Shown one piece after another: positions 1 to 48,846 of a stretch of DNA of 48,846 nt. A model generated the notes under the pieces. That model was not told the origin of the DNA. It saw only the letters and a list, made by a program, of their open reading frames with translations, and did no database searches. The position numbers and the translations under genes are program-made. The stretch is from Anaerolineaceae bacterium (lineage in GTDB: Bacteria; Chloroflexota; Anaerolineae; Aggregatilineales; Phototrophicaceae): assembly GCA_007693385.1 (NCBI GenBank), contig REDR01000116.1:1-48846 (forward strand), given 5' to 3'. Numbering within the stretch: position 1 is the first letter of the stretch; each line of letters opens with the position of its first letter.

Positions 1-402
1 AGCATTAGCGCGATGACGGGCGAGGCCGGGCGGCACGCGGTCACGCAGAGCCAGACCGGGCGCGAGTAGCGCCGGATGCGTCTCGGTCAGGGCAAGTACC
101 GCGCCCCAGCCTTCTTCATCAATCAGCGTCAATATGTCTTCGATGTCTTCGCCTTCAAATTCTTCGGCGGTTTCCAATAACAGATAAACGCGAATGAGTG
201 TGCCAAAGCCGTATCCGGCGCAGTGTAGGTCGAGAACGTCCTCAGCTGAAACGTCGAAGCGATTGGCGATAGATTGCACGAGGGGGTGAGATAGCGGCGG
301 GCATTCATTGTCAGCGTCAACGTCTGGCGCGTCATCGGCGGCAACTACCGGCACCATCGCCAGCAGAAAAGCGGACATCAGAACTAAAAACCATTTCCTC
401 AT
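1..402 (-). CDS. Small secreted protein with CAGYGFG motif (3' end outside window)
   Basis: An open frame of 134 codons runs from an ATG at 402 to the window edge without a stop, so the C-terminus is missing. A GGAGG (CCTCC on the plus strand, 411-415) lies 8 nt upstream and fixes the start. Residues 1-22 form a signal peptide (Arg-Lys, hydrophobic core, Val-Ala-Ala). The mature part has two cysteines, the second in a CAGYGFG motif followed by a helical Leu-rich and acidic stretch. I recall similar Cys-x-Gly-(Tyr/His)-Gly-Phe-Gly segments in secreted proteins of Chloroflexota, but no function is known to me. It is the last gene before the left edge on this strand, about 160 nt after the gene ending at 562. 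Confidence 0.75.
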   Translation of the reverse strand, partial: MRKWFLVLMSAFLLAMVPVVAADDAPDVDADNECPPLSHPLVQSIANRFDVSAEDVLDLHCAGYGFGTLIRVYLLLETAEEFEGEDIEDILTLIDEEGWGAVLALTETHPALLAPGLALRDRVPPGLARHRANA

Positions 403-561
403 CAGGAATACCTCCGTAAAAATCAACACGATCAGAAAAGATCATAGAAAATCATGCCTCACCCGAATAGATGACGAACAGACGAAGCAAGGCATGATCC
501 GCACCTGATACAAGCTATAACGGGAGAAGCGGCGGAATGTCCCAAAAAAGTATATTTTTGG

Positions 562-2085
562 TCACGGGCGCGGCGTAGACGTGACGAAAAGTGGCGACGC
601 GGCGGCGGGCGCGGGGGCTTCTTCATCAATGGCGGCGTCCGCATCGAAGCGTACACGCCACACATGCCCGTAGATGAAATCAGCGACCACCAGCGAGCCA
701 TCCGGCGCGACGGCGACATCTACCGGACGAATCAAGCCGGTGATGAACGGTTCGGGCTGGTATTCGGCCAGCGCTGACGGGTCTGATGGGATGGCGGCCG
801 GGTCAATGCGTACCACGCGCTGGGAATCCGGCGTGTTGTGCCACAGCGCCACGAACAGATTATTGAACAGGTTCGACGGGAACTGTGTGCCGGTATAGGC
901 GGTCAGCCCACGCGGAAGCGTATAATCCGGCAGGCGCAACAGATCAGGCCGGAAGTCAAAGTCGCCACCGGATGGTATCGGGCAGGCAGAACAGCCGCGC
1001 CCTCTCCAATACGGCCAGCCATAATGCGCCCCTTCAACCACGCGCAACAGGCGATCACCCGGCCCGGCCAGCAAGCCGCTATCGGTGACGAACAGCCGCC
1101 CCAGCGAGTCGAACGTCAGGCCGTAGGGATGGCGCACGCCCCGCGCATACACGCTGATTTCGCCGGTGTGCGGCTGGATGCGTAAGATCGTCGCCTCCTG
1201 CGGGTGCAATTCGGCGTACTGCGCGATGCGCGGATTCGGCGGCTCGGCGCGGTCTGTCAGCGAGCTAACGCCGAGATACAAATAGCCGTCCGTCCCAAAC
1301 GCGATTCCGGCGGGCTGATTGTCGATCACGTCGAAGCAACACGGCAGATCGTCAATCACCGGCACGGTCGCGCCGTCCGATGTGACGCGCCATAGCCCGC
1401 CGCCGGATTCCAGCGTCACGCGGGCGCTGACGTACAGCACATCGGTGCCCGGCTGGAACGCGAGGCCGATGGGCGATACTAGCTCGGCGCTGATGCGCTC
1501 CGCGTTGCCGCCAGCGTCCAGCGCATACACCGCGCCGGTACGCGCTACCGGATCGGTGATGAGCGTGGCATACAGGCGACCATCAAGCCCGAAGGTGATC
1601 TGCTGAGGCTGGCCGGGTAGCTGGCCGAAGTGGTCGAGACGATAGCCAACCGGCACGCGAATCCGCGCCTCGAATCCGGCGATGTCGTCCGCGCACGGGA
1701 AATCGCCACAGCTCCAGCCTTCCGGCGTGGTGAAGTCGGCTGTCGGGTTGGCGTAAAATCCGGCATTGCCGGGCACGGCGGGAGTCGGCGTCCACAGTGG
1801 CGGCGTCGGCGTTGGCGTCAGCGTGGGAGTCGGGGTGATGGTTGGTGTGGGCGTCAGCGTATCCGTCGGCACGGGCGACGGCGTAAGCGTCGGCGTGGCG
1901 CTGGGGATGGACGGCAGGAACGTACTCAACGGGATGGACTGTACGCCGCTAGTCGGCGTCGGGCTGGCGAGTGGCGTGAGAGCTACCTGCGCCGAATCAA
2001 CCTCTGCCGCGCCTGAATGATGGACGGCGGTCACCGACGCCCACAGCACGAACAATCCCAGCGTGAATGCAATGAATAACCTCAA
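562..2085 (-). CDS. Secreted glucose/sorbosone dehydrogenase-like beta-propeller
   Basis: 507 residues. An N-terminal signal sequence (about 1-27) is followed by a Thr/Pro linker (about 35-105, TPTPT repeats) and then a six-bladed-propeller-like region resembling PQQ-dependent sugar (glucose/sorbosone, YliI/Asd-type) dehydrogenases. Family-like stretches are GVRHPYGLTFD, VTDSG and HYGWPYWRG near residues 315-365, and RPVDVAVAPDGSLVVADF near the end. A Cys-rich GCSACP loop lies within the catalytic-side region. The start is a TTG at 2085 behind a CGAGGT ribosome site; no ATG gives the signal peptide. It lies 33 nt after the glycosyltransferase and is probably co-transcribed with it. Substrate is unknown; it could also be a non-enzymatic propeller. 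Confidence 0.8.
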   Translation of the reverse strand: MRLFIAFTLGLFVLWASVTAVHHSGAAEVDSAQVALTPLASPTPTSGVQSIPLSTFLPSIPSATPTLTPSPVPTDTLTPTPTITPTPTLTPTPTPPLWTPTPAVPGNAGFYANPTADFTTPEGWSCGDFPCADDIAGFEARIRVPVGYRLDHFGQLPGQPQQITFGLDGRLYATLITDPVARTGAVYALDAGGNAERISAELVSPIGLAFQPGTDVLYVSARVTLESGGGLWRVTSDGATVPVIDDLPCCFDVIDNQPAGIAFGTDGYLYLGVSSLTDRAEPPNPRIAQYAELHPQEATILRIQPHTGEISVYARGVRHPYGLTFDSLGRLFVTDSGLLAGPGDRLLRVVEGAHYGWPYWRGRGCSACPIPSGGDFDFRPDLLRLPDYTLPRGLTAYTGTQFPSNLFNNLFVALWHNTPDSQRVVRIDPAAIPSDPSALAEYQPEPFITGLIRPVDVAVAPDGSLVVADFIYGHVWRVRFDADAAIDEEAPAPAAASPLFVTSTPRP

Positions 2086-2118
2086 AACAAGACCTCGAAA
2101 GCGACGATCACGCCGCGC

Positions 2119-2868
2119 TTAATCGCTGACGCGATAGCGCAATAACGCCCATAGCGCTTTGGGCGCGTCGTGCCATTTGATCTTCTTGCCTTCGTCCCAC
2201 TCGCGCCCGTTGTACGAGATCGGCACTTCGTAGATGCGGATGCCCTGCTTCAACACTTTGGCGGTGAATTCCGGCTCAAACTCAAAGCCACGCGCCCGAA
2301 TCCGCATCCCCTGCACCACATCGCGGCGGAACACTTTATAGCATGTCTCCATGTCGCTGAGGATGGCGTTATACAGGATGTTGGTGGTCAGCGTCAGGAT
2401 TTTATTGGCGACCATGTTCCAGAAGTTCATCGCCTTGCGCGGCCCGCCCAGAAAGCGCGAGCCGTACACCACCGGCGACACACCCTCCGCGATGGGGCGT
2501 AGCAGTACCGGATAATCACGCGGATCATATTCCAGATCGGCGTCCTGTATCAGAAAGACATCGCCCGTCGCCACGCCGAACGCGGTGACGAGCGCCGCAC
2601 CTTTGCCTTTATTGTGCTCATGATAGACGATGTGCAGGTCATCATTGCCGTTCTCCGACTGTAGCCGCGCCAGAATGTCGCGGGTGCCGTCCGTCGAGCC
2701 GTCATCCACGATGACGATTTCATCCGCCAGACCGACGGCGCGGACGCGCTCCAGCACGATCTCCAGAAATTGCACTTCGTTGTAACACGGAATAATCACA
2801 CTGAGCTTCAGGTCGAACCCGTCATCGGTGCGCGGGTCGTATTGCTTTGGAATGCGGTTATCAGCCAT
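2119..2868 (-). CDS. Family 2 glycosyltransferase, polyprenol-phosphate sugar transferase type
   Basis: 249 residues from the ATG at 2868; GAGG five bases upstream favours this over a TTG one codon earlier. It is a GT-A fold GT2 enzyme: LSVIIPCYNE near residue 22, VDDGSTDGT near 55, the DxD-type QDADLEYDP near 95, and VYGSRF near 117, as in DPM1-like dolichyl/undecaprenyl-phosphate mannosyl- or glucosyltransferases. There is no C-terminal membrane region, so it should be cytoplasmic and peripheral, making a lipid-linked sugar donor. It is the first gene of a two-gene unit with the secreted propeller protein. A perfect TATAAT lies about 40 nt upstream. Donor and acceptor cannot be read from the sequence. 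Confidence 0.88.
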   Translation of the reverse strand: MADNRIPKQYDPRTDDGFDLKLSVIIPCYNEVQFLEIVLERVRAVGLADEIVIVDDGSTDGTRDILARLQSENGNDDLHIVYHEHNKGKGAALVTAFGVATGDVFLIQDADLEYDPRDYPVLLRPIAEGVSPVVYGSRFLGGPRKAMNFWNMVANKILTLTTNILYNAILSDMETCYKVFRRDVVQGMRIRARGFEFEPEFTAKVLKQGIRIYEVPISYNGREWDEGKKIKWHDAPKALWALLRYRVSD

Positions 2869-2906
2869 CAATGCCTCATCGCTGGTTCGTCAAACTAACA
2901 GGCCGG

Positions 2907-2912
2907 ATTATA
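2907..2912 (-). promoter_or_regulatory. Candidate -10 box (TATAAT) for the glycosyltransferase operon
   Basis: On the minus strand a perfect TATAAT lies about 40 nt before the ATG at 2868. No good -35 hexamer is seen 16-18 nt upstream. It lies about 30 nt outside the 29-bp repeat that ends the neighbouring insertion, so it probably belongs to the original spacer behind the rumA-like gene. Confidence 0.4.
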
Positions 2913-2942
2913 GCACGATTCAGGGCGGAGAAAACCCCATCA

Positions 2943-2971
2943 ACGATCTAGCACCGCCACCGCGCTGACGT
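2943..2971. repeat. 29-bp direct repeat, outer copy (remnant of the rumA-like 3' end)
   Basis: Identical over 29 bp to 3604-3632. Read on the minus strand it encodes V-S-A-V-A-V-L-D-R followed at once by TGA, which is the natural C-terminus expected for the rumA-like gene. The other copy lies inside that gene. The two copies bracket mntA-hepT exactly. Confidence 0.93.
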
Positions 2972-2982
2972 TTGTTGCATGG

Positions 2983-3315
2983 TTACAACAAGTCTTCTAA
3001 CTGTTCAATCAGTTCAGGAATGCTATGAGTCGCCGTATCCCAAAGAACCTGCGGTTCAACCCGGAAATACACATGAAATAAGAAATTTCTCATGCCGATG
3101 ATATCCGCCCAACGGATGTGGGAGGTTTGCTCTCGAAACGCAACCGTTAACTTCGATGCCGCTTCGCCGATAATGCCGATGGAATAACACAGGGCACGTT
3201 CTAATATCAGGTTATTTTCGAGATCAGCGACGGTTCGCCCCTCAGTGAACGCCACCACATCACGCGCATAATCTAGCATGTGCATCAGGCGAGTTTTATC
3301 ATCCGGCTTGCTCAT
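2983..3315 (-). CDS. hepT: HepT-like HEPN toxin (DUF86)
   Basis: 110 residues, all-helical HEPN fold. The RNase motif R-x4-H-x-Y is present as RNFLFHVYF near residue 76, with the Tyr that the partner AMPylates in the characterised HepT-MntA systems. The ATG at 3315 has AGGTG just upstream, inside mntA, and overlaps it by 17 nt, so translation is coupled. The stop is only 11 nt from the outer 29-bp repeat. It probably acts as an RNase whose activity is blocked by MntA. The module looks more A/T-rich than its neighbours, consistent with acquisition. The family call is firm; activity is inferred. Confidence 0.9.
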   Translation of the reverse strand: MSKPDDKTRLMHMLDYARDVVAFTEGRTVADLENNLILERALCYSIGIIGEAASKLTVAFREQTSHIRWADIIGMRNFLFHVYFRVEPQVLWDTATHSIPELIEQLEDLL

Positions 3316-3592
3316 AGATCACCTGTGCCGAGTTCAGAACTTCATCGCGCATGTAACGCAAAGAACGAGGCGTCCCTAAGTCAACCCGTCGCTGAAAAAC
3401 GATGCTCAATTCACGTTGAAGGGCGGCCATGTCCAGTAAGGTAACGTTCGCAGTCGGCTGATATTCAACCAGCAGATCAATGTCACTGTTCTGGTTGAAG
3501 TCATCACGCAAGGCCGAGCCGAACAACATCAAGCGACGCACAGCGTACTTGTCGCAAAGCACTTTTATGTCTTGGAACGGTATCTCTATCAT
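3299..3592 (-). CDS. mntA: MntA-like minimal nucleotidyltransferase antitoxin
   Basis: 97 residues. The nucleotidyltransferase signature G-S-x10-D-x-D is seen as LFGSALRDD ... SDIDLLVE near residues 24-42. Members of this family AMPylate the HEPN toxin HepT on its active-site tyrosine. The start is the ATG at 3592, in a TGATG overlap with the stop of the rumA-like gene. A GGGAG at 3598-3602 (minus strand), outside the 29-bp repeat, provides the ribosome site. The pair mntA-hepT therefore sits at the end of the receiver/rumA-like operon and would be read from its promoter. Confidence 0.9.
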   Translation of the reverse strand: MIEIPFQDIKVLCDKYAVRRLMLFGSALRDDFNQNSDIDLLVEYQPTANVTLLDMAALQRELSIVFQRRVDLGTPRSLRYMRDEVLNSAQVIYEQAG

Positions 3593-4827
3593 CACGCGCT
3601 CCCACGATCTAGCACCGCCACCGCGCTGACGTGGTGCGTCTGCGGTTCAAGGTCAAACGGGTAGACCGCGCCCAGCGTGTACCCCTGCTTGACCAGCCGC
3701 CCCAGATCACGCGCCAGTAACGCCGGATCATCGCCGATGACCACCAGACGCGGGATGCCGGACTCGGCCAGCGCATCGACCAGCGCCACATCCAGACCGC
3801 CCGCAGGCGTATCAATCACCGCCGTTTGATACGTGGTCTGCGCGTCGTCGAGTACGTCCAGCACGTCCAGCGCGTCGCCTTCGATGATGTCCACATGGTC
3901 ATATTCGGCCAGATTATGCTCGGCATCGGTGGCGGCGGGCGGATACGCGGTGACCAGCGTCAGCACCGGCACACGCGGCGCGATGAACAGGCCAAACAGC
4001 CCGACTCCGGCGTACAAATCCAGCGCCGCGCCATCTTCGGGCACCTGCGCCGCCACGCACTCGGCCAGCGCACCGAGCGCGGCGACATTCGGGCGTAGCG
4101 GACTGCCCGCCGTGACACGCACCGCCCGCCCGTTGATCTGGTAGCGGCTGTGTGTATCGCCGATCAAGTTCACCGGCTCATCATCCGGCAATAGCAGATT
4201 GACGCTGGTCTTGAGATCGCTAGAAAGCTCCGGCGCGTCGTCCTCATCGACCAGATGCAACATCAGCATGTGATCGCCATCCGTGCCGATCTGTAGCGTG
4301 ATCGTGTGGATCGCCTCCGCTTCAAGGTCGGCACGCGCCAGCAGATCGACCAGATCAGGGTGCAGGATATGGCATACGTCGAGCGTGTGCGGATGATGAC
4401 CGGCCACCGCCCACCCCGTCGCGGTGCGCTGGAATGTCATGTGATGGCGATAGCCCCATTCCGTCGGGCTGGGGATGATGTCGCGCACGTCGGCGTCGTC
4501 GAAGCCGCCCACCCGCGCCAGTTGATCGGCCAGTACATCCTGCTTGATGAGCGCCTGCGCGGAATAGGCGATGTGTTGCCACTGACAGCCGTCACAGCGT
4601 CCGGGCCCGAAGTGTGGGCAGGCCGGAAACACGCGATCCGCGCTGGCTTCGACCAGTTGCACGCCCTCCGCGAACAGCACGCGCCCTTTATCCTGCACAA
4701 CGCGGGCGATAATCGTCTCGCCCGGGATCGTGTACGGTACGAACACCGTCTTTTTATCGTGGCGACCTAAGGCGCGGCCACCACTCGCCATCGTTGATAC
4801 GGTCAATTCAAAAGTTTCGTCGGTCAT
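3592..4827 (-). CDS. RumA/TrmA-like 23S rRNA uracil-5-methyltransferase, catalytic motifs degenerate
   Basis: 411 residues with the RumA order: TRAM-like beta-barrel (about 1-60), four Fe-S-type cysteines (C70, C78, C81, C152), and a Rossmann methyltransferase domain with an intact SAM loop ALDLYAGVGLFG (268-279). Two signature sites are changed. The usual DPPR is DTPA (339-342), and the usual S-C-N-P carrying the catalytic cysteine is G-D-D-P (365-368), with Asp at the nucleophile position. The following LARDLGRLV and PQTHHV stretches align normally, so this is not a frameshift. By the family mechanism it should not methylate uracil, though it may bind RNA and SAM. The last residues GSA derive from the toxin-antitoxin insertion. 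It starts 2 nt after the receiver gene. Confidence 0.82.
   Translation of the reverse strand: MTDETFELTVSTMASGGRALGRHDKKTVFVPYTIPGETIIARVVQDKGRVLFAEGVQLVEASADRVFPACPHFGPGRCDGCQWQHIAYSAQALIKQDVLADQLARVGGFDDADVRDIIPSPTEWGYRHHMTFQRTATGWAVAGHHPHTLDVCHILHPDLVDLLARADLEAEAIHTITLQIGTDGDHMLMLHLVDEDDAPELSSDLKTSVNLLLPDDEPVNLIGDTHSRYQINGRAVRVTAGSPLRPNVAALGALAECVAAQVPEDGAALDLYAGVGLFGLFIAPRVPVLTLVTAYPPAATDAEHNLAEYDHVDIIEGDALDVLDVLDDAQTTYQTAVIDTPAGGLDVALVDALAESGIPRLVVIGDDPALLARDLGRLVKQGYTLGAVYPFDLEPQTHHVSAVAVLDRGSA
3604..3632. repeat. 29-bp direct repeat, inner copy (within the rumA-like gene)
   Basis: Perfect match to 2943-2971. In the rumA-like frame it encodes the last normal residues (V-S-A-V-A-V-L-D-R). 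Beyond it the frame runs for three inserted codons to a new stop. The segment between the copies (2972-3603, 632 bp) holds only mntA, hepT and about 11 nt on either side. Confidence 0.93.
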
Positions 4828-4829
4828 CC

Positions 4830-5186
4830 CTATCCCATCACCAATTCTATCAACTGGCTACCCGACATCGGCTTGATGTAAAAGCTGATGCCCGCAGATT
4901 CGATCTCTTCACGTAATTCTTCGCGCCCGGAAACCACGATGACGTGACTGCCATTCGCGCGAAAATCGCGCCACAGCGCCAGCAACGCCGACCATTGCTC
5001 ACGGTCAGAGCCGACGACATGCACGATCACATCGGAGATTATCACATCAAATGATTCTTTTTGATATAGTGCGCTGGCCTCGTCCATCGTCTCGACGACG
5101 GCGACATCGCACCCGGCCAGATGCAACAGATCGGCATAAACCGCCCTGATCGATGGATTATCCTCTATGACCATTACCCGCTTCAT
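4830..5186 (-). CDS. Stand-alone response-regulator receiver domain
   Basis: 118 residues, a CheY-like fold and nothing more. The acidic pocket is E8/D9, the phospho-acceptor is D52 in IISDVIV, the switch residue is S86 in VVSGRE and the conserved lysine is K105 in YIKP. The alpha-3/beta-4 region carries a somewhat long loop (residues 56-80). The ATG at 5186 has GGAGGGG four to five bases upstream. It is the first gene of an operon with the rumA-like gene and mntA-hepT. No kinase is adjacent. It could pass phosphate to a partner or gate a protein by binding. Confidence 0.87.
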   Translation of the reverse strand: MKRVMVIEDNPSIRAVYADLLHLAGCDVAVVETMDEASALYQKESFDVIISDVIVHVVGSDREQWSALLALWRDFRANGSHVIVVSGREELREEIESAGISFYIKPMSGSQLIELVMG

Positions 5187-5229
5187 GAATCCCCTCCGTT
5201 ACAAAATTGTGTCGTCAAACGTGTGTGCT

Positions 5230-5258
5230 TTGTGTATAGTCGTGATTTGTCTATTATA
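5230..5258. promoter_or_regulatory. Overlapping divergent promoter elements
   Basis: On the plus strand TTGTGT (5230-5235), a 16-nt spacer and TATTAT (5252-5257) precede the SH3b gene at 5372. On the minus strand a perfect TATAAT (5258-5253) precedes the receiver gene at 5186. The two -10 boxes overlap, so the two directions may compete. Confidence 0.4.
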
Positions 5259-5371
5259 ACGCGATATGAACAATCGTGCGTTGATGCGCGGGCGGGATAC
5301 ACGCCGCGCAAAAGGCGCATTTGTGTTATGCTACTAGGCAATCTAATCAGGCCAGATTCGGAGATGTCGCC

Positions 5372-6532
5372 ATGCGAATTCATGCACATATCGGGGTTAT
5401 CGTCGGGCTATTCGCCTTCGCGGTATTGATGGGCGTCAGCCTGTCGCTATCACCGCCGGAGCGCGATCAAGCGCCCTTACCGCTCACCGCGCTGGTCACG
5501 GTGACGCCCGCCGGAATCCCGACGACTAATCTGGTCACGGTGACGCCGTTCGGCTTCGCCGGTGAAGATGGCGACGCGCCCGTGCCCGGCGCCGGACTGG
5601 TCACGGTGACGCCCATCGGCGGCGACCCGGACGCGCTGGCGACGCAGTTCTTCGGCATCGCGTCTACTGAATTCCCGTTTCCGACATCGTTCGCGCCCGG
5701 CTGTGAGCAGAGCTTCCCGCTAGAGGCGGGGGCGGGCGTCACCATTCGCGGCGGCGTGGCGGTGCGTTATTCGCCTTCGGTGTCCGCGCCGCTTCTAGTC
5801 ACGTTGACGCAAAATCATGATTTCGTGGTGATTGATGGGCCGGTTTGCGCCGACGATTACATCTGGTGGGGGGTGCGCTCCGCGCAATATACCGGCTGGG
5901 TGGCGGAGCGCAACGTCAATATCACGTTCGTGCGCGACTTCGATCTGCCGCGCCCGACGGTGTGCGCGGCTCCGCTACCGTTGAGCATCGGCCAGACCAT
6001 CGAGACGACGGCCAATGTCCGCGTGCGGCAAGCGCCATCGTTAAGCGGGCGCGTGCTGACTGTCGCGCTGACCGGCACGCCGGTGACCATCCTCAGTGAC
6101 GTGCAATGTCAGGACGGCGTGAACTGGCGGCGCGTATCGGCGACGGTGGCCGGATTCACGTATGAGGGCTGGTTGGCCGAAGGGCAGACCGACCGTAGCC
6201 CGACCATCTTCTTAGACGCGATAGACGACGCGGCTGTGTGTTATCCGTCGCTGGGCTTCTCCGTCGGGGAGTTCGTGCGCGTTTACTATCGCAGTGGCCC
6301 GCCGAAATATCTGCGCGAAGCGCCCGGCTTCGATGCGCCGACGTTGTACTCGCTGGTATCCGGCATCCCGCTAGAAGTCACCGGCGCGTCGGTGTGCGTG
6401 GACGCGATGAACTGGTGGCCGGTGCGCGTGCTGGGTAGCCTGCCGGTTAGCGGCTGGATCGCCGAAGGCGGACGCCCGATACCGTTCGTGCGTCCGGCGG
6501 ATGAGCCACCGCTACCATTTTTAGGTCGCTAA
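5372..6532 (+). CDS. Membrane-anchored or secreted protein with three SH3b-like domains
   Basis: 386 residues from the ATG at 5372, with GGAG 8 nt upstream; an earlier in-frame ATG would add 17 residues ahead of the signal. An uncleaved or cleaved signal segment (about 7-27) is followed by three near-identical LVTVTP motifs in a Pro/Gly-rich linker (about residues 40-90). Three bacterial SH3 (SH3b) modules follow, roughly 108-185, 193-280 and 285-375. Each has the NVRxxPS-type first strand, a Cys-x3-WW or NWxxV strand and a closing GWxAE. Such modules usually bind cell-wall peptides. It is monocistronic by position and followed by a palindromic element. Confidence 0.82.
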   Translation: MRIHAHIGVIVGLFAFAVLMGVSLSLSPPERDQAPLPLTALVTVTPAGIPTTNLVTVTPFGFAGEDGDAPVPGAGLVTVTPIGGDPDALATQFFGIASTEFPFPTSFAPGCEQSFPLEAGAGVTIRGGVAVRYSPSVSAPLLVTLTQNHDFVVIDGPVCADDYIWWGVRSAQYTGWVAERNVNITFVRDFDLPRPTVCAAPLPLSIGQTIETTANVRVRQAPSLSGRVLTVALTGTPVTILSDVQCQDGVNWRRVSATVAGFTYEGWLAEGQTDRSPTIFLDAIDDAAVCYPSLGFSVGEFVRVYYRSGPPKYLREAPGFDAPTLYSLVSGIPLEVTGASVCVDAMNWWPVRVLGSLPVSGWIAEGGRPIPFVRPADEPPLPFLGR

Positions 6533-6547
6533 CGTCACAGAATCAAG

Positions 6548-6666
6548 CCCTCACCCTAAATCCCTCTCCCAAACGCCGCTTCGCAACTGGGAGAGGGACT
6601 TCAAAGCATGGTTTTCTCCCCTTCTCCCAGCGCAGTGTTTGGGAGAAGGGGCCGGGGGATGAGGGC
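6548..6666. repeat. Compound palindromic intergenic element
   Basis: Two GC-rich hairpins lie within an outer inverted repeat. Outer arms are GCCCTCA (6548-6554) and TGAGGGC (6660-6666). The first hairpin is CCCTCTCCC / GGGAGAGGG (6562-6570 / 6589-6597). The second is CCCCTTCTCCC / GGGAGAAGGGG (6618-6628 / 6641-6651). It resembles the CCCTCACCC...GGGAGAGGG intergenic repeats that occur in many bacterial genomes. It has no coding capacity and lies between two plus-strand genes. Confidence 0.75.
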
Positions 6667-6740
6667 AAAAGGCGGCAAAATCAATTGACCAACAGTATCA
6701 GTCACATGGTAGATAGCGCACAGAAAGGCACAGCCAACAC

Positions 6741-7295
6741 ATGAAGCACAGCCACCCCAAACCGTTGATTGACCTGCTATCGCAGACCGCCGCCGTCGTC
6801 GGGGTCGGCGCGATTGCCCTATGCGTTCCGGCGCTGGTCGGGATCGTGTTGCGCGGTGCGCCGCATGGCTTCCTGTTGATAATTCCGGTGCTGTGTGCGC
6901 TGGGGTTGCCATTGCTGATGCAGATCGTACTCGCGCCTGCCGTCACGCCCACCGACGACGGCCTGCACATTCAGCCGCGCTTCTGGCCGGATCGCTTCGT
7001 GCGCTGGGACGATGTGCGGGCAGTACGGCTATTTCCGCTTTTGCCGGCGGAGGATGCCGAAGTGGTGCGGCGGGCGGCGGTGGGCAGACGGCATTATCAG
7101 GCGGCACAGGGTATCATGCTGGTGATCGGCGGGCTGGGCTGGCCGTATCGTATCGCGGGGGTGTTCGCTGGTGCGGGCGGTCAGCCGGTCATCGCGTTGA
7201 CCAACCGCGCCCACACCGACTATGACCGGCTGGTGCAAGCCATACTCGACCACACCAGCGCGGAGAAACACGACCTAACCGCAGAGGCTGATTAG
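6741..7295 (+). CDS. Membrane protein with PH-like domain
   Basis: 184 residues. Two hydrophobic helices (about 15-37 and 43-67) are followed by a soluble part. It starts V-T-P-T-D-D-G-L-H-I and continues through a Trp-Asp-Asp-Val strand, as in bacterial PH (bPH2-like) membrane proteins that begin with a rule such as 'what the protein looks like at the membrane surface'. It ends with a helix (YDRLVQAIL). The ATG at 6741 has only a weak AAGG about 12 nt upstream. Function is unknown. It precedes hicBA by 37 nt but is probably unrelated to it. Confidence 0.65.
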   Translation: MKHSHPKPLIDLLSQTAAVVGVGAIALCVPALVGIVLRGAPHGFLLIIPVLCALGLPLLMQIVLAPAVTPTDDGLHIQPRFWPDRFVRWDDVRAVRLFPLLPAEDAEVVRRAAVGRRHYQAAQGIMLVIGGLGWPYRIAGVFAGAGGQPVIALTNRAHTDYDRLVQAILDHTSAEKHDLTAEAD

Positions 7296-7332
7296 ATTAC
7301 AGGGTGGGAATGCTGAGTGAGGAGTCGAACTG

Positions 7333-7602
7333 ATGAACCAACCAAACGATACATTGCATGTGACCGTCGAATACTATGATGGTCAGGAAGAGGGCGATGT
7401 GGGCTATCCGTATTACGTCGCCTCTTGTAACCAGATTGGCGCGGTGACGGATGGCCGCACGCTGGACGAACTGCTCAAAAATCTACGTGAGGTCATTGAA
7501 CTGGCGTTTGAGGATGAAGACACCATAGCGGTTTACAACGTCGTGCCGAACCCGCGTATCAGCATCACTATGGAGTTGCCGGATTATGCCCAGATTGCGT
7601 AG
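7333..7602 (+). CDS. hicB: HicB-family antitoxin
   Basis: 89 residues with the partial RNase H-like HicB fold: Y-Y-D-G-Q ... YYVASCNQIGAVTDGRTLDELLKNLREVIEL, which matches the family pattern of an exposed beta sheet followed by the T-x-x-E-x-x-x-N helix. There is no obvious C-terminal DNA-binding domain (it ends PNPRISITMELP), so autoregulation may be weak or use the complex. GAGGAG lies 8 nt before the ATG at 7333. It overlaps hicA by 17 nt. The order is antitoxin first, the reverse of the classical hicAB. Confidence 0.88.
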   Translation: MNQPNDTLHVTVEYYDGQEEGDVGYPYYVASCNQIGAVTDGRTLDELLKNLREVIELAFEDEDTIAVYNVVPNPRISITMELPDYAQIA

Positions 7603-7834
7603 ACTGTCTGGTGCGGACATCATCAAAATACTGGGTAGCTTCGGGTTTGAGGTAATCAGCATCAAAGGCAGTCATCACAAACTACGGCGTATCGTGGATA
7701 AGCAGAAACAGACTTTACATGTACCAGTTCATGGTAAACAAACCACCGCACCCGGCACACTACGTTCTATTTACAAGCAAGCCAGCGCCTATATTCCCGA
7801 AGACGACCTAAAATCGCATTTCTACACGGACTGA
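7586..7834 (+). CDS. hicA: HicA-family mRNA interferase toxin
   Basis: 82 residues, dsRBD-like fold. The HicA signature is complete: L-S-G-A-D-I-I-K-I-L, then GSHHKLRR with the catalytic histidine near residue 30, and HGKQTTAPGTLRSIYKQ. It is expected to cleave mRNA when free and to be held by HicB. The ATG at 7586 lies inside hicB with GGAG 10 nt upstream, so the two are translationally coupled. The pair appears more A/T-rich than the flanking genes. Confidence 0.9.
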   Translation: MPRLRRLSGADIIKILGSFGFEVISIKGSHHKLRRIVDKQKQTLHVPVHGKQTTAPGTLRSIYKQASAYIPEDDLKSHFYTD

Positions 7835-7849
7835 GAGAGGTGGAATTTA

Positions 7850-7872
7850 GGGGTGTAGCCGTGCTACACCCC
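7850..7872. terminator. Palindrome between convergent genes (GGGGTGTAGC arms)
   Basis: Perfect 10-bp arms GGGGTGTAGC / GCTACACCCC with loop CGT lie between the convergent hicA and substrate-binding-protein genes. It is a variant of the GGGGCGTAGC palindrome family seen elsewhere in the window. It lacks a T-tract on either strand, so termination is uncertain. Confidence 0.5.
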
Positions 7873-7891
7873 ATACAAACGCGAGACGTCT

Positions 7892-8830
7892 CTAATCGAT
7901 GAAGCCGTTATCGCGTAGATACTGCTCCGCCACCGTGCGCGGGTCTAGCCCTTCCACGTCCACCAGACCGTTAAGCGACTGAATGGTCACAGTGTCCAGC
8001 GACGCCATCACCGGATTCAGGATGCTGACGATTTCCGGATTAGCACGGACGAACTCACCGCGAAAAGTCGGGGCAAGCGCGTAAATCGGCTGAGCGCCGA
8101 GCGGGTCTTCCAACACGACGAAGTTAAACGCCTGCAAAGCGCCGTCGGTGCTGTACACCATCGCCAGATCAACCTCACCAGCGTTGAGCAATTGCGACGT
8201 TTGCGCCGGTGTACCGCCAGCCAAAACTGTCAGATTGTCCGCGCCTAGCTCGAAGTTATACAAGTTCTCGAACGCGGGGAAGCCGTCCGGACGCTGGGCG
8301 AATTCATCGCTGGAAGCCAGACGCAACTCGTTACCGGCGTTGATGAAGTCGGCCATGTCTTGCGCGTCGGCAATGCCGTTCTCCTCCGCGAAATCGGCCA
8401 GCATCGCCAGCGCGAACGTGTTATTCATCGGCGCGGGCTGTAGCCAGATGATGTCGTTGATGGCGGCATCCAGCGAGCTAACCGTCGCGTAGGACGCATA
8501 CGCATCATTGGAAAATTGGATGATTTCGTCGTTGTTGACGAACGGAATATCACGGAAGAAATTCGAGATAGCCGTGCCGGTATATTCGGGGTAAACGTCG
8601 ATCTCACCGGCCAGCAACGCCTCACGGTTGACCGCCGTCGTGCCTAATCCGGTATTGTCGGTCACGCTATAGCCCGCCGATTCCAGCGCGACCAGCATGA
8701 TTTGACCACTGACCAGCGCTTCGGTGTCCAGCTTCGAGCCGACGCGCACCGCGTCGTTCTGCGCCGCTACCATGTTGAACGTTAACAGGGCGGCCACGAC
8801 CAGCATCAAGACTGCTGTAATTCGCTTCAC
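7892..8830 (-). CDS. Glycine betaine/choline/proline-type ABC substrate-binding protein (OpuAC/ProX/OsmF family)
   Basis: 312 residues from a GTG at 8830 preceded by AAGGAG six bases upstream; this start gives a clean signal peptide (MKRITAVLML ... MVAAQ). The mature protein has the family pattern VRVGSKLDTEALVSGQIMLV, then VNREALLAGEIDVYPEYTGTAI near residues 85-105, and a C-terminal EQYLRDNGFID. The Asp-Val-Tyr-Pro-Glu-Tyr-Thr-Gly segment is typical of quaternary-ammonium binders. No permease or ATPase is adjacent, so it must work with a transporter encoded elsewhere, or be an orphan. There is no lipobox cysteine. Confidence 0.88.
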   Translation of the reverse strand: MKRITAVLMLVVAALLTFNMVAAQNDAVRVGSKLDTEALVSGQIMLVALESAGYSVTDNTGLGTTAVNREALLAGEIDVYPEYTGTAISNFFRDIPFVNNDEIIQFSNDAYASYATVSSLDAAINDIIWLQPAPMNNTFALAMLADFAEENGIADAQDMADFINAGNELRLASSDEFAQRPDGFPAFENLYNFELGADNLTVLAGGTPAQTSQLLNAGEVDLAMVYSTDGALQAFNFVVLEDPLGAQPIYALAPTFRGEFVRANPEIVSILNPVMASLDTVTIQSLNGLVDVEGLDPRTVAEQYLRDNGFID

Positions 8831-8999
8831 AATTGACTCCTTTTGAATGGATTTTGCATTACAAGATGGTGCTACACTGAGTCTCAATTGTAGGCGGTTG
8901 TGGGGCGTGTGCGGGACGTATCTCACACAGTTCTAAATGAGTAGAACAAAAGATGAGCGCAGGGTGAGTTGTAGCTAAGTAGACGACGTTCAGGCCGCG

Positions 9000-9008
9000 T
9001 GATACAAT
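9000..9008 (+). promoter_or_regulatory. Candidate extended -10 box
   Basis: TG-a-TACAAT lies about 30 nt before the ATG chosen at 9040. The ATG at 9007 overlaps this box, which argues against that earlier start. No convincing -35 is seen. Confidence 0.4.
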
Positions 9009-9039
9009 GGGCGCGTGTATCGTTTGGAGACTTGCCCCT

Positions 9040-11571
9040 ATGGTTGATTTTCGCCGCCGATTATCGGCGCTTTTGTTCATTTTCGCGGCGTTAACCCTGA
9101 CGTTTGCGCCCGCCCGCGCCCAGATCAGCGACATCATCAGCATCGAAGTAGAGAGCGCCGGATTCGACGGGCAATACCGCCCCGACGTATGGACGCCGCT
9201 CAAAATCCGCGTGACCAATCGCGGCGGAGACTTTAGCGGGCAGGCCGTCGTGCGCCCGCAGACCACCACCGGCATCAGCAACACGTACAGCGTCGCCCTG
9301 CCCGATGTGGCGCGTCCGGTAGCGCCCGCGACGGAGACGACAGCCGTCACCCATCTGTACATGATCGGCGACGGCGGCGAGTTGACCGTGCGCGTCGAAC
9401 TCATCAACGACGAAGGGCGCACCGTCGCCTCAACCGACGCCTTCCTGCGCGATCTGCACCCGCGTGACGCGCTCTCGGTGGTCATCCCGCCACAGGTCAA
9501 CCTCAACCTGCGCGGCCTATCCGCCGCCAATTACGCGCACCATCAAGCCGGTTGGACGCCGGACGACATCCCCGAACGCGCCGGAAGCCTGAGCGCGGTA
9601 GACCTGATCGTGATTGGCGACGCCGACACCGCCAACCTGAGCGCCGCCCGCCAGCGCACGCTCCGCGCATGGGTGCAAAACGGCGGCCACCTCATCCTGA
9701 CCGGCGGCGGCAACGTCGGCGCGATGGCCGGATTGCTCGATCTATCGCCGGTGATGCCGTCCGGCACGATCACATGGGACGATTTCGACGCGCTAGCCGA
9801 CTTTATCGGCACCGCGCCGGACTCCGCGCCGACGCTCATCACGGCGGGCGATGTCGGCGACGGCGGGCGCGTGCTGGCCGGTACGGACGATGTGCCGCTC
9901 GTGGTGCGCCACGAGATCGGCGGCGGCACGGTGGACTTTCTGGCGTTCAGCCCGACGCTCGCGCCGTTCAACACATGGGACGGCATGAGCGAACTATGGC
10001 GGACGCTGGTCACGTCGGCGCGGGTTCTGCCGGGCTGGGCGGGCGGCTTCAACGATTGGGCGGGCGCACAGACCGCCGTCGAGATTTTGCCCGGCATCGA
10101 CCTTCTGCCGTCGGCGTGGTCGCTGGTGGCGTTCCTGCTGGCCTATATCGTGCTGATCGGCCCGGTGAATTATCTGATACTGGCACGGCTGAACCGACGC
10201 GGTTATGCGTGGGTGACGATCCCGACGTTGATCGCGGTGTTTAGCGTGCTGGCCTATACCGTCGGCTTCGAGCTACGCGGCGACGTGGTGACCATCAGCC
10301 GCTTGAACGTGGTGCAGGCGTGGCCGGAGCGCGAAGAAGCGCAGGTCGATCAGGTCATCGGCCTGTTAGCGCCGCGTCGTGGCCTGTATACGCTGGCGCT
10401 GGATGATGCGCGGCTGTTGCGTCCGTTGGGCGATAGCGGCGGCTTCGCCGGACTGGGCGGGCGGACGGACAACATCGAGATCAGGCAATCCGGCAGTGGA
10501 TTTCAAGCGGTGGATTTCGCGGTGGATGCCAGCTTCTTGACCGCGTTCGGCGCGTCCGGCGTCGTGGCGCGTCCGGCGATCAGTGGCGCGGTGACGGTGA
10601 TCTACGACGGCGACGGCAACCCGACGTTGCGCGGCTTCGTGCGGAACGATAGCGGGCTGATCTTGCAAAATCCGGTCATCCTGACATCCGGCTTCGCCTA
10701 CGCGCTAGGCGATGAGATGGCCGGTAATATGTTGAATTTCGACACCGGCGTTTTGAATATCTCCGTGCGCGAGCCAGCCACCGCCAGCCGTCTGGAATAT
10801 CTGCGCGGCGGCACGCCGATTAGCGGCTTCACCACGTCATCGCCGGGCACGGTGCGCGGGCGCATCGTGCGCTATGCGCTGGATAATGCCGACGCCATCC
10901 TGCACGGACAAGACGTGCCGGGCGCGGCGATGTTGCGCCATCTGCAAACCGACGCCGAGAAAGAGATGGCGCGGCGCGATATTTTCCTGCGCTCGGTGAT
11001 GAACGATCAATTCCTGTCTACCGGACGCGGGGATCGCGTGTTCATGGTCGGCTGGACGAATGAGCCGGTCTTGCCCGAAGTGGTGACAGACCGCACGACG
11101 CGGGAAGTCAATACCACACTGTACATCATCGAGCTAGAGCGCACCGTCAGCACCGGCGGCGCGGCGCGAACCATCACGCAGGATCAATTCACATGGACAT
11201 CTATGGAGCGCGACACGATATTGGCCGTCGGCCCGGTGGCGATGGCCGCCTATAGCGACATCGCGCTGAGTTTTCGCTTCACGCCGTTGCCGTCCGCCGT
11301 GCTAAACCGCGTGGACGAGTTGACGCTGATATTAGAGCGAAGCGCCGCGACGCGCACCGGCGGCTTGATCGAAGTGTGGGATTGGTCGGCGGGCGAATGG
11401 GTGACGATCCGCTTCGATGAAAGCTCGCGCATCACACTAGACGATCACCAGCGCTTTTTAGGCCCGCTCAACGCGGTGCAGGTGCGGACGGTGCCGCGTG
11501 ATGAAGGCGGCGCGATTTCGTCCGGCACGCCGACGCTCTCGCGCATCGGCGTTGAGCAGAGCGGGCGATGA
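9040..11571 (+). CDS. Large membrane-anchored extracytoplasmic protein with class-I GATase-like domain
   Basis: 843 residues from the ATG at 9040 (TGGAGA about 10 nt upstream). A signal peptide ends in ARAQ near residue 28. The N-terminal beta domain is followed by a glutamine-amidotransferase-like segment (VDLIVIGDADTA, then AWVQNGGHLILTGGGN, about 185-230) without an evident catalytic Cys. Two transmembrane helices follow near 355-410, with IGPVNYLILARLNRRG between them, a motif I know from Firmicutes and Chloroflexota membrane proteins of unknown role. A long beta-rich C-terminal part faces outside. Such proteins often accompany export or polysaccharide systems, but none is adjacent here. 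Confidence 0.7.
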   Translation: MVDFRRRLSALLFIFAALTLTFAPARAQISDIISIEVESAGFDGQYRPDVWTPLKIRVTNRGGDFSGQAVVRPQTTTGISNTYSVALPDVARPVAPATETTAVTHLYMIGDGGELTVRVELINDEGRTVASTDAFLRDLHPRDALSVVIPPQVNLNLRGLSAANYAHHQAGWTPDDIPERAGSLSAVDLIVIGDADTANLSAARQRTLRAWVQNGGHLILTGGGNVGAMAGLLDLSPVMPSGTITWDDFDALADFIGTAPDSAPTLITAGDVGDGGRVLAGTDDVPLVVRHEIGGGTVDFLAFSPTLAPFNTWDGMSELWRTLVTSARVLPGWAGGFNDWAGAQTAVEILPGIDLLPSAWSLVAFLLAYIVLIGPVNYLILARLNRRGYAWVTIPTLIAVFSVLAYTVGFELRGDVVTISRLNVVQAWPEREEAQVDQVIGLLAPRRGLYTLALDDARLLRPLGDSGGFAGLGGRTDNIEIRQSGSGFQAVDFAVDASFLTAFGASGVVARPAISGAVTVIYDGDGNPTLRGFVRNDSGLILQNPVILTSGFAYALGDEMAGNMLNFDTGVLNISVREPATASRLEYLRGGTPISGFTTSSPGTVRGRIVRYALDNADAILHGQDVPGAAMLRHLQTDAEKEMARRDIFLRSVMNDQFLSTGRGDRVFMVGWTNEPVLPEVVTDRTTREVNTTLYIIELERTVSTGGAARTITQDQFTWTSMERDTILAVGPVAMAAYSDIALSFRFTPLPSAVLNRVDELTLILERSAATRTGGLIEVWDWSAGEWVTIRFDESSRITLDDHQRFLGPLNAVQVRTVPRDEGGAISSGTPTLSRIGVEQSGR

Positions 11572-11590
11572 GTCCGCGATTTTATGGTTA

Positions 11591-11619
11591 TCGGCAGACG
11601 GCGGGCGATGCGCTACAAT
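11591..11619 (+). promoter_or_regulatory. Candidate sigma70-type promoter for the amidohydrolase
   Basis: TCGGCA (11591-11596), a 17-nt spacer and TACAAT (11614-11619) lie about 40 nt before the ATG at 11657. Confidence 0.45.
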
Positions 11620-11656
11620 TTGTTCCGCGAAGCGAAAATACCTTTTAGGATAAATC

Positions 11657-12898
11657 ATGCAAAAGACATACATCCACAACGGCACGGTGATTGACGGCAA
11701 CGGCGGGGCGCCGATCAAAGATGGCGCGGTGTTGATCGAAGGCAATCAGATCATCGCGGTGGGCGCGGCGGTAGACACCCCCGCACCGGACGACGCCGAG
11801 CGCATCGACGCGGGCGGCGGGGCGATCCTGCCCGGCCTGATTGACACCCACGTTCACATGCTACTGGAATACACCAGCCCTTACCACATGATGCAAAAGC
11901 CGTTCTCGTTGCGCTTCTATGAGAGCGTCAACTACATGCGGCGCACGCTAGAAGCGGGCATCACCACCGCCCGCGATGCCGGTGGCGCGGATGTCGGGCT
12001 GAAGGTGGCGCAACGCGACGGGGTGATCGTCGGGCCGCGCCTGCTGATCGCCACCGCCGGACTGAGCATCACCGGCGGCCACAGCGACGGCTGGATGCCC
12101 TCCGGTCTGGATTATCCGTTCTTCCCCACGTATCCCGGGATGCCGGATAGCATCGTGGATGGTGTGGACGCGGTGCGCCAGCGCGTGCGCGAAGTCCTGC
12201 GGGCGGGCGCGGATGTCATCAAGATCATGGCGACGGGCGGCGTGCTCAGCCCCAACGATCACCCCGATTTCATCGGCTTCAGCCAGAGCGAACTGGAAGC
12301 CATCGTCGAAGAAGGGCGCAATCGCGGCGGCGTCAAAGTGATGGCGCACGCGCAAGGGCTGGAAGGTATCAAGATGGCGGTGCGGGCGGGCATCCACAGC
12401 ATCGAGCATGGTATCTATCTGGATGATGAATCGTGCGATTTGATGATCGAGCATGGGGCGTTTCTCGTGCCGACGTTGATCGCGCCGGTGGCCGTCGTGG
12501 AGACGGCGAAAGCTAGCGGCTCGATACCGGAATACAGCCTCCGCAAAGCGCTAGACAGCATTGAGGCGCACAAACAAAGCATCAGCCTAGCGGTGAAGCG
12601 CGGCGTGCAGATCGCGATGGGGACGGATGCCGGCGTGATGGCGCACGGCACCAATCTGCGCGAACTGGGCTTGATGATGGCGTGCGGCATGTCAGCGATG
12701 GATGTGATCGTCGCCTCCACGCGCACGGCGGCGGAGTGCATCGAACGGGCGGACACGCTGGGCACGCTGGAGGCCGGTAAGCTGGCCGACATCATCATCA
12801 CGCGCACCGATCCGCTAGCCGACATCACGACGTTAGAAGATACCGACAACATCACGGTTGTGATGCAAGACGGCATCGTATACAAAAATTTAACGTAA
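11657..12898 (+). CDS. Metal-dependent amidohydrolase (imidazolonepropionase/prolidase-like)
   Basis: 413 residues, TIM-barrel amidohydrolase superfamily. Metal ligands are visible: H65 and H67 (DTHVH), K189 (VIKIMATGG, candidate carboxylated lysine), H231 (MAHAQG), H251 (SIEHGIYL) and D324 (MGTDAG). A small beta-sandwich is formed by the two termini (TYIHNGTVIDG and GKLADIIITRTDPL). This arrangement fits the binuclear dipeptidase/Xaa-Pro-Arg-Lys carboxypeptidase group better than imidazolonepropionase, but substrate cannot be assigned. There is no signal peptide, so it is cytoplasmic. AGGA lies 8 nt before the ATG. Confidence 0.9.
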   Translation: MQKTYIHNGTVIDGNGGAPIKDGAVLIEGNQIIAVGAAVDTPAPDDAERIDAGGGAILPGLIDTHVHMLLEYTSPYHMMQKPFSLRFYESVNYMRRTLEAGITTARDAGGADVGLKVAQRDGVIVGPRLLIATAGLSITGGHSDGWMPSGLDYPFFPTYPGMPDSIVDGVDAVRQRVREVLRAGADVIKIMATGGVLSPNDHPDFIGFSQSELEAIVEEGRNRGGVKVMAHAQGLEGIKMAVRAGIHSIEHGIYLDDESCDLMIEHGAFLVPTLIAPVAVVETAKASGSIPEYSLRKALDSIEAHKQSISLAVKRGVQIAMGTDAGVMAHGTNLRELGLMMACGMSAMDVIVASTRTAAECIERADTLGTLEAGKLADIIITRTDPLADITTLEDTDNITVVMQDGIVYKNLT

Positions 12899-12967
12899 GA
12901 ATGTGCGAAATAAAGCTATCATGATAACGTGGTGTTGTGTAGTAAAATGGGCTATCCGCAACGCCGC

Positions 12968-12991
12968 ATAAAGCCGTCATGATGGCTTTAT
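12968..12991 (+). terminator. Weak hairpin downstream of the amidohydrolase
   Basis: ATAAAGCC / GGCTTTAT arms (8 bp, 8-nt loop), followed by TCTTGTTC rather than a clean T-tract. It is placed about 70 nt after the stop. Confidence 0.4.
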
Positions 12992-13122
12992 CTTGTTCAC
13001 CACCGTTCACCGGATGCGTCGTTTATTGCTGATGTACGATCCGCCATAGCTATTTGAAGGAGAGAGGGCGCACCGCTTCATCGTCATCAACAACACCATC
13101 ACCCCGCACGCGCCCGCCCGAT

Positions 13123-13905
13123 ATGTTCAAAAAGATGATTCCGCTATTGTTCTTGTTTTTCATCATGCCCGCCCTGCCCGTCAGCGCACAGACCGACGCC
13201 GACGACGACGCGCCGCCATGGACTTATGTTTGCCCGCCGGACGGCATCGAGAGCATCATCCAGATGTTGCAAGACATCGACATTGATCTGAGTACCGGCA
13301 ACATCGGCGGGGCGCGTGATGAGATGTTTCAGGCGATGGGCACTATCGAAACGGTATACGATCAATGCTTCCAACGGGCGGACGTGTTCAACGGCTTGAT
13401 TATGGGGCGCTATATCTTTGAGGATCAATTGTCCTTCAGCTATCCGGATGCGCTGTATGTCGAGTTCGACGTTGGCGAAACCGACGGCACCATCCTCATC
13501 AGCAATCAACGCGAGACGGTGGTAGACGGAGCCGGAATCGTGGAGGATGGCTTTTTGGTGTCCGTGTCGTTTAACATTGACGGGATCATCTTCGATGAAA
13601 GCGGCAACCCGATCAACATTGAGGCGGATGGCGACACCGCCGCAAGCGTCATGACGCTCGGTTTGTTGCCGGATACGCCATTCATCGAGATAATCGACGA
13701 ACCATTCATCGATAATTTTGGCGGCAACATGGGCGTAGCGTTCCGCTATCTCGACACATCCGAGGACAGCCATGTTACATGGTTACTGCTCCAACTGGCG
13801 GAGGACGTACTCGTGCTATTCGGCGGCGCGTCGCTGGAACACATGGGCGATTTCGTGGTCGATCTATTGATCTACATGGCAGAATCAACATCGTATTCGC
13901 GTTAA
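13123..13905 (+). CDS. Secreted protein of unknown function
   Basis: 260 residues from the ATG at 13123, which gives a clean signal peptide (MFKKMIPLLF ... PVSAQ). A longer frame from a TTG at 13054 would place a non-signal-like Ser/Thr/Arg stretch in front. A good AAGGAG lies far upstream (13057-13062), so the true start is not certain. The mature protein is acidic. It has two cysteines (YVCPPDG and YDQCFQ) that could pair across a helical segment, a beta-rich middle and a C-terminal amphipathic helix. No recognised domain. It is followed by the L,D-transpeptidase gene. Confidence 0.65.
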   Translation: MFKKMIPLLFLFFIMPALPVSAQTDADDDAPPWTYVCPPDGIESIIQMLQDIDIDLSTGNIGGARDEMFQAMGTIETVYDQCFQRADVFNGLIMGRYIFEDQLSFSYPDALYVEFDVGETDGTILISNQRETVVDGAGIVEDGFLVSVSFNIDGIIFDESGNPINIEADGDTAASVMTLGLLPDTPFIEIIDEPFIDNFGGNMGVAFRYLDTSEDSHVTWLLLQLAEDVLVLFGGASLEHMGDFVVDLLIYMAESTSYSR

Positions 13906-13990
13906 ACGCGACGTATAGTAACGGGGCGCGATGCGTTGTGCCTTGCGCCCTGAATAAACCGTTAGTGTATCGTAGTAGTGAGAACAATTT

Positions 13991-15055
13991 ATGATGATGA
14001 AGCGTTTCATGATTTTTGTCTGTGTTGTCGTGCTGGGCACGCTGACCGTATACGCGCAGGAGTCCGGCTCGACCTCTGAGGACACCCCGCAATACGGCCT
14101 GCCCGCCACCACCATTCAAGCCTACACGCCCAATATCGAGCGCATCGGCGTTAGCCCGAATATCCTGCGCCGTCTGGATTATCGGCGTGTGGTCGGCGCG
14201 GTGAATGTGGTGGACGCGCCCGGCAGTGGCAATGTGCTATACACCGAGGAGAGCCGGTCTTTCTACGTCAGCGTGTCGCAGATCGTCGGCGACTGGGCGG
14301 AGATTAATCCGGGCGAATGGATACCGGCGAGTCAGCTAGAGCCGACCAACCCTTCGCGTTTGAATGGCGTACTGTTCCCTGATGGCTACGAAGCGCTGGA
14401 ATATCCCATCGGCTACAGCCGGACGAGCGTCACGTTCTGGAGTACCCGTCCGGGCGAAGAAGCGCCAATCACCAACGAGAACGCCTTCGCGCCTTACCAG
14501 CGCTTTGACATCTTCGCTGAGGCCGAGGTGGACGGTGAATTGTGGTATCAGGTCGGCGTCGATCAGTGGTTGCCCGCCGAGCAGATCAACGTACTACACA
14601 ACACCGAGCGCCCCGCCGAGATCGACACGCGCATCTGGATCGCGATAGACATCGACAATCAATTCGTGATGGCCTACGAAGGCGAGACGATGGTCTACGC
14701 CGCGCTGACCGCCACCGGCAACCCGTGGACGCCGACGGAAACCGGCATCTTCCGCGTCTATCTGCACTATAATTCGCGGGCGATGACCGCCGGAACACCG
14801 GGCGACTTCTGGTATTACTACATTCAGGATGTCCCCTACACGCTGTACTACAACGGCGATCAGGCGATTCACGGCGTATTCTGGCACGATAACTTCGGCG
14901 TGTACCAGAGTAACGGCTGTGTCAACCTATCCATGAATGATGCGTACTGGTTGTATCACTGGACGGTGGATTATATGTTCAACGAGGCGTCCGGCGGTTC
15001 GGAGTGGCCGCTCGTGTACGTGTTCGGGGAATATCCGCCGGAAGAAGAATGGTAG
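13991..15055 (+). CDS. Secreted L,D-transpeptidase (YkuD domain)
   Basis: 354 residues. A signal peptide (1-22) is followed by an SH3-like wall-binding region (about 60-205, with two W-x-P-A-x-Q repeats ending strands) and a YkuD catalytic domain (about 214-345). The catalytic pattern is complete: IHGVFWH at 293-299 and SNGCVNLS at 307-314 with Cys310 as nucleophile. It should form 3-3 peptidoglycan cross-links or attach proteins to the wall. This fits a peptidoglycan-bearing cell. The first of three consecutive ATGs (13991) is annotated; any of the three could be used. Confidence 0.9.
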   Translation: MMMKRFMIFVCVVVLGTLTVYAQESGSTSEDTPQYGLPATTIQAYTPNIERIGVSPNILRRLDYRRVVGAVNVVDAPGSGNVLYTEESRSFYVSVSQIVGDWAEINPGEWIPASQLEPTNPSRLNGVLFPDGYEALEYPIGYSRTSVTFWSTRPGEEAPITNENAFAPYQRFDIFAEAEVDGELWYQVGVDQWLPAEQINVLHNTERPAEIDTRIWIAIDIDNQFVMAYEGETMVYAALTATGNPWTPTETGIFRVYLHYNSRAMTAGTPGDFWYYYIQDVPYTLYYNGDQAIHGVFWHDNFGVYQSNGCVNLSMNDAYWLYHWTVDYMFNEASGGSEWPLVYVFGEYPPEEEW

Positions 15056-15064
15056 AAAGGCATG

Positions 15065-15106
15065 GGCGGCGCGTCTGACAATCGTCGGGGACGCCGCCGT
15101 TTTGTT
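15065..15106 (+). terminator. Candidate terminator after the L,D-transpeptidase
   Basis: GGCGGC (15065-15070) pairs with GCCGCC (15093-15098), helped by an imperfect CGTC/GACG extension, and is followed by GTTTTGTT. Confidence 0.5.
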
Positions 15107-15127
15107 GGTTAGAGAATGGTTCTCTTC

Positions 15128-15229
15128 GTTCTTTTTTCTGTAGAAAAAAGAACCAAAAAAGACTTTTGCATCCATTCAAACGTTTATGCAAAAGTTTTTT
15201 GGTGCTACCTTTTTTTCAAAAAAGGTAGC
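15128..15229. repeat. A/T-rich three-hairpin dispersed element, copy 1
   Basis: The left hairpin has perfect 12-bp arms GTTCTTTTTTCT / AGAAAAAAGAAC (15128-15153). The centre is an imperfect palindrome (CAAAAAAGACTTTTGCAT against ATGCAAAAGTTTTTTG). The right hairpin has perfect 12-bp arms GCTACCTTTTTT / AAAAAAGGTAGC (15204-15229). A near-identical copy is at 21258-21360 and a diverged one at 33065-33165. It lies between the convergent L,D-transpeptidase and surE genes. Confidence 0.85.
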
Positions 15230-15276
15230 AAAAATAACAAGAAGAAAACGCCTAACAGTTGACGAAAGACACCGTT

Positions 15277-16122
15277 CTAAACGCGCTTGCCGTAACGACG
15301 TTCCCCCGTGAACAGTTGCTTGAGGCGGAATAGGTCGGTGCGCGATGTCATGTCGAGGCTCATCGGCGTGACCGATACTTTCTTCTCGTGGAGCAGGACG
15401 TACACATCGGAATCCGGCTCGGCGTGCGAGGGGTCGGTGTCGTACTTGTAGCCCAACCGCCCGATGTCGCCCACTGAGGCACGCTCGGGGCGCGTCGGCC
15501 AGTACACGCGGCGACGGCTGAGGCGCGTCACCCACCACGGCGTCTGTTTGGTGGCGTCGATGGGCACGTCGATCTTCAACACGTCCACATCATCGGGCAC
15601 ATCATCCGCATCCAGCATCCACTTTCCGAACAACTGGCCGAAATGCGCCGCCGCCGTGAAATCGACTTCCTGTGAATAGGTCAGGTGCAGGTCGTGGGCG
15701 GTCTGCTGTGAGATGGCGACGGCCTTAATGCCGAGACTCGCGCCTTCGATGGCGGCGCCCACCGTGCCGGAAATCGTCACGCCGTTGCCGGTATTATCGC
15801 CGTAGTTGATGCCGGACACGATCAGCGATGGCAGGCGCTCCGAAAGCTCCAGCACGCCATGTTGAACGGCCTGCGCTGGCGTGCCATCCACCGCGTAGGC
15901 GGTGCAATCCACCGGCACTTCCATAACTTCCTCAGCCGGATAGATGCGGCCTTCGCTGAAGGCGGGCATACTGCGCCCCATGCCGCTTTGCTGTTCACGC
16001 GGGGCGACGACCAGCCGTTCGCCCATACCTTCAAAGGCGCGGACGATTGCCCATAATCCCGGCGATTGAATCCCGTCATCGTTGGTGAACAGGATAATCG
16101 GTTGTTGTTCATTGTTTACCAT
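15277..16122 (-). CDS. surE: 5'/3'-nucleotidase SurE
   Basis: 281 residues. The family signature is at the N-terminus: ILFTNDDGIQSPG with Asn14, Asp15 and Asp16 as metal ligands. It continues with VVAPREQQSGMG near 40, LIVSGINYGDNTG near 100, and SGTVGAAIEG near 118. SurE hydrolyses nucleoside 5'- and 3'-monophosphates and short polyphosphates in the cytoplasm. The ATG at 16122 has an AAGG about 9 nt upstream. It is transcribed alone, divergently from the sugar ABC operon. Confidence 0.93.
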   Translation of the reverse strand: MVNNEQQPIILFTNDDGIQSPGLWAIVRAFEGMGERLVVAPREQQSGMGRSMPAFSEGRIYPAEEVMEVPVDCTAYAVDGTPAQAVQHGVLELSERLPSLIVSGINYGDNTGNGVTISGTVGAAIEGASLGIKAVAISQQTAHDLHLTYSQEVDFTAAAHFGQLFGKWMLDADDVPDDVDVLKIDVPIDATKQTPWWVTRLSRRRVYWPTRPERASVGDIGRLGYKYDTDPSHAEPDSDVYVLLHEKKVSVTPMSLDMTSRTDLFRLKQLFTGERRYGKRV

Positions 16123-16288
16123 AGATCAATGCCTTTTTTGTTGAATGATTGACATAGCGTTTAGCATACCAGAAATGCGTTAACATGGCGTTAAGCCCGA
16201 TCACCGCTTTGTTCAAAGCCAAAAGCGCCCGCCATGAGCTAATTATGAGTGCGTGGTGAGTCCGCCTTGTACAATATACACAATAGTT

Positions 16289-16317
16289 TTGACAAGGCAC
16301 TTAATCAACCTTATGCT
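16289..16317 (+). promoter_or_regulatory. Strong sigma70-type promoter of the sugar ABC operon
   Basis: A perfect TTGACA (16289-16294), an exactly 17-nt spacer and TATGCT (16312-16317) lie about 90 nt before the binding-protein ATG at 16405. The leader leaves room for an operator, but I could not define an inverted repeat in it. Confidence 0.65.
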
Positions 16318-16404
16318 TGGGTTTGTGCGCGTGATGAATCCACATAGAGAAGAGTCGCGCGCAAGCAATGCGAAATGTTTAGTAGACTTAGGAGCTGTAA
16401 AGCT

Positions 16405-17784
16405 ATGAGCAAAAGATTATTAGGAATTTTTGTGCTGATCGCGATGCTGGCGCTTTCCGCCGGTGTTGTTGCCGCGCAAGACGACGATGACGACGGTGCC
16501 TTCGACATCATGGCACTGATGGAAGCTGAAGACCCCCGCTTCACGTGGGAAAACCTCGATGAGTTCGCTGATCTGGGTTTGGAAGGTACGACAGTGACCA
16601 TCTTCGGCGCGTTCGTCGATGAAGACGCCCGCCGCTTCGAGCAGGCCATCCGCCCGTTCGTCGCCGCCACCGGCATTGAAGTTGAATATGAAGGCTCCGG
16701 CGACTTCGAGACGCTGGTCGTCGTCCGCACCGAAGGCGGCACCCCGCCCGACATCGCGGCCTTCCCCCAGCCCGGTCTGTTTGAAGACCTCGCTGACTTC
16801 GCCGTGCGTGTGCGCGAAGACATCGAAGAGATCAAGAACGAGCAGTTCGACAGCGGTTGGGTCGAGCTAGTCACCGTCGACGGTGAGATGAAGGCCGTTG
16901 TGTATCGCGGTAACATCAAGAGCCTTGTGTGGTACAACCCCAGCCAGTTTGATCGCTTCGGCTATGAAATCCCCGAAACATGGGACGCCATGATCGAACT
17001 CAGCGACCTGATGGTTGAAGACGGCTTTACCCCGTGGTGTGTCGGCATCGAAAGCTCGGCGGCCACTGGTTGGGTCATCACCGACTGGGTGGAAGACATC
17101 CTGCTTCGTACCGCTTCGCCGGAAACCTATGATGCGTGGGTACGCCACGACATCCCGTTCGATGATCCGGCAATCGTCAACGCGCTGGAACTGGCTGGCG
17201 AGATCATCCTGAACCCCGACTACGTGTTCGGTGGTACCGACGCGGTCTTGACGACCCCGTTCGGCGATGCCGCTGATGGCTTGTTCCCGGCTGAAGGCCA
17301 GGACCCCGACTGCTTCCTGCATCGTCAGGCGAGCTTCATCCCCGCGTTCTTCCCGGATGGCGTCGAAATCGCGCCTGAGGGCGACGCCTGGGCGTTCTAC
17401 CTGCCGGGCATCGACGAAGAATTCGGTAATCCGGTTCTGACCGCTGGCGACCTGTACGCGCCGTTCGCGGATCGTCCGGAAGTCATGGAAGTGCTGAAGT
17501 ATCTGGCTCTGCCGCTGTCGCAGGAAATCTGGGCGGCTCAGGGTGGGTTCGTTCCGCCGAACTTCACCCACAGCTTTGACGTGTACCCGACTGAACTTGA
17601 CCGCCTGTTCGCCGAGTTGCTGGCCAGCGCGGACGTGACACGCTTCGACGCCTCGGACATGATGCCGGGTGCGATTGGCGCGGGCGCGTTCTGGAGCGCG
17701 GCAACCGAGTGGGTGCGCGGCACCTTCACTGCGGCTGAGGCGATGGCCGAAGTTGAAGCGGCGTGGACTGCCCTCGAGCAATAG
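16405..17784 (+). CDS. Alpha-glucoside-type ABC transporter substrate-binding protein (AglE-like)
   Basis: 459 residues from the ATG at 16405 (GGAG 10 nt upstream). A signal peptide ends near VVAAQ (residue 24) with no lipobox. After an Asp-rich stretch the mature protein has the cluster D / MalE fold: TVTIFGAFVDEDARRFEQAI, GTPPDIAAFPQPGLFEDLA, YRGNIKSLVWYNPSQF and YEIPETWDAMIELSD. It is the closest in character to AglE-type alpha-glucoside (sucrose, trehalose, maltose) binders. Its partners are the two permeases downstream, separated by a stem-loop. No ATPase gene is in the cluster, so a shared MsmX/UgpC-type ATPase is likely. TreS downstream suggests trehalose or maltose as substrate. Confidence 0.9.
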   Translation: MSKRLLGIFVLIAMLALSAGVVAAQDDDDDGAFDIMALMEAEDPRFTWENLDEFADLGLEGTTVTIFGAFVDEDARRFEQAIRPFVAATGIEVEYEGSGDFETLVVVRTEGGTPPDIAAFPQPGLFEDLADFAVRVREDIEEIKNEQFDSGWVELVTVDGEMKAVVYRGNIKSLVWYNPSQFDRFGYEIPETWDAMIELSDLMVEDGFTPWCVGIESSAATGWVITDWVEDILLRTASPETYDAWVRHDIPFDDPAIVNALELAGEIILNPDYVFGGTDAVLTTPFGDAADGLFPAEGQDPDCFLHRQASFIPAFFPDGVEIAPEGDAWAFYLPGIDEEFGNPVLTAGDLYAPFADRPEVMEVLKYLALPLSQEIWAAQGGFVPPNFTHSFDVYPTELDRLFAELLASADVTRFDASDMMPGAIGAGAFWSAATEWVRGTFTAAEAMAEVEAAWTALEQ

Positions 17785-17814
17785 TCCGCCGCCAACAACA
17801 ACAAGATTAAAAAC

Positions 17815-17865
17815 CAAAGAGGCGGGTCATTTTCCCAATAGTTGGCGGATGACTCCGCCTCTTTG
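17815..17865 (+). terminator. Intercistronic stem-loop between binding protein and permease
   Basis: Perfect 11-bp arms CAAAGAGGCGG / CCGCCTCTTTG (17815-17825 / 17855-17865) with a 29-nt loop are followed by TTTAAG. The T-tract is weak, so it may be a leaky terminator or an RNA stabiliser. Such elements commonly raise binding-protein levels above permease levels in sugar ABC operons. Confidence 0.65.
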
Positions 17866-17929
17866 TTTAAGTATGGTGTGCAAAAAAGGTCACTCCGTCA
17901 TCAAATAGGGGTTTTTAGGAGAACCAATT

Positions 17930-19345
17930 ATGGATCAATTTCTTTCGCAATTAGCCCAGGCAGGATTGGCTATTGTGCTGGGTGTGGGGGGTATGATCGC
18001 GTACTACTTCGGTACGAATCTATTCATCGAACGCTTCAGCGACAACGTTAAAACCCGTGTGCGGCCATGGCTCTTCGTCGGCCCGGCACTGCTGGTACTG
18101 TTCGCCTTTCTGGTCTATCCGGCCATTCGCACATTTTACCTCAGCTTTACCGACAACAACCCGCGTACCGATGTTGTAGTACGCCTTCCGGCGGGCTTCG
18201 AGGAACGGATAGAAGCGGAGATGGTAACGCGGCGTAACGGCACCATCAACGAAATGGAAGCGAGCAACGACTTCACCGTGATTGATGGCGTCATCCGTCA
18301 GAGCTTCCTGCCTACTGTCGGCGCTTTCGTGCGCGATCTAGCCGGTGATGATGCGTTATTTTATTTCCTATACGATAAGGGGCAGGTGCAACTACGCCAC
18401 GACCGCGAATTTGACGACGAAGTGCTGACGCTAGTCGGCAGTCTGGGCGGCGTGATTGATGAAGAAGGTAGACGCCCCCGCGAAGGTCTGTCATTCGTAC
18501 CCTTCACGCTGGACACAGACCAGATTCCGGCACTGCAAAGCGGCCTAGAATCCATCGGCGGTGAGGATGCCTTCGTCGCGTCCATACAGGCCGGTAGCCG
18601 TCAAATACACGTGCTGGATAATTACCGTTGGGCGTTCACCGACAGCCGCATGTTGGAATCCTTCGGCAATAATTTGCTGTGGTTGATCCTCGTGCCGACG
18701 TTCAGTACCGGTTTAGGCTTGCTGATCGCTATTCTGGCTGACCGCGTGAAGTGGGAGAGCTTCGCTAAGGCGCTGATCTTCCTGCCGATGGCGATTTCAT
18801 TCGTCGGCGCGTCGGTTATCTGGCGCTTCATCTACTTCTATCGGCCCGAGGGTGCCGATCAAATCGGATTACTGAACGCGATGATTACATCATTCGGCGG
18901 CCAGCCGGTAGCGTGGCTGACCGTGCCCACCGTCAACAACATCGCGTTGATCGTCATTTTGATCTGGATTCAGACCGGTTTTGCGATGGTCTTGCTCTCC
19001 GCCGCGCTGAAGGGCGTGCCGGATGAGACGATAGAGGCGGCACGTATTGACGGCGCGGGCGAAATCCGCATCTTCTTCCGCATCATCATCCCGCAGATCA
19101 CCAGCACCATCGCCGTTGTGATGACGACCATCATCATCCTCGTGCTGAAGGTGTTCGACATCCCCTACGTGATGACCAGTGGTGAGTTCGGGACGGAAGT
19201 GCTGGCAAATGTGATGTACGTGCAGATGTTCAACGCATCCAATTTCCCGCGTGGTAGTGTGGTAGCCGTCATCCTGATGGTGGCCGTGTTGCCCGTCATG
19301 TATATCAACATCCGCCGTTTCCAGCGTGAGGAGGCATTCCGCTAA
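17930..19345 (+). CDS. Sugar ABC permease, AglF/MalF-like, with extracytoplasmic insertion
   Basis: 471 residues against about 300 for typical AglF. An extra N-terminal helix (about 8-30) precedes the normal first helix (about 44-68, VGPALLVLFAFLVYPAI). About 150 residues of soluble sequence (about 75-225) then separate it from the usual N-Y-R-W entry into the core. The core holds the EAA loop (ETIEAARIDGAGEIRIFFRIIIPQ, about 365-390) that contacts the ATPase. The ATG at 17930 has AGGAG upstream. It overlaps the next permease by TAATG, so the two are coupled. Confidence 0.88.
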   Translation: MDQFLSQLAQAGLAIVLGVGGMIAYYFGTNLFIERFSDNVKTRVRPWLFVGPALLVLFAFLVYPAIRTFYLSFTDNNPRTDVVVRLPAGFEERIEAEMVTRRNGTINEMEASNDFTVIDGVIRQSFLPTVGAFVRDLAGDDALFYFLYDKGQVQLRHDREFDDEVLTLVGSLGGVIDEEGRRPREGLSFVPFTLDTDQIPALQSGLESIGGEDAFVASIQAGSRQIHVLDNYRWAFTDSRMLESFGNNLLWLILVPTFSTGLGLLIAILADRVKWESFAKALIFLPMAISFVGASVIWRFIYFYRPEGADQIGLLNAMITSFGGQPVAWLTVPTVNNIALIVILIWIQTGFAMVLLSAALKGVPDETIEAARIDGAGEIRIFFRIIIPQITSTIAVVMTTIIILVLKVFDIPYVMTSGEFGTEVLANVMYVQMFNASNFPRGSVVAVILMVAVLPVMYINIRRFQREEAFR

Positions 19346-21159
19346 TGGCTGGTACAACAATCCAACAAGAAACCCGTTACAACGGTACGCATAAATCAGC
19401 TTTACAGATCATCTTCGGGCGGACGTTCGGCAATACGCTGGTACAGGTCGCGCTGGTGCTGATCTGTGTGCTGTGGAGTGTGCCGACGCTCGGCCTGTTC
19501 ATCAGTTCATTCCGCACCGCCGACGACATCAGCAGTACCGGCTGGTGGACGTTCATTCAAGGGCCGGGCGAATCGCCGCGTGGTGGTTCAATCAGCATCG
19601 TACCGCCGGACGCGGACGGCGCGGCCAATACGCGCTCAATGGTGATCGCGGGCGAGAGCATCCGCTTTGAAGGCGATACCAGCCGCTTGCTACGCGACGC
19701 GCCGGGCGGCATTCCGGGCGCCAGCATCGCCAGCTTCGGCGTGACCAGCATTCGCGGCGAGCTAGAAATCACCGCGTTTGACGAGCCGTTCCGTGTGCCC
19801 TACGCCGGAACCATCGCGGTATCCGAAGACGGCACATTTGAATATCAACGCGCCGCCGGTTTTGAGGGCGTGTTCGATCCGTCGGTGACTGTGCCGGAAG
19901 ACGGCGAATTGCCGTTCACCATCACGTACTCACTGGAAGGTCTTGACCTGATACAGGAGCCGTTTGAGGTTGACCTGATCGAGCGTAGCATCCGCGTTCC
20001 GGCGTACAACGAGCCGGTGCAGATCGGCGACATCGGGCAGATCGTCGTCTCCGGCATTGACGAATACGAGTTCACGCCGGATGAAGATTACGCTTACGGC
20101 GAATACTTCGAGTTGATCTTCCCTGAAGAAGCGGAAGAGCCGCCGTTTGAACTGCGCTATCGCATCGCGCCATTCGGCGAACGGCTGAATCTGGTGGTGG
20201 CTTTCGCCTTCGTGGAATCCGATGGCACGATCACCGCCGAGCCACGCGGCGCGACCACCAGCATTAGCGTCTCCACCGATGCCGACGTGACGCAATTCCC
20301 CTTCACCCTGCAATATGAAGCGGAACGGCGCGGCGGGCGCATCGTCACAGTGGATGCCGGTACGCCGATTGTGATTCCCGAAGTCGGTGAATTGCTGATC
20401 GAAGGCGACGGCAGTCTGAGCTTCGAGGCTGATCCCGATTTCGTCGGCGAAATCGCCTATCGTCACGACATCCGCAACCCGTTCGTCACGATGGACAACT
20501 ACGAATTCGTCGTCACCGAAGACCGCATGGACACCGCGTTCTTCAACAGCTTGACGGTTGTCATCCCGGCGACCATCATCCCGATTGCGCTGGCGGCGTT
20601 CGCGGCTTATGCCTTTAGCTGGATGGACTTCCCCGGACGGCGTGTGCTGTTCGTGATCGTGGTCGGCTTGATGGTCGTGCCGCTACAGGTGGCCTTCATC
20701 CCGCTATTGCAGGCGTACCGCCCGCTCGGTCTCAACGAGTCGTTCTTAGGTCTGTGGCTAGCCCATACCGGATTCGGTATGCCGTTGGCGGTGTTCCTCT
20801 TGCGGAACTACATCGCCGGCCTGCCGCGAGAGTTGATCGAGTCCGCGTCGATTGACGGCGCATCGCACTTCACCATCTTCATGCGTCTGGTGTTGCCGCT
20901 ATCGGTTCCGGCGCTGGCCGCCTTCGCTATCTTCCAGTTCCTGTGGGTGTGGAATGACTTGCTGGTGGCGCTGGTGTTCCTCGGCAACCGTCCGGTAGTG
21001 ACATCACGCCTGTCGGAGATGGTCGGGTCGCGTGGGCAGGACTGGCACGTGCTGACCTCCGGTGCGTTCATCACGATGATTATCCCGCTGATCGTCTTCT
21101 TCAGCTTACAGCGCTACTTCGTGCGCGGTCTGCTGGCCGGGTCGGTCAAGGGCGGCTGA
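19345..21159 (+). CDS. Sugar ABC permease, AglG/MalG-like, with large cadherin-like insertion
   Basis: 604 residues; typical AglG/MalG proteins have about 280-380. After the first helix (about 30-53, LVQVALVLICVLWSVPTLGLF) comes an insertion of about 310 residues before the normal core resumes at DNYEFV (about 380). The core has five helices and an EAA loop (RELIESASIDGASHFTIFMRL, about 493-513). The insert contains three copies of a short motif of Gly-x-Leu/Ile-x-Val/Ile, a D/G turn, an aromatic strand and F-x-G, near residues 153, 230 and 347. It looks like tandem cadherin/Ig-like beta domains outside the membrane. No frame break is seen. Confidence 0.88.
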   Translation: MAGTTIQQETRYNGTHKSALQIIFGRTFGNTLVQVALVLICVLWSVPTLGLFISSFRTADDISSTGWWTFIQGPGESPRGGSISIVPPDADGAANTRSMVIAGESIRFEGDTSRLLRDAPGGIPGASIASFGVTSIRGELEITAFDEPFRVPYAGTIAVSEDGTFEYQRAAGFEGVFDPSVTVPEDGELPFTITYSLEGLDLIQEPFEVDLIERSIRVPAYNEPVQIGDIGQIVVSGIDEYEFTPDEDYAYGEYFELIFPEEAEEPPFELRYRIAPFGERLNLVVAFAFVESDGTITAEPRGATTSISVSTDADVTQFPFTLQYEAERRGGRIVTVDAGTPIVIPEVGELLIEGDGSLSFEADPDFVGEIAYRHDIRNPFVTMDNYEFVVTEDRMDTAFFNSLTVVIPATIIPIALAAFAAYAFSWMDFPGRRVLFVIVVGLMVVPLQVAFIPLLQAYRPLGLNESFLGLWLAHTGFGMPLAVFLLRNYIAGLPRELIESASIDGASHFTIFMRLVLPLSVPALAAFAIFQFLWVWNDLLVALVFLGNRPVVTSRLSEMVGSRGQDWHVLTSGAFITMIIPLIVFFSLQRYFVRGLLAGSVKGG

Positions 21160-21190
21160 TAGTCATTCCATTTTGTAACAGAAGCAGTAC

Positions 21191-21221
21191 AATACCCGGT
21201 ATATTCTGCCGGGTATTTTTT
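21191..21221 (+). terminator. Rho-independent terminator of the sugar ABC operon
   Basis: Perfect 9-bp arms AATACCCGG / CCGGGTATT (21191-21199 / 21209-21217) run into TTTTTTG. It lies 30 nt after the permease stop, so treS downstream needs its own promoter or readthrough. Confidence 0.88.
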
Positions 21222-21257
21222 GTAACTAGTCGAGTAGGGAAGGAACAAAAAATGATT

Positions 21258-21360
21258 GTTCTTTTTTCTGTAGAAAAAAGAACCAAAAAAGACTTTTGCA
21301 TCCTTTCAAAAGTTCTTGCCAAAAGTTTTTTGGTGCTACCTTTTTTTCAAAAAAGGTAGC
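21258..21360. repeat. A/T-rich three-hairpin dispersed element, copy 2
   Basis: Near-identical to 15128-15229: the same GTTCTTTTTTCT / AGAAAAAAGAAC hairpin (21258-21283), the same CAAAAAAGACTTTTGCATC centre and the same GCTACCTTTTTT / AAAAAAGGTAGC hairpin (21335-21360). The central loop differs (CCTTTCAAAAGTTCTTGCC). It lies between the ABC operon terminator and treS, 50 nt before the treS start. Confidence 0.85.
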
Positions 21361-21409
21361 AAAGAATCCTTGAGTAGTTACCTTTTTTGTCTGATTAGGA
21401 GATATTTTC

Positions 21410-23017
<1,608 letters not shown>

Positions 23018-23075
23018 TCAACTGTCAAGGCGCTCTCACTGATCGCTCATGGCGATCATGTATCTATTGGACTGT

Positions 23076-23102
23076 GCGGGGGCGTGCGTTATGCGTCCCC
23101 GC
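23076..23102 (+). terminator. Candidate hairpin after treS
   Basis: GCGGGGGCG (23076-23084) pairs with CGTCCCCGC (23094-23102) with one G-U pair. No T-tract follows. A smaller GATCGC/GCGATC hairpin precedes it. Confidence 0.35.
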
Positions 23103-23141
23103 CATGTTTATCAGGCTACATCATCAAAAGGATAATAACCC

Positions 23142-24002
23142 ATGAGCCGTAAGGTCATCGTATTCATTGGCGCTATCGCGCTGTTCGGACTGGGCGCTAT
23201 CGTCGGCGTGCTGGTGTCCAATGCCATCTTCGCCGGTGACGGCCAACCGAGTGAGGAAATCTCCGCGCCGACACTCGATCCCAACGTCACCCCCACCCCC
23301 AGCTATAGCCAGCTACAAGCCACCATCGAAGCGCTAGAAGGCGAACTTGAGGCGGCATTAGCCGAGCCAGAACCAACCGAAGCACCGGCTGAAGAAGAAG
23401 CCGACGCCGAAGAAGAAGCCACCGAAGAAGACACTGCCGACACCGCGACGGGCGAACGGTTGCTGTATCGCATCGCGCAGGAGCAATCCGAAGCGCGGTT
23501 TTACATTGACGAGATTCTCGCCGGTGAGGAGATCACCGTCGTCGGCACGACAAATCAGGTCGCCGGTGATGTGATCGTCGATTTCAGCAATCCGGCCAGC
23601 AGTCAAGTCGGCACGATCCGCATTAACGTCCGCACGCTCCGCACCGACAACAACTTCCGCGATGACGCCATTCGCGGGCGCGTCTTGCAATCATCGCGTG
23701 ATGAATTCGAGTTCGCCGAGTTCGTACCGGCGGAGATCATCGGCCTGCCGGAGAGCGTCGCCGTCGGCGAGACAATCGAATTCGAGATCATCGGCGACCT
23801 GACCTTGCGCGACGTGACGCGGACGCTGACATTCAACGCGACAGTGACCGTCACCGACGAGCAGAGCCTCGCCGGGGTTGCCAGCACGACATTCCCCTAT
23901 CGTGACTTTAACCTGACCGTACCCCAGCCGCCGAGCGTGTCATTCATCGCCGATGATGTCACCATCGAGATTGATTTCGTCGCCCTGCGCGTCGAATCAT
24001 AG
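23142..24002 (+). CDS. Membrane-anchored YceI-like lipocalin-fold protein
   Basis: 286 residues. An N-terminal helix (about 4-28) anchors or exports the protein. A low-complexity acidic linker of Glu/Ala/Thr (about 62-102) follows, with a short coiled-coil-like QLQATIEALEGELEAAL segment before it. Residues about 108-284 form a YceI domain, recognised by ARFYIDEILAG, TVVGTTNQVAG, VRTLRTDNNFRDDAIRGRVL and GDLTLRDVTRTLTF. YceI proteins bind polyprenoid or amphiphilic ligands in a hydrophobic pocket. AAGGAT precedes the ATG. The linker suggests the domain stands off the membrane. Ligand unknown; a link to retinal or carotenoid is only speculation. Confidence 0.87.
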   Translation: MSRKVIVFIGAIALFGLGAIVGVLVSNAIFAGDGQPSEEISAPTLDPNVTPTPSYSQLQATIEALEGELEAALAEPEPTEAPAEEEADAEEEATEEDTADTATGERLLYRIAQEQSEARFYIDEILAGEEITVVGTTNQVAGDVIVDFSNPASSQVGTIRINVRTLRTDNNFRDDAIRGRVLQSSRDEFEFAEFVPAEIIGLPESVAVGETIEFEIIGDLTLRDVTRTLTFNATVTVTDEQSLAGVASTTFPYRDFNLTVPQPPSVSFIADDVTIEIDFVALRVES

Positions 24003-24022
24003 CGCGACAAACGATAATCCGC

Positions 24023-24066
24023 AGGGGCGTAGCGTGCTACATTCTGTAGCGGGCTACGTCCGCCCT
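24023..24066. repeat. Diverged copy of the GGGGCGTAGC palindrome
   Basis: AGGGGCGTAGC (24023-24033) is followed by GTGCTAC, an insert and GCTACGTCCGCCCT. The outer arms pair imperfectly. It lies after the YceI-like gene. Confidence 0.5.
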
Positions 24067-24105
24067 CCTAATTCACAAACCCAACGCAATAAAACGCACA
24101 AAGCA

Positions 24106-24150
24106 TGTTATGATTTATATGAGCAGAAGCGCTAGCTCTAGCTGTTCTGC
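24106..24150 (+). promoter_or_regulatory. Extended -10 box and leader stem-loop
   Basis: TG-t-TATGAT (24106-24114) is a candidate extended -10. Just downstream a stem-loop can form: GCAGAA / TTCTGC (24123-24128 / 24145-24150) enclosing GCTAG / CTAGC (24131-24135 / 24138-24142) with a 2-nt loop. A GGAGG at about 24171 and the ATG at 24184 follow. The stem-loop could be a leader structure for the small gene. Confidence 0.4.
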
Positions 24151-24183
24151 GTGATAAATATAGTTTTTTGGAGGATTTTTAGT

Positions 24184-24498
24184 ATGTACGTGCAGATCAT
24201 CACCATAAAAGCACCCGTCGGAGAAATTAACAGTATACGTCATTTTATCCAGAATGACTATCTGCCACAGATGAAACAGGTCGCGGGGTTCTCTCAGGCA
24301 CATTTTCTGGAGCAAATGGATGACCGCGACACCGCCAAGTTGATCGTGTATTGGCGCGACCAGACATCGGCTGAAAACGCCAATGGCACCGGCTTATTGA
24401 TGGACGCGGCGACCAGCCTTGTCGCGCATGTACCCGGCACCCGCGTTCAGCGCACCGGCTACATCATGCACAACCAGCTCGCAGTCGAAAACGCCTAG
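24184..24498 (+). CDS. Small ferredoxin-fold protein, antibiotic-biosynthesis-monooxygenase-like
   Basis: 104 residues from the ATG at 24184, chosen because GGAGG lies 8 nt upstream; an earlier in-frame start has none. The pattern MYVQIITIKAPVGEINSIRHFIQ ... VAGFSQAHFLEQMDDRDTAKLIVYWRDQTSAENA is the beta-alpha-beta arrangement of dimeric ABM/heme-degrading-like domains. The residues that would mark heme oxygenase activity are not obvious. It could be a small stress-related monooxygenase or a pure structural dimer. Confidence 0.65.
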   Translation: MYVQIITIKAPVGEINSIRHFIQNDYLPQMKQVAGFSQAHFLEQMDDRDTAKLIVYWRDQTSAENANGTGLLMDAATSLVAHVPGTRVQRTGYIMHNQLAVENA

Positions 24499-24506
24499 AT
24501 CGCCAA

Positions 24507-24532
24507 CAGGGGCGTAGCGTGCTACGCCCCTG
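24507..24532. terminator. Perfect palindrome between convergent genes (CAGGGGCGTAGC arms)
   Basis: 12-bp perfect arms CAGGGGCGTAGC / GCTACGCCCCTG with loop GT. It sits between the convergent ABM-like gene and the glycoside hydrolase gene. No T-tract, so it may be a REP-like element as much as a terminator. Confidence 0.6.
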
Positions 24533-24574
24533 CACCATTCTCGTTTGTTTAGGATCACAATTTGCCGCGCCGCC

Positions 24575-26503
24575 TCATCCGCCTTCGACGGTGGTCATCG
24601 CCTGCGCTTGCATCCGCACATTGTCCGACCAGTTACCCGCCGAATCCACCATCCACGCCGCGAATTCATACGTCTGACCGGGCACGCCGTCGAACATCGC
24701 GCCGGTTTCGCCCGTCGTCTGCCACGACTGCCAATCGCCACCAGCCTCACGCGCCCAGATCACAAAATAATCGACATCGCCCTCGCCCACCCAGTTGACT
24801 TCAAAGCGCGGCGGGCTGATTTCCGGTAGCGGTAAGATGCTGGCCTGTGGCGCGTTCGATCCGCCGAGTGAGAATGTCGGCGTCGGCGCGGGCGTCGGTG
24901 TGGGCGCGGGCGTCTCGGACGGTAGCGGATCGACGCCGACGGGGATCACATCATCGGAGCGGCGCTCGATCAGGATGTACGGCATTCCGCCAATCGCCAG
25001 TCCGCCAAACGGCCCGCCACTGCGTATCGCGCTGGGCGTGGCGGGCGGCAACGTGACGCGATACAGCCCGTCATCGTCGGGGTTGATGGCGAGATTGCTC
25101 TGCAAAGAGATCAACCGCCCGCCTAACCCTACCGGCTCAATCTCGATGGTGGCGGGCGCGGTGCGGCGGTTCCACATCACCAGAATGCGCTCGTCGGCTT
25201 GCGGACGCTCGAAGGCCAGCATGGTGAAGCGCTCATCCAACCACATCGGGCTATCAAGCGGGCGAAACTGTTCGCCACTAAAGACACGCGCCATCAACCG
25301 GAACGCATCCGCTACCGGACGGGCGGTGCCCGGCGCTGGATGCTGGCTGAAGCAGATCGAATCGGCGTGGTTGCGGAACATGCCGAAGGCGTCGCCATAG
25401 CACCAGCCATCATCACGACACAGGTCGCCGTTATGCGGCGGGAAGTCGGTCCCGGCGGGTTGGTCGCCGCAATCGTCATAAAGCTGATGGTAAAACACCT
25501 TATCCGCGCCCGCGTGCCACGCATGGACGGTACTCTGGATGAAATACCATGCTTGCTGTTGCAGGTCGGCTAGATGCGGGGTATCCGAGCGCCATGTCGG
25601 GCCGGGATAGTCGTCCCACACCGAAATGCCGCTTTCATTCACCCAGATCGGGCGCTCGAAGCCGAAAGCCCGCATCGTCTGGCGGGCGAATAGCGTCAGC
25701 CAGCCGCTACGCCATGGGTCGATGTAGCTATGCACGCCGACTAAATCCATGTACCAATTGAAGCGCTCGTGGTCGGGGTCTTGCACCAGCACGTTCAACA
25801 CTTGCGCTAGAAAGTTCTGCTCGGTGGGGAACAGCAGGCCGCCGAACATCACCTGCGCCGACGGATCAACCGATTTGATGACGATATAGCTCACTTTCAG
25901 CATTCGCGCATAGTCGTTGACGCCGCCGCGCCAGAAGTTCTCGAAGTCCGGCTCGTTCCATACTTCCCACACGCGGATTCCAGCATCCGGCGGCAGGCGA
26001 AACGCGGTAGGCATCAACCCGCCCGGACGATAGCGGCGCACCGCGTTCCACACGTACAGCGCCCACGGGTTATCGCGGTTGATGGTCTTGCCCGCGCCCG
26101 GCTCGTCGCTCCCATCGCTGAAGATCGGCGCGTGCAGGCCGCTGATGCTATCTCCGGCACGGTATCGCGGCGGCACGCCGAGCAAAATGGCGTTGATCTG
26201 TAGGCCGTGCCGCAAATCGTCGTGTACCTGCCGATCATACGCCGACCAATCCCACACGCCGGAGCTATGCGACACGCGATCCCAATAAATCGGCCAGCGA
26301 TTCCAGCCCGCGCCCAGTTGTAGCGCCTGCTGATAGCGTTCCGACGGCGTGACTTCGCCGGAGAGCGAGATATGGGCGATGCCCAGCCGGTCAGCGCGGG
26401 CGTGCGGCTGTTGCGCGGTATCCGACGCCGACGGCGACGAATGAGCGAAAAGCGCGATCAGAGTGAATAGGACAGCTAGTTTAATCAACATTTTGACATT
26501 CAC
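24575..26503 (-). CDS. Secreted clan-A glycoside hydrolase-like protein with C-terminal beta domain
   Basis: 642 residues. A signal peptide (about 1-26) precedes a TIM-barrel of the GH-A type (about 35-420). The acid/base is E184 in WEVWNEPD and the nucleophile is E290 in PIWVNESG, both on expected barrel strands; the family could be GH39-like or a relative. After it come a beta domain (about 420-530), a TPTPAPTPT linker (about 535-550) and a fibronectin-like domain (WVGEGDVDYFVIWAREAGGDWQSW). The GTG at 26503 is annotated; an ATG four codons later is equally possible. It is the last gene of the minus-strand run and ends against a palindrome. Confidence 0.83.
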   Translation of the reverse strand: MNVKMLIKLAVLFTLIALFAHSSPSASDTAQQPHARADRLGIAHISLSGEVTPSERYQQALQLGAGWNRWPIYWDRVSHSSGVWDWSAYDRQVHDDLRHGLQINAILLGVPPRYRAGDSISGLHAPIFSDGSDEPGAGKTINRDNPWALYVWNAVRRYRPGGLMPTAFRLPPDAGIRVWEVWNEPDFENFWRGGVNDYARMLKVSYIVIKSVDPSAQVMFGGLLFPTEQNFLAQVLNVLVQDPDHERFNWYMDLVGVHSYIDPWRSGWLTLFARQTMRAFGFERPIWVNESGISVWDDYPGPTWRSDTPHLADLQQQAWYFIQSTVHAWHAGADKVFYHQLYDDCGDQPAGTDFPPHNGDLCRDDGWCYGDAFGMFRNHADSICFSQHPAPGTARPVADAFRLMARVFSGEQFRPLDSPMWLDERFTMLAFERPQADERILVMWNRRTAPATIEIEPVGLGGRLISLQSNLAINPDDDGLYRVTLPPATPSAIRSGGPFGGLAIGGMPYILIERRSDDVIPVGVDPLPSETPAPTPTPAPTPTFSLGGSNAPQASILPLPEISPPRFEVNWVGEGDVDYFVIWAREAGGDWQSWQTTGETGAMFDGVPGQTYEFAAWMVDSAGNWSDNVRMQAQAMTTVEGG

Positions 26504-26536
26504 GATACACTTTTGACTGTGAATAGCGTCGCGCTA

Positions 26537-27781
26537 TCAGGCGTTCGGGTCGTCATCTTCGTCCTGCTGGCCGGTGATGTTCTCTTCGGGATCGTCCGAT
26601 GTCTTGGCGCGGCGCGGCTCTTCCACAATGCGCCCCTCTTTCAGCGCCCGTTCGCGCCGTGACAGACGCGGCGCGATGACATCTTCCGGCGCGGATACCG
26701 GCGGGATGTTCTCCACATAAAGCGACATACTGGGGAACGCGAAATCCAGCCCGAGATCGTTAACAATCTGCATCACTTCCAGATGCAGGCGCTCTTTTTC
26801 CGCTTGAAATTCGCCCCAGTCGGTGATGTGGATGAAACAGCGCACCAGTACATTCAACGCGCTATCGCCGAAATCCATGAAATACACCACCACCGAATCC
26901 GGATCGACTTTTTCCTGCGATTTGAGCATCTCGCGCAGGCGATGGAGCAGGACGCGCATCTCGCCGGCACTGGTGCTATACGTGACGGTCAGCGTGTAAT
27001 CCAGCCGCCGCTTTTCCAGACGCGACCAGTTAATGATGCTGGAATTCGCCATGCGGCTATTGGGCACATAGATCACCGCCTGATCCAAGCGGCGGATGCG
27101 CGTCGTCCGCAGGCCGACATGCTCGACGATGCCTTCGGCGTCCGGCGTGATGATGAATTCGCCAACGTTGAACGGATTATCGCTGACCAGCGCCATGAAG
27201 CCGAACAGGTTGGCGGCGGTATCCTGCGCGGCCAGCGACAGCGCCAGACCGCCCAAGCCGAAACCGGCGATCAGGCCGGTGATGTCGTAATCCCATTCGC
27301 CCAGCACGATGAACACGCCCAGCACGATGATGATGAGCTTGACGGCGGTGCGTAAGAACGGGATCAGCCGTTCTTCCATCTCGATTCCGGTGATGTCCGA
27401 TAGATGCACGCTGGACGGCATCAACAGGTCGATGACGCGATACGCGGCGACCAGAAACGTCAAGATCAAGAAGGTGCGGGCGACATTGGAAATGAAAGCG
27501 TCGATGCTATCGCCCACCGAGAATATCTCGCCGGAAATGCCGATAGCCAGCGCAATCGCCAGAAAGCGCATCGGTAGCATCATGGTATTGAGAATTAGGT
27601 ACGGGTTGAGGTGCGGCACACGCTCGCCCCATCGCCGGATAGGGCGAATCAAGATCATCTTGATGATGCGCCGGATCACCACGATCAAGAAGACGGTGAA
27701 CAACAGGAACAAAGCCCGCGACAAAATCACCTGTGCGGTAAAGGGCAGGTCTTCTAATAGCGGCAATTGTTCGACGATCAT
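26537..27781 (-). CDS. Mechanosensitive channel of the MscS family
   Basis: 414 residues. Transmembrane helices lie at about 20-45, 60-85, 95-120 and 145-170. The pore-lining helix is rich in Gly and Ala (GLIAGFGLGGLALSLAAQDTAANLFG, about 172-197), and the MscS beta domain follows (about 197-260, with NPFNVGEFI and VEHVGLRTTRIRR) and then the alpha/beta cage. The C-terminal tail is acidic (DDPEENITGQQDEDDDPNA). It should release solute on osmotic down-shock, useful in a cell that imports trehalose-type solutes. AGGAGG lies upstream of the ATG at 27781. It is 87 nt downstream of recA. Confidence 0.92.
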   Translation of the reverse strand: MIVEQLPLLEDLPFTAQVILSRALFLLFTVFLIVVIRRIIKMILIRPIRRWGERVPHLNPYLILNTMMLPMRFLAIALAIGISGEIFSVGDSIDAFISNVARTFLILTFLVAAYRVIDLLMPSSVHLSDITGIEMEERLIPFLRTAVKLIIIVLGVFIVLGEWDYDITGLIAGFGLGGLALSLAAQDTAANLFGFMALVSDNPFNVGEFIITPDAEGIVEHVGLRTTRIRRLDQAVIYVPNSRMANSSIINWSRLEKRRLDYTLTVTYSTSAGEMRVLLHRLREMLKSQEKVDPDSVVVYFMDFGDSALNVLVRCFIHITDWGEFQAEKERLHLEVMQIVNDLGLDFAFPSMSLYVENIPPVSAPEDVIAPRLSRRERALKEGRIVEEPRRAKTSDDPEENITGQQDEDDDPNA

Positions 27782-27868
27782 GTGCTACCTCCTGTTTATG
27801 CCGTTTGATGATGGGGGACGGCGACACGCGCCGCCCCGTATGTTGCGTAGGGTTTGCTGATGTGGTGG

Positions 27869-29416
27869 TTACTCTTCTTCAGCGACGGGCGACTGAACGA
27901 CGGGCGGCAAGCCGAAGTGTTCACGGATGCGCCCTTCGATCTCCTCAGCCATAGCCGGATTTTCCGCTAGAAACTGCTTGGCGTTCTCACGCCCCTGCCC
28001 CAGAAGTTCCTCATTGTAGCGGTAGAACGCGCCGCGCTTCTCGATGATGCCCAGATCAGTACCCAGATCAACGATTTCGCCGTTCTTGCTGATGCCGTTC
28101 TCGTAGAACATGATGTCGAACTCGGCTTCGCGGAACGGCGCGGCGACTTTGTTCTTGGTCACGCGGATGCGCGTGCGGTTGCCGATGTTCTCCCCACCCT
28201 GCTTGATGGATTGAATGCGGCGGATGTCCAGCCGCACGCTGGCATAGAATTTCAGCGCCCGCCCGCCGGATGTCGTCTCCGGTGAATTATGCACGATGAC
28301 GTTATCGACGGCGTAGCAATGATTACCGGCTACTTCGATGTCGTAGCGCGGCGTCGCTTCGTCTAAAGTCAGTGCGGCGATATGGTTGATCGTCGTCGTT
28401 TCAGCAGTATAAGCTGTCGTCGTGGTATGCACACCGGCGGGCACCAGCGCCGGTTGCGCCATCACCACGCGCTCGCCGATCTGCAATTCTCCGGCGGGGG
28501 TGTAGCCGTCCGGCGTGCGGATCAGATGATTCGCGGTACAGGTCAGCGTTGCGCCGTCCGCCGTGTTGATCGTCAGGAATTCCCGCGTCAGCCCATTGTC
28601 GAACCAGCCGACCACCGGACGCGGTTCAATCGTGCCATCCGCCGCATTGTACGACATCACCTCAACCGGCAATTGCCGCTCTACGATGTCGGCGATGCGC
28701 TCCGTCGTGCCATCGGCCAACAATACGCGGCTATCGCCATGAAAACAGCCGAACATCACGCCGACTTTCTCGCGTAGCTGATTGGTGAAGATCACCGTCG
28801 TGTTGGTCTGCTTGATGACGCCGGATAGCTTGCGTAACGCCTGACTCATCAGACGCGCTTGCAGGCCGACATGGGCATCGCCCATCTCGCCTTCGATCTC
28901 GGCACGCGGCACCAGCGCCGCCACACTATCGACCACCACCACATCCAGCGCGCCGGAGCGCACCAGCGACTCCGCGATTTCCAGCGCTTGCTCGCCGGTG
29001 TCCGGCTGGGAGATGTACAGCGTCTCCAGATTAACGCCGATGCGCTCCGCATAAGACGGATCGAGCGCGTGTTCCATGTCGATGAACGCGCACAGCCCGC
29101 CGCGCCGTTGCGCCTGCGCGATGACGCTCAGGCAGAATGTGGTCTTGCCGGATGATTCCGAGCCGTAAATCTCGGTGACGCGCCCGCGTGGGACGCCACC
29201 GACGCCCAGCGCAATATCTACCGTGATCGAGCCGGTGGGGATGGTCGCTACGGCCAGATTTTGCGCGTCGCCCAGCCGCATGATCGCGCCGTCGCCGTAA
29301 CGCTTGTTGATGTCGCCCAGCGTCGCTTCTAGCGCTTTGCGCCGCCCTTCGTCCATCGGGTTATCGCTATCGAAGAGGCCAACGTCTTTTTTCTCGCTCG
29401 CTTTTTTTCTCGCCAT
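27869..29416 (-). CDS. recA: Recombinase RecA containing a mini-intein
   Basis: 515 residues as translated; removal of a 154-residue intein leaves a 361-residue RecA, the normal size. N-extein 1-223 has the Walker [10 protein letters not shown] (85-93), the strand [13 protein letters not shown] and the loop [20 protein letters not shown]. The C-extein begins [23 protein letters not shown]. It catalyses strand exchange and drives LexA cleavage. The intein splits the conserved MFG/SPETT site. A TTGACA/GATGAT promoter with an SOS-box-like GAAC-n4-GTGC lies upstream. The next gene is mscS. Confidence 0.95.
28286..28747 (-). other. RecA mini-intein (154 residues, no homing endonuclease)
   Basis: Residues 224-377 of the precursor. 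It begins with Cys ([10 protein letters not shown], block A), has a block B TANH histidine motif ([14 protein letters not shown]), block F near [13 protein letters not shown] and ends with His-Asn before Ser (block G). These are the hallmarks of class-1 splicing chemistry: Cys1, His-Asn at the end, Ser +1. The 154-residue length leaves no room for LAGLIDADG. The insertion is after MFG, the site I know from the Mycobacterium leprae-type RecA intein. Confidence 0.95.
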
Positions 29417-29472
29417 GTTCTTCGCTCTCTAATCTATCTCGGTGGGTTTGAATCCAATTACACAGTTGCACA

Positions 29473-29501
29473 ATCATCGCACAAAGGTTCTAGCCTGTCA
29501 A
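29473..29501 (-). promoter_or_regulatory. recA promoter with SOS-box-like operator
   Basis: On the minus strand TTGACA (29501-29496), a 17-nt spacer and GATGAT (29478-29473). In the spacer is GAAC-CTTT-GTGC (29490-29479), one base from the Gram-positive LexA/DinR half-sites GAAC-n4-GTTC. It lies directly behind the stop codon of the macro-domain gene. Confidence 0.5.
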
Positions 29502-29502
29502 C

Positions 29503-30177
29503 TCACACGCGCTCGACTTTATCGGCTTTCACATACACATGAATTTTACCGTCCCAGCCGGTGAACTGGCGCTCGATGATGCGGCGCACACGCGGCCAAT
29601 TCAGCAGGCCGATTCCCGCCGCGATGGGTGGCATGGTGACACTGCTGATCGCCTGCTCCGTGATGTAAGCGTGCAGGTCACTGACGGCGGATTGTATCTG
29701 CTTGTCGTCGGCCAACCCCAGATATTTGTCGCGCTGTGTGCAAAGCATGGCGACGTGTAGGCCGTCCCGCGCCTGTCGTATCAGCGCGGTGCCGGGCTGG
29801 AAATCGCCGGAGTCGCACGCGGCGGTATATTCCGCGTATAGTTCGGGATATTTGCTCTTGAAGGCGATGGTCAATTGCGTGTTGACTTCGCCCTCCGGAT
29901 TGAACTCCAGCGCCACCAGTTGCGCCTCCACGACGTTCAACCATAACTCGCCGGTGACCAGTTCCACCGGCGACGGCTCACGCGGGGCTTCGCGCTCCTC
30001 ACGCGGGCGACGGGAACGGCGTTTCTTGGGTGGCGCTTCTGGCTTCTTCTTGCCCGCCTGCGTCTCCTGCGTCTTTTCGGCGGGATTATCGCCGCGATTC
30101 TTACGACGACGGCCACCGCCGCGCCGTCCGCGCCGCCGCGATGGGTTCGGCTTCTTCGGCTTGTCGTTATCGGTCAT
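29503..30177 (-). CDS. Macro-domain-like protein with Arg/Gly-rich basic N-terminus
   Basis: 224 residues. The first 75 are very basic and disordered, with an RGRRGGGRRRKNRG segment followed by Lys/Pro/Glu-rich sequence, suggesting nucleic-acid binding. Residues about 80-224 resemble DarG/OARD1-type macro domains: KYPELYAEYTAACDSGDFQPGTAL, then SVTMPPIAAGIGLLNW. The first loop, which usually carries V-N-x-x-N and G-x-M-G-x-G, is degenerate here (EFNPEGEVNTQLTIAFK), so binding of ADP-ribose is doubtful. It sits between a membrane protein gene and recA on the same strand, 86 nt upstream of recA. It may be an ADP-ribose reader or hydrolase at DNA. Confidence 0.72.
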   Translation of the reverse strand: MTDNDKPKKPNPSRRRGRRGGGRRRKNRGDNPAEKTQETQAGKKKPEAPPKKRRSRRPREEREAPREPSPVELVTGELWLNVVEAQLVALEFNPEGEVNTQLTIAFKSKYPELYAEYTAACDSGDFQPGTALIRQARDGLHVAMLCTQRDKYLGLADDKQIQSAVSDLHAYITEQAISSVTMPPIAAGIGLLNWPRVRRIIERQFTGWDGKIHVYVKADKVERV

Positions 30178-30215
30178 GTTCTCGGCCTTTAACTCTCACC
30201 TGTTTTATTTCACGA

Positions 30216-30752
30216 TCAGAAAATTTGCACCAGCAACCAGACCGCCGCGCCCAGCGCCGCGAATACCAGCGCCGCGACGATCAAGCGCATCGCCAGCCGT
30301 GCCAGCGCCGCCACCTGCCGCAACAACATCCGCAAGCCGATGTAGCTCAGCGTTCCGGCGATTACCACAAGCGGCGCAGTCCACACCGGCCAATCATTGC
30401 CCAGCAGATAAACCCAGCACGCCCACGCGATCAACCCGATGACCGCGCCCAATATGCCGTCCACCCAGCGCCCCCAGTTGGGGATGCGGATGAGATAGAC
30501 CAGCGTAAAGCTGAGCAAGCCGACGATGAAAACCGCGTTGCTCAACACGGTCAGCACGGCGTCGCCGAAGTTCTCCGCGTCGCCATCGGCCAACGCGCCC
30601 AATCCGGCCACCAATCCGGCGCCGACAATGTCGCGCACGCCTTCCGGCAATCGCCCGCGCAGGCCGGAATACAGCGCCCGCAATAAGCCCGCCGCCGGAA
30701 TCAAATACTGCATCCCGATTTGTAATGCCAGAACGTAAAGGTCTTCCCACAT
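30216..30752 (-). CDS. Hydrophobic membrane protein of unknown function
   Basis: 178 residues with about five hydrophobic segments (near 35-52, 65-88, 98-115, 120-140 and 155-178). A conserved-looking R-x-P-N-W-G-R-W loop lies between helices. It starts at an ATG at 30752 and ends 38 nt before the macro-domain gene. I do not recognise the family; a GPI/TerC-type assignment is not justified. Confidence 0.6.
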   Translation of the reverse strand: MWEDLYVLALQIGMQYLIPAAGLLRALYSGLRGRLPEGVRDIVGAGLVAGLGALADGDAENFGDAVLTVLSNAVFIVGLLSFTLVYLIRIPNWGRWVDGILGAVIGLIAWACWVYLLGNDWPVWTAPLVVIAGTLSYIGLRMLLRQVAALARLAMRLIVAALVFAALGAAVWLLVQIF

Positions 30753-30860
30753 GATGTTTCAATCCCCGTGGTGTGCCGCTAGGCCATTAACGATGAAACC
30801 ATTATACAGCAGGAGAGGGTTATCGCTATAGAATTTACAGGTTTGTGTTGGTGTGTTGGA

Positions 30861-30940
30861 TTGTAGGGGCGCAATATATTGCGCCCACGCTGTATTGCGC
30901 CCACGCTGTATTGCGCCCACGCTGTATTGCGCCCCTACAA
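30861..30940. repeat. Palindromic element with 16-bp tandem expansion
   Basis: TTGTAGGGGCGCAATA (30861-30876) and its perfect reverse complement (30925-30940) flank three tandem copies of TTGCGCCCACGCTGTA (30879-30926). It looks like a simple TTGTAGGGGCGCAATA palindrome that grew by duplication. It ends one base before the P-type ATPase stop codon. Confidence 0.88.
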
Positions 30941-30941
30941 T

Positions 30942-32906
30942 TTAGGGTGCGGGTTGTACTGCCGCCTCACGCCGCCGTTTGATCTCCGGCCAGACCAGCA
31001 ACGCCAGCAAACCATTCAGCACGACGATCACCGTGCTACCTTCATGCGCCAGCACGCCCAACGGCAAAGGCAGGTTGATGAACAGCGCCCCCATCACCAG
31101 CACGACGATCACCGACAGGCTAAAGACGATGTTCTGCCAGACGACGCGCCGCGCCTTCTGACTGAGCGCGATGGCCTGCGGGATCAACGCCAGCTTATCG
31201 CCCATCAGCACCACGTCGGCGGTTTCCAGCGCGACATCAGCGCCCGCCGCCCCCATCGCCACGCCGACATGGGCAGTCGCCAGCGCGGGCGCATCGTTGA
31301 CGCCATCGCCAATCATCGCCACGACGCCGACTTCGCGCTGTAGCGCCTGCAACGCCGCCACTTTATCCTGTGGCAACAGGCCAGCGTGAACGCGCTTGAT
31401 GCCGGTCTGCTCGGCGATGGCCTGCGCGACACGCGGATTATCGCCGGTAAACATGGCGACTTCCACGCCGAGCGCCTGCAATTGCGCCACCACGCCAGCC
31501 GCTTCCGGGCGCACCTGATCGGCCAGCGCGATCAACCCCAACCAGCGCCCGCCGATCACCACGCCGATCACGGTATTACCGGCGTCTTGCAGGCGTTCGG
31601 CCTCCGCTTGCAGATCATCCGGCGCGGGATACGTGGCGGCCAGATGCTTGAGCGTGCCCGCGTGGACGCGCTCGCCGTCCAGCATGGCGACCACCCCGCG
31701 CCCGACCTCCGCGTTGAAATCGGTGACGGCTGGCGGCGTGATGCCCTGTTTTTTCGCATGGGCGACGATGGCTTTCGCTAGCGGATGTTCGCTCCGCGCT
31801 TCGACGGCGGCAGTAACCGTCATCAATTCGGCCTCCGTCACTGTGTCGTAGGGGATAACGCCGGTCACGGCGGGCTTGCCCCGCGTCAGCGTGCCGGTTT
31901 TGTCGAAGGCGACAGCATTCAGCGCCGCCATCTGTTCCAGATACGCCCCGCCCTTGAACAATACGCCCATCCGCGCTGATGACGCAATCGCGCTGATGAA
32001 CGAAGCCGGTACGCTGATAATCAACGCGCACGGGCTGGCGACGGTCATCAACACCATCGCACGGTAGAAATTAGAGTCAAAATCGGCGTTAAACAGCGTC
32101 GGCGGGATGACGATAATCAGCGCAATCGACAACAGGATGAATCCGGCGTAATACTGCTCGAAGCGTTCCAGAAAGCGCTCGGTGGGCGCTTGATTCTCTT
32201 GCGCGTCTTCGACTAGCTGGATGATGCGTGCCAGCGTGTTATCATGCGCGGAGCGCGTGGCGCGGACATCCAGCGCCCCGTGATTGTTGAGCGTACCGGC
32301 GAATACGTCATCGCCCGTCGTCTTTTCCACCGGCAAGGACTCGCCGGTGATCGGGCTTTCGTCCACCGTCGAAACACCGTCGATCACTTCACCGTCTACC
32401 GGAATGCGTTCACCCGGCTCGATCATGACCACATCGCCCACCGCGATCTCGTCAAAGCTGACGGTCAGCGTCTCCGCGCCGCGCCGCACCCGCGCCGTAT
32501 CCGGATACAGGTCGAGCAGGCCGCGAATCGCGTTGCGACTGCGCCCGATGGCGTAATCCTGAAGCACATTGGAGAGCGAAAACAGGAATAGCAAGATCGC
32601 GCCTTCCGGCCAGCTACCGATGAACGCCGCGCCCAGCGCCGCGAGGATCATCAGCAGATCAACGTCTATTTTGCGTTCTTCCACTAAAGACGCGAAAGCG
32701 GTCTGCACGCCATAGAAGCCGCCCGCGATGTAAGCCAGCAAGCCGAACGCGCCGCGCACCGCTTCCGGTGCGCCGGTCTGTCCGGCGATGAAGCCGCCGA
32801 GAATGGCGAGCGCGGTCACGACGACCAGACGCGGCTCTAGCCATTCCTGCGTCAGCCACTTTGAAGACGCGCCGATCTTGAGGTCTGGCGTCATGCTGAT
32901 GTTCAT
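30942..32906 (-). CDS. P1B-4-type heavy-metal ATPase (Co/Zn/Cd-class exporter)
   Basis: 654 residues. There is no N-terminal metal-binding HMA domain. The order is two helices, two helices, the actuator domain (TGESLPVEK, 187-195), the transport helix with S291-P292-C293, the phosphorylation site D335 (DKTGTLT), the ATP-binding HPLAKAI and GDGVNDAPA motifs and a last helix with HEGSTVIVV. Ser-Pro-Cys together with HEG(S/G)T marks the P1B-4 group (CtpD/CoaT-like, Co2+/Zn2+/Cd2+/Fe2+), not the Cys-Pro-Cys ZntA or CopA groups. It should export a metal. No regulator is adjacent. Metal specificity cannot be fixed. Confidence 0.92.
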   Translation of the reverse strand: MNISMTPDLKIGASSKWLTQEWLEPRLVVVTALAILGGFIAGQTGAPEAVRGAFGLLAYIAGGFYGVQTAFASLVEERKIDVDLLMILAALGAAFIGSWPEGAILLFLFSLSNVLQDYAIGRSRNAIRGLLDLYPDTARVRRGAETLTVSFDEIAVGDVVMIEPGERIPVDGEVIDGVSTVDESPITGESLPVEKTTGDDVFAGTLNNHGALDVRATRSAHDNTLARIIQLVEDAQENQAPTERFLERFEQYYAGFILLSIALIIVIPPTLFNADFDSNFYRAMVLMTVASPCALIISVPASFISAIASSARMGVLFKGGAYLEQMAALNAVAFDKTGTLTRGKPAVTGVIPYDTVTEAELMTVTAAVEARSEHPLAKAIVAHAKKQGITPPAVTDFNAEVGRGVVAMLDGERVHAGTLKHLAATYPAPDDLQAEAERLQDAGNTVIGVVIGGRWLGLIALADQVRPEAAGVVAQLQALGVEVAMFTGDNPRVAQAIAEQTGIKRVHAGLLPQDKVAALQALQREVGVVAMIGDGVNDAPALATAHVGVAMGAAGADVALETADVVLMGDKLALIPQAIALSQKARRVVWQNIVFSLSVIVVLVMGALFINLPLPLGVLAHEGSTVIVVLNGLLALLVWPEIKRRREAAVQPAP

Positions 32907-33030
32907 GGTTGTCTATCCCCGTTATGTGTTGTTTTTCTCTTGTGATTACATTGAGTATAAGTCAGGTTAAATCCGAAAGCAAGTGAGGTTAATAAGGCCA
33001 TTTTGTGACATGGGCGCGGCGGCGAATTGG

Positions 33031-33039
33031 TGTTAGAAT
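33031..33039 (+). promoter_or_regulatory. Candidate extended -10 box for the PPC-repeat gene
   Basis: TG-t-TAGAAT (33031-33039). If used, the mRNA leader of about 145 nt would contain repeat copy 3. Confidence 0.3.
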
Positions 33040-33064
33040 GACGATAGGTGTTGGTGATTCTCTG

Positions 33065-33165
33065 TGCTCTTTTTTGTAAAAAAACCAAAAAACCTTTTGC
33101 ATTCTTTCAAACGTTTTCGGCGTCCCTTTCCTATCGAAAGACGCTTTTTTGAAAAAGGGTTGCAT
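33065..33165. repeat. A/T-rich three-hairpin dispersed element, diverged copy 3
   Basis: It keeps the order of the other two copies: a CTTTTTTGTAAAAAA hairpin, the CCTTTTGCATTCTTTCAAACG centre and a right TTTTTTGAAAAAGG hairpin. The arms are degraded, and GTCTTTCGATAGGAAAGG-like sequence replaces part of the right half. It lies immediately before the PPC-repeat gene. Confidence 0.6.
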
Positions 33166-33183
33166 GAAGAAGTTGGAGATTTA

Positions 33184-34674
33184 ATGCGTAGATTGTTGAC
33201 GATCATCTGGTTGACCGGCCTGCTGGCGCTGGGTGGGCTGACGATTCCGCCGCTAGCGGCACAAGAAGCGGACGACGAGCCAGCACCGGCGCGGACGCCG
33301 GTCATTCGCTACGGGCAGGCGGTGGACGGGCGCATTGACGACGACCAACCGCGCCGCGTGTATGCGCTGGATGCGCTACGCTGTGATTTCATCTCGGTGC
33401 GGGCACAGGCCACCGGCGGCGACCTTGATCTGGTGGTGATGATCGTGGCCGATGACGGGCGAGCGATCTTCGCCCGCGACGATTCCGCCGGTACGCAGGA
33501 TGTCGTCTTCGAGCCGCTAGCGATCCCGCGTTCCGGACGGTTTGAGGTGGTTGTCGGGCGTTTCGGCTATGCGCTGGGCACGACATCGGGCACTTATACG
33601 CTAGAGATCGAGCGCGTCGGCAACGGGAGCGCCCCGAATTGCGCCATGCGCTACGGCGATACCGTGTTCTACAACATCAGCGACGACCAGCCGGAGATCA
33701 TCTACAGCTTTCGCGGGCGGCAGGGCGACATCATCGACGTCATCATGCGGCGGCGTAGCGGCGACCTTGACCCATACCTGAAAATCGCTGACGCGCTGGG
33801 CGTGGTGCTGGACGACAACGACGACATGATCGGCGGGGATACCAAAGACGCGGGCATTCAGGGGTTCGTGATTCCGGCGGATGGCACATATTTCATCTTC
33901 GCCACGCGCTACGGTCAGCGCTCCGGCACCAGTACCGGCAACTTCTCGCTACATCTGGCGGAGGGGCAATTCAGTGGCGCGGGCAGTACGCCATTAGCCG
34001 CGCTGAACATCCGCTATGACATGACGCTGGACGGCGACCTGAGCGAGAACCAGCCGATGCGCTACTATCGCTTTGAAGCGCAACAGGATGAACTGGTCAC
34101 GGTGCGCGTCGGGCGATCATCCGGCAATCTATCGCCGACGGTGGCGATCACCAACGCCAGCCTGATTGAATTGGCGAATGGCCGCACAGCCGCCGATGGT
34201 GGCCGCCTAATTGAAGATTGGCTGGTGCCCGCCGATGGCGCGTATTACGTCGTCGTCGGGCGTGAGGGCGCGTCGATGGGCGGCTATCAACTGCGCTTGA
34301 CCAGCGCGGGCGATGCCTTCGACGGCGTGCCGCCTGACCTGCGGCGGGTGCGCTATGGCACATCGCTGACCGGCAACATCGACGACGAGACGCCACTGAT
34401 GCGCTATGTGTTCTTCGGCGAAGCGGGCGACACCATCCGCATCACGATGGATCGTAGCACCGGCGACCTTGATCCGGTGGTCGGGCTGGCGAACGCCGCC
34501 GGTACTGTGCTCATCAATGATGTGAATAGCGGTGTCGATCAAAACGCCCGCATTGACCGCTACACCTTGCCGCAGACCGGCGTGTATTACATCGAAGCCG
34601 GACGCTTTGAGGGTGATGCGCCGTCCGGCTCTGGCGGCAGTTTCGTGCTGGTCATCGCGCAATTATTCGACTGA
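33184..34674 (+). CDS. Secreted protein with four PPC (pre-peptidase C-terminal) repeats
   Basis: 496 residues from the ATG at 33184 (TTGGAG upstream); an earlier in-frame ATG would translate repeat DNA and is rejected. A signal peptide ends near PLAAQ (27). Four beta-jelly-roll-like PPC modules of about 105 residues follow, each opening with RYG/RYD and a D-x-Q/E-P strand and closing on G-x-Y-x-L or similar (about 40-150, 155-265, 270-375, 380-495). Each has a GDLD-type turn that may bind calcium. PPC domains usually accompany proteases or adhesins and mediate targeting; no catalytic domain is present. It ends at a good terminator. Confidence 0.84.
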   Translation: MRRLLTIIWLTGLLALGGLTIPPLAAQEADDEPAPARTPVIRYGQAVDGRIDDDQPRRVYALDALRCDFISVRAQATGGDLDLVVMIVADDGRAIFARDDSAGTQDVVFEPLAIPRSGRFEVVVGRFGYALGTTSGTYTLEIERVGNGSAPNCAMRYGDTVFYNISDDQPEIIYSFRGRQGDIIDVIMRRRSGDLDPYLKIADALGVVLDDNDDMIGGDTKDAGIQGFVIPADGTYFIFATRYGQRSGTSTGNFSLHLAEGQFSGAGSTPLAALNIRYDMTLDGDLSENQPMRYYRFEAQQDELVTVRVGRSSGNLSPTVAITNASLIELANGRTAADGGRLIEDWLVPADGAYYVVVGREGASMGGYQLRLTSAGDAFDGVPPDLRRVRYGTSLTGNIDDETPLMRYVFFGEAGDTIRITMDRSTGDLDPVVGLANAAGTVLINDVNSGVDQNARIDRYTLPQTGVYYIEAGRFEGDAPSGSGGSFVLVIAQLFD

Positions 34675-34706
34675 CGCGCCGCAGACCGCGCCGCAGACCG
34701 CGCCGC
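34675..34706. repeat. Short 12-bp tandem repeat after the PPC gene
   Basis: CCGCAGACCGCG repeats about two and a half times directly after the stop codon. No coding role is seen. Confidence 0.6.
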
Positions 34707-34716
34707 ATAAATAGCA

Positions 34717-34763
34717 GGTGAGCGCCATATAAGCCGCCGCTCAGATGGCGCTCACCGAATTTT
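34717..34763 (+). terminator. Rho-independent terminator of the PPC-repeat gene
   Basis: Perfect 12-bp arms GGTGAGCGCCAT / ATGGCGCTCACC (34717-34728 / 34745-34756) run into GAATTTTT. It isolates the rhodopsin gene from upstream transcription. Confidence 0.88.
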
Positions 34764-34896
34764 TATCGCACACAATACCCCGCCTTATCTCACGCGCATA
34801 TCGTTTAGAACATACTGAAAGTTTTGACGTTAGTTGAAAAATCTGTGACGTATTTCGTGATTCACATATTTAGCATAACATTGGGGAGCTTTGACT

Positions 34897-35772
34897 ATGT
34901 TACCACCGAGTTATGAGAACCTGTTCTCATACAACGCCATGGAATTCTACATGGTGTCGCATACGCTGACGGTTGGCTTCGCCATCATGTTGGCCGCACT
35001 ATTCTACTTTATCTTGACCATCCGCACCGTCGCACCGCGTTATCGCATTTCATCGGTGTTGTCGGTTGTCGTGATGGTCTCCGCCTTTTTAATCCTGTTC
35101 TTCCAGCAACAAAGCTGGGAAAACGCTTTCATGTGGGATGAAACACAGCAGTTATTCATCCGTGATGAAGCCGCGTTACCGTTCTCTAACGGCTATCGCT
35201 ATCTGAACTGGTTGATCGACGTGCCGATGCTGTTGCTTCAGATTTTGTTCATCGTGGAAATCACCAAACAGCGCCGTGCTTCGTTGCGTAACTGGTTCTT
35301 CTTCTCCGGCTCGATGATGATCGTCACCGGCTACATCGGCCAGTTCTATGAGGTGTCGGAAGTGGTGCGCGGTGAGGCGGGCGAAATCCTGAGCTACTCG
35401 CTGGCGGGCACGCCGTTCTTCATCTGGGGCGCTATCTCGACGCTGTTCTTCTTCCATGTGTTGTTCTTGATATATAAGATCGTTCAAGAAGCGCGTAAAG
35501 AACTGCCGGGCAATGCCGCCACCGTGATGGGCACTATCGGCGTGTTGTTCTTCGTGTCGTGGTTCCTGTATCCGGGCGCGTACCTGATGCCGCTATGGGA
35601 TGAAGGCGCGATGAGCGTCGTCGGGCGGCAGATCACATTCACCGTCGCCGACGTGGCATCGAAGGTGATCTACGGTATCTTGCTGGCCTATGTCGCGCAG
35701 ATTCGTAGCAACCATGACGGTTACGTGTACGAAGAAATCGAAGGCGGCAACGAAGGGCTGGAAGCGGCCTAA
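34897..35772 (+). CDS. Microbial rhodopsin with NDQ motif: putative light-driven Na+ pump
   Basis: 291 residues from the ATG at 34897 (GGGGAG 8 nt upstream; the TTG two codons earlier is only 2 nt from it). Seven helices. Helix C reads RYLNWLIDVPMLLLQ with R101, N104, D108 and Q115 at the bacteriorhodopsin 82/85/89/96 positions: the N-D-Q set that defines Na+-pumping rhodopsins such as KR2. The retinal lysine is K256 (ADVASKVIYG) with the second counterion D252 four residues before. L112 at the Leu93 position predicts green absorption. Gly178 (IWGAIST) occupies the Trp138 position, the fenestration that admits a carotenoid antenna in xanthorhodopsin. No retinal-synthesis gene is adjacent. A terminator follows. 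Confidence 0.95.
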   Translation: MLPPSYENLFSYNAMEFYMVSHTLTVGFAIMLAALFYFILTIRTVAPRYRISSVLSVVVMVSAFLILFFQQQSWENAFMWDETQQLFIRDEAALPFSNGYRYLNWLIDVPMLLLQILFIVEITKQRRASLRNWFFFSGSMMIVTGYIGQFYEVSEVVRGEAGEILSYSLAGTPFFIWGAISTLFFFHVLFLIYKIVQEARKELPGNAATVMGTIGVLFFVSWFLYPGAYLMPLWDEGAMSVVGRQITFTVADVASKVIYGILLAYVAQIRSNHDGYVYEEIEGGNEGLEAA

Positions 35773-35802
35773 ATCGTCGGCCATCGTGTCATAACAGATT
35801 GT

Positions 35803-35830
35803 AGGGGCGTAGCGTGCTACGCCCCTTTTT
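35803..35830 (+). terminator. Rho-independent terminator of the rhodopsin gene (GGGGCGTAGC palindrome)
   Basis: Perfect 11-bp arms AGGGGCGTAGC / GCTACGCCCCT with loop GT run into TTTTT. It is the same palindrome as at 24507-24532, here serving as a terminator. Confidence 0.88.
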
Positions 35831-35934
35831 GCGTCACCGGCGCACCGCGTTCGTGTTTAGCCGGTTGCTCATTCGTCTAAATTAGCATAAGATGATAAAG
35901 AACAAGATGGAGTGGTAGCCGCAGGCAGAATCAC

Positions 35935-38900
35935 ATGGCCGATAAGATGGTAGCACAGACTATTGACCGATTGATCGCGCCGTTTGATAGCAAACGGACG
36001 GAAATAGCAGACCGCATTCGCTACGCCTCCGGCATCCTGCTCGTCATTATCGTGTTCGCACTGGTAACGCTGACTATCTTCACCATCGTCGGCTATCCGA
36101 TCAACTTCCAATCATGGCATATCAATCTAGCGCTGGTCGGTCTTGTCGCCGCGTATGCCGTCACGCGCATGGGATACCCCAACGGCGGAATCTGGTTGGG
36201 CATCGTGGCGATAGTGGCCGGTCTGATCGTCAACGCGACGCCGCCGCAGGTCGGCGCGGCGTCGCCTTTCTTGCTATATCTCATCATCCCGATTTTGCTG
36301 GCCGCGCTTTTCTTATCAATGGCGGCGCAAATACTGGTTAATGTATCCGTCGTCGGCATCGTCGCCGCCCTGCCGTTACTGTATCCCGATCACATCGTCT
36401 ATGATGATCTGATGGTGAATGCGCTGGTCAACCTCAGCGCGGTCTCATTGATGGCGCTGGGGCTGGGGTTGGCACGGCGCACGCTGACACAGCGCACACG
36501 CCTACAGGCCGCGCTATTCCAGACATTGAGCGAAGAACACGACAGCCTGCTGACACGAGCCACCATCATCACCCGCGCCATGAGTGATTTCACATACGAA
36601 GTGCGTCTGGAGGACGGCGATCCGGAGCGCCTGTCGTTCGACAACATCGAAGGCGCGTTCGAGCGTTTGACCGGCTACCCGCGTAATCGCCTCATCAAGC
36701 CGGAAACGCTATCGCTGATCCACGAGGCAGACCGCGAGCGCGTCCGCAAGCACCTTCAAACCGCGTGGGACGGCAAAGCACACACCATCGAAGCCCGCAT
36801 CATCACCCGCGACGGTCAAACGCGCTGGGTGCAAAACCACGCCTACCCACGCATCAACGCACAGGGCGATGTTGTCTCGCTCATCTGCATCGCGCATGAC
36901 ATCACAGACCGCACCGAGCGCGAAAACGCGCTCTCCGACCACGCCATCCGGCAGGCCGTCGTCGCGGAACTGGGACAACGGGCGCTGAGTGATGTGTACA
37001 CCACGCATCAGATCATCCGCCACGCCGCCACGTTGATCCGGCAGGCTTTGACCGCCGACTATGTACGCATCATCGAGATTGCGCCCGATCAGCGCACCGT
37101 GATCTTCGACCATCGCATCAGCGACAAGACGGACGAGCCGGAACAAATTTACAGCGTCGCCGAGCCACCGCTAGCCGATGCGATACGGCGCGGGGTGGTC
37201 ATCAACATCGACGACAGCGCCCATGACCGGCGCTATGAGCAGGTCGCCGCTAGCGGCTTCGCCAGTATGGTCTGCGTGCCACTGATCGCGCACGCCGCCC
37301 CCGTCGGCGTGATGGTGGTCTGTCGCACCGAGCACAACCCGTTCAGCAAAGAGGTCGTTGACTTCTTGAAGTCGGTGGCAAACGTGCTGACATCGCTGAT
37401 CGAGCAGAAGCGCACACAGGTCGCCGAAGACCAGCAACGCGCCATCATCGAAGCGCAGAATCGCGTCGCCGCCGCCCTCAATTCGTCGCTGGGTTTGGAG
37501 GCGGTGCTGGATACCATTCTGGACAATCTGCCGCGCATCGTGCCGCATGATTTCGCCTCAATCATGCTGGTTGAAGGCGACCACGCCCGCATCATCCGGC
37601 ATCGTGGCTTTCCGGCCAAGCATCACGCCAAGCTGAGCCAATTGACATTCAACATCCGCACCGATAGCGCCATCCGGCGCATGATCCGCGAGCGCTCCGG
37701 CTTGATCTGGCTGGACGTTCACAAAGAACCGGGCTGGCGCAGTCTGCCGGAACCGGACATGATCCGTTGTTATATGGGCGTGCCCATCTTTCATCAGGAT
37801 ACGTTAATCGGCGTGCTGAATGTCGATCACAGCCAGCCGAATAGCTTCACCGGCGAGCATCTATCACGGGTGCAATCATTCGCGGATCAGGCCAGCATCG
37901 CCATCCGCAACGCCAACCACACCCGCGAGCTAGAGAAGCGCGTCGCCCAACGCACCGCCGAGCTAGAGCGCGAACAGCGCCACATGCAGACCATCCTCGA
38001 CGGCACCGCCGAAGGCATCTACTACGCGGAAAATCATGTCATTCAATATATCAATCCAGCGCTGGCCGCTATGACCGGCTACCAGATGAGCGACATCATC
38101 GGGCAGAATAGCGGCCTGTTCATCGTCGAAACGCGGGACGAGGAGAACTGGCGACGCATCAGAGCGTACTTGCGCGATCATCCGGTGTGGCGCGGCGAAG
38201 TGATCGTCGAGCGTGCCGACGGCGTGCGCTTCGAAGCCGGCGCGACAGTCTCCACGATTGAATGGCACGATGACCGCCTGCGTACCGTCACCTTGCTCCG
38301 CGACATCAGCGAGCAGAAGGCGCTACAAGAACAGAAGATGCGCTTCATCGCCAACGCCAGCCACGAGCTAAGGTCGCCGCTAACGTCGATCAACACGCGC
38401 ATCTATCTGATGCAACGCGACCCGATGCGCATGGTCGATCATATCCAGATGTTTCGCTATGCGGTTGACCGCATGAACCGCCTGATCGAAGATTTGCTGG
38501 ATATGTCGCGCTTTCAGAACGGCGTCATCCGCCTGCAACGGCGCAACGTCGTCATGCAACAGGTCATCAGCGACACGATCGGCCTGCACGAGATCGAAGC
38601 GCAACAGCGCGAGATCGAACTGGTCATCGACCTTGACCCCGATCCGCTCAACGTGCATATTGACCCGGATCGCATCGGGCAGGTATTGACCAACCTCATC
38701 AACAACGCGCTGAGCTATACGCCGAACGGCGGGCGCGTCACCGTGCGCCTGCAACACGACGAGCAGGCCGTCATTCAAGTGCAGGACACCGGAATCGGCA
38801 TCGCGCCGGAAGAATTGGAGAGCGTGTTTCAGCCATTCTATCGCGGCGAACAGGTCAGCGACATCAAAGGGACGGGACTCGGCCTGTGCATCAGCCGCGA

Positions 38901-39009
38901 GATCGCCCTGTTGCATGGCGGCGATTTGAGCGTGCAAAGTCAGGTCGGCGTTGGCAGTGTGTTTCAGTTGCGCTTGCCGACGCCTGAATCCGAAAAGAGT
39001 ATAGATTAA
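35935..39009 (+). CDS. Multi-domain membrane sensor histidine kinase (PAS-GAF-GAF-PAS)
   Basis: 1024 residues. About six or seven transmembrane helices (about 28-190) form a membrane sensor. A PAS domain (about 225-345, with ITRDGQTRWVQNHAYP and the closing HDITDRTERE), two GAF domains (about 345-500 and 515-670), a coiled coil (VAQRTAELEREQRHMQ) and a second PAS (about 680-800) follow. The HisKA domain has H810 in ANASHELRSPLTS. The HATPase domain has N-box LTNLINNAL, G1 DTGIGIAPEE and G2 GTGLGLCI. No response regulator is adjacent. The ATG at 35935 lacks a clear ribosome site; one four codons later is possible. Confidence 0.9.
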   Translation: MADKMVAQTIDRLIAPFDSKRTEIADRIRYASGILLVIIVFALVTLTIFTIVGYPINFQSWHINLALVGLVAAYAVTRMGYPNGGIWLGIVAIVAGLIVNATPPQVGAASPFLLYLIIPILLAALFLSMAAQILVNVSVVGIVAALPLLYPDHIVYDDLMVNALVNLSAVSLMALGLGLARRTLTQRTRLQAALFQTLSEEHDSLLTRATIITRAMSDFTYEVRLEDGDPERLSFDNIEGAFERLTGYPRNRLIKPETLSLIHEADRERVRKHLQTAWDGKAHTIEARIITRDGQTRWVQNHAYPRINAQGDVVSLICIAHDITDRTERENALSDHAIRQAVVAELGQRALSDVYTTHQIIRHAATLIRQALTADYVRIIEIAPDQRTVIFDHRISDKTDEPEQIYSVAEPPLADAIRRGVVINIDDSAHDRRYEQVAASGFASMVCVPLIAHAAPVGVMVVCRTEHNPFSKEVVDFLKSVANVLTSLIEQKRTQVAEDQQRAIIEAQNRVAAALNSSLGLEAVLDTILDNLPRIVPHDFASIMLVEGDHARIIRHRGFPAKHHAKLSQLTFNIRTDSAIRRMIRERSGLIWLDVHKEPGWRSLPEPDMIRCYMGVPIFHQDTLIGVLNVDHSQPNSFTGEHLSRVQSFADQASIAIRNANHTRELEKRVAQRTAELEREQRHMQTILDGTAEGIYYAENHVIQYINPALAAMTGYQMSDIIGQNSGLFIVETRDEENWRRIRAYLRDHPVWRGEVIVERADGVRFEAGATVSTIEWHDDRLRTVTLLRDISEQKALQEQKMRFIANASHELRSPLTSINTRIYLMQRDPMRMVDHIQMFRYAVDRMNRLIEDLLDMSRFQNGVIRLQRRNVVMQQVISDTIGLHEIEAQQREIELVIDLDPDPLNVHIDPDRIGQVLTNLINNALSYTPNGGRVTVRLQHDEQAVIQVQDTGIGIAPEELESVFQPFYRGEQVSDIKGTGLGLCISREIALLHGGDLSVQSQVGVGSVFQLRLPTPESEKSID

Positions 39010-39043
39010 CGACGTTTGTCAGTGATTTTCAACCGTTAAAATA

Positions 39044-39052
39044 TGGTATACA
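39044..39052 (+). promoter_or_regulatory. Candidate extended -10 box for the second kinase
   Basis: TG-g-TATACA (39044-39052) lies about 45 nt before the ATG at 39099. No good -35 is visible. Confidence 0.35.
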
Positions 39053-39098
39053 ATACAGCCAATTTCCTAAACAGGTAACAGATTGCAAAGAACGTAAA

Positions 39099-41357
39099 AT
39101 GTTCGTATGGCAGGTAACTCTCATCACTATATCGCTGGTGGCCGCGCTGGTATCGGCATGGGTCAGCCTCATCGCGCAACGACGCAACACACGCGGCGCG
39201 GCGGAAATACGTTTGTTCGCGTGGTTGGTGAGCGCGTGGGCGTTGCTGTATGCCGTCGCGCTCTCAGTGAATAATGCGGCGCTGATGATGGCACTGGAAC
39301 GCATCAAGCTGGCGCTAGGCCCGTGGCTCGGGCTGGTATGGCTGGCGCTGGCCTGTCGCCTGACCAGCAAATACCGCGCAATAAATCAGCGCTGGTTCAA
39401 GCCGATGGTCGCCATAGCCGGAATCACCACCGCGCTGACGTTACTCAACCCCAACGAGCTACTATGGCAGATGACCGTCGTCGATTCCGCGCTGGGCTTT
39501 GAGGCGGTGGCGCTATACCCGCGAGCGCTGGCCGCGCTGTATCTGGCGGCCACGCTCGGCTACGGCTTAATCGGGCTGGCGGTGATGGTCGGCTGGATTC
39601 TGAGACGCGATAAAGGCGACACGGTATCGCCTTTAGTGTGGGCATTCGTGATCGTCACCGCGCTCTCTCTGCTGGCGTGGCCGCTTGTGCATGGCTGGTA
39701 TCGCGTCGATCTGTTTCCGGTGTTGGGCGCATTCATCACCTATGCGATGAGTGTCGGGCGTTTTCAGTTTCGTATATCTGACCTGTTGCCGGTGGCCTAC
39801 GATAGCATCATCGCCAATATGCCAAACGGCGTGATGATCGTTGATCTGCAAAAACGGATTCGTACCATCAATCCGGCGCTAACGCGCATCGCTAATGTGC
39901 AGGCGCAAGACGTGCGCGGCGCGAATCTGGCCGCCACCTTCCCGCAGTTGCCGACTTGCGACTGTGAACACGAGTGCGAAATCGTGTGGGGCGAACGCCA
40001 ATACAGCTTACAGGTCAACGCGGTGGAGGACGGCTACGGCCATGTGCAGGGCTATCTGTGGGTGTTCCACGACATCACCCAGCGCAAGGACGCGGAAGAA
40101 GAATTGCGGCGCAGTCTGGAAAAATTGTACATCCTGCGCCAGATCACCGACGAAATCGCCGACACGCTCAGCGTCGATGACGTGCTGTTGATCTCGTTGG
40201 ACGCGGCGGCGCGGCTGACCGGCGGCAGTGCGGGGGTCATCGCGCTGTTAGACGCCGACCAGCGCATCATCTCCGCGCAGACCGTCGGGCAGTTCTCCGG
40301 CCTTGATGCATTGGGGGCGCTGGATATGCAAGCGCCAGCCATCGGCGAAGCGCTGGAATCGCGGCGGGCGACGCTCAACACCACGACCAAACGCCCGCAA
40401 GTGGTCGGGCCGTTAGTTTCGCGGGATCGCATCATCGGTATCATCAGCCTAGAGACGGCGCGGGATGATCTATTCAATCAGGATACGCTCAATTTCATTC
40501 AGGTGTTCGGGGATCGCGTGGCGATGGCGATGGAAAACGCCCGCCTCTACCGGCAAGCGCAAGACCAGATCGACGAATTGAAGCGGCTATATGAGCAGGT
40601 CAGCCGACTGGAAGGCATCAAGACCGACATGATCCGCATCGCCGCGCACGATCTCCGCAGTCCGTTGTCGGTGCTGATGGGCTATCTGTCCATGCTGGAG
40701 GACGACGCCGAGCAATTCGACGACGAACTGAACGACTATGTTCAGCAGATGCTATCGGCCACGCGGCGCATCACGGTGATGATCGACGAGATTCTATCGC
40801 TGGATCGCATCGAGCGCATGGCGCAGGAATTGACCGCCGAGCCGTTCGACATGAAGCCGCACGCCAAAGAAGCGGTGCATGAATTCCGGTGGCTGGCGCA
40901 GGAGAAGAAGATCAACCTGTCGTTCGTGCCGCGCACCGACGAAGCGACGATCATCAACGGCGATCCCCTGCAAATCTACGAGGCGATGATTAATCTAATC
41001 AGCAACGGCATCAAATATACGCCGGAGGGCGGCAACGTCACCGCGTATCTGCACACCTCTCAGGCCGATAACTGCGTGTCGTTTTCCGTCGAAGATGACG
41101 GTTACGGCATCCCCGAAGATCAACAAGACGATCTATTCAGCGCCTACACCCGCGCCAGTACCGCCGAGACTAGCAAAGTGGAAGGTAGCGGGCTGGGCTT
41201 GAATATCGTGAAGAAGATCATCGAACGGCACAAGGGCAAGCTATTTTTCGAGAGCGAATACAGACAGGGTAGCACGTTCGGCTTCTCCATCCCGCTTTAT
41301 CAGCCCGCCCCACCACCCTCTGCGGCGGACGGAGAAAAAGCGCTAGACGGCGCTTAA
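39099..41357 (+). CDS. 7TM-type sensor histidine kinase (PAS-GAF)
   Basis: 752 residues. An N-terminal seven-helix histidine-kinase sensor (about 1-225, 7TM-His-kin-like) precedes a PAS domain (about 232-335) containing an unusual CDCEHEC cysteine cluster at about 287-293, a GAF domain (about 350-490) and a coiled coil. The HisKA domain has H517 in IRIAAHDLRSPLSVL and the HATPase N-box INLISNGIKYTPE, with G1 DDGYGIPEDQ and G2 GSGLGLNIV. No cognate regulator is adjacent. The Cys/His cluster could bind metal or be redox-active, which is inference. It is convergent with the next gene, 12 bp apart. Confidence 0.9.
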   Translation: MFVWQVTLITISLVAALVSAWVSLIAQRRNTRGAAEIRLFAWLVSAWALLYAVALSVNNAALMMALERIKLALGPWLGLVWLALACRLTSKYRAINQRWFKPMVAIAGITTALTLLNPNELLWQMTVVDSALGFEAVALYPRALAALYLAATLGYGLIGLAVMVGWILRRDKGDTVSPLVWAFVIVTALSLLAWPLVHGWYRVDLFPVLGAFITYAMSVGRFQFRISDLLPVAYDSIIANMPNGVMIVDLQKRIRTINPALTRIANVQAQDVRGANLAATFPQLPTCDCEHECEIVWGERQYSLQVNAVEDGYGHVQGYLWVFHDITQRKDAEEELRRSLEKLYILRQITDEIADTLSVDDVLLISLDAAARLTGGSAGVIALLDADQRIISAQTVGQFSGLDALGALDMQAPAIGEALESRRATLNTTTKRPQVVGPLVSRDRIIGIISLETARDDLFNQDTLNFIQVFGDRVAMAMENARLYRQAQDQIDELKRLYEQVSRLEGIKTDMIRIAAHDLRSPLSVLMGYLSMLEDDAEQFDDELNDYVQQMLSATRRITVMIDEILSLDRIERMAQELTAEPFDMKPHAKEAVHEFRWLAQEKKINLSFVPRTDEATIINGDPLQIYEAMINLISNGIKYTPEGGNVTAYLHTSQADNCVSFSVEDDGYGIPEDQQDDLFSAYTRASTAETSKVEGSGLGLNIVKKIIERHKGKLFFESEYRQGSTFGFSIPLYQPAPPPSAADGEKALDGA

Positions 41358-41369
41358 CTCGCCATGCAA

Positions 41370-42164
41370 TCAACGGCGGGCAGACCGCGCCGCATCATCT
41401 CGCCCGTCGTCCTCATCCTGATAAGCCAGCAGTTCATCCACCGATAGATTCTCGAGGCGGCTCTGCGCGAGGATGGCGCGTAGCTCGCTGTTGATCTCGC
41501 CATCTTCGCCGACTTTGCGCTCGAAGTCGGGCGCCTGCGCGTGCTCCCAGCCGAAGACGTGCCGCGCCAGCAGGCGCTTATCCGCATAGACGCGCATTTC
41601 CCACACACCATCGTTATTCTGCTCATCATGCAGGGGCACCTTGGCCGACGGCGTGACCAGATTCCGCCCGCGCTCAAGGCGGTACACATCCTCATGCACG
41701 AAAACCTGCTGGCGGTAATGGTCATGAATCTCAAAACGGATACTGCCGACGGCGGCCTGTGGCACGCGCAACTGAACGAAAGGCTGGATGTAGTCGCTAT
41801 CATCGGGGATGGGGCGCGTGTGGTGTAGCGCCGGTTCATCGTCGTCGTAGAAGGCGATCAAGCCGATGTCTACCGGCAACACCAGTAAATGCTCCGGGTC
41901 CATTCCGGCCTCACGCACAGCGGCCAGCGCGTGCGGTTGCACGCTCTCCAGATTGCGCCCACCGGCGAAGCGCATCGAGTCGGCGTCGGTGTCGTCGGCT
42001 TCGCCGTCGTCGCCATCGCGCCATAGCCACCACAGCACAAACGGCAATACCAGCAAGATCATATTGCTGATCTGAAGCACCACCGCCATCACGAAAAGCG
42101 CGAAGAGCGCCAACATCAGGCGTTCGTTGTCGGACATACCATCCCAACCGCGATTGAAGTTCAT
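41370..42164 (-). CDS. Membrane protein of a paralogous pair, unknown function (copy A)
   Basis: 264 residues. One or two N-terminal helices (about 17-47) precede an acidic spacer (DGDDGEADDTDAD). The conserved soluble core (about 95-215) has DIGLIAFYDDDEP, RPIPDDSDYIQPFVQLRVP and GVWEMRVYADKRLLARHVFGW, with a helical acidic C-terminus. It matches the upstream gene in the same order: D-I-G-(L/V)-I, R-x-I, a P-F-V strand, a V-F/Y-V-H strand and a W-x-x-R-V-Y strand. AGGGAGG precedes the ATG, which follows the neighbour's stop directly. Not recognised further. Confidence 0.65.
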   Translation of the reverse strand: MNFNRGWDGMSDNERLMLALFALFVMAVVLQISNMILLVLPFVLWWLWRDGDDGEADDTDADSMRFAGGRNLESVQPHALAAVREAGMDPEHLLVLPVDIGLIAFYDDDEPALHHTRPIPDDSDYIQPFVQLRVPQAAVGSIRFEIHDHYRQQVFVHEDVYRLERGRNLVTPSAKVPLHDEQNNDGVWEMRVYADKRLLARHVFGWEHAQAPDFERKVGEDGEINSELRAILAQSRLENLSVDELLAYQDEDDGRDDAARSARR

Positions 42165-42956
42165 CTATCTGCCTCCCTTGCCCTGCTGATCGCCGCGCAA
42201 TAAATCCTCCAGACTGATCGGCGCGTCACGACGTTCGGCGCTCAAGCGGCGGGCGGGCGTGTCGGTTGCCTCCGGCGCTGGTTGACGACTGGCGGCACGC
42301 TCGCGGCGTTCTGTGGTGCTGACCGTCAAATGGAAGTTATGCAGGCCGACCAGCACATTATTGATGTACACGCGCAAATCCCAGTCGCCCACCCCGTTCA
42401 CCTCGTCGTTGCCATCAAGCGGCAGGTGATGGTCGGCCAGCACGTTGAACTCCCCCTCGCGCAGATACGGGTTCATCTGATGCACGTAGCGCTGTTGTCC
42501 GTTCTGGTCGATGAATTCAAAGCGCACGTTGATCGTGCGTTCGGCGTCTTTCGGTGGCACGTACAACGTGACGAAAGGCCGTGCGCCGTCGTCGTCTTTG
42601 GAGATGGTGCGGGCGCGGCGCATCACCAGCCCATCACTGCCCGATTGCGCAGTGATGACGCCAATATCCAGCATTTGCAGGTCTTCGATGAAGTAACTGC
42701 CGCGTTGCTCGGCGCGTTCCCGCGCTTCGCGGGCGTCCGAACTGATGCGGCTCTGTCGTGCGGTCACCTGCTCGGTGATGCGCTTGAACAGGCGCTCGCT
42801 AATGCTGACATCCATAAACGCGCCCATCATCGCCAGCACGAACACCGCCAGCAACACAGCCTGCGCCGATGCCGCAACATTGGGCGAAATGACAGCCAGC
42901 AGGGTGAGGATGCCCAGCGCGGCCAGCCAGATGATATTGTGCCGGTTACGTCGCAT
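42165..42956 (-). CDS. Membrane protein of a paralogous pair, unknown function (copy B)
   Basis: 263 residues. Two N-terminal helices (about 6-25 and 30-48), a coiled-coil-like charged stretch (SERLFKRITEQVTARQSRISSDAREARERAEQ), then the shared core DIGVITAQ, RPFVTLYVPP, RYVHQMNPYLREGEFNV and DWDLRVYINNVLVGLHNFHL (about 95-210), and a Pro/Arg-rich tail. It has a GGGAAG upstream of the ATG at 42956. The two genes are adjacent with stop and start touching, so they are translated together. The core looks like a beta-sandwich. No function is proposed. Confidence 0.65.
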   Translation of the reverse strand: MRRNRHNIIWLAALGILTLLAVISPNVAASAQAVLLAVFVLAMMGAFMDVSISERLFKRITEQVTARQSRISSDAREARERAEQRGSYFIEDLQMLDIGVITAQSGSDGLVMRRARTISKDDDGARPFVTLYVPPKDAERTINVRFEFIDQNGQQRYVHQMNPYLREGEFNVLADHHLPLDGNDEVNGVGDWDLRVYINNVLVGLHNFHLTVSTTERRERAASRQPAPEATDTPARRLSAERRDAPISLEDLLRGDQQGKGGR

Positions 42957-43099
42957 AATGATCTTCCCTTTTGTGTGATCGCTATTAGCCTATACGCAAA
43001 AGATGCGCCCGTCGTTCCGGGTGGCGGCCAACCACCCCGCATCATCCTATTCTAACCAATGCGACGAGAAATAGAAATACGGGCAAGGCGACGCCATAC

Positions 43100-43126
43100 A
43101 AAAAAGGGCGTAGCACGCTACGCCCT
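43100..43126 (-). terminator. Rho-independent terminator of the giant surface-protein gene
   Basis: On the minus strand, perfect AGGGCGTAGC / GCTACGCCCT arms with loop GT run into TTTTTT. A second GC hairpin (CGGGGCGC / GCGCCCCG, 43150-43173) lies between it and the stop. It belongs to the GGGGCGTAGC palindrome family. Confidence 0.85.
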
Positions 43127-43178
43127 GACGATTGACGTTATATGTTGATCGGGGCGCAACGGATCGCGCCCCGACGAT

Positions 43179-46100
43179 TTACGGTGCGGTGATCTCGCGC
43201 ACCCAGTTCATGTGATCGCGTAGCCAGCTCGCCCATGTGGACTGCGCCCAGTACGGCGTCTCGCCGGTGGCCGGTAGCTCGCCGATACTGCGGACTTCGG
43301 CTTGCGCTTCACCGCGATACTGGCCTTGCAGTACCGCAAGGTTGGTCACGATGAACGGCGGCACCACATCCGGACGCAGGCGCGTCAAGATTTCGATGGT
43401 CAGCGTCTGCTGTGCTTGCAACGTCACGACGTTAAACGTGATCGTCTGCCCGTCGATGGTCAGCTCACCTTCCGGCGGCGACTCGGTACTGATGATCTCG
43501 AACTGTTCCGGCATCTCGTCCACGAAGCGCACATTGCTGAGCGGTACGCCGTGCGGATTGATGACCGAGATCGTCCAGACCACATCTTCGCCGGGTTGCG
43601 CGAAGATCGGGTCTACCAGCTTGACGATGGCCGGATCAATCCCGAACGGGCCGAGCGGGTCTTCGGGGTCGTCAGCGATGTTGACCGTCGCCTCTGCGCT
43701 CTCCGTCTCGCCGCCGCGTGTGATCGTGCCGACGTTGGTATACGAACCCGGGCCGGGCACGGTCACGTCGAACGCGATTTCTACGCGATTCGCCTGACTG
43801 GTGTCGATTTCGCCCGTCCAGAGTACGGTATTGGTCGCCGCGTTGTATTCACAGCTTTGCGTCACGCTGGCGCCGAACGCGGTACAGATCAGGTTGCCGT
43901 CGAACGTCTGGCCGGGCTGTAGCACGTCGCTGACGGTGGCCGCCTCGCGTGTGCCGGTGTTGAACCAGACCATCGTCCAGCGAATGCGGAACGCATCTTC
44001 ATCGACCACCACGCCGACTTTGGTACCGGCTGGCGGGTCAAAGATGATGCCGCTTTCGTCCTCCGCGATGACCGTCTCATCGGTCAGCAGAAGGCTGGCG
44101 GTGTTGGTGACGGTGGTCGGCGGCGGGATCAGCGTCGGGTCGAGCGTGGCGCGGATGCGGATGATGATTTCGCCGCCCGGCGATAGATCGACATTGAAGA
44201 TCGGGTCGCCCGCGATGGGGTTATCCGCCGTGCCGACATTCGCGCTAGCCTGCCCACTGATACAACTGGCGAGCGCGTTAGATTCACACCACCAGCCGAC
44301 GGTATCTTCTAAGAACTGCGGCGGCAACTCGTCGATGAACTGGCGGTTGGTCACGGTGCGCGGGCTACTGGCGCTGTTGCGGATGGTCACGGTGTACACC
44401 GTCTCCTGCCCGACAACAATCGCGTTCTGGCCGTTGGTCTTATTCATGGACACGCCCGGCGCACGGATTTCCACGCGGTAGTCCTCGACTTCGCCATCGC
44501 TCACCTCGCCCAACGGTGACGGCGGATTATTCGGGTCACCATCGACGAAGATGCTGGTGTCCGTCGTCAAGCGGAAGCGGGCGTATGTCTCGCCGCCCGT
44601 CGCAGTCAGCAAGTCGGAGCCAACCGGCACGTAGAACGGCATATTCACCGTCTGCGGTTCGGAACTCGGCGGCACTTCTACCACCACCTGTTCGCCATCA
44701 TCGAACGTGCCGCTACCGTCAAAGTCGATCCAGCCGATCAGATAAGCGGTCTGGCCGGTATTGTTGAACACGCGCACCTCAACATCGGCGGGCGAGTCGG
44801 CCACGAGTGGCGGGAAGGTCACGCCGTCTTCGTCATCTACGCCGCTTGTGTCATCACCATCCGCGCCGACTGTCGGCTGGCCGTCCTCTTCAGCATCCAC
44901 CACGAAGCCCATATATAGGTCGGGGATGATCTGATGGCGCGGCCCGTCGTTGATTTCCCGCGTGCCGTAGTTTGCGGGATTACCGTTGGGGAAGGTGAAC
45001 ATAAACGTACCGTCTTCATTTCTGTCCGGCGCGTCGCCCCAGTCGAATTGCGGCACGAAGCCGAAGTCAACCGTGCTGTTAGCGTTATTGTCAACACCGT
45101 TCGCGCCGATGATCGGGTTATCGTCATCGTCAACCGGCCAGTCGCCTTCACCCGTCGGCGCATCATTCAGCACGAGCTGGATCAGCCCGCTACGGATGCC
45201 GGTTGTCGCCGGATCATTGGAGTCGATGCCGTTGTCGCGCTGGTCGTCACGATCACCGCCGGTATTGTCGTCGGTGTACGCGCCGGTACTGCTCAGCAGG
45301 CCGTATAGCGGCGCTGTGGGCGTATTGAAGTTACTCGGCGGGATGACCACCACGTAACGCCCCGGCACCAGATTATCGAACAGATAGTAGCCGTCTTCGT
45401 CGGTGGTCGTCGTCTGCAAGACCGCGCCCGTCGGGTTGCCGTCTGTGTCGGCGCGGAACAGTTGCACCGTCACATCTTCGATGCCGGCTTCGTCGCCGTT
45501 CTGTATGCCGTCATTGCGGGTACCGCCGCCCGCGCCATCATCCAGCCAGACGCGGTTGCCGATGCTCATGAAGGTTTCATCACCTAAGAAGAAGCCGAAG
45601 TCCAGCGTCAGGTTGCTGTTGTTGTTCGCTTCGCCGTTACGCCCACGAGAGTTCGGCCCGTGTGCCAGCGCGTTACCGCTAAGGTCGGTCTCGTTGGTCG
45701 GCTGAGCGCCCAGTTCCAGCGTGAAGACGTTGCTCTGGATGCCGTTAACCTGCGGATCGGCTTCGTCCACGCCGTTGTTGTTGCGGTCTGTGGTCGTCTC
45801 GCCGGTCAGGATGTCCGGGCGGATTGGCTCGCTGTTGGTCATGCCATCTAGCGGCGCACCACTGGCGAAGTTACTGGCGGAGACAACCACCACATACTCA
45901 CCCGGCGGCAGGCCGTCGAAGATATAGTAACCGTTGGTGTCGGTTTCCGTGATGTAGGGTGTCATGGTCGGGTTGCCGTCCGTGTCAAACGTCTGCACCA
46001 TGAACGGCTCATCGGGCAGGCCGTCAGCGTCCGGTATCCATAGCTCCAGACGCACCTCCGCGATTCCCGGCTCTCCGGTGTCTTGCAGGCCGTTGTTGGT

Positions 46101-48846
46101 CTGTGCGCCGCCGCCATTGTCGAACCAGACGCGATTACCCAGGCTCATCGGGCGATACACGCCGAAGTCTACCGTCAGATTGCTGTTGTCGTCGTTGCCA
46201 CCCGCGCCGATGTCGCCGCCCGGCTCGATGTCGGTTTCACCCGTCGGCGCATTGTCCAGCGTCAGCGTCACAAGGCCGGAATAGATGCCGTTGATCTCCG
46301 GACTGCCATTCGGCAAGCCGTTATTGCGATCATCCGTCGTGCCGTCGGCGGTGAATAGCGTGCTACCGTAGCCACGCAGGACGCCCGTGCCGACGAAGTT
46401 GGACGGCGCAAGCTGAACAACGTAGTTGCCCGGCGACAGCCCGTCGAACAGGTAGTAACCGCCGTCGCTGGTTGTCGTGGTGGCGATGTGGCCGCCAATC
46501 GGGTTGCCGTCAGCGTCGGCGAAGTACAGCCGCACGCGCACACCGTCCACGCCCGGCTCGTCTTCCTGCCGGATGCCGTCACGGTACACGCCACTGCCCG
46601 CGCCTTCGTCAATCCAGACGCGATTGCCGATGCTCATGAACGCCGCGTTGAAACCGACATCAACCGTCAAGTTGCTGTTGTTGTCGGTCTCGCCGAAGTT
46701 GCCGCGTGAGTTCGGCCCGTGCGCCGGATTGCCGCTGAGGTCGGTTTCGCCGGTTGGCGCGTTATTGACCGTCAGCGTGATGACGTTGGTGCGGACGCCT
46801 TCCGTCACGTTATCGGATGGGTCAGCGTTCGGGATGCCGTTATTGTTGCGGTCGGCGTCGTCGGTGAAGCTCTGCGAGCTGGTATCCAATCCTTCGAGAA
46901 TGCGGTCCGTGGCGAAGTTATCCGGCGCGACGCGCACCACGTATTGCCCTTCGCCCAGCCCATCAAAGATGTAGTAGCCGTTATCGTCGGTGGTGGTGGT
47001 GTCCACCTGTTCCCAGTTGTCGGTGTCTGTCGGGTCGAAGTCGTCGTCGTCGGCTTCGCCCTCACCGATGTAGCGCCACAGTTCCAGCTCAACGCCGGGC
47101 ACGCCGGTTTCGGTCGGGTCTTGAATGCCGTCGTCGTTGGTATCGTACCAGATGCGATTGCCGATGCTCATCGGACGATACAGGCCGAGATCGCGGGTCA
47201 GGTCGCTATTGGCGTTGTCACCGCCCGCGCCGATTTGCGGCTCGCCGTCAATCACCTGAATGTCGTCAGGGTCTTCGTTGACCGGCGCTTGATCCAGCGT
47301 CAAGGTGATGGTGTCGGTTATCACGCCATAGGCCGGATGCCGCCCGTTCGCGCCATAGCCCGGCCCGTTGCTCAGGCCGTTGTCAAGGTTATCTTCGCGG
47401 ACGAATTCGCCACTTACTTCATCAACCGGGCCGGTGAAGTTCGCGTCGCCGTCATTACTGCTCCGTAGGCCGTTAAGCGGTTGCCCCGCGCCGAAGTTGC
47501 TATTGTTCAGCCCGACGATGTACTGTCCGGGCGCCAGATTATCGAACAGATAGTAGCCTTCAGCGTCGGTGGTCGTGGTGCGGATGGCCGCGCCATCCGG
47601 CAAGCCGTCGCCATTATTGTCACGGTACAGCGAAACGATCACATTCGCGATGCCGTCTTCGTCGTCGTCAATCCTGCCGTTGTTGTTGCGGTCAAACCAG
47701 ACGCGATTGCCCAAACTCATCAAGCCGCCGGTGAAGCCGAAGTCATACGTCAGGTTACTGTTGTCTGATGTGGCGCGTTCACCGTAACCGTCGGGGCCGA
47801 AGTCGCTCTCGTTTTCCGGTTCGCTGTCGCGCACCAACGTTAGCGGCCTGCTGGTCACGTTGCCGACGCCATCCAGAACGCCGTTGCTGTTGTTGTCGAT
47901 CAGCTTACGGCTTCCCGGATCGTTCGGATCAACCACATCGACATCTTCTAGTGTCGGGTTCAGGCCATTGAGCGGTCCACCGGCATCAAACTGACTGGCC
48001 GGGATGATAATCTGATAGATGCCCGGCGTCAGGTCGTCGAACAGATAGTAGCCGTTCAGGTCGGTTGTCGCCGTCAACGGCGTGGTGGTCGGTTCGCCGG
48101 TAGCCGGATCAAGGATGAACACCTGCTCGTAGTTACCGAGATCGTCTTGATCGTCGTCTGTGTCGCCAACGAAGCGGTACAGTTCCAGCGTCACACCCTG
48201 AATACCGCTTTCGTCAGGGTCAATCAGGCCGTCGCCGTTGGCATCCAGCCAGACGCGGTTACCCAAGCTCATCGGCTTGTAGAAGCCGAAGTCGCGGGTC
48301 AGGTCGCTATTGCTGTCGATCTGCCCCTGATTACCGATGGATTCCGGGCCGTCGTCAGGATTGCCGCTGAGATCGTCCTCGCCCATTGGCGCTGAATTCT
48401 TGGATAGCGGAATCGGCACGCTGAACACACCGTTCACGCCCGGATTGTCCTCGTCAATACCGTTGTCGCGGGTGTCCTCGCGGAAGTTGCCGTCCGCGTT
48501 CGGATCGTCGGGGTCAGCGTCCGGATCAAAGGGTAGCGTCGCGTCGCTGTAGACGCCGGTACTGCTGTAATACTCGAACAGCGGTTCGCCGTCACGGAAG
48601 TTGATCGCATCCACTCGCACCACATACACGCCTTCATCAAGGCCGTCGAACAGATAGTAGCCGTTCGCGTCGGTGAAGGTGGTATCCAATGCGCCGCCCG
48701 TCGGGTTGCCGTCAGCGTCGGCGGCGAACAGCGTCAGCCGCACGCCGGGGACCGGCGCTTCAGGATCGAACGGATCATCCGGGTCATAACGCCCGTTGTT
48801 GTTGTAGTCGTACCAGATGAAGTTACCGATGCTGAAGCTCGGCGGC
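43179..48846 (-). CDS. Giant surface protein with SdrD-B repeats, GEVED and DUF11 domains (5' end outside window)
   Basis: At least 1,888 residues; the frame is open to the right edge, so the N-terminus and signal are missing. Seven SdrD-B/Cna-B-like modules of about 180 residues open with (M)S-(I/L)-G-N-R-(V/I)-W (plus-strand starts near 48830, 48275, 47720, 47170, 46635, 46145 and 45565). Each has a D-x-N-x-D-G Ca2+-type loop and G-x-Y-x-F-D-x-L. A GEVED domain (FDWGDAPD ... EVSDGEVEDY) and three DUF11-type beta domains follow. The C-terminus has LPATGETPYW then 25 residues that are Trp-rich but not a membrane helix. It is a stalk-like adhesin or surface-layer component. The stop at 43179 is followed by a terminator. 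Confidence 0.93.
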   Translation of the reverse strand, partial: PPSFSIGNFIWYDYNNNGRYDPDDPFDPEAPVPGVRLTLFAADADGNPTGGALDTTFTDANGYYLFDGLDEGVYVVRVDAINFRDGEPLFEYYSSTGVYSDATLPFDPDADPDDPNADGNFREDTRDNGIDEDNPGVNGVFSVPIPLSKNSAPMGEDDLSGNPDDGPESIGNQGQIDSNSDLTRDFGFYKPMSLGNRVWLDANGDGLIDPDESGIQGVTLELYRFVGDTDDDQDDLGNYEQVFILDPATGEPTTTPLTATTDLNGYYLFDDLTPGIYQIIIPASQFDAGGPLNGLNPTLEDVDVVDPNDPGSRKLIDNNSNGVLDGVGNVTSRPLTLVRDSEPENESDFGPDGYGERATSDNSNLTYDFGFTGGLMSLGNRVWFDRNNNGRIDDDEDGIANVIVSLYRDNNGDGLPDGAAIRTTTTDAEGYYLFDNLAPGQYIVGLNNSNFGAGQPLNGLRSSNDGDANFTGPVDEVSGEFVREDNLDNGLSNGPGYGANGRHPAYGVITDTITLTLDQAPVNEDPDDIQVIDGEPQIGAGGDNANSDLTRDLGLYRPMSIGNRIWYDTNDDGIQDPTETGVPGVELELWRYIGEGEADDDDFDPTDTDNWEQVDTTTTDDNGYYIFDGLGEGQYVVRVAPDNFATDRILEGLDTSSQSFTDDADRNNNGIPNADPSDNVTEGVRTNVITLTVNNAPTGETDLSGNPAHGPNSRGNFGETDNNSNLTVDVGFNAAFMSIGNRVWIDEGAGSGVYRDGIRQEDEPGVDGVRVRLYFADADGNPIGGHIATTTTSDGGYYLFDGLSPGNYVVQLAPSNFVGTGVLRGYGSTLFTADGTTDDRNNGLPNGSPEINGIYSGLVTLTLDNAPTGETDIEPGGDIGAGGNDDNSNLTVDFGVYRPMSLGNRVWFDNGGGAQTNNGLQDTGEPGIAEVRLELWIPDADGLPDEPFMVQTFDTDGNPTMTPYITETDTNGYYIFDGLPPGEYVVVVSASNFASGAPLDGMTNSEPIRPDILTGETTTDRNNNGVDEADPQVNGIQSNVFTLELGAQPTNETDLSGNALAHGPNSRGRNGEANNNSNLTLDFGFFLGDETFMSIGNRVWLDDGAGGGTRNDGIQNGDEAGIEDVTVQLFRADTDGNPTGAVLQTTTTDEDGYYLFDNLVPGRYVVVIPPSNFNTPTAPLYGLLSSTGAYTDDNTGGDRDDQRDNGIDSNDPATTGIRSGLIQLVLNDAPTGEGDWPVDDDDNPIIGANGVDNNANSTVDFGFVPQFDWGDAPDRNEDGTFMFTFPNGNPANYGTREINDGPRHQIIPDLYMGFVVDAEEDGQPTVGADGDDTSGVDDEDGVTFPPLVADSPADVEVRVFNNTGQTAYLIGWIDFDGSGTFDDGEQVVVEVPPSSEPQTVNMPFYVPVGSDLLTATGGETYARFRLTTDTSIFVDGDPNNPPSPLGEVSDGEVEDYRVEIRAPGVSMNKTNGQNAIVVGQETVYTVTIRNSASSPRTVTNRQFIDELPPQFLEDTVGWWCESNALASCISGQASANVGTADNPIAGDPIFNVDLSPGGEIIIRIRATLDPTLIPPPTTVTNTASLLLTDETVIAEDESGIIFDPPAGTKVGVVVDEDAFRIRWTMVWFNTGTREAATVSDVLQPGQTFDGNLICTAFGASVTQSCEYNAATNTVLWTGEIDTSQANRVEIAFDVTVPGPGSYTNVGTITRGGETESAEATVNIADDPEDPLGPFGIDPAIVKLVDPIFAQPGEDVVWTISVINPHGVPLSNVRFVDEMPEQFEIISTESPPEGELTIDGQTITFNVVTLQAQQTLTIEILTRLRPDVVPPFIVTNLAVLQGQYRGEAQAEVRSIGELPATGETPYWAQSTWASWLRDHMNWVREITAP

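Follow-up and report, generated by a model that had tools for sequence, protein, structure and literature searches.

The gene at positions 34897-35772 on the forward strand of the window (the whole stretch of DNA analysed, 48,846 nucleotides) very probably codes for an outward Na+ pump driven by light, of the KR2 type (NDQ, Subgroup 1), a reading on which the motif, the phylogenetic tree, the predicted fold and the core residues agree. The host belongs to the Chloroflexota, class Anaerolineae, and the proposal of an earlier sequence-only reading, that of a KR2-type Na+ pump in a Chloroflexota genome, is supported on these grounds as well as by a host-like GC content at third codon positions. 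Pumps of the KR2 type are already known and their occurrence in Chloroflexota has been reported before; the present locus is a well-supported addition from an Anaerolineae lineage, and genes of this kind prove to recur in the family to which the window belongs.

The gene, its core residues and its predicted fold

The open reading frame, of 291 amino acids, matches the Pfam family Bac_rhodopsin (PF01036; E 4.4e-43) and is the sole match to that family in the host genome (3.59 Mb in 137 contigs, 96.85% complete). Together with K256 and an AlphaFold2 model, this match identifies a seven-helix opsin carrying a retinal lysine in helix G. An NCBIfam search with the protein assigned no family. The hexamer GGGGAG at 34883-34888 (forward strand, as are all features of this gene given below), 8 bases 5' of the ATG at 34897, is a likely ribosome-binding site, and a promoter pattern scan found no sigma-70-like promoter. 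The gene had been described as standing between two terminators, and hairpins with T runs are indeed found on both sides: one at 34717-34756, after the upstream gene for a PPC-domain protein (-32.2 kcal/mol, z -7.3, none of 200 shuffles as good), and one at 35803-35826, 3' of the rhodopsin (z -3.5, 2 of 200 shuffles as good), an arrangement suggesting that the rhodopsin gene is probably its own transcript. The first hairpin is missing from the list of a terminator pattern scan because its loop is larger than the limit of that scan, which gave two sites, one of them within the rhodopsin gene, against 1.3 expected and hence no excess.

Residues were numbered according to KR2 through a Dokdonia protein (L068), in which the motif Asn was set to 112 and the retinal Lys then falls at 255. 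Helix C of the rhodopsin, RYLNWLIDVPMLLLQ, contains N104 (35206-35208), D108 (35218-35220) and Q115 (35239-35241), the motif codons spanning 35206-35241, and in helix G the stretch 35650-35664 runs from the codon of D252 to that of K256, the retinal lysine; all five residues were read and aligned at the positions first assigned to them. For comparison we used 80 NDQ relatives, the best 80 of 156 found, a sample that does not reach the more distant sodium-pump rhodopsins (NaRs), including those of Subgroup 2. The NDQ motif and the helix G Asp and Lys are present in all of these best 80. Residues R101, N104, D108, Q115, D252 and K256, which correspond to KR2 R109, N112, D116, Q123, D251 and K255, are the same in 80/80, and so are S62, Q70, Q149, E152, Y225, R244 and S255, the equivalents of KR2 S70, Q78, Q157, E160, Y218, R243 and S254. 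The first six form the RNDQDK set, the rule by which NaRs are selected in the available portion of PMC11006869, and the rhodopsin carries it in full. The same portion defines the KR2-like Subgroup 1 by Leu or Ile at KR2 L74 (PMC11006869). The rhodopsin has Ile there (I66), as do the seven other Chloroflexota NaRs (L002, L003, L004, L005, L046, L051 and L055), and this places it in Subgroup 1 by sequence; the ErNaR-like Subgroup 2, which has Glu at that position, is rejected on the same residue. Other ion-pumping classes were likewise rejected, namely an NTQ chloride pump (Thr at KR2 D116) by D108 and the tree, and a xanthorhodopsin- or proteorhodopsin-like H+ pump (DTE motif) by the NDQ motif and the tree. 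Sequence matches in the PDB rank in the order 8jh0 (IaNaR; 3.6e-85), KR2 entries (about 3e-71), chloride pumps (about 1e-52) and xanthorhodopsin (1e-28). Two substitutions set the protein apart from all or nearly all of the best 80 relatives: KR2 W208, which is Trp in 80/80, is replaced by G215, and KR2 F122, which is Phe in 78/80, by L114.

The AlphaFold2 model, built from 35 aligned sequences, has a mean pLDDT of 87.3 and a pTM of 0.85 and includes the N-terminal helix and the B-C strands. All 50 Foldseek matches listed from the PDB are KR2 or IaNaR structures, with TM scores of 0.81-0.85 by query length. An unusual element is the long extracellular D-E loop (residues 153-176, positions 35353-35424), which runs for 24 residues between E152 and W177 where the best 80 of 156 relatives have 9 (77/80), 10 (2/80) or 14 (1/80); it is mostly of low confidence in the model, with a pLDDT of 56-62 over residues 151-170, the bulk of the loop.

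Set beside KR2 from Krokinobacter/Dokdonia, the protein shares the NDQ motif, the equivalents of R109, D116, D251 and K255 and the predicted fold (TM 0.85 by query length, rmsd 2.0 to 4xtl), whereas its identity is 44-46%, it is without D102, T83 and Y25, and KR2 N61 and G263 are replaced by S53 and A264. With IaNaR it has in common the NDQ motif and the core residues; the Foldseek alignments give 53-54% identity to 8jh0, and identity is 56% to the Indibacter alkaliphilus protein (L064) that is presumably the same as IaNaR. Unlike the rhodopsin studied here, that relative comes from a Bacteroidota host, keeps D102, has a short D-E loop and falls in the other main NaR clade.

Relatives, distribution and ancestry

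The phylogenetic analysis was based on 103 aligned rows, of which a quick tree omits three fragments and a careful tree uses 52. Two rhodopsins found through PF01036 (L082 and L117) are absent from the phmmer hits at E 1e-5 and are in neither tree. Placement with the Na+ pumps had been named by the sequence-only reading as a check on the assignment, and in the careful tree the rhodopsin does lie within the NaR clade, which comprises 36 NDQ rows with support of 95/95, apart from the single NTQ row; its separation from 15 DTE rows has support of 100/98. The quick tree gives an SH-aLRT of 97 for 81 NDQ rows and flags the branch of the rhodopsin itself as long; the sole NTQ row also sits on a long branch, which leaves the root unsure.

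Among the best 80 of 156 relatives, seven are from Chloroflexota and the rest from Bacteroidota, Balneolota and Rhodothermota, with one titled Thalassobius (Pseudomonadota). The seven Chloroflexota proteins, all from metagenome-assembled genomes, carry NDQ and share 58-66% identity with the rhodopsin, whose D-E loop of 24 residues differs from theirs of 9-14. Four of the seven contigs belong to the window's own family: the NDQ matches of G054, G055, G057 and G062 coincide in contig and coordinates with L005, L055, L051 and L046, respectively. Across that family PF01036 matches 18 of 98 genomes, and an NDQ protein is found in five of the 98, the present host (G000) included. A DTE protein occurs in 14 of the 18, with G054 and G062 carrying both types. 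A search of the order with the rhodopsin (E 1e-30) retrieved 6 of 154 genomes, these being the five NDQ genomes of the family and G167, which is apparently the genome of L002, having the same contig number and an overlapping place. A search for NaRs on plasmids yielded three candidate records, at 25.7-28.1% identity.

The remaining rhodopsin of the family, that of G053 (L082:1495-2214, forward strand), is of another type, neither NDQ nor DTE; its helix C carries Asp and Thr, and the position four residues ahead of the retinal Lys is occupied by Pro instead of Asp, a combination that we take to recall Anabaena sensory rhodopsin.

The sequence-only reading had regarded this as an unusual host for a Na+ pump; a new or very unusual host is not supported, given five NDQ genomes among the 98 of the family and a NaR already described from Bellilinea. 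The accessible text of PMC5459899, from 2017, assigns a rhodopsin of Bellilinea sp. (Chloroflexi) to the Na+-pump clade and mentions unpublished results according to which it pumps Na+ in E. coli. That protein, from Bellilinea sp. OTU-31 of Mushroom Spring, resembles ours in being a Chloroflexi rhodopsin of the Na+-pump clade and differs in coming from a hot-spring mat, a likeness drawn from the description in the accessible text and not from sequence (PMC5459899). For the window's family itself, a search of titles and abstract beginnings in the open-licence literature found no report of NaRs.

With regard to ancestry, the careful tree unites 28 sequences of Bacteroidota, Balneolota and Rhodothermota, including one Thalassobius-titled metagenome-assembled genome, at 100/97, and all eight Chloroflexota NaRs examined (the present one and the seven others) lie outside this clade, around it and without a resolved order. 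A recent transfer from Bacteroidota is therefore unsupported, as the rhodopsin falls outside their clade and its GC3 of 0.746 lies within the range of 0.697-0.816 of 26 other ORFs in the window, though its overall GC of 0.535 is the lowest among the 27 ORFs measured. The Chloroflexota NaRs are monophyletic in 0% of 200 bootstrap trees, yet the AU test does not reject a joint clade (p 0.416).

The probable transported ion and possible uses of a Na+ gradient

By analogy with KR2, light would isomerise the retinal bound to K256, the Schiff-base proton would move to D108 and so let Na+ pass, and the ion would be held briefly near N104 and D252 before leaving on the extracellular side; the protein would presumably form a pentamer, and at scarce Na+ it may pump H+ instead. 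At the interprotomer site the residues differ from those of KR2. There, Asp102 joins Tyr25, Thr83 and Phe86 of KR2 in binding a Na+ ion at the contact between protomers, as described in the available part of PMC13129529, and the D102/Y25/T83 site is thought to be general for Subgroup 1, though not its criterion, in the available portion of PMC11006869. All three residues are replaced here (D102 by L94, Y25 by F17 and T83 by E75). At the D102 position the other Chloroflexota NaRs have Leu (L046, L051 and L055), Asp (L003 and L004), Glu (L005) and, in one case, Pro. Since KR2 D102N pumps Na+ about as well as the wild type (PMC13129529, available part), the loss of Asp102 would argue for altered kinetics and not for lost function, and with substitutions at D102, T83, Y25, W208 and F122 the kinetics, the oligomer or the salt response may differ. 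The natural loss of the KR2 Asp102 equivalent combined with a long extracellular D-E loop makes this protein a useful variant for probing the role of interprotomer Na+.

Several families that handle Na+ or H+ were searched for in the host genome and in 14 control genomes. Na_H_Exchanger has one match in the host and is present in 13 of the 14 controls, whereas the SSF symporter family (10 of the 14 controls) and NqrB/RnfD (4 of the 14) gave no match in the host genome. The ATP-synthase c subunit reads TEAIAIY and is without the Gln and Glu-Ser that we take to be the Na+-type motif, which suggests that ATP synthesis probably runs on H+. In a plausible scheme, light-driven Na+ export would spare H+ for the antiporter, or would drive symporters of further families.

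These features can also be read in another way, in which the protein, despite its NDQ motif, natively pumps mainly H+ because its setting is low in Na+ and the auxiliary extracellular Na+ site of KR2 Asp102 has been lost. Such a reading would account for the Leu in place of Asp102, which is shared with three other Chloroflexota NaRs, for the differences at T83 and Y25, and for a genome with neither SSF nor NqrB/RnfD matches and a c subunit of the kind just described; KR2 itself pumps protons once Na+ is removed, according to the available portion of PMC11006869. The near-normal Na+ pumping of KR2 D102N and the retention of the substrate-path residues in the present protein both speak against it, and we consider it unlikely. 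Outward Na+ transport is retained as the preferred reading.

Retinal supply and gene neighbourhood

A phytoene synthase gene (PF00494) is located on another contig of the host genome (C101), in a cluster (L134, G000:C101:108000-127990) that also holds a lycopene cyclase, a desaturase-like flavoprotein of the Amino_oxidase family and a DNA photolyase. The cyclase scores 31.0 bits against PF18916 (cut-off 27) and contains two motifs of the Pro-x-Glu-Glu type. No match was found in the host genome (96.85% complete, 137 contigs) to Blh (PF15461) or to RPE65-type oxygenases (PF03055), and the whole-genome searches with PF15461, PF03055 and PF00494 gave nothing on the window's contig. The sequence-only reading had stated that there are no retinal-synthesis genes, which stands for the window's contig and for the carotene-cleaving step but fails for the carotenoid pathway, whose genes up to lycopene cyclase are present on C101; likewise, of the two genes that it proposed to seek in the rest of the genome, the cyclase is there and blh gave no match. 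Within the family, Blh matches only one of the 98 genomes, and RPE65 matches 10 of the 18 rhodopsin-bearing genomes (12 of 24 among all genomes examined). Eight of those 18 (G000, G001, G002, G018, G022, G030, G053 and G055) have neither.

Carotenoid genes up to lycopene cyclase, with no match to Blh or RPE65, suggest one of two sources of retinal, uptake or synthesis by an enzyme that these searches did not recognise. A comparable gap is noted in the accessible text of PMC5459899, in which a carotenoid oxygenase is lacking in Roseiflexus RS-1 and 'Ca. Roseilinea gracile' and uptake or an unknown enzyme is discussed. The present genome sharpens the question posed there in 2017, namely the retinal source of rhodopsin-bearing Chloroflexota without known carotene-cleaving enzymes (PMC5459899, accessible text). 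The missing Blh and RPE65 matches could also mean that the rhodopsin seldom works in its host for want of retinal and that the gene pays only when retinal comes from neighbours. This is improbable in our view, as the ORF is intact with its functional residues, a lycopene cyclase with both motifs adjoins the phytoene synthase, and rhodopsins without a Blh match are found in other Chloroflexota too, the oxygenase gap of the two organisms named above included. The carotenoid genes and the intact pump without a Blh or RPE65 match, taken with the position of the eight Chloroflexota NaRs outside the Bacteroidota-Balneolota-Rhodothermota clade, would allow a joint reading as well, in which the Chloroflexota of this family make retinal by a carotene-cleaving enzyme of an unrecognised family and, at the same time, the Bacteroidota NaRs descend from theirs, an old stock of Na+ pumps that branches deeply; we hold this combination to be quite doubtful.

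A carotenoid might also serve the rhodopsin directly. Counted on the alignment, G178 stands at the position of the xanthorhodopsin glycine 156, which serves as a carotenoid window in that protein; Gly is also present there in 80/80 of the best 80 of 156 relatives. Because DDR2, a Na+ pump, binds salinixanthin according to the available part of PMC10026069, a carotenoid partner is possible by analogy, though it would then be a general trait of NaRs. A literature search with four terms for carotenoid antennas of sodium pumps returned no match.

The gene neighbourhood was compared between 27 ORFs of the window and eight other NaR loci (seven from Chloroflexota and one from Rhodothermaceae), three of which are shorter than 14 kb. 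Two PAS/GAF histidine kinase genes follow the rhodopsin on the same strand (35935-39009 and 39099-41357), and the notion that it is a light sensor partnering them is barely credible, given the intact pump triad, the terminator-like hairpin between rhodopsin and kinases, and kinase matches at only 2 of the 8 other loci (three of them <14 kb), with 29-39% identity and at a distance of several kb. A conserved gene neighbourhood was likewise rejected, on a limited test, as the only matches besides the rhodopsin are an amylase in L005 and the kinases in L046 and L055, among eight loci of which some are short. A Pfam scan took in 19 ORFs of the window, all from 16375 rightward, and gave no backing to the treS label attached earlier to the ORF at 24575-26503, which yields just a Malt_amylase_C match below the cut-off. 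Elsewhere in the window, recA (27869-29416, reverse strand) contains an in-frame intein: of its 515 residues, those from about 222 to 377 match Hint and Intein_splicing, with RecA stretches on either side. A surface-type protein of 1854 residues (43179-48743, reverse strand) contains seven SdrD_B stretches together with CarboxypepD_reg, GEVED and DUF11 matches.
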